From the NCBI GenBank assembly GCA_031260575.1, contig JAIRJR010000246.1, positions 1 to 33,170 on the forward strand: DNA of 33,170 bases, given 5' to 3'. The translations under genes and the position numbers were made by a program. Positions 1 through 33,170 of this stretch are shown piece after piece. Numbering within the stretch: the stretch's first letter is position 1; every line of letters begins with the position of its first letter. The notes beneath the pieces are model-generated. The model was given only the letters and a program-made list of their open reading frames with translations. It searched no databases and was not told where the DNA came from. Origin of the DNA: Tannerella sp. GTDB taxonomy: Bacteria; Bacteroidota; Bacteroidia; Bacteroidales; Tannerellaceae.

Positions 1-2087
1 GCCGAAGTCTCAATGTTGTCAAAAGGCGTAAAATCGCATGTCGCCGTAATCCATAGAGGTAGAAAGGGATAGGTTGCTTGCCGGATTTCGGCGGAGGTGA
101 TGACTTGTTCGTCGCTTAACGAAGTTTTATTGCCATGGCCTGTGTAATTCAGCAAAAACGTTCCTTCTTTCAATTGTCTTTGAAGGCCTGCTTCGATATC
201 GGGATAGGATGTTCTTCCGCCCGTAGATGATTTTTTGTAAGCGTCGAAGAATAATTTATTGCTCAGAAATTCAGGGTATTTCCGTTCCAATCCTTCAGAT
301 AAATCGTTGGATTGCTTCATATGGATTGTATCGTATGGAGGCGTGTCTAATGTGCTGCCATCGTCTGCCAAAAAGGTAAGGTTGTTTTTCCATATTCCGG
401 TTGTTTGATTATCCATATAGGCAATCACCTTATCAACAGCATTTTTAGCCTGTGAGACGGTTTGAACCGGAAAGCGGCCGATACCGAGTAAAATATCGTC
501 GGTGATATAATTAGCCCCTCCACTGTTGTCGGCCAGAAAACCAAAATAATCGTCCATCACATACGAACCGCTATTGAGCGAATTATGACTTTGATACGTA
601 AGGATAAAGTTTTCTGTCGGCGTCTTTTTCCATACATCGGTCAGCCGGCGGTTATCGTACGAACCGGCGCCGAATAATAAGAGGAATTTCGGCGCATCGG
701 CTCCGGATGTGCGCCGGTCATAAAACATTTTCATGAAGCGGCGGATAGCGGTTGCATCGGGGGTGCCGCTCGAAAACTCGTTGAATATCTGGTCGGGCGT
801 CACAATCGTAACACTTCCAACATTAGGGTTTTTCTCGCGGTGATATGCAGCCAATCGGTTTGCCTCGCCGGTAAATGCAGGGGGCGCCAGAATCACCATG
901 TCGGTTTGCGGCAGCGCATGCAAGTTTTGATTAGCGATCAATCCGACGGTTTCCGGCGTTTTGAATGTTTTCGATAAATCGACCAACGCAAACTCTCTCA
1001 GCGTTTCGCTTACCGGAATGGTAAAGGAAAGATTGGAGCCGTCAAAAGATGTTTCCATCCGGACGGGATTAACCGCATCGGTCACATCGAAAACAAGCAT
1101 ATTGGATGTAGCATCGCGGATCGTGAACATCGACACATTTCTTCGTGCCGAAATGCTTCGAAAAAAAGTATATGGCGTCCCGTTTTGGGCATACGATTTC
1201 AGTTCCCTCTTCATCTGCAAGCAGATATAATCCAAATGGCTTTTATGTCCTGCAGGATTATAGGCGACTGTCACCCTTGGATTTTCGCTTTTAGTGCCGA
1301 TCCACGTGGTGGTTCGATGTAACGCAATACCATTCGTGTAGCTATTGTTATCTATGCGAATTGATCCGGTAATCATTTCTTCTCCATCGATACCAAGCGT
1401 TACACTCCCGGATGTATCGACTGCTTTGGAGATAAACCGAAAACTAATGCGCCCTTCGTCGCCGGTAATTCCCGGTATGGCAAAGGAAAATGTTTGGGAA
1501 GTATTGCTCTCAAAACTTTCGCCGAAAAGCTCCCTGCCGGAATGATTGACCGAGACCTGTTCTTTTTCATAGAGGGCATAATCGTCGAAGGTACTGATTT
1601 GTGCCGAAGCGACGTTGCTGATTGAGGCAACTGAATCCATGTCTTTTACCGGGGTTGCGTCGGTGATGAAATAATAACCGTAACTCGAATAGGGATTGTT
1701 TTCGTGAAAGAATTGGGTGGTACCGGGTGTGCCCGAAATATACGTTTTCTCTCCGTACAACCATTTTACCGGTCCCTTGGCATAAAACAGCAAATAGTCG
1801 TTTCCACGCCAGACAGCGGTTGCAGGTAGATCGTCAATATAAGGTTTGGAGAAATCTTCATCCAATATCCATCCGCCATATCCGTGGACAGATACTTTTT
1901 CAGGATCCGGAAAGCCCATTTTGCGTAAATCGGTATATGTGAGTTTGTAAATTCCTGTTTCTTCCACCCTGACTTTCATCCACTTTCCTTCCGAAAGCGC
2001 GGATTGGGGGGCATAGATACGCCCGTCGGCCCATGCAATCATCAGCGCAAAGCAACTGAACAGCAAACTCACTAATCCTTTTTTCAT
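1..2087 (-). CDS. porU: Type IX secretion system sortase PorU (C25/gingipain-like peptidase), partial; C-terminus beyond window start
   Basis: Open minus frame from ATG at 2087 to the left edge. It is absent from the ORF track because no stop lies in the window. My translation begins MKKGLVSLLFSCFALMIAWADGRIYAPQSALSEGKWMKVRVEETGIYKLTYTDL. The C25-like catalytic motifs LLNYTGHGN (His) and ITATCDFTPFDN (Cys) are present. Confidence 0.88.
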   Translation of the reverse strand, partial: MKKGLVSLLFSCFALMIAWADGRIYAPQSALSEGKWMKVRVEETGIYKLTYTDLRKMGFPDPEKVSVHGYGGWILDEDFSKPYIDDLPATAVWRGNDYLLFYAKGPVKWLYGEKTYISGTPGTTQFFHENNPYSSYGYYFITDATPVKDMDSVASISNVASAQISTFDDYALYEKEQVSVNHSGRELFGESFESNTSQTFSFAIPGITGDEGRISFRFISKAVDTSGSVTLGIDGEEMITGSIRIDNNSYTNGIALHRTTTWIGTKSENPRVTVAYNPAGHKSHLDYICLQMKRELKSYAQNGTPYTFFRSISARRNVSMFTIRDATSNMLVFDVTDAVNPVRMETSFDGSNLSFTIPVSETLREFALVDLSKTFKTPETVGLIANQNLHALPQTDMVILAPPAFTGEANRLAAYHREKNPNVGSVTIVTPDQIFNEFSSGTPDATAIRRFMKMFYDRRTSGADAPKFLLLFGAGSYDNRRLTDVWKKTPTENFILTYQSHNSLNSGSYVMDDYFGFLADNSGGANYITDDILLGIGRFPVQTVSQAKNAVDKVIAYMDNQTTGIWKNNLTFLADDGSTLDTPPYDTIHMKQSNDLSEGLERKYPEFLSNKLFFDAYKKSSTGGRTSYPDIEAGLQRQLKEGTFLLNYTGHGNKTSLSDEQVITSAEIRQATYPFLPLWITATCDFTPFDNIETS

Positions 2088-2091
2088 TTTA

Positions 2092-2703
2092 TTATCTTAC
2101 CCAAAAATCCAGCAATAACCGGTCACCGATATAACCCTGCATGTGGTCGCCGACTTTTACAGGCCCGACTCCTTCGGGCGTACCTGTAAAAATCAAATCA
2201 CCCATCCGCAATGTAAAAAAACGGCTCACGTGCGCGATGATTTGATCTATCGAAAAAATCATCTGTTGCGTGTTGCCTTGTTGAACCGTTTGCCCGTTCA
2301 GATTGAGATGAAATGGCAGTTGGTTGACGTCTCCCGGACTTTCTAAAGGCAGAAATTTTCCAACAACCGCCGAATTGTCAAATGCCTTGCACGTTTCCCA
2401 GGGTAAACCCTGTTTGCGGAGGCGCGCTTGCAAATCGCGTGCTGTGAAGTCAATTCCGACCGTTACTTCATCGTAATAACGATAAGCAAATCGTTCAGCA
2501 ATATTTTTTCCGAGCCGGCTGATTTTGATGACAATTTCCGTTTCATAGTGTATCTCGGACGAGAAGTCGGGAATAAAAAAAGGCTTTCCGTCTTTTAATA
2601 CCGAATCGGCTTTCATAAAAATAACAGGCTCTTGTAATGCTAACGTATTACGCATCTCTTTATTGTGAGAGGCATAATTCATACCGACGGCAAGGATTTT
2701 CAT
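2092..2703 (-). CDS. Fumarylacetoacetate hydrolase (FAH) family protein
   Basis: MKILAVGMNYASHNKE...VGIDFTARDLQARLRKQGLPWETCKAFDNSAVVG...GDLIFTGTPEGVGPV are FAH-family hallmarks. Start placed at the ATG at 2703, because the extra N-terminus in the ORF track (to 2754) is translated heptad repeat. Confidence 0.9.
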   Translation of the reverse strand: MKILAVGMNYASHNKEMRNTLALQEPVIFMKADSVLKDGKPFFIPDFSSEIHYETEIVIKISRLGKNIAERFAYRYYDEVTVGIDFTARDLQARLRKQGLPWETCKAFDNSAVVGKFLPLESPGDVNQLPFHLNLNGQTVQQGNTQQMIFSIDQIIAHVSRFFTLRMGDLIFTGTPEGVGPVKVGDHMQGYIGDRLLLDFWVR

Positions 2704-2747
2704 ATTGGTTTTTAGTTTTCGGTTTTTAGTTTTCAGTGTATCAATAA

Positions 2748-3914
2748 TCACCAATCACTAATTTTGTTTGCCAAATGGTTTTTCAGCGGATTTGAATACA
2801 TCTCCAGCATTTTGCTGCGGAGGAAGGTTTCGTCTTTAGCCGGAGTGTCGATTTTACCAATCTGCCTTTGCAAATAATCGCTGAACGCTTGAAACTCCTG
2901 TTGATTATAAAAATCACAAAAACGCCGGCTATCATTCAGTAAGTCGAATGCAATATAATTGCAGGGAAAAAACCGGTAATGTTCATATATTTCGCGGTCG
3001 ATCACGGATGCAATCTCATCAATGATTTCGTTTTTATTGGTTTTGAGTTGAAGGGATTTCAATTTCGGGTTGATCGGATTGGCAATTGTAAAATGCACAC
3101 GGCCTTTATTCTGCAAAATTCCTATTTCCATATTTAACAAATCATCCCGTCTGCTTTTTACGTAATCGGGGTTATCGCGTTTCAACTGAAATTCCTGCGC
3201 TTTGAGGTAGTCGCACGGGTCATATTCGTAAGTGATTGCGATCGGGACAATATTCAATGACATCAGGCTCGACAGGGCATCGCGGTCGCCTCCCATGGAA
3301 AGCATTTTCAAGAGGCCGGGTTGGGTTGAGTCGTTTGCATCCTTGGCTCTGCCTTCGCGTTGTGCAATCCAGACCGATTCTTTGGTTTCCTTGATCGTAT
3401 GATGAATGTAGGCGGATAATTTCTTACTTTCCTCCAATTTTTGTCGTACAGGCAAATTCCGTTTGACAAAAAAACTGTTATTCAACCTGAATACCGGTTT
3501 AATCCAGGGGTGGATTAACAAGTTGTCTCCGATGGTGATCTGCGTCATTGCGTGACCGATGTCAAAAAGCAGGACATTCAGGAATGCGGCATCCAACACA
3601 ATATCGCGGTGATTCGATATAAACGTGCAAGCATCTTTCGTAATCCGTTCGCCACCCGAAACCGTTAATGAGTTTGTACTTATTTTTGCAATGACAGACA
3701 CCAAGTCATAGCTGATGTTCTCTTTGAACTGTTGTTTGGTTTTGCATGTACGCAATTTTGCTTTGATAGCCTCCCAATCAAAAGCAGGCAAAACATACCG
3801 CAAGGCATCTTCAATCCCTTCACTTGCGATTAACTCTTCAATGGCGTCGCTCACCTCACTGTCATACACCGGGCGGATATCGTCAAAATCATACATTGAG
3901 TTGCTTTTTTCCAT
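2748..3914 (-). CDS. 1-acyl-sn-glycerol-3-phosphate acyltransferase-like (PlsC/PlsB superfamily)
   Basis: HX4D-type acyltransferase motif ISNHRDIVLD; WIAQREGRAKD motif; 388 aa. Confidence 0.75.
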   Translation of the reverse strand: MEKSNSMYDFDDIRPVYDSEVSDAIEELIASEGIEDALRYVLPAFDWEAIKAKLRTCKTKQQFKENISYDLVSVIAKISTNSLTVSGGERITKDACTFISNHRDIVLDAAFLNVLLFDIGHAMTQITIGDNLLIHPWIKPVFRLNNSFFVKRNLPVRQKLEESKKLSAYIHHTIKETKESVWIAQREGRAKDANDSTQPGLLKMLSMGGDRDALSSLMSLNIVPIAITYEYDPCDYLKAQEFQLKRDNPDYVKSRRDDLLNMEIGILQNKGRVHFTIANPINPKLKSLQLKTNKNEIIDEIASVIDREIYEHYRFFPCNYIAFDLLNDSRRFCDFYNQQEFQAFSDYLQRQIGKIDTPAKDETFLRSKMLEMYSNPLKNHLANKISDW

Positions 3915-3981
3915 AATTATCCATTATAAACACGACAAATTTACAAATGAAAACGCATATTTCGTTTGTTTTTCACCTTTT

Positions 3982-5040
3982 TTAGTACTTGTTTATTTTA
4001 TTTTCAATAATTTCGGTCATGATATCTGTCATATTCAGCCCGGCGGCTTGTACTTGTTGAGGGATAAAACGCGTTGCCGTCATGCCGGGCGTTGTATTAA
4101 TTTCAAGCATTACAGGCATTTCATCAGGCGTAACGATATAATCAACCCGGATAATCCCTTGCGCCCCGATGAGTTTGTAGATTTTTTCGGTTTCACGCTG
4201 AATTTTGCTTGCCAGTCCGGTAGAAATTCGCGCCGGTGTTATTTCTTGCACTTCTCCGTTGTATTTTGCGCCGTAGTCGAAAAAATCGTTTTCCGGAACC
4301 ACTTCGGTAACCGGAAAGACAATGATATGATTTTTCGATTGGTAACAACCGCAAGTCATTTCGACACCCTGTACAAACCGTTCGATCATGACTGCATTGC
4401 TTTCGTGAAAGGCTTTGTCAACAGCAGCCTGAATTTGCGATGCCTCTCGCACCTTCGAAACGCCAAAACTGCTTCCGCCCTCGTTTGGTTTTACAAAAAC
4501 GGGAAGGCTAAGTGATTCGACAATCTTTTCAGGCATGACTTGCTGTCCTTTTTGCAAAAGTATCGAATCCGAAACAGCAATACCACGGTTTCTGAGAAAT
4601 TGATTGCAAATATATTTATTGAAGGTAAGCGCCCCGGCCAATACCCCGCATGTCGAATAGGGAATCCCGACCATATCGAAATAACCCTGTAACAATCCGT
4701 TTTCGCCCGGCGTCCCGTGAATGGTAATATAGGCAAAATCAAACCTGACCGTTTCACCTCCGCGACGGAAGCTGAAATCATTTTTATCCACCTCTATCTC
4801 CCGCATGTCAGGGCGGATTTGCAGGTTGACGCGAGTTTGCAATCCGTGTTGTGTTTCGTTTCCCGTATCTTCCCATTCTTTCGGCATGACCACCTTCCAG
4901 CTATCCTGTTTCAAAATCACTACATACACATGATACCTTTCCTTGTCGATAAATGTGTATAAATTCTCAGCGCTTCTCAAAGAAACCTCAAATTCGGACG
5001 AATAACCTCCGGCAATAATTGCAATATTCTTCATCATCAT
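3982..5040 (-). CDS. ddl: D-alanine--D-alanine ligase
   Basis: AIIAGGYSSEFEVSLRSAEN, HGTPGENGLLQGYFDMVGIPYSTCG, FVKPNEGGSSFGVSKV, MLEINTTPGMT; ATP-grasp Ddl motifs. Confidence 0.95.
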   Translation of the reverse strand: MMMKNIAIIAGGYSSEFEVSLRSAENLYTFIDKERYHVYVVILKQDSWKVVMPKEWEDTGNETQHGLQTRVNLQIRPDMREIEVDKNDFSFRRGGETVRFDFAYITIHGTPGENGLLQGYFDMVGIPYSTCGVLAGALTFNKYICNQFLRNRGIAVSDSILLQKGQQVMPEKIVESLSLPVFVKPNEGGSSFGVSKVREASQIQAAVDKAFHESNAVMIERFVQGVEMTCGCYQSKNHIIVFPVTEVVPENDFFDYGAKYNGEVQEITPARISTGLASKIQRETEKIYKLIGAQGIIRVDYIVTPDEMPVMLEINTTPGMTATRFIPQQVQAAGLNMTDIMTEIIENKINKY

Positions 5041-6089
5041 TCTATAAAGCCATTAACATAATTTTCCCACTTCGAAATCAGCGTTTGAAAATCGTCCGGC
5101 AATTCCGAATCAAAAAAAACTTCTTTCCCCGTCGACGGGTGAATAAAACCCAAAGTTTTGGCATGCAGAGCTTGACGTGGGCACAAGTTGAAACAATTCT
5201 GAACGAACTGTTTGTATTTCGAAAAGTTTTGCCCCTTCAGGATCACGTCGCCCCCATACCGCGCATCATTAAAAACATGGTGCCCTGTGTACTTCATATG
5301 TACGCGTATTTGATGCGTGCGCCCGGTTTCCAATCTACATTCCAACAATGAAACATACCCCAACGGTTTTACAACATTATAACGGGTGATCGCCGGTTTT
5401 CCTTGCTCTCCATCCGGGAAAACGGCCATCGACGTTCGGTCGTGCGGGTCGCGCCCAATATTCCCTTCTACCGTTCCCTCATTTTCCTTCATGATTCCCC
5501 AAACCATTGTGACATATTTTCGATGCGTTGTTTTATTGAAAAACTGTAAACCGAGGTGGGTTTTGGCTTCCGGTTTTTTGGCGATAACGAGCAAGCCGGA
5601 AGTGTCTTTATCAATGCGATGAATCAAACCCACCCTTGAATCCGAAACGTCGAAGTGAGGGTTGTCTTTCAGATGCCAGGCAAGTGCGTTGACCAATGTT
5701 CCGGTATAATTGCCATGTCCGGGATGAACCACCATTCCGGCCTGTTTATTGACAATCAACAGGTCTTCATCTTCAAAGATGATATTTAACGGGATATTTT
5801 CCGGCAACAACTCGAACTCGATTCGCGGGCGCGCCATCACGATCGAAACCACATCGAACGGTTTGATCCGGTAGTTGCTTTTGACCGGTTTCTCGTTGAC
5901 TAAGATGTATTTTGCCTCTGCAGCCAGTTGAATCCGATTTCGACTGACATTCATCATTCTGTCAATCAAAAATTTGTCAATACGGATTTGGGATTGTTTC
6001 CTGTCGGCTGTAAACCGGAAATGTTCATACAGGGGTGATTGTTCTAATACATCTTCATCCGGTTCAAACAATTCGTCGGGTTCAATCAT
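5037..6089 (-). CDS. rluD: RluA/RluD-family 23S rRNA pseudouridine synthase with S4 domain
   Basis: S4 domain (RIDKFLIDRMMNVSRNRIQ) plus catalytic motif GLIHRIDKDTSGLLVIAK and ETGRTHQIRVHM. Confidence 0.92.
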   Translation of the reverse strand: MIEPDELFEPDEDVLEQSPLYEHFRFTADRKQSQIRIDKFLIDRMMNVSRNRIQLAAEAKYILVNEKPVKSNYRIKPFDVVSIVMARPRIEFELLPENIPLNIIFEDEDLLIVNKQAGMVVHPGHGNYTGTLVNALAWHLKDNPHFDVSDSRVGLIHRIDKDTSGLLVIAKKPEAKTHLGLQFFNKTTHRKYVTMVWGIMKENEGTVEGNIGRDPHDRTSMAVFPDGEQGKPAITRYNVVKPLGYVSLLECRLETGRTHQIRVHMKYTGHHVFNDARYGGDVILKGQNFSKYKQFVQNCFNLCPRQALHAKTLGFIHPSTGKEVFFDSELPDDFQTLISKWENYVNGFIE

Positions 6090-6696
6090 TTGAATCGGTT
6101 CCTTCCGTCGGTGTTACATCTGTTAATTCTTGTGTCAGACCGCCATCGCCCACATGCAATATCAAGGCTGAAGTAAGCGGCGCCATTTCACCGGGAGATA
6201 ATAGCTTTCCTGATAATTCAATGCCTATGATTAAGTCGCGATAAGGGCTATTGACATATTTTATTTCGACCGATGTAAATCCCTGAGCCTTCACAAGAAG
6301 CTCGCCCTGCCGTAAAGATCGGTCTTTAACATCCGGTATAGCAGCCATTTGTGCTGTATATGCATTGATTCTAATGAATACGATACGTCCCTTCTTCACC
6401 TTCGAACCGATAGCCGGAATCACTTCCACAATTGCACCGGATTTGACCTCCTGCGTATATACCGAATCAATCACTTCAAAGCGTAATCCCTTGTTTTCCA
6501 AAAAAACGGCGGCGTCATACATCATCAATCCTTTGATGTCGGGAATAACGATTGCCTGATTATGAAGCGTATAAGCGTTCAATCCTTTTAAGACAAAAAA
6601 GATGATGATGCAAAAAATGATGATTGCCGATATCAAATGAGTTAATACCGGCCACCGCTTCATCAGTATGCGTATTTCTTTTATATCTATCTGCAT
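6082..6696 (-). CDS. Membrane-anchored PASTA-domain protein (no kinase domain)
   Basis: One N-terminal TM segment followed by PASTA-like repeats (VIPDIKGLMMYDAAVFLENKGLRFEVIDSVYTQEVKSGAIVEVIPAIGSKVKKGRIV; IPDVKDRSLRQGELLVKAQGF). Confidence 0.82.
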   Translation of the reverse strand: MQIDIKEIRILMKRWPVLTHLISAIIIFCIIIFFVLKGLNAYTLHNQAIVIPDIKGLMMYDAAVFLENKGLRFEVIDSVYTQEVKSGAIVEVIPAIGSKVKKGRIVFIRINAYTAQMAAIPDVKDRSLRQGELLVKAQGFTSVEIKYVNSPYRDLIIGIELSGKLLSPGEMAPLTSALILHVGDGGLTQELTDVTPTEGTDSND

Positions 6697-6704
6697 TCAA
6701 AGCG

Positions 6705-6712
6705 CAAAAGTA
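6705..6712 (-). promoter_or_regulatory. Candidate Bacteroidetes -7 element (TACTTTTG) for the PASTA-rluD-ddl run
   Basis: CAAAAGTA on the plus strand, reverse complement TACTTTTG, matches TAnnTTTG. It lies 8 nt upstream of the ATG at 6696. Confidence 0.45.
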
Positions 6713-6759
6713 AAGAAAAATTATAACTCCGCTTCATTTTTAATTATTTTTAAATAAAA

Positions 6760-6791
6760 AAAACGGACTGCCGGGATAGACAGTCCGTTTT
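6760..6791 (-). terminator. Rho-independent terminator for groES-groEL
   Basis: Perfect 11-bp stem AAAACGGACTG / CAGTCCGTTTT with a 10-nt loop, directly downstream of the groEL stop and followed by a T-rich run on the minus strand. Confidence 0.85.
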
Positions 6792-6812
6792 GTATATAGC
6801 TAACGAAAAGGA

Positions 6813-8483
<1,671 letters not shown>

Positions 8484-8753
8484 TTAGAGAATCGCGAAGA
8501 TATCAGATTGACGCATAATCAAATAGGTGTCTCCGTCCCATTCAATTTCAGTTCCTGCATACTTGCCGTAAAGTACCGAGTCGCCGGCTTTCACGATCAT
8601 CTCGTCATCTTTTGTACCGTTGCCTACCGCTACGACTTCACCTTTTAAAGGTTTTTCCTTTGCTGAATCGGGAATGATAATCCCGCTGACTGTTTTTTCT
8701 TCCGCAGTTGCCGGTTTGACCAGCACTCTGTCTGCTAATGGCTTAATGTTCAT
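8484..8753 (-). CDS. groS: 10 kDa co-chaperonin GroES
   Basis: [46 protein letters not shown]; adjacent to groL. Confidence 0.99.
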
Positions 8754-9015
8754 ATTTTTACTATTTAAATAATGATTAATATATGTTTGTTTGTAATTAT
8801 ATTTTTAAACACCCAACTATATAGCGAATTTCATGCCAAAAGAAATTACTGTCATTTTTTCCGCATAATTCACGAGATGCTGACGAAACGGCGGTCAGAT
8901 TGGCAGAATCCTGTTGAGGTTTTTTGCACGTATCTTGCACATGCAGGTTGAACCCATATGATTCGACATTACATGAATTTATACATAATACGGATTGCAT
9001 AACTAAAATAATTTA

Positions 9016-9023
9016 TATATTTG
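9016..9023 (+). promoter_or_regulatory. Candidate -7 element (TATATTTG) of the enolase-superfamily gene
   Basis: TATATTTG matches TAnnTTTG, with an imperfect -33 (ATTG) 18 nt upstream. Confidence 0.45.
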
Positions 9024-9088
9024 CAACATTTTAGATTGGTATTTTTATATACTGAGAGAAAGTAGAGGATCGTAAAAACACATCATAA

Positions 9089-10456
9089 ATGAAGAACAAC
9101 ATGAACAAAGAAATTACAACCAATAGAAGGAATTTTATGAAGACAGCTGTTTTAGGCTCAGCTGCAGGTTTAATGGCTATTCCTGAATTAAACGCCGCAA
9201 CGCCTTACGCGACGCCCAACTATGCAAAAGCAATGGCGCCGGTAAAAATCAAGAACTGCAAAGCAATCGCTACCCGTCCCGGCGGTTCAAATCTGATTGT
9301 CGTGAAAGTTGAAACCACCGAACCGGGTCTGTATGGTGTCGGTTGCGCCACATTTACACAACGGGCGTTTCCGGTGGTTACTGCCATTGAGCAATATATG
9401 AATGAATTTTGCGTGGGTCGCGACGTTGACAATATAGAAGATATGTGGCAGGCATTCTATGTCAGCTCGTATTGGCGAAATGGTCCTGTATTGAATAATG
9501 CAATCAGCGGCCTCGACCAGGCCTTATGGGACATCAAAGGTAAAAGAGCCGGCATGCCTGTTTATCAACTTCTTGGCGGCAAATGCCGTTTTGCAGTGCC
9601 CCTGTATGCTCATGCAAGCGGCAGAACCATTGAAGATGTCGTTAGCAGTGTGAAACGATTCATGGATCAGGGCTTTAAACATATACGAATCCAAATGGGC
9701 GGTTATGGCGGCGTTGGCACCGGTACCGGATTAAACCCTGATTTCAAAGCGGCAGGCTTTGGTTTGGAACGAGATGGTTTTATGGATGAACAGGCATATA
9801 TAAGAGGTACGATACAGATATTTGAGGCGGTGCGTAAAGCTTGCGGCGATGAGATAGAACTGCTGCATGACATTCACGAACGCTTGCAACCGATGGATGT
9901 AATTTACCTGTGCAAGCAACTCGAGCAATACAGGCCATTCTTTATTGAAGATCCGCTTTCGCCCGAAAATACCCACTGGTGGAAACAATTGCGTGAAAGC
10001 ACTACCGTCCCTTTTGCGATGGGAGAACTATTTAATAACATCAACGAGTTTGTTCAGCCCATGGTCAACCACTACTTTGATTTTATCAGGATACATATTT
10101 CACAAATCGGGGGAATCACACCGGCGATGAAAGTAGCGAGGCTTGGCGAATGGTTTAATGTCAGAACTGCATGGCATGGTCCCGGCGATGTATCGCCGGT
10201 AGGACACGCCGCCAATGCTCACATTAGCCTTGCCACATGGAATTTTGGTATTCTGGAAGGCGGATACCAATTCAGGGATAATGAAAGGGTCGTATTCCCG
10301 GGAACCCCAACACACAAAGATGGTATGCTGTATGTAAATGAAGCTCCGGGACTTGGAGTCGATGTCGACGAAAAAGAGGCAGCCAAATTCCCGATTAATA
10401 ACAGTGCGCCGGGCTGGACGATCCGAAGATATGACGGAACAATCATCAGACCATAA
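9089..10456 (+). CDS. Enolase-superfamily mandelate racemase/muconate lactonizing-type enzyme, RspA/mannonate dehydratase-like, with Tat signal
   Basis: Twin-arginine leader NRRNFMKTAVLGSAAGLMA; ISGLDQALWDIKGKRAGMPVYQLLGG; ELLHDIHERLQP; PFFIEDPLSPEN; TAWHGPGDVSPVGHAANAH. Confidence 0.88.
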   Translation: MKNNMNKEITTNRRNFMKTAVLGSAAGLMAIPELNAATPYATPNYAKAMAPVKIKNCKAIATRPGGSNLIVVKVETTEPGLYGVGCATFTQRAFPVVTAIEQYMNEFCVGRDVDNIEDMWQAFYVSSYWRNGPVLNNAISGLDQALWDIKGKRAGMPVYQLLGGKCRFAVPLYAHASGRTIEDVVSSVKRFMDQGFKHIRIQMGGYGGVGTGTGLNPDFKAAGFGLERDGFMDEQAYIRGTIQIFEAVRKACGDEIELLHDIHERLQPMDVIYLCKQLEQYRPFFIEDPLSPENTHWWKQLRESTTVPFAMGELFNNINEFVQPMVNHYFDFIRIHISQIGGITPAMKVARLGEWFNVRTAWHGPGDVSPVGHAANAHISLATWNFGILEGGYQFRDNERVVFPGTPTHKDGMLYVNEAPGLGVDVDEKEAAKFPINNSAPGWTIRRYDGTIIRP

Positions 10457-10521
10457 ATCGCGACTTTGTCTTGTTGGCACATTCTGAAACAGTTTTTTCA
10501 AAGAAGAAGATGAATAAACAT

Positions 10522-10552
10522 TTTGCAAATCAGAAAAAAACCCGTATTTTTG
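10522..10552 (+). promoter_or_regulatory. Consensus Bacteroidetes sigma-70-type promoter (TTTG-N19-TATTTTTG)
   Basis: TTTG at 10522-10525, 19-nt spacer, TATTTTTG at 10545-10552. Confidence 0.6.
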
Positions 10553-10602
10553 CAGTTCATAAATGTACCATACTTTAAAAAATATCATTTCATCGGGGGC
10601 GC

Positions 10603-10633
10603 TTTGAGAAATGATTTTTTTTATCTAATTTTG
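10603..10633 (+). promoter_or_regulatory. Second consensus Bacteroidetes promoter (TTTG-N19-TAATTTTG)
   Basis: TTTG at 10603-10606, 19-nt spacer, TAATTTTG at 10626-10633; exactly 81 nt downstream of the previous one. Confidence 0.6.
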
Positions 10634-10760
10634 CAAAAAAACAGCACTGGAATCGCTGATACTTGAACAAATCCGCCAATTCAAACGGCAAATCCTGCCT
10701 AACGGGAAGGTATTACTTTTCGGTTCACTGTCATGGGGCGATGTACACCTATTTCATTAA
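10629..10760 (+). pseudogene. Truncated remnant of a nucleotidyltransferase (MNT/KNTase-like) domain gene
   Basis: Translation FCKKTALESLILEQIRQFKRQILPNGKVLLFGSLSWGDVHLFH*. It resembles the N-terminus of Bacteroidetes nucleotidyltransferase-domain proteins (...LLPxGxVxLFGSxARGDA...) and stops before the catalytic DxD. No ATG. Confidence 0.55.
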
Positions 10761-10778
10761 CAAATAAATAAACGATAG

Positions 10779-12428
10779 ATGACTTTAAAAGAACTTTTCG
10801 ACCGGAGTTGCGTTCAATACGCCGAGCGTATCGCTATATCCTTTGTGAACGGTACACCGATGACCTATTCGGAAATGGGGCAGGAAGTAAATAAAACGAT
10901 TACATTGCTTTGCCGTATGGGTATCTGTAAAGGCGACCGGGTAGCCATTCTGAGCAGCAATATGCCCAATTGGTGCATTACCTATTTTGCCATCACAGGC
11001 ATGGGGGCGATTGTTGTGCCCATCCTTCCGGATTTTCATTCCGAAGAAGTGCAAAGTATCCTTCAACATTCGGGCTGCAAGGCAATTTTTGTTTCTCAAA
11101 AATTGCTGGCAAGCATTGCCGGTTTGCAAAATGAAACACTGAGCCATGTGATTGCCATTGAGGATTTTTCGATGCTTTCGGGCGAATTGGCGGAAAAGCC
11201 TATCGCCTCTGAAGAATTGCCTGTCGACTCGGACACGGCCTCCATCATCTATACTTCGGGCACGACCGGCCGATCGAAAGGCGTGATGCTTAGTCACCAC
11301 AATATAACCGTCAACGCCGTGATGTGCCTGCAAGTACAGGATGTAAACCTGAACGATGTGTTGCTTTCGATCCTGCCCCTGTCGCACACCTACGAAAACA
11401 CCATCGCTTTCATCCTGCCCATTATGCAAGGTGCGTCTATTTATTACTTGGAAAAACCGCCAACGGCAAGTGTGTTGGTGCCGGCATTGGAAAAAGTGCG
11501 TCCGACCACCATGTTGAGCGTTCCATTGGTCATTGAGAAAATATACCGTAATCAGGTACAGGCTAAATTTACGCGGACAAAACTTTTGAGCGCTTTGTAC
11601 GAAAATGTCGTGCCGTTCCGGAAGCTTGTTCATTATCTTGCAGGCATAAAACTGAAGAAAACGTTTGGGGGACGGTTGCGTTTCTTCGGTGTGGGCGGCG
11701 CCAAGATTGACCCTGTTGTGGAACGTTTCCTCCGCGAAGCCCGCTTCCCGTATGCAATCGGTTACGGCCTTACGGAAACTGCTCCGTTGATTGCCGGCGC
11801 CAATCCGTCGAAGACCCGTTTCCAGGCCATTGGACCTGCGTTGGAAGGGGTGGAAATGAAGATTGTTAACCCGGATGCACGTACCGGCTTAGGTGAAGTG
11901 GTTTGCAAAGGCGAAAACGTGATGCAGGGCTATTACCGCGACCCGGAACTGACCCGAAGCGTATTTACCGACGACGGATTTTTCCGTACGGGCGACCTCG
12001 GCTGTTTTGACAAACACCGGTACCTTTCCCTCAAAGGCCGTCTGAAAAGCATGATTGTGGGCGCAAGCGGCGAAAATATCTATCCCGAAGATATCGAGTC
12101 GATAATCAATAACGTACGGGGTGTATTGGAATCATTGGTACTCGAGAAAAAAGGCAAGTTGGTGGCTATGGTACACCTCAATATGGAGGAATTGGAAAAG
12201 AGTTACCTGCAGGCGCGTGACAATGCCATCCAATATATCAGCGACAAAAAAGATGAATGGAACAAGCAAAAGGAAGAGTGCAACAAACACTTAGAGGGTT
12301 ATCTTGAGGAGCTGAAAAATAATGTAAACCATCGCGTTAACCGGTTCTCGCAAATACATTCGATCATAGTTGTTCCCGATCCTTTCGAGAAAACGCCGAC
12401 CCAAAAGATTAAGAGGTATTTGTATTGA
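10779..12428 (+). CDS. Long-chain fatty-acid--CoA ligase (AMP-dependent synthetase)
   Basis: IIYTSGTTGRSKGVMLSHHN, AIGYGLTETAPLI, FFRTGDLG, LKGRLKSMIVGASGENIYPEDIE; ANL-superfamily motifs. Confidence 0.95.
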   Translation: MTLKELFDRSCVQYAERIAISFVNGTPMTYSEMGQEVNKTITLLCRMGICKGDRVAILSSNMPNWCITYFAITGMGAIVVPILPDFHSEEVQSILQHSGCKAIFVSQKLLASIAGLQNETLSHVIAIEDFSMLSGELAEKPIASEELPVDSDTASIIYTSGTTGRSKGVMLSHHNITVNAVMCLQVQDVNLNDVLLSILPLSHTYENTIAFILPIMQGASIYYLEKPPTASVLVPALEKVRPTTMLSVPLVIEKIYRNQVQAKFTRTKLLSALYENVVPFRKLVHYLAGIKLKKTFGGRLRFFGVGGAKIDPVVERFLREARFPYAIGYGLTETAPLIAGANPSKTRFQAIGPALEGVEMKIVNPDARTGLGEVVCKGENVMQGYYRDPELTRSVFTDDGFFRTGDLGCFDKHRYLSLKGRLKSMIVGASGENIYPEDIESIINNVRGVLESLVLEKKGKLVAMVHLNMEELEKSYLQARDNAIQYISDKKDEWNKQKEECNKHLEGYLEELKNNVNHRVNRFSQIHSIIVVPDPFEKTPTQKIKRYLY

Positions 12429-12447
12429 TAGGATTTCTATTTCTTTA

Positions 12448-12522
12448 CCGAATTTGAAATTCGGGCGGGTTTTGCGGCGGCATTACAAATGCCGCCGAAC
12501 ACAGACGGATCATGATCCGTCT
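12448..12522. repeat. Cluster of three tandem perfect palindromes (REP-like hairpins) between convergent genes
   Basis: CCGAATTTGAAATTCGG (12448-12464), CGGCGGCATTACAAATGCCGCCG (12475-12497) and AGACGGATCATGATCCGTCT (12503-12522); every arm base pairs. Confidence 0.85.
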
Positions 12523-12529
12523 CTACATT

Positions 12530-13891
12530 TTATCGAACCTTACACAACAGTTCGTCCCATGTCACTTTCTGCTGTTCGCCTGTGGTCATATCTTTCAGTT
12601 GGACAACTTGTCCGGCGATTTCGTTTGCTCCGACTAAGGCGACAAACGGTATTTTTTTGGAATCGGCATAACTCATTTGTTTTTTCATCTTGACCGAATC
12701 GGGATAAATCTCCGTACTGATACTTTCTTGCCTTAAACGGCTGATAAGCGGAAGCAAATACATCGCTTCCTTTTCTCCGAAATTGACAAACATCAACCGG
12801 GTGGTTTGCTGTGTATTAACAGGATATAGATCAAGTTGATTCAATACATCAAAAATCCGGTCGGCGCCGAACGAGATACCCACACCCGACAGTCCGTCCA
12901 TTCCAAAAACACCTGTCAGATTGTCGTAACGACCGCCTCCAACGATACTGCCCATCTCCACATCAAGCGCTTTTACTTCGAAAATTGAGCCTGTATAATA
13001 ACTTAGCCCGCGTGCAAGCGTCAAATCCAATTCGACAACAGCCGTCAAAGGCAGATGTTCAATCCGGTCAAGGATATACTTCATTTCATCCACCCCTTTT
13101 AATCCGGCTTCCGAGTATTTCATCAAATCCGGCAGGATTGCAATTTTTTCACGATTCGTCCCTTTCAGCGTGATTACCGGTTGCAGATTGGCAATCGCTT
13201 CTTCCGTTAATCCTTTGCTGCGAAGTTCCTCATTGACTTTTTCCGGGCCGATTTTATCCAATTTATCAATCGCGATGGTGATATCAACTGTTTTTCCGGC
13301 TTCTCCGATAATCTCCGAAATGCCGGAAAGTATTTTTCGGTTATTCAGTTTGATGCAAACCCGGATACCGAAACGGCGGAAAACATCGTCTATGATTTGA
13401 ATCATTTCGACTTCATTCAATAAAGAATCCGACCCGACGACGTCGACATCACATTGATAAAATTCACGGTATCGTCCTTTCTGTGGCCTGTCGGCACGCC
13501 AAACGGGTTGTATCTGGTAGCGCCGGAACGGAAACGAAATCTCGTTGTAATGCTGCACCACAAAACGGGCAAAAGGAACCGTCAGGTCGTACCTAAGCCC
13601 TTTTTCACATAGTTTAGCGGATAGTTGAGTGGCGTTTTTCGCGTCTAATTCCTCGTCGGAGACTTTCGAAAGAAAATCGCCCGAATTTAGGATTTTAAAT
13701 AGCAACTTATCGCCCTCTTCGCCATATTTTCCCATCAGTGTGGAAAGATTTTCCATGGCCGGGGTTTCGATTTGTTGAAATCCGAAAAGGTGAAATACAT
13801 CTCGAATGGTTTGAAAGATGTAATTGCGTTTCACCATATTTTCGGGCGAAAAGTCGCGCGTCCCTTGCGGAATCGAAGGTTTTTGCTTCAT
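12530..13891 (-). CDS. hisS: Histidine--tRNA ligase
   Basis: [78 protein letters not shown]; class II HisRS motifs. Confidence 0.97.
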
Positions 13892-13894
13892 GGA

Positions 13895-14593
13895 TTAATT
13901 TCGTCTTCCGCCCAGAAAAATCATCACATAATACAGTAAAGTAGCCAGTGAACCCAGCGCTGCCACCACGTATGTATATGCTGCCGAGCGCAGTGCATCT
14001 TCTGCCTGTCCCTGTGTTTGCATATTGGTGATGCCGGTGCTTCTCAGCCATACCAAAGCCCGATGGCTTGCGTTGATCTCAACGGGAAGGGTGATAAAAC
14101 TGAATAAAGTCGTACAGGCAAACAAAACGATACCTGCCAATAAGAGTTGAGGAAATGAATTGATTAAAAGCATCCCTCCAAGCAATATCCATTGTACGAT
14201 ATTGGAAGAAAAACTAACAACCGGAACCAGCATGGAGCGTAGTTGCAACGGAGCGTATGCTTTTGCATGTTGAATGGCATGTCCGCACTCGTGGGCGGCA
14301 ACGGCGGCGGCGGCAATGCTGTTTGTCATATATACCGGCTCGCTCAGGTTTACCGTTTTGGCAGCCGGATTGTAATGGTCGGTCAGATGACCCGGTGTTG
14401 ACGTAACTTTCACGTCGTAAATGCCGTTGTCGCGCAGCATTTGTTCAGCTACTTCCCTTCCTGTCAGTCCGGCAGGCAGCCGGATTTGAGAATATTTTTT
14501 AAATTTGGATTTCAACGAAGCTGAAACCAACCAGCTTGCCAAGGCTATACCTATAAATATAATCCAATATAAATTCATTGATGTCATGACCAT
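13895..14593 (-). CDS. Zinc metallopeptidase, YugP-like membrane protein
   Basis: HECGHAIQHAKAYAPLQLRSMLVP (HExxH), multiple TM segments, VEINASHRALVWL. Confidence 0.9.
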   Translation of the reverse strand: MVMTSMNLYWIIFIGIALASWLVSASLKSKFKKYSQIRLPAGLTGREVAEQMLRDNGIYDVKVTSTPGHLTDHYNPAAKTVNLSEPVYMTNSIAAAAVAAHECGHAIQHAKAYAPLQLRSMLVPVVSFSSNIVQWILLGGMLLINSFPQLLLAGIVLFACTTLFSFITLPVEINASHRALVWLRSTGITNMQTQGQAEDALRSAAYTYVVAALGSLATLLYYVMIFLGGRRN

Positions 14594-14738
14594 AATACTT
14601 TTGTTTTTAATTATTCATTCTATATCTACTTGCAAAAAGCTTGCCAATTATAATAAATTCAGTCTACTTGAAGATGTTTTCGACAAAGACAGTTGTTTTT
14701 TGACGAAAAACCGACTGAAATGCTTTGACCTGAAATGG

Positions 14739-16016
14739 TCAAGAATCTTCCGAATAACGCATAATCGTCTGCTCCCTGTCCGGCCCAACCGATACGATAT
14801 GAATCTGTAAGTCTAATTCTTCTTCCAGAAAAGACAGGTAGGCATTAAATTCCTCCGGAAATTCATTTTCACTTTGCATTTTTGTCATGTCGGTCTGCCA
14901 TCCGGGCAGTTCTATATAAACAGGTTCAATAGAGACTTCGGCTATATCGAACGGGAATTCCGTCACTTCATTGCCGTCAATGCGATAAGCGACACATGCT
15001 TTAATCATTTCGAATGGATCCAAGACATCGCTTTTCATCATAATCAGTTTGGTAACGCCATTGAGCATGATGGAATACCGGAGCGCCACCAAATCAATCC
15101 AACCGCAACGGCGGCGGCGTCCGGTCACGGAGCCGAACTCATTGCCCCGTTCGCATATTGTATCTCCTGTTTGACCGGTCAATTCGGTAGGGAAGGGGCC
15201 GCTTCCTACACGGGTACAATAGGCTTTCATGATACCATAAACTTCACCGATCAAGCGCGGAGCAACACCCAAACCCGAACAACACCCTGCACAAATTGTG
15301 TTGGATGACGTCACAAAAGGATATGAACCGAAATCAATATCGAGCATAGTTCCCTGTGCGCCTTCAGCCAATACCGATTTCCCTTCCTTGATCAGGTGGT
15401 TGACCATATGTTCGCTATCAATCAACCGGAAAGTTTTGAGGTATTCGAGTGATTCAAACCAGCGGGTTTCAAGTTCGGCAATGTCATACTCGTAGTTCAA
15501 GGCACGCAAAATGACTTCATGTTTTGCTTTGGCTGCGACATATTTTGAATCGAAATGATGAAATAAGTCGCCGACACGTAGTCCTGTGCGGCCAACCTTG
15601 TCGGTATACACCGGTCCGATACCCTTACCGGTGGTTCCTAACTTGCCGCTTCCTTTGGAGGCTTCGTTCGCTGCATCGAGCATCCGGTGCGTTGGCAAAA
15701 TCAGATGCGCTTTTTTTGAAATAAACAATCGTTGTTTAATGTCATGCCCGCTTTTCAACAGGCTTTCTGTCTCTTCCATGAATAATAACGGATCTAATAC
15801 CACTCCGTTACCGATAATATTTATCTTATCTCCCTGAAAGATTCCGGATGGAATGGAACGAAGGACAAACTTCTTTCCGCCAAAATGCAAGGTGTGTCCG
15901 GCATTAGGCCCTCCCTGAAACCTGGTAATCACATCATATTTAGGTGTTAATACATCGACGATTTTTCCTTTGCCCTCATCGCCCCATTGTAAACCTAATA
16001 ATACATCCATTTTCAT
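14739..16016 (-). CDS. purA: Adenylosuccinate synthetase
   Basis: VLLGLQWGDEGKGKIVDVLTPKYDVITRFQGGPNAGHT; KGIGPVYTDKVGRTGLRVGDL; GRRRRCGWIDLVALRY. Confidence 0.98.
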   Translation of the reverse strand: MKMDVLLGLQWGDEGKGKIVDVLTPKYDVITRFQGGPNAGHTLHFGGKKFVLRSIPSGIFQGDKINIIGNGVVLDPLLFMEETESLLKSGHDIKQRLFISKKAHLILPTHRMLDAANEASKGSGKLGTTGKGIGPVYTDKVGRTGLRVGDLFHHFDSKYVAAKAKHEVILRALNYEYDIAELETRWFESLEYLKTFRLIDSEHMVNHLIKEGKSVLAEGAQGTMLDIDFGSYPFVTSSNTICAGCCSGLGVAPRLIGEVYGIMKAYCTRVGSGPFPTELTGQTGDTICERGNEFGSVTGRRRRCGWIDLVALRYSIMLNGVTKLIMMKSDVLDPFEMIKACVAYRIDGNEVTEFPFDIAEVSIEPVYIELPGWQTDMTKMQSENEFPEEFNAYLSFLEEELDLQIHIVSVGPDREQTIMRYSEDS

Positions 16017-16118
16017 CTGTTATTATTGTATCTTGTTATCTTATAATCATTTCACAAGGATAGCCCTCCCCGGTATTTCAATCATCGCCATCACATAAAC
16101 CACACGATAATCGGAAAT

Positions 16119-16592
16119 TTATTTCGCCTTCTTCTGAAGCGTCAACCTGAATTTGCATTTCGAGCACATACCGTAAATCGTTAATGAATGATACTCGTGC
16201 GTAAACTTGGCGATTTTGAGATTGGCAATTTCTTTTGGTATTTTTTCGTTCTTAAATTCCTTGACTGCAGAACAATACGCACAAACTGCATGATGATGTG
16301 TTGCGGCTACATTTTTTAATTCATACTGCACAAGTTGGGAAGAAAACGAATGACGTACCACCAAGCCGGCATCCATCAGCAAATCAATGATATTGTATAT
16401 CGATGCCCGGCTGACGTGGAAATTGTGATCTTCCATCCGTCGCCAAATCATCTCCACATCGAAATGCCCTCGAAAATGACAGATATGCTCCAAAATCGTA
16501 AAGCGTACGGTTGATTTTCGAAGCGCTTTTTCCGTTAGGTATTGGGTAAATGCATCCCGTATCTTATTGGCATCATATAATCCCGAACTCAT
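16119..16592 (-). CDS. Fur-family transcriptional regulator
   Basis: Winged-helix VSRASIYNIIDLLMDAGLV; HHHAVCAYCSAVKEF and CSKCKF zinc motifs. Confidence 0.92.
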   Translation of the reverse strand: MSSGLYDANKIRDAFTQYLTEKALRKSTVRFTILEHICHFRGHFDVEMIWRRMEDHNFHVSRASIYNIIDLLMDAGLVVRHSFSSQLVQYELKNVAATHHHAVCAYCSAVKEFKNEKIPKEIANLKIAKFTHEYHSLTIYGMCSKCKFRLTLQKKAK

Positions 16593-16601
16593 CGCCTAAC
16601 C

Positions 16602-18638
16602 TTAATTATATGCCGGAAGGAAAGAATAATTCTTTCCGTAACGCAACATCTGTTCAACATAACTTTCCGAATAATCCATTACAATGTCAGATACATCACC
16701 TGCATTGTTCTGAATCACTTTCATCACCGGATTGACAAATCCTTTATATGGAGCCAGATTTAACAAATTATAACGTTCCAGCACTTCGGCATGTAATGCA
16801 GGATTTACTTTGACGCCATACGTTTCGACAAGTTGTTTGCCTGCTTCAAAATCTCCTTCACTTTTGATTCGTTGTACTTCGGATAATAATGTGCCAAACA
16901 AACTGCGTAGTTTGTTGTAATCGTTAACCACAACGTATGTTTTACCTTCGCGCTTCCTCAATTCAGTCACGTTGTCGGCAATTCCTTTTTCGAATACCCA
17001 ACTTGCGACCAATTGACGGTTGCGCATATGCGCTTGTTCGACATTTTTTCCGGGTTCGATACGTACCAATTGGGTCATCAACCCGTTCATCATATATTTG
17101 TAATATTCGGATTTGTAAGCTTCTTCGTCCGGCAAAAGCCCCAATTCGATCATCTTGGGATCAGCCAGATAATATAGCGCAAACAAGTCGGCTCGCGCTT
17201 CCTCCAGTGCAGATCCGTAGGCTTTCAGTGCATCGGGACTCACGTCCGGAAGGATTTGGCCTGACCCATGCCCAAGACATTCATGTAAATCGGTATGTAA
17301 ATTATCGGATAAAAAGCCATAGAGCGTTATCAATTCGCGCTCGCGGTCGCTCCACACAAATTCCTCCGTGAACCCATTGCCTTGGGATGCTTTATCGTAG
17401 GCTTCGGTAATGTTCTCGATTGTAACGGATTTTGAGCCGTATTCTTTCCGTATCCAATTGCTGTTGGGCAAATTAATACCGATGGGCGTAGCCGGATAGC
17501 AATCGCCTCCCAGCATTGCGACGGTTATTACTTTTGCACTGACTCCCACGACTTCTTTCTTCCTGAACCGGCTGTCGGTAGGTGAGTGGTCTTCAAACCA
17601 TTGGGCATTAGCGCTGATGATTTTTGTCCGCTGTGTGGCTTCGTTATTGATAAAATTTACGATCGACTCCCAACTTGCTTTTAGCCCTAACGGATCGCCG
17701 TAAGTTTCAATAAAACCATTGACAAAATCTACTTCGGAATCCGTATCTTGAAGCCATAGAATGGAATAGGCGTCAAATGTTTTTAAATCGCCTGTCTGAT
17801 AATATGCGATCAACTTTTCGATGACTGCTTTTTGTGCATCATTCTCTGCAAAAGAAATCGCTTTTTGTAGCTCGACCACAATTTTTTCGATCGCATGGGT
17901 ATACAATCCGCCTACTTTCCAGACTTTTTCTACCAACCGGTTATCTTCCTTGACTAACCGGCTGTTTAAACCGTGTGAAACAGGGCGGGGATCTTTTGGG
18001 TCGTTTAGTTTGGCGTAGAATTCTTCAACCTCCTTCATGGTTACTCCTTCGCCGTAATAATGATTGGCGGAAAGGGCAATCAAATCGTGTTCACCGCTTT
18101 GAACCGACCGTTTCGCCATGATTTCCGGTCGAAACATGACCGGTATGATTTCCTGAAGCCATTGGTCTGTCGTTTGTCCCTCACGCAAAGGTAGAAGTGA
18201 CGGGTCGAGCCGGTGGATGCATTGTACGAAAAAGTCGGAAGAGAAACCCGGTACAAACTTATCTTCGGCATAATGATGGTGAATCCCGCTGGAAAACCAG
18301 ACACGTTTCAGATAGATTTCAAGCGATTTAAAATCAACATCCTCTTTATTGCCGTTATAATTTAGATAAACAGCTTCCAAAGCTCGCCGAATGGATAGGT
18401 TGTAACGGTTATTCTGATCAAAAAAGATATCACGCCCCATCAATGCTGCTTCCGATAAATGATAAATAAGTTGTTTTTGCGGCAAAGTAAGCGCCTCAAA
18501 ACCGGAAACCCTGTAACGCAATATTTCGATATCGGCAAAACGGTCGACATGATAGTTGAAATTCTCCGTATTGTCTTGCTTATTATTGCAACACACCATA
18601 GTACATGTTATTGCCATAGATATAAATAAATTTTTCAT
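16602..18638 (-). CDS. Dipeptidyl peptidase III (M49 family), putative lipoprotein
   Basis: HECLGHGSGQ (HExxGH) and EEARADLFALYYL; N-terminus MKNLFISMAITCTMVCCNNKQ. Start chosen at 18638 because a -7 element (18670-18677) lies directly upstream of the longer ORF start at 18668. Confidence 0.92.
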   Translation of the reverse strand: MKNLFISMAITCTMVCCNNKQDNTENFNYHVDRFADIEILRYRVSGFEALTLPQKQLIYHLSEAALMGRDIFFDQNNRYNLSIRRALEAVYLNYNGNKEDVDFKSLEIYLKRVWFSSGIHHHYAEDKFVPGFSSDFFVQCIHRLDPSLLPLREGQTTDQWLQEIIPVMFRPEIMAKRSVQSGEHDLIALSANHYYGEGVTMKEVEEFYAKLNDPKDPRPVSHGLNSRLVKEDNRLVEKVWKVGGLYTHAIEKIVVELQKAISFAENDAQKAVIEKLIAYYQTGDLKTFDAYSILWLQDTDSEVDFVNGFIETYGDPLGLKASWESIVNFINNEATQRTKIISANAQWFEDHSPTDSRFRKKEVVGVSAKVITVAMLGGDCYPATPIGINLPNSNWIRKEYGSKSVTIENITEAYDKASQGNGFTEEFVWSDRERELITLYGFLSDNLHTDLHECLGHGSGQILPDVSPDALKAYGSALEEARADLFALYYLADPKMIELGLLPDEEAYKSEYYKYMMNGLMTQLVRIEPGKNVEQAHMRNRQLVASWVFEKGIADNVTELRKREGKTYVVVNDYNKLRSLFGTLLSEVQRIKSEGDFEAGKQLVETYGVKVNPALHAEVLERYNLLNLAPYKGFVNPVMKVIQNNAGDVSDIVMDYSESYVEQMLRYGKNYSFLPAYN

Positions 18639-18669
18639 GCGAAAATTGTTATCTCTTAGAAATTCCATG

Positions 18670-18677
18670 CAAATATA
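18670..18677 (-). promoter_or_regulatory. Candidate -7 element (TATATTTG) for the DPP III gene
   Basis: CAAATATA on plus, TATATTTG on minus, with an imperfect -33 (ATTG) at 19 nt spacing. Confidence 0.45.
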
Positions 18678-18714
18678 TGCAAAGAAAATGAAATAACAAT
18701 ATTATAGTCTGTGA

Positions 18715-18745
18715 TTCGTTTTATATAATAGTTTTTTTACCTTTG
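18715..18745 (+). promoter_or_regulatory. Candidate promoter TTCG-N19-TACCTTTG for the DUF2723 gene
   Basis: -7 element TACCTTTG at 18738-18745, 30 nt before ATG 18776; TTCG at -33 with 19-nt spacing. Confidence 0.55.
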
Positions 18746-18775
18746 TACCGGAATGTGTTCACATAAACTTTTTTT

Positions 18776-21700
18776 ATGAAACGTTATAGATTAGTAAACA
18801 ATGTATTAGGGTGGCTTCTCTTTGTCATTGCCGCTTTTACATATCTCTCAACGATGGAATCATCAGCCAGTCTGTGGGACTGCGGCGAGTTTATTCTTTC
18901 CGCCTATAAGTTGGAGGTGGGGCATCCGCCCGGCGCTCCGTTTTTTATGCTGACAGGCAATTTGTTTACCCGCCTTGCCTCCGAACCGGCTATGGTACCC
19001 GTAATGGTTAATGCCATGTCGTCGTTGTTTAGCGCGCTGACCATCTTATTTTTATTCTGGAGTGTAACCCATTTGGCACGTCGCATTGTCGTTCAGGATG
19101 AAAAGAAAGAAATGACTTTAGCCCAACTTATTACCATCATGGGATGTGGAGCTGTCGGCGCTTTGGTTTATACTTTTAGCGACACATTTTGGTTTAGCGC
19201 TGTCGAAGGCGAAGTTTATGCCTTTTCATCGCTGTTTACCGCGGTGGTATTCTGGCTGATTTTGAAATGGGAAGATATGGCGGATCAGCCGCATGCCGAC
19301 CGGTGGATTGTGTTGATCGCCTACTTAATGGGGTTGAGTATCGGGGTCCACTTGTTGAATCTGCTTTGTATCCCTGCGATTATCTTGGTATATTATTATA
19401 AGAAATTTCCAAACCCAACGACCAAAGGAACATTGATGGCAATTGCTGTTTCGTTTGTGGTGATTGTGGTGATGATGTATGGTGTCGTACAAGGGCTTGT
19501 GGAGGTTTGCGGATTATTTGAGCTTCTGTTTGTGAACATGTTGGGTATGCCGTACAATTCAGGCGTTTATGTATATGTGTTTATGATTGCCATCGTGTTG
19601 GGTTGGGCAATTTGGGAAACAATGCGTGAGGAAATACATGAAACCCGCATGAAAATTGCTTTTATCCTTTCTGTCGTATTGACAGGTATTCCTTTTTTCG
19701 GTGATGGATATTACATCGGAATTTTGATCGTTGCTGCAATGGTTACAGGTTTGTTTTTTACAAAAGCAGTCATGCGGAAAATCAATGTCAGGATGCTCAA
19801 TACGACGCTTATATCGTTATTTGTCATTGTAATTGGCTACTCTACCTACGCATTGATTCTCATACGTGCGACTGCTGATACGCCTATGAATCAAAATTCG
19901 CCCAGCGATATCTTTACGCTTCGCACGTATCTGGCACGCGAACAATATGGCGCTACTCCGCTGATTTATGGACAGACATACGTTTCAGAGTATAAATACG
20001 AAAGTGATGGAAAAGGAGGCTGGAACGCTGCCATAAAAAATGGCAGCCCCGTTTGGAGGCGTATATTGAAGGAAAATCCGGATGACAAAGACCGTTATTT
20101 TATATCTTCTTATAATCCGAAACCACAATTTGTGGAAGAAACCATGATGTTATTTCCAAGATTATACAGCAATGATCCACGCCATATCGATGCTTATAAA
20201 TCGTGGGTAAACATCAAAGGTGAAACAGTCCGTTTTAACTATCCCGGTGAGATCAAAAGCGTGGTAAAACCTACCTTTGCAGAAAATCTTCATTTCTTTT
20301 TCCAATATCAATTGAATTGGATGTATTGGCGTTATTTCTTATGGAATTTTTCGGGCAGACAAAATGATATTCAAGGCAATGGAGGCATCTTGAACGGAAA
20401 TGCCATCACGGGGATCAAATTCATTGATGAATTTTGGTTGGGCTCTCAGGACAATTTGCCTTATGATATCGTAAACAACAAAGGGCATAATAAATTTTAC
20501 ATGTTACCCTTGTTATTGGGTCTTCTGGGAATTGTCTTTCAGGTATTCAACGGCAGAAAAGGAATCCAAAGTTTTTGGATTACATTTTTCCTTTTCTTTA
20601 TGACCGGTATAGCGATTGTACTCTACTTGAATCAAACGCCCTATCAACCCAGAGAGCGCGATTATGCATACGCAGGTTCGTTTTATGCTTATTGTATTTG
20701 GGTTGGCTTGGGCGTGGCGATTCTGGTTAGGTGGTTGACACAGTACCTTAAAACGCCGGAAACCACGGCTGCAATTTTAGCTTCCGTTCTGTGTTTATTG
20801 GTGCCGATTCAAATGGTTTCCCAGACATGGGACGATCATGACCGTTCAGGACGTACCGTTGCCCGCGATTTCGGATCCAATTATTTGGAGTCGTGCGATG
20901 AAAATGCGATTATCTTTACGAACGGCGACAATGATACATTCCCGTTGTGGTATGCCCAGGAAGTGGAAGGTATCCGTACAGATGTGCGTGTTTGCAATAC
21001 AAGCTATTTACAGACAGACTGGTATACAGATCAGATGAAGCGGCAGGCATACAATTCGGATCCGCTTCCCATCACTTGGACCAAAGCGGAATACATGCAG
21101 GGAACCCGGGATATGGTATATATTATCAACCGCATGCCTCAAGGCGTGGATTTAGGAACGGCTTTGACATTCCTGCGGAGCAATGATCCGAGCACAAAGC
21201 GTATTCCTAATTCAACATATCCGCGCAACCTTGACCATTTCCCTTCGGAAAAATTACTGTTTGCGGTTGATTCAGCCGCTGTAATGAGATATAATGCAAT
21301 CAGTTTGGCAGATACTTCACGGCTTTTAAAAGAAATGGTCATTGACTTATCCGGGCGAACATTCATACCCAAAGAAGCCGTAACCATTCTCGATATGTTG
21401 CATACAAACAACTGGAAACGCCCCATATATTATGCCGCAACAGTCGACCCCAGCCAGTATGTCAATCTGGACAAGTTTTTTCAGAGAACCGGCTTGGCGT
21501 TCAGGATTACTCCCGTCCTTGGCGGACGTGATTTAGACAGCGGTGAGGGTAGACGTACGATTGATACGGAGAAAATGTATGATAATTTGATGAATAAATT
21601 CAAATGGGGAGGCGTGGATCGGCCGGGAGTATATTTGGATGAACAAGTCATGAACATGTGTAAAAGCTACCGTCACCTTTTATTTGGTGATCTGGCTCTT

Positions 21701-22084
21701 GCTTTGATGAATGAAGGACAAACCGAAAAAGCAGTTACCGTCTTGGATAGAGCGATGCAAGTGCTTCCCGGGGAAAATATCCCCTTAGACCGTACCGCAT
21801 TGATATTGGCGAATGCCTATCTGACTGCCGGAGAAATAGAAAAAGGCGAACAAATCCTCAATAGCGTAGCCGATTTCTATATGCGCAGCATTCGCTGGGT
21901 GTATAGTCTAAGGCCTGAACTGATGTCAACAGTGATGAGCGAATTGCAGGAATATCTATATCATATTCAGTATATTATACAGATTGGTACGGCAAATAAC
22001 CCGGAATTCGGGCAATCCTTCCGTGATGAATTTTTCACCTACAGAATGATGTTTTTGAATCGAACGCAACCGGCTAATCAATAA
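18776..22084 (+). CDS. DUF2723 multi-pass membrane protein (GT117/TMEM260-like family)
   Basis: N-terminus typical of DUF2723: YRLVNNVLGWLLFVIAAFTYLSTMESSASLWDCGEFILSAYKLEVGHPPGAPFFMLTGNLF; 1102 aa with many TM helices and a C-terminal TPR-like region. Confidence 0.92.
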   Translation: MKRYRLVNNVLGWLLFVIAAFTYLSTMESSASLWDCGEFILSAYKLEVGHPPGAPFFMLTGNLFTRLASEPAMVPVMVNAMSSLFSALTILFLFWSVTHLARRIVVQDEKKEMTLAQLITIMGCGAVGALVYTFSDTFWFSAVEGEVYAFSSLFTAVVFWLILKWEDMADQPHADRWIVLIAYLMGLSIGVHLLNLLCIPAIILVYYYKKFPNPTTKGTLMAIAVSFVVIVVMMYGVVQGLVEVCGLFELLFVNMLGMPYNSGVYVYVFMIAIVLGWAIWETMREEIHETRMKIAFILSVVLTGIPFFGDGYYIGILIVAAMVTGLFFTKAVMRKINVRMLNTTLISLFVIVIGYSTYALILIRATADTPMNQNSPSDIFTLRTYLAREQYGATPLIYGQTYVSEYKYESDGKGGWNAAIKNGSPVWRRILKENPDDKDRYFISSYNPKPQFVEETMMLFPRLYSNDPRHIDAYKSWVNIKGETVRFNYPGEIKSVVKPTFAENLHFFFQYQLNWMYWRYFLWNFSGRQNDIQGNGGILNGNAITGIKFIDEFWLGSQDNLPYDIVNNKGHNKFYMLPLLLGLLGIVFQVFNGRKGIQSFWITFFLFFMTGIAIVLYLNQTPYQPRERDYAYAGSFYAYCIWVGLGVAILVRWLTQYLKTPETTAAILASVLCLLVPIQMVSQTWDDHDRSGRTVARDFGSNYLESCDENAIIFTNGDNDTFPLWYAQEVEGIRTDVRVCNTSYLQTDWYTDQMKRQAYNSDPLPITWTKAEYMQGTRDMVYIINRMPQGVDLGTALTFLRSNDPSTKRIPNSTYPRNLDHFPSEKLLFAVDSAAVMRYNAISLADTSRLLKEMVIDLSGRTFIPKEAVTILDMLHTNNWKRPIYYAATVDPSQYVNLDKFFQRTGLAFRITPVLGGRDLDSGEGRRTIDTEKMYDNLMNKFKWGGVDRPGVYLDEQVMNMCKSYRHLLFGDLALALMNEGQTEKAVTVLDRAMQVLPGENIPLDRTALILANAYLTAGEIEKGEQILNSVADFYMRSIRWVYSLRPELMSTVMSELQEYLYHIQYIIQIGTANNPEFGQSFRDEFFTYRMMFLNRTQPANQ

Positions 22085-22109
22085 GTTAGCGTGTAGAGTA
22101 GAGTTTTTT

Positions 22110-22718
22110 ATGTTCATTGAGCAACCCCCTTGGTTATATAGAATTCTTTTCCCCAAAACCGTTTGGCGTATTCCTGCAAAGGAGAAATGTGTATATCTTA
22201 CTTTCGACGACGGCCCTATCCCCGAATTAACACCTTGGGTATTGGATATTTTGGATGCGTATCGCATAAAAGCCACTTTTTTCTGTGTGGGAGATAATGT
22301 GCGAAAATATCCGGACATTTACCGGATGATATTGGAGCGGGGCCACAGGGTAGGTAATCATACATTCAACCACATTCAAGGCGTTTGCAACAGGTCGAAA
22401 AACTACCTGAAAAATGTAACAAAAGCGGCTGAATGGATTCAGAGTGATTTGTTTCGCCCTCCACATGGACATATGAGGTTGCATCAATTGCAACATTTGA
22501 AACAAGCATACCGGATTATCATGTGGGATGTGGTGACAAGGGATTACAGTCCGCACATGACTGCTAAAGGCGTTCTCAATGTGGTCAGAAGATATACGCG
22601 AAACGGCTCGATCATTGTTTTCCACGACTCCCTCAAAGCGAAAGGCCGGATCGAAGAGGCATTGCCGCAGGCCATCGAGTGGCTTATCTCGGAGGAATAT
22701 CGGTTTGAAGTGTTGTAG
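22110..22718 (+). CDS. Polysaccharide deacetylase (NodB homology domain)
   Basis: VYLTFDDGPIPELTPWVLDIL, GHRVGNHTFNH, RPPHGHM, IIVFHDS; the NodB motifs are present. Confidence 0.93.
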   Translation: MFIEQPPWLYRILFPKTVWRIPAKEKCVYLTFDDGPIPELTPWVLDILDAYRIKATFFCVGDNVRKYPDIYRMILERGHRVGNHTFNHIQGVCNRSKNYLKNVTKAAEWIQSDLFRPPHGHMRLHQLQHLKQAYRIIMWDVVTRDYSPHMTAKGVLNVVRRYTRNGSIIVFHDSLKAKGRIEEALPQAIEWLISEEYRFEVL

Positions 22719-22723
22719 TGGGT

Positions 22724-23173
22724 CTAAAATGCACCTTTTGCTTTGAATACCAACTCTATCCAAAGCCAGTAGCGAACGGATTTTCCCAATAATACGGAAA
22801 TCGCGGTAATCCAAAGATTGGCCCTCATCAAACCTAACCCGACAACAATAAAATCGCCGACTAACGGAAGGAAAGCAAAAAAACCGATCCATGCCCCTTT
22901 TCCTTTGAGCCAATTCTGTATATTAAGCAACTTGTCCATATTTATTTTCAAGTATTTTTCGATCCATTCGATTTTCCCGATCAAACCCACCCAGTAACAG
23001 GTCATTGCCCCCAGGAAATTACCAAGTGTAGCAGCAATCATGCAAGGCCAATAGGATGCTCCGGCAAGCAATATGCCTGCGAGAACAGCTTCCGAACTCA
23101 AAGGAAGAACTGTTGCCGCTAAAAATGCAGCGATAAAAACACCTATGTAACCGTAATCAATCAAAAAATCCAT
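22724..23173 (-). CDS. DedA/YqaA-like SNARE-associated membrane protein
   Basis: MDFLIDYGYIGVFIAAFLAATVLPLSSEAVLAGILLAGASYWPCMIAATLGNFLGAMTCYWVGLIGK; start trimmed to 23173. Confidence 0.85.
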   Translation of the reverse strand: MDFLIDYGYIGVFIAAFLAATVLPLSSEAVLAGILLAGASYWPCMIAATLGNFLGAMTCYWVGLIGKIEWIEKYLKINMDKLLNIQNWLKGKGAWIGFFAFLPLVGDFIVVGLGLMRANLWITAISVLLGKSVRYWLWIELVFKAKGAF

Positions 23174-24174
23174 AATTTCAAAATGTATGCACCTATTAAT
23201 AAGGTTATCAAAAGATAATAAAACAGGTAGGATCTGATTCCATTCCCCGAAAGCGAACATGAAGCAATAATCGAAACCGAAAGATAGAATAAATACTCGA
23301 AGTCAACAAACACCGGTGCATACAATAATGAAAGAATAAATGAGTAAAAACCCAACATGAATATAAAGGTAAGAAAATGCCGGGTACGGATCGTTCTTTC
23401 AGACTCTTGCGTAGAAATATGAAACAAAAGGACAATCATCAAAAAGAAAAAGAAAAGCGGCTTCAACCATACGCTCAGCCGGGATTCATTGGTAAATACG
23501 ATATGTATTTCTGATAGGCATTGGGCAAGGTTTGTGAAAACCGTAAAATCTGATTTCCAAACACACCAACCCAGAACAAACCAAAATACAGTAAGAAGAC
23601 CAAGAATGCCTGCAAAGAAAGTGCGGGTGTTTAGGATCCGGAATTGATACATCCCAATCAAAAATACCGGTATAAACAAAAGGAGATGAGGCCAGATTAG
23701 GCTACCCACACCAATCGAAACCATCAAATTAAATATCCTGCCTGTCGAAGAAGGATTCTGGTATGAACCGAACAGTTCGAAAATCGCAAAAATCAACAAG
23801 AATATGGCAATCGAGCCGGGATGGATGGGATAGAAATCCGGATTCGCACTGTTCAGTAAAAAAAATAAAAGGAAAGGGAGTGTTGTTTTCCCTTGAACAA
23901 TCATAAAAATGAAATGAATCCGCTGAATGAAAGAAGCCGACAATAATAAAAGGGAAAAACCTGCGAGATAGACGAAATTCCGGTCTGTCAAAAATCCACA
24001 AAAAACATCCCATATAAGCGAAGTGCTGTCGCTGCCTGTTACCGGAAAACCAATACGTAAATCATATCCGACATACCAACACATTAAACATACTAAAAAG
24101 GTAAATACCATATTCGGCAGGCTTGATATGCTCAAACCTTTTTTACTTTTATAAGTACCGGAATGCCCTCTCAT
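23161..24174 (-). CDS. Multi-pass membrane protein, possibly DUF6427-like
   Basis: About 337 aa of TM-rich sequence (FLLFFLLNSANPDFYPIHPGSIAIFLLIFAIFELFGSYQNP...). Family assignment is from memory and tentative. Confidence 0.6.
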   Translation of the reverse strand: MRGHSGTYKSKKGLSISSLPNMVFTFLVCLMCWYVGYDLRIGFPVTGSDSTSLIWDVFCGFLTDRNFVYLAGFSLLLLSASFIQRIHFIFMIVQGKTTLPFLLFFLLNSANPDFYPIHPGSIAIFLLIFAIFELFGSYQNPSSTGRIFNLMVSIGVGSLIWPHLLLFIPVFLIGMYQFRILNTRTFFAGILGLLTVFWFVLGWCVWKSDFTVFTNLAQCLSEIHIVFTNESRLSVWLKPLFFFFLMIVLLFHISTQESERTIRTRHFLTFIFMLGFYSFILSLLYAPVFVDFEYLFYLSVSIIASCSLSGNGIRSYLFYYLLITLLIGAYILKLWIF

Positions 24175-24227
24175 TTTCAATTATGAGTTATGATTAATTG
24201 ATTAATAGTATCTTGGATTTTTGAATG

Positions 24228-25505
24228 CTATAATGATTGAATATCCAAGCCGATATCGCGCCTGAAATACTTTTTCTCGAAATGAATGCGTTCAGCAGTG
24301 GCAAAAGCTCTATTTTGAGCTTCTTCACGGGTTGTCCCATACGCGCTGACCGCGATCACTCGTCCGCCCGATGAGAGAACTTGTCCTTCTTTTTCAGTTG
24401 TACCTGCGTGAAAAACAATTGTATCCGAAATGTGGTCGAGATTGGAAATCACTTTCCCTTTCTCAAACGATTCCGGATATCCACCACTGACCAGCATCAC
24501 AGTCACAGCCATTCGGGGATCTTCCAATAATATGCGGGAAGACAGATTGCCCTGAGCCACACCTTCTAATAATTCCACAAAATCACTTTGGATACGTAGC
24601 ATTACGACTTCAGTTTCCGGGTCGCCCAAGCGGCAATTGTATTCGATCACCTTGGGTTCGCCTCCGACATTGATTAAACCGAGAAAGATAAATCCCTTAT
24701 AATCTATTTGTTCTGAATTCAATCCGGCGATGGTTGGCCGGATGATCCGCGCTTCAACCTTTCTCATAAACTGCTCATCGGCAAACGGTACCGGCGAAAC
24801 CGCTCCCATACCTCCGGTATTCAACCCCGTATCGCCTTCACCAATCCTTTTATAGTCTTTGGCTACGGGCAATATTTTATAATCTGTTCCATCGGTAACG
24901 ACAAAAACAGAACATTCGATTCCGGCAAGAAATTCTTCGATAACAACCGTTTTTCCGGCAGCCCCGAACATTCCTTGCAACATCTCCTGTAATTTGGTTT
25001 TCGATTCTTCGAGATCGTCAATGATTAAAACGCCTTTGCCTCCCGCAAGCCCGTCGGCTTTCAATACATACGGAGGCTGTAAAGCGTCGAGGAAGGCAAA
25101 ACCTTCCTGTACATTTCCCGCCGCGACACTTAAATATTTGGCTGTTGGGATGTCATGGCGCTTCATAAAAGATTTGGCAAAATCCTTGCTCCCTTCCAGA
25201 TGGGCGCCTGTCCGGCTTGGGCCGATTACAGGAATAGCCGACAAATGCGGGTCTTGCCGGAAAAAATCGTATATACCGTTCACCAATGGCTCTTCCGGCC
25301 CGACCACCACCATATCTATCCGGTTAGCCAAGACGAAATCCTTTATTTTCTGAAAGTCATTTACGCCAATTGATACGTTTATGCCTGATGTGGCAGTGCC
25401 GGCATTTCCCGGCGCAACGTACAGTTTGTTGATTTTCGGACTTTGGGCTATTTTCCATGCCAAGGCATGTTCACGTCCTCCCGATCCCAATAATAATATA
25501 TTCAT
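24228..25505 (-). CDS. purD: Phosphoribosylamine--glycine ligase
   Basis: [76 protein letters not shown]. Confidence 0.98.
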
Positions 25506-26854
25506 CGTTTACTTTCCTTTTTTCTTTCACCTTTTTCTATTTTTTCATTTCGTAAAAAGATTTTGTCCCCACCCGGCTTGGTTCGCAAATTGCCTCTTTG
25601 CTCATTTCTGTTTACTTTTGGTTTTCCTCCTTCCCGCTTGGCAAAGCCCGAATAAGTTCGGCTTTGTTCTCGCTCATGCTTCGGTCTGTCGTTTCTTAAT
25701 TCTGTTTTATACTCCTTGTTTTTCCCTTTAAACAATTCATAACAACGGTATTCGCAGTTCAACGAACCGTTCATCAATTTGATTTTCTTACTTGGGCGCA
25801 AGGCGATGTGATTGAAACATTCCTCTTTATAACTGAGAATCCATGCTTGATACCCCGTAAAAACATGTTTCAACCGCTCGCCGATCATCGCATATAAATT
25901 GGTAATATCACTATCCGAAATTCGTTCTCCGTATGGCGGATTTGTCACAAGAATACCGGTTTCCGGTGCATCGGCATATTGCTGTAAAGGAATCGTTGTC
26001 AGTTCGATATATCGCGATAAACCTGCATTTTGGATATTTTTGCCGGCAATCCCGATTGCTTTGGGTGAAATATCCGAACCATAACATTTGAACGTAAATT
26101 CGTGTTCTCCCGATTCGTCCCGGCAAATTTCTTCAAATAAATCCAAGTCGAAATCCGGCCAGCGTTCAAACGCGAATGTTTGACGGAAAAGACCCGGTGG
26201 TATGTTCAGTGCAATCATTGCCGCTTCGATCAGCAAGGTACCCGAACCGCACATCGGGTCGACAAAGTTGGATTCACCCCGCCAGCCGGTTTTGAGTATC
26301 ATACCGGCGGCGAGCACTTCGTTCAGAGGCGCTTCGCCCTGCTCAATGCGATATCCGCGTTTATGCAGGCTTTCGCCGGAACTGTCCAATGAAACGGTAC
26401 AATCCTGATGCGAAATATGGATGTGGATATACATGTCAGGCCGGTTAAGCCTGACGGAAGGCCTTTTATCGAATTTTTCGTTGAAGTAATCGGCAATCGC
26501 ATCTTTCGTCCGGTATGCCACAAATTTAGAGTGATTGAATGATTCGGAATGAATCACGGCATCTACTGCAAACGTATGATTCGAATTAAAATAGCGATCC
26601 CACTCAACTTTCTTGACTTCCGTATAAACCGTTTCGGCATCTTCAGCCCTGAAATGATACAAAGGTTTTAAGATTCGGAGCGCAGTCCTGCAATGCAGAT
26701 TGGCTTTGTACATCATCGCCTTGTCTCCCTTGAAAGAAACCATTCTGCGTCCGATTTGTACATCGCTTGCCTGTAAGGCAGTCAGTTCCTCTGCCAAGAC
26801 ATCTTCCAATCCATACAATGTCTTGGCTATCAACTCAAATTGTTCGTCTTTCAT
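25502..26854 (-). CDS. THUMP-domain class I SAM-dependent RNA methyltransferase (RlmL/YpsC-like) with a very basic C-terminal tail
   Basis: [36 protein letters not shown]-like N-terminus; the final ~75 aa are K/R/E/N-rich. Confidence 0.92.
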
Positions 26855-26857
26855 TTT

Positions 26858-27307
26858 TTAATAATTCAGTACAATTCTAAAATCACACGTTCCGGGACGG
26901 ATGTCTGTCGCAAAATCGCTATAATCGATATAAAAAGTTATATAACCGGGCCTGAAACTAAACGAATAGACTTCAGTAAATAGAAATTCATTTCCCTGAT
27001 TATCACTTTCTCCAACGACTACGACCTGCCCGAGAGGTGTCTGGGTATTTTGATCCAACCACCTGTATCCAAACACATTGCCTTTTTCGCACACAAAGTT
27101 GGTCAGTTCAGGTTCTTTAAATTCAAACATAAAATAAGAACCCAGAGCGCCCGGGCGCCCAACCAACTTCCAATCCTTGTCGTACACCTTATAATTATAA
27201 ATTTTCCAGAGTACTCCTTCCCCGGGCTCTCCGGGAGGGCCCATCGGGCCTTCGCACGACATCCATGCCAGTGTCAACAGGCTCAATAACAACATACTTT
27301 TTTTCAT
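26858..27307 (-). CDS. Small putative lipoprotein with short collagen-like Gly-X-Y segment
   Basis: Signal peptide and lipobox MKKSMLLLSLLTLAWMSC followed by EGPMGPPGEPGEG and a 120-aa globular domain. Confidence 0.75.
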   Translation of the reverse strand: MKKSMLLLSLLTLAWMSCEGPMGPPGEPGEGVLWKIYNYKVYDKDWKLVGRPGALGSYFMFEFKEPELTNFVCEKGNVFGYRWLDQNTQTPLGQVVVVGESDNQGNEFLFTEVYSFSFRPGYITFYIDYSDFATDIRPGTCDFRIVLNY

Positions 27308-27323
27308 ACTTTACAATAATTAA

Positions 27324-28196
27324 TTATTTTATATTAGGGTTATTCATGAGACATTTTTTCAGACTTTCCTCCCATTGGGGAATGGAAAGGTTACATGCCT
27401 GTTTGATCTTTTTTTTATCCAACACACTATATGCCGGACGGATAGCCCGTGTGGGATATTCATAAGTTTGAATGGGAAATACCCGGCAGTCAAGATTTGC
27501 CAACTCCATAATTTTAACTGCAAAATCATACCAGGTGCATATTCCTTCGTTCGAAAAATGGAAAATTCCCGTGACAAACGGCTGAAGTCCGGCCACCGCC
27601 ATCATCGCCGCCGCCAAATCTTCCGCATAAGTAGGCGTGCCTGTTTGGTCGTTCACTACCTTGATCTCTGACCGCTCTTTGCCTAAGCGAAGCATCGTCC
27701 GGACAAAGTTCGAACCAAATTCGGAATACAACCAAGCTGTACGGATAATCACCGCATCAGGGCATACTTTCAGCAAGGCAAGTTCGCCTTCCCATTTACT
27801 CAGTCCGTAGAATGATTGGGGATCGGTTGGGTCGTCTTCACGATAAGGGCTTGTTGCTGAACCGTTAAATACATAGTCGGTCGAAATATGGATAACGTTT
27901 ATTCCATACGCAGATGCAACTTCTCCGATATTCCTTGTAGCGTCGCGATTGATACGCATGCAGCGCTCACGGTCGTCTTCCGCTTTGTCGACAGCCGTAT
28001 AAGCGGCACAGTTCAGGATCGTCCCGATACCGTTTAGACGAACAAAATCAGTCAGTTGCCTTTTGTTACCCACATCTAATGTATCCACATCCGTCAAATA
28101 AAACGTCCATTCATTGTACTTGGGCATTATTTTCTGTATCGAATAACCCAATTGTCCGTTGGCGCCTGTTACCAAAATGTTTTTATTCGGTATCAT
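27324..28196 (-). CDS. rfbD: dTDP-4-dehydrorhamnose reductase
   Basis: NILVTGANGQLGYSIQKI, NCAAYTAVDKAEDD, ISTDYVFNGSATSPYREDDPTDPQSFYGLSKWEGE; RmlD family. Confidence 0.95.
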   Translation of the reverse strand: MIPNKNILVTGANGQLGYSIQKIMPKYNEWTFYLTDVDTLDVGNKRQLTDFVRLNGIGTILNCAAYTAVDKAEDDRERCMRINRDATRNIGEVASAYGINVIHISTDYVFNGSATSPYREDDPTDPQSFYGLSKWEGELALLKVCPDAVIIRTAWLYSEFGSNFVRTMLRLGKERSEIKVVNDQTGTPTYAEDLAAAMMAVAGLQPFVTGIFHFSNEGICTWYDFAVKIMELANLDCRVFPIQTYEYPTRAIRPAYSVLDKKKIKQACNLSIPQWEESLKKCLMNNPNIK

Positions 28197-28698
28197 CTTT
28201 ATATTTCTCTGCCAAATAAGATAAAAATGTATTGATCTGCTTCACTGCTTCGATGGTTTCAGACCGGATCTCTTTTTTTTGAAACCGGAGAAGCAAATAA
28301 CCGTACAGGGCAATAAAACAAGTTTCGAGTTCCGGTACTTTTACTCCTCCCGATTTGGAACGCAATTGGACAATGAAGGGTAGCGTTTTGTAATATAGCG
28401 CTTTGTAGACGGTTTCTCCCGGCTCTTTTAAAAGACGGATATGGTAATCCGTAAGCGAGCTGATTATATTTTGGTTCAGTTGGATATGCCCGCTTTCCAT
28501 TACGCCCTCGTTATACATCATTTCGATCAATTCGACATACCATTGCCGGATCTGCTTTTTGACTTCTTCCGGTTGGTCATATTGACCGACAAGTAGTTCA
28601 AGGTCGAAACGACCGGCGCGAATCAAGTCTTCCACCTGCCACATATAAAGCAGGTATTCAACGATATTCTCTTTTCTTTTTTGTTGAGCGACAAGCAT
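28183..28698 (-). CDS. DUF4924-family protein of unknown function
   Basis: MLVAQQKRKENIVEYLLYMWQVEDLIRAGRFDLE matches the DUF4924 N-terminal pattern as I recall it; overlaps rfbD by 14 bp. Confidence 0.7.
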   Translation of the reverse strand: MLVAQQKRKENIVEYLLYMWQVEDLIRAGRFDLELLVGQYDQPEEVKKQIRQWYVELIEMMYNEGVMESGHIQLNQNIISSLTDYHIRLLKEPGETVYKALYYKTLPFIVQLRSKSGGVKVPELETCFIALYGYLLLRFQKKEIRSETIEAVKQINTFLSYLAEKYKDDTE

Positions 28699-28702
28699 GA
28701 TG

Positions 28703-28710
28703 CAAAAATA
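28703..28710 (-). promoter_or_regulatory. Candidate -7 element (TATTTTTG) 4 nt from the DUF4924 ATG
   Basis: CAAAAATA on plus; TATTTTTG-CATC-ATG on the minus strand. No clear -33. Confidence 0.5.
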
Positions 28711-28723
28711 CGAATATTATTTC

Positions 28724-28731
28724 TACTTTTG
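28724..28731 (+). promoter_or_regulatory. Candidate -7 element (TACTTTTG) for the MBL-fold gene
   Basis: TAnnTTTG match 19 nt upstream of ATG 28751. No clear -33. Confidence 0.5.
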
Positions 28732-28750
28732 TGTTTTGAAAAGCAAAATT

Positions 28751-29560
28751 ATGACCGGGACGACTATCGAATTAATTGAAACGGGTTTTTTTTATGCTGA
28801 CGGGGGCGCCATGTTTGGTGTAATTCCGCAGTCAGCTTGGCGCAGACGTTACCCGTGTGACAGTCAAAATCGATGTGTGCTGGCAATGCGTATCGGATTG
28901 ATTATGACAGGATGCGGTCGTATCATCCTGATCGATACCGGAGTCGGAAGCAAGCATCTGCAGAAACTCAAATCTACCACTTACGGTTTTTTTGATTTGG
29001 CAGAAATAGGAGAGGCGCTATGTAAGCGAGGGATTCAACCGGAACAAGTAACGGATATCGTCTTGACCCACCTTCATTTCGACCATTGCGGCGGTACGAC
29101 AAGGTTTCATCATGATACGATCGTACCTGCTTTCCCGGAAGCAACTTGTTGGGTCAGCCGTTCTCAATGGGAAAGTTCGTTGAACCCCAATCCTTTAGAA
29201 TCCGGTTCGTTTTTTGCTGAAAATATGGATATCATCGAAAAATCCGGCAAACTGCATCTGATCGGTTCGGATACGGATCTATGCAATGATGTACAACTCC
29301 GAATCTATGAAGGACATACTACCGGACAAATTGTGCCTTATGTTCAGACGGATAACGAAAAATATGTTTTTGCCGGCGATGTAATCCCGACTGCCGCCCA
29401 TCTCTTACCGTTATGGATTTCGGCATACGATATTTGGCCTCTCACATCCTATTTTGAAAAAATCCGCTTACTCAATGAGGCCGCCGCACACCATCAAATA
29501 ATTGTTCATTATCACGATGCGTATACCCCTTGTTCGACTCCAAAGAGAAGAAAGTACTGA
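28751..29560 (+). CDS. MBL-fold metallo-hydrolase
   Basis: LTHLHFDHCGG, YEGHTTGQ, FAGDVIPTAAH, IVHYHDAYTP. Start placed at ATG 28751, downstream of the -7 element, not at 28697. Confidence 0.9.
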   Translation: MTGTTIELIETGFFYADGGAMFGVIPQSAWRRRYPCDSQNRCVLAMRIGLIMTGCGRIILIDTGVGSKHLQKLKSTTYGFFDLAEIGEALCKRGIQPEQVTDIVLTHLHFDHCGGTTRFHHDTIVPAFPEATCWVSRSQWESSLNPNPLESGSFFAENMDIIEKSGKLHLIGSDTDLCNDVQLRIYEGHTTGQIVPYVQTDNEKYVFAGDVIPTAAHLLPLWISAYDIWPLTSYFEKIRLLNEAAAHHQIIVHYHDAYTPCSTPKRRKY

Positions 29561-29580
29561 AAACGCCCTTGAAGGTAGAT

Positions 29581-30186
29581 TTACTTGCGTGACAGTTCCT
29601 TATTTATCGCTTCAATGAACCCGATAATCTCCTCTCTCCCGTCCTTTTTTTCCGCCGAAGAGGTTAATATGGGAGGGAGTTCTTCCCATTCTTCCAACAT
29701 TTTTGTGGCATAAGACTGTATGTTTTCCTGCAACTTCCCTTTACTGATTTTGTCGGTTTTGGTAAAGATCATTGCAAAAGGGATGGCATTTTCACCCAAC
29801 CATTCCATAAATTCCAAATCAATCATTTGTGGTTCGTGCCGACAGTCAATCAATACAAACAGATTGGTCAATTCACTTCGTTCAAGGATATAATCCTCGA
29901 TGATTGTCCGTATTCGTTCACGTCCCTCTCTCCCTTTTTGTGCAAAACCATAACCCGGAAGGTCAACCAAATACCATTCGTCATTGATGATAAAATGGTT
30001 GATTAGTTGTGTTTTGCCGGGTTTCTGCGAGGTTTTTGCAAGGTTTTTCTTGCCGGTCAGCATGTTGATTAAAGACGACTTTCCCACATTCGACCGTCCA
30101 ATAAACGCATATTCGGGCAAGCCTCCCGACGGACATTTCGCTACGTCGGTGTTGCTGATCACAAATTCGGCATTTAAAATTCCCAT
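29581..30186 (-). CDS. engB: Ribosome biogenesis GTP-binding protein YihA/YsxC
   Basis: [63 protein letters not shown]. Confidence 0.97.
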
Positions 30187-30201
30187 ATATAATTTATTTA
30201 C

Positions 30202-31647
30202 TTATTTTTTTGCTTTGCAAACAAATAACCCTGCAAAAGTAATCATTCCGTTTAATATCAATAGCTCGTAACCGAATAAATATCCTGTAAGCCGGTAAAT
30301 ATAATGATTGATCAAAAAACAGATGACAGGCGAAGCGATGCAAATAAAAGGCGTCAGATGGTCTTTGGTGCGCCGTTTGGTAAATATGCCGAAGGCAAAC
30401 AATCCCAATAGAGGTCCATAGGTATAGGAGGCAATGGTATAAATTGCATCGATCAAGCTCCGGCTGTTAAGGGAATGAAAAATCAAAATGGTCAATATAA
30501 ATAACACCGACATAAAGACATGCACATTCATGCGTATCTTTTTTGCTTTCGTTGTATTTTCTTTTCCGGTTTGTAGAAAATCCACACAAAAAGAAGTCGT
30601 CAATGCGATCAACGCCGAATCGGCGCTACTCAAAGAGGCTGCAATGATTCCGATCGTAAACAGGACAACGATGGAATGTCCCCATAAACCTGAAGTGCAA
30701 AGCATGGGTAAAATATCATCGCCCGAAGTCGGCAATTCGATTTGGATTTGTGAAGCAAATACAACCAATAATACGCCGAGACAAAGAAAAAGAAAATTGA
30801 TTGGCGTGAAGGCAATTCCATACCAATACATGTTTTTTTGAGCATCTTTGAGATTACGGCAAGAGAGATTTTTCTGCATCATATCCTGGTCTAACCCGGT
30901 CATCACTATGGTTATAAAAACACCGCTCAAAAACTGTTTGACAAAATGTTGCTTACTAATCCAGTCGTTCCACTCAAAAATGCGGAAATGCTGACTTTGG
31001 GAAATGGTTTGTATCATACCGGAAATCTCCAATCCCATCAAATTCTTCATTTGCCATAGAATCGCAAACAACGTTCCGATCAAACAAAAAGTCTGCAAGA
31101 GATCTGTCCAAACGACGGTTTTGATCCCACTTCGATAAGTATACAACCAGATGAGCAACACACTGATAACCACAGTCACTGCGAAAGGAATACGCCATTG
31201 GTCAAAAACATACGTTTGCAGTATCCAAACGACTAAATACAGGCGTGAAGCGGCGCCTACCAATTTCGATAAAAGAAAAAATGACGCTCCGGTTTTGTAT
31301 CCGTACTTACCAATCCTTTTTTCCAAATACGAATAAATTGAAATGAGGTTTTGACGGTAGTAGACAGGAAGCAGGATTTTCGCCACCACGATGTAGCCGA
31401 AAAAGAACCCGAACACCATCTGCATATATGTCATATCTATCTGTCGCACAAGGCCGGGTACAGAAACAAAGGTGACGCCCGACAGAGAAGCCCCAACCAT
31501 GCCAAACGCTACAATATACCAGGGTGATTTGCGGTTAGCCAGAAAGAAAGAATCATTATCGGAATGTTTTTTTCCGGTAATCCGGGATATAACGAGAAGC
31601 AAACCGAAATAGGCGCCAATCGAAATCAGGATAATCCAACTACTCAT
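30202..31647 (-). CDS. Sodium:solute symporter (SSS) family transporter
   Basis: Multi-pass protein with SSS features: GMVGASLSGVTFVSVPGLV, VYYRQNLISIYSYLEKRIG, GIIAASLSSADSALIALTTSFCVDF. Confidence 0.92.
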   Translation of the reverse strand: MSSWIILISIGAYFGLLLVISRITGKKHSDNDSFFLANRKSPWYIVAFGMVGASLSGVTFVSVPGLVRQIDMTYMQMVFGFFFGYIVVAKILLPVYYRQNLISIYSYLEKRIGKYGYKTGASFFLLSKLVGAASRLYLVVWILQTYVFDQWRIPFAVTVVISVLLIWLYTYRSGIKTVVWTDLLQTFCLIGTLFAILWQMKNLMGLEISGMIQTISQSQHFRIFEWNDWISKQHFVKQFLSGVFITIVMTGLDQDMMQKNLSCRNLKDAQKNMYWYGIAFTPINFLFLCLGVLLVVFASQIQIELPTSGDDILPMLCTSGLWGHSIVVLFTIGIIAASLSSADSALIALTTSFCVDFLQTGKENTTKAKKIRMNVHVFMSVLFILTILIFHSLNSRSLIDAIYTIASYTYGPLLGLFAFGIFTKRRTKDHLTPFICIASPVICFLINHYIYRLTGYLFGYELLILNGMITFAGLFVCKAKK

Positions 31648-31651
31648 TATG

Positions 31652-31659
31652 CAAAGTTA
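31652..31659 (-). promoter_or_regulatory. Candidate -7 element (TAACTTTG) 4 nt from the symporter ATG
   Basis: CAAAGTTA on plus; TAACTTTG-CATA-ATG on the minus strand. No clear -33. Confidence 0.5.
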
Positions 31660-31671
31660 TTAAAAAAATAA

Positions 31672-31679
31672 TACCTTTG
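31672..31679 (+). promoter_or_regulatory. Candidate -7 element (TACCTTTG) for lptB
   Basis: TAnnTTTG match 20 nt upstream of ATG 31700. No clear -33. Confidence 0.5.
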
Positions 31680-31699
31680 CATCAAATAACGTTAAGAAA

Positions 31700-32461
31700 A
31701 TGCAAAACGAACAACAAATGGTGCTCCGGACAAAGGATTTGGTAAAGAAATACCGGGCGCGTACGGTTGTGAACCATGTTTCCATTCAGGTGAAACAAGG
31801 TGAAATCGTGGGTTTACTCGGCCCGAACGGAGCAGGTAAGACAACCACATTTTATATGACGGTGGGATTGGTAAAGCCCAATGAAGGGGAAATATTCCTC
31901 AATGACATGGATATCACCGACTATCCTGTATACCGGCGTGCAAGGTTGGGAATCGGTTATTTGGCGCAGGAGGCTTCGATTTTCCGAAAAATGACGGTCG
32001 AGGATAATCTGCGTTCGGTATTGGAGATGACCGACACATCGAAAGCGTACCGGAAAGAAAAGTTAGAAAGCCTGATAAGTGAATTGGGGCTTCAAAAAGT
32101 AAGAAAAAATATTGGCGACCGTTTATCGGGAGGCGAACGCCGCCGGTCGGAGATTGCCCGTTGTCTTGCGATTAGTCCCAAATTTATTATGCTCGACGAG
32201 CCTTTCGCAGGTGTCGACCCGATAGCCGTTCAAGATATCCAATCGATTGTGGCGCAATTAAAACACAAGAATATCGGTATTTTAATTACCGACCATAATG
32301 TACACGAAACGTTAAGCATTACTGATCGGGCTTATCTGTTGTTTGAAGGGAAAGTATTGTTTCAAGGCACAGCCGAAGAATTAGCCGATAATGAAATCGT
32401 ACGTGAAAAATATTTGGGACGCGATTTTGAGTTGCGCAAGAAGATCACAGCCTCGAACTGA
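31700..32461 (+). CDS. lptB: LPS export ABC transporter ATP-binding protein LptB
   Basis: [72 protein letters not shown]. Confidence 0.95.
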
Positions 32462-32492
32462 CTTCGAATCCTTGAATCTTTGACTCCTTGAA

Positions 32493-33170
32493 TCAAATGA
32501 TGCTTCCCAAAAGTGTCGCCGAAGTGGTATCTTCAATCTTGACATGAACAAGTTGGCCTATGCGAGCGTCTTGTTTGTCGAAGATAACCACTTTATTTTG
32601 TCCGGTACGGCCAAACAAGCGGTCGCGTGATCGCTTCGAAAATCCTTCAACGAGCACCTCCACAGTTTTTCCGATGTCGCGACGGTTGCTTTCTTCCGAA
32701 AGCCGGTTCTGCAAATCAATCATTCCTTGAAGTCGTCTTATCTTTTCTGTTTCAGGCACATCGTCCGAAAGATGCCGGGCAGCATACGTTCCGGGTCGTT
32801 CCGAATATTTGAATAAAAAAGCAGAATCAAAACCGACTTCACGCATCAATGACAATGTAGCCCGGTAGTCATCTTCGGTCTCGGAATGAAACCCGCAAAA
32901 CAAATCCGATGAAATCGCGCAATCCGGTAAGATCCGGCGGATTGCAGCAATACGTTCCAAATACCATTCGCGCGTATATTTCCGGTTCATGATTTCCAAA
33001 ATCCGCGTGCTACCCGACTGCGCAGGTAAATGAATGTGTTTGCAAATATTCGGGTGGGATGCCATGTTATTGAGCGTTTCGTCGCTCATATCCTTCGGGT
33101 GGGAGGTTATAAAACGGATACGCATATCCGGCGCTTCTTCAGCGACAAGCGACAATAATTGAGGGAAATC
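32493..33170 (-). CDS. miaB: tRNA-2-methylthio-N6-dimethylallyladenosine synthase MiaB, partial (N-terminus beyond window end)
   Basis: MRIRFITSHPKDMSDETLNNMASHPNICKHIHLPAQSGSTRILEIMNRKYTREWYLE plus a C-terminal TRAM-like domain. The frame remains open to 33170, so the TTG start at 33155 in the ORF track is an edge artefact. Confidence 0.93.
   Translation of the reverse strand, partial: DFPQLLSLVAEEAPDMRIRFITSHPKDMSDETLNNMASHPNICKHIHLPAQSGSTRILEIMNRKYTREWYLERIAAIRRILPDCAISSDLFCGFHSETEDDYRATLSLMREVGFDSAFLFKYSERPGTYAARHLSDDVPETEKIRRLQGMIDLQNRLSEESNRRDIGKTVEVLVEGFSKRSRDRLFGRTGQNKVVIFDKQDARIGQLVHVKIEDTTSATLLGSII

Follow-up and report, generated by a model that had tools for sequence, protein, structure and literature searches.

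REP biology is known chiefly from Proteobacteria, where the elements carry GTAG or GTGG tags. For REPs of E. coli and others, recognition of a foot together with a hairpin in single-stranded DNA has been shown experimentally (PMC8266576). One survey recorded GTAG repeats from Proteobacteria, Cyanobacteria, Chloroflexi and PVC bacteria, and for Bacteroidetes it reported CGTC repeats only (Di Nocera et al. 2013, PMC3733652). Two RAYT subclasses bear on the locus described here. Subclass 2.6 TnpA_REP proteins (RAYT group 5) occur in Bacteroidetes, and the REP-like elements flanking them were called atypical; the main text gives no rule for these elements (Quentin et al. 2018, PMC6006769). Subclass 2.4 RAYTs, according to the same paper, are associated with double-foot REPs, and hairpins of this kind also lie inside RAYT genes.

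Results

We analyzed 33,170 bp of a Tannerella sp. contig (the window), part of a metagenome-type assembly of 2.9 Mb in 426 contigs that is 89% complete. A sequence-only reading had placed three perfect inverted repeats between an acyl-CoA ligase gene and hisS. Their coordinates, arms and loops were all borne out, and gene calls confirmed that they sit between converging stops at 12428 (+) and 12530 (-). Two unrelated repeat families are represented, A by hairpins 1 and 2, which recur together within a three-hairpin unit, and B by hairpin 3. The features are as follows.

10779..12428, + strand: AMP-binding (acyl-CoA ligase type) gene, PF00501, E 4.9e-77
12441..12500, + strand: truncated family A copy, approximately consensus positions 32-91 of 94, in the order spacer, middle hairpin, spacer, right outer hairpin, AAC foot
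12448..12464, no strand: hairpin 1, the middle hairpin of family A, CCGAATTTGAAATTCGG; perfect, 8-bp arms, 1-nt centre
12475..12497, no strand: hairpin 2, the right outer hairpin of family A, CGGCGGCATTACAAATGCCGCCG; perfect, 10-bp arms, ACA loop
12498..12500, + strand: AAC foot of family A, reading GTT 5' of the hairpin on the - strand
12503..12522, - strand: hairpin 3, the REP hairpin of family B, AGACGGATCATGATCCGTCT; perfect, 10-bp arms, no spacer
12523..12526, - strand: GTAG foot of family B, CTAC on the + strand
12530..13891, - strand: hisS, histidyl-tRNA synthetase, PF13393, E 1.6e-34

The 96-bp stretch that holds the cluster folds far more stably than its shuffles on either strand (z about -6.7), and a search of Rfam gave no match up to E 1.

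Hairpins 1 and 2 belong to a dispersed three-hairpin repeat

Copy numbers were taken from sequence searches of 81 assembled genomes, the window's own and 80 relatives. When the own genome was searched with a 91-bp cluster, the query split: positions 10-61 recurred together, and positions 64-91 recurred separately. The first part belongs to family A, a 94-bp unit that reads GTTGAGCGGCAATTGCATTGCCGCTC, spacer, CGAATTTGAAATTCG, spacer, CGGCGGCATTACAAATGCCGCCGAAC. Its plan is GTT-[outer]-[middle]-[outer]-AAC. The own genome holds 11 full-length copies and some partial ones, and the family is almost absent from the 80 relatives. In the alignment of full-length copies, the middle hairpin is kept in 11/11, the terminal AAC in 11/11 and the GTT in 10/11. 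Bases have also changed in a compensatory manner within the local hairpins, with 9 cells altered on both sides against a shuffled mean of 2.8 (0/500), and the right outer hairpin has covarying pairs across the family. We conclude that the family A hairpins are maintained as structure, beyond sequence alone. A long cruciform pairing the two outer hairpins was also considered as the conserved fold; it gave no covariation signal and was rejected.

A further three-hairpin GTT/AAC element is present in one relative (G022; L099, L104), reading GTTC-AGCAGGATTTGCAATCCTGCT..CCGGATTTTAAATCCGG..CCAGGGATTGCAAATCCTTGG-TAAC. Its two copies follow the plan of family A in a different sequence.

The window copy keeps only the middle and right hairpins of the plan and is 87% identical to the consensus across positions 32-91 (blastn). 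The left outer hairpin (GTTGAGCGGCAATTGCATTGCCGCTC) is missing, and the 3' end of the ligase gene occupies its expected place. The ligase stop is native, because the C-terminus KIKRYLY is conserved among homologues, which end alike; the nearest named homologues come from Bacteroidales metagenome-assembled genomes. A covariance model of family A matches 12406-12503 with 45.7 bits. Perhaps a decayed left hairpin persists within the ligase 3' end? The model alignment there is weak and some 13 bases are similar, but the presence of KIKRYLY in homologues points to coincidence, and we rejected this idea. An empty site was not found: no ligase homologue adjoins hisS at any of 29 further loci inspected in the genus.

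By mechanical ORF calls, family A copies are mostly intergenic, with some lying within ORFs and none between divergent genes. Two copies fall in long ORFs of 967 and 891 aa (L047, G000:C242:6253-6345; L053, G000:C91:2643-2735). These ORFs look paralogous, so the element may be passed on with its host gene and translated as part of it.

Could the palindromes simply be bidirectional transcription terminators of both convergent genes? Their location between the two stops fits such a role, as do the several intergenic family A copies that, by the same ORF calls, lie between convergent genes, and the lack of any between divergent genes. The sequence-only reading had held that the cluster lacks a U-tract. 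This stands for hairpins 1 and 2, neither of which is followed by a proper one, but only loosely for hairpin 3, which is followed by CTACATTTTA; a loose terminator scan flagged that hairpin alone, and weakly. Against termination, the same sequences and flanks are common to dispersed loci, including copies within reading frames, and several ligase homologues elsewhere, inspected by eye, have hairpins with T-runs after them that are quite unlike these repeats. We judge this explanation distinctly unlikely. The searches with the hairpins and the cluster likewise contradict uniqueness in the genome: these are multicopy repeats.

The ends of family A also recall another kind of site. Core sites of integron attC elements are GTTRRRY and RYYYAAC; the feet GTTGAGC and GCTTAAC resemble them, and the sites are imperfect palindromes. 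However, all full family A copies have the order GTT..AAC, the reverse of the attC order RYYYAAC..GTTRRRY. Moreover, the right feet are mostly GCCGAAC, and the copies are scattered instead of forming cassette arrays. That family A is an attC-like or other recombination site, and not a RAYT substrate, is therefore extremely improbable.

Hairpin 3 belongs to a widespread double-foot family

Family B has the form TGTAGAGACG-core-CGTCTCTACA, with GTAG..CTAC feet. The one-sided flank noticed earlier on hairpin 3 was confirmed as CTACA at 12523-12527. It had been said to recall palindromes dispersed in many bacterial genomes, and the CGTCTCTACA flank is indeed that of a TGTAGAGACG..CGTCTCTACA family with a wide distribution: 43 of the 81 genomes have the double-foot pattern, with a maximum of 80 copies per genome, and the reversed-pattern control was zero everywhere. 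Between genomes the core varies and the feet are constant. The core type seen in the window has 10 copies in the own genome (≤3 mismatches; reversed control, 0), where other double-foot family B copies also occur. Members of the family carry a GT[AG]G foot on one side and the complementary foot on the other; the window copy has one foot only, having lost the second, which is expected just left of 12503. About half of the family B copies lie inside ORFs by mechanical calls. Copy numbers of both families are modest compared with those of classical REPs.

Family B is very abundant in two members of the genus, with 80 copies in G027 and 50 in G040. G040 has no Y1_Tnp or RAYT match despite its 50 copies.

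Families A and B were seen together only at this locus

The sequence-only reading had taken the cluster for a composite REP/BIME-type element. The REP-type part of that description was largely right, since both constituents are multicopy REP-type repeats; a single composite element was not supported. A BIME-type unit comprising all three palindromes and moving whole would suit their tight packing, with the AAC foot 2 bp away from hairpin 3. However, among 21 other family A copies that were inspected, none lies within 200 bp of a family B motif, and the distributions are separate, with A nearly confined to the own genome and B present in 43/81. The order of the three hairpins is not conserved, A adjoining B at this locus only. 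A composite unit is hence highly improbable, and the neighborhood of A and B looks like a chance meeting.

Hairpins of both types occur at RAYT genes of relatives

A RAYT had been suggested as the mobilizing enzyme. Searches of the own assembly with the NCBIfam RAYT model and with a subclass 2.6 profile revealed no class 2 RAYT, a result that is not decisive because the assembly is 89% complete and in 426 contigs. Nor was a cognate subclass 2.4 RAYT detected in this 89%-complete assembly. A single Y1 transposase (PF01797) is present, of the subclass 1.2 type (DHVH, YIKNQ..HH). We rejected it as the mobilizer on account of its subclass and of its flanking inverted repeats, which differ from the elements studied here.

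The flanks of this Y1 gene (L042:1321-1954; G000:C204) form an inverted repeat of 30 bp whose ends read GTCCC..GGGAC. Subclass 1.2 is said to lack typical ends.

In relatives, hairpins of the same types do flank or lie within RAYT genes, which bears on the proposed link. Subclasses were assigned from motifs, with NHxH and YIHxNP denoting subclass 2.6; NF047646 was above its cut-off for two members of the genus. The outer hairpin beside Bacteroidales RAYTs of subclass 2.6 has GTT on its 5' side or AAC on its 3' side, and a smaller inner hairpin usually accompanies it. By eye, flanking hairpins of the family A plan are present at 8 of 9 such loci, all in other genomes, and the plan is found in other sequence at the RAYT loci of G005, G010, G051, G072, G050, G042 and G078. 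Within 360 bp of the nine loci, 22 of 24 strong hairpins carry the GTT/AAC foot, against a positional background of 19%. The binomial P of 3e-14 is only indicative, because it takes hairpins as independent, which does not hold for copies that share a locus. The element flanking the G010 RAYT recurs across that genome (85 matches), and one dispersed copy (L280) has four hairpins in the order GTT-outer-inner-inner-outer-AAC. The sequence of family A differs from that of every RAYT-flanking element examined.

At 30 other Bacteroidota RAYT loci the foot was not enriched (8/40 hairpins, against a 17% background). We therefore rejected GTT/AAC as a trait of all subclass 2.6 RAYTs. Because these non-Bacteroidales loci (L245-L274) carry other feet, the comparison suggests that foot sequences may be clade specific. 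The subclass 2.6 RAYTs at these loci have hairpins of 9-10 bp, often with ACT/AGT or GCT feet.

Family B hairpins lie inside subclass 2.4-type RAYT frames in two genomes of the genus: in G002 at 1414-1442 of L184 (ORF 982-1677), and in G027 at 1741 of L185 (ORF 1429-1782). In a third genome, a Y1 (IS200/RAYT-like) domain is in frame in a 753-aa DNA-methyltransferase-like ORF (L172/L165, G034:C110, ORF 1-2259).

Family A might instead be moved by something other than a RAYT, either as the MITE of another transposase or by replication slippage between hairpins, with a GTT foot that arose convergently. The class 2 RAYT missing from the own assembly would agree with this. However, the foot, the hairpin size and the inner-hairpin plan all match the Bacteroidales subclass 2.6 RAYT loci, and we regard non-RAYT movement as unlikely.

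Discussion

We think it probable that two unrelated, non-autonomous REP-type repeats meet at this locus, family A derived from the ends of subclass 2.6 RAYT elements and family B a double-foot REP linked to subclass 2.4. Judged by its plan and feet, family A most likely derives, as a REPIN-like miniature, from the ends used by subclass 2.6 TnpA_REP. The four-hairpin copy L280, the three-hairpin units of G022 and the plan at RAYT flanks suggest that the two inner hairpins of the RAYT-end plan may have fused into the single middle palindrome of family A. Family B would be of the double-foot type tied to subclass 2.4 RAYTs, its second foot having decayed in the window copy. Y1 HuH nucleases acting in trans could have mobilized both repeats as single-stranded hairpins, with foot and hairpin as the presumed recognition signals. 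Since the own assembly yielded no class 2 RAYT, mobilization at this locus, with RAYT proteins of subclasses 2.6 and 2.4 as the putative movers of the window copies, is something we infer. The repeats would have landed downstream of the two convergent genes and then been tolerated because they lie 3' of them. The window copies are probably remnants, and the locus is probably now immobile, because A is without one end and B without one foot. The hairpins may also act on the ligase and hisS mRNAs at their 3' ends, through stabilization or termination, and such a role would be secondary. The locus is ordinary repeat DNA, as far as can be told unimportant for the host genes, and it shows the three-hairpin design.

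Beyond this locus, there may be a Bacteroidales GTT/AAC REP super-family for subclass 2.6 RAYTs, with two-hairpin ends and, in the own genome and G022, a three-hairpin minimal mobile form with a shared inner hairpin. We regard this generalization as evenly balanced between right and wrong. If it is true, the GTT/AAC tag, the two-hairpin end and the three-hairpin miniature would turn "atypical" structures into a testable rule, and such repeats would become annotatable in Bacteroidales genomes. A text search of the literature for the foot sequence returned unrelated papers only.

How do these repeats compare with described systems? As in the subclass 2.6 elements of Quentin et al. (PMC6006769), hairpins flank NHxH/YIHxNP RAYTs, have copies elsewhere in the genome and bear no GT[AG]G tag. 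The difference lies in the Bacteroidales rule found here, GTT/AAC feet with outer and inner hairpins, which may be implicit in that paper's supplementary table. Family A further differs from those elements, as they are described there, in its one shared inner hairpin and in an own assembly that shows no such RAYT. Family B shares with the double-foot REPs of subclass 2.4, as given in the same paper, its GTAG..CTAC at both ends and its hairpins inside RAYT genes, whereas the window copy is one-footed and no subclass 2.4 RAYT is detectable in the assembly. With the GTAG-tagged REP super-family (PMC3733652), the common ground is a short palindrome, a GTAG end and a position downstream of genes, between convergent ones; family A, in contrast, carries neither the GTAG nor the CGTC tag. 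Finally, like the BIMEs and REPINs of Escherichia and Pseudomonas, family A is a dispersed, non-autonomous unit built on an inverted pair of tagged hairpins, but to this design it adds a conserved middle hairpin and a GTT tag.
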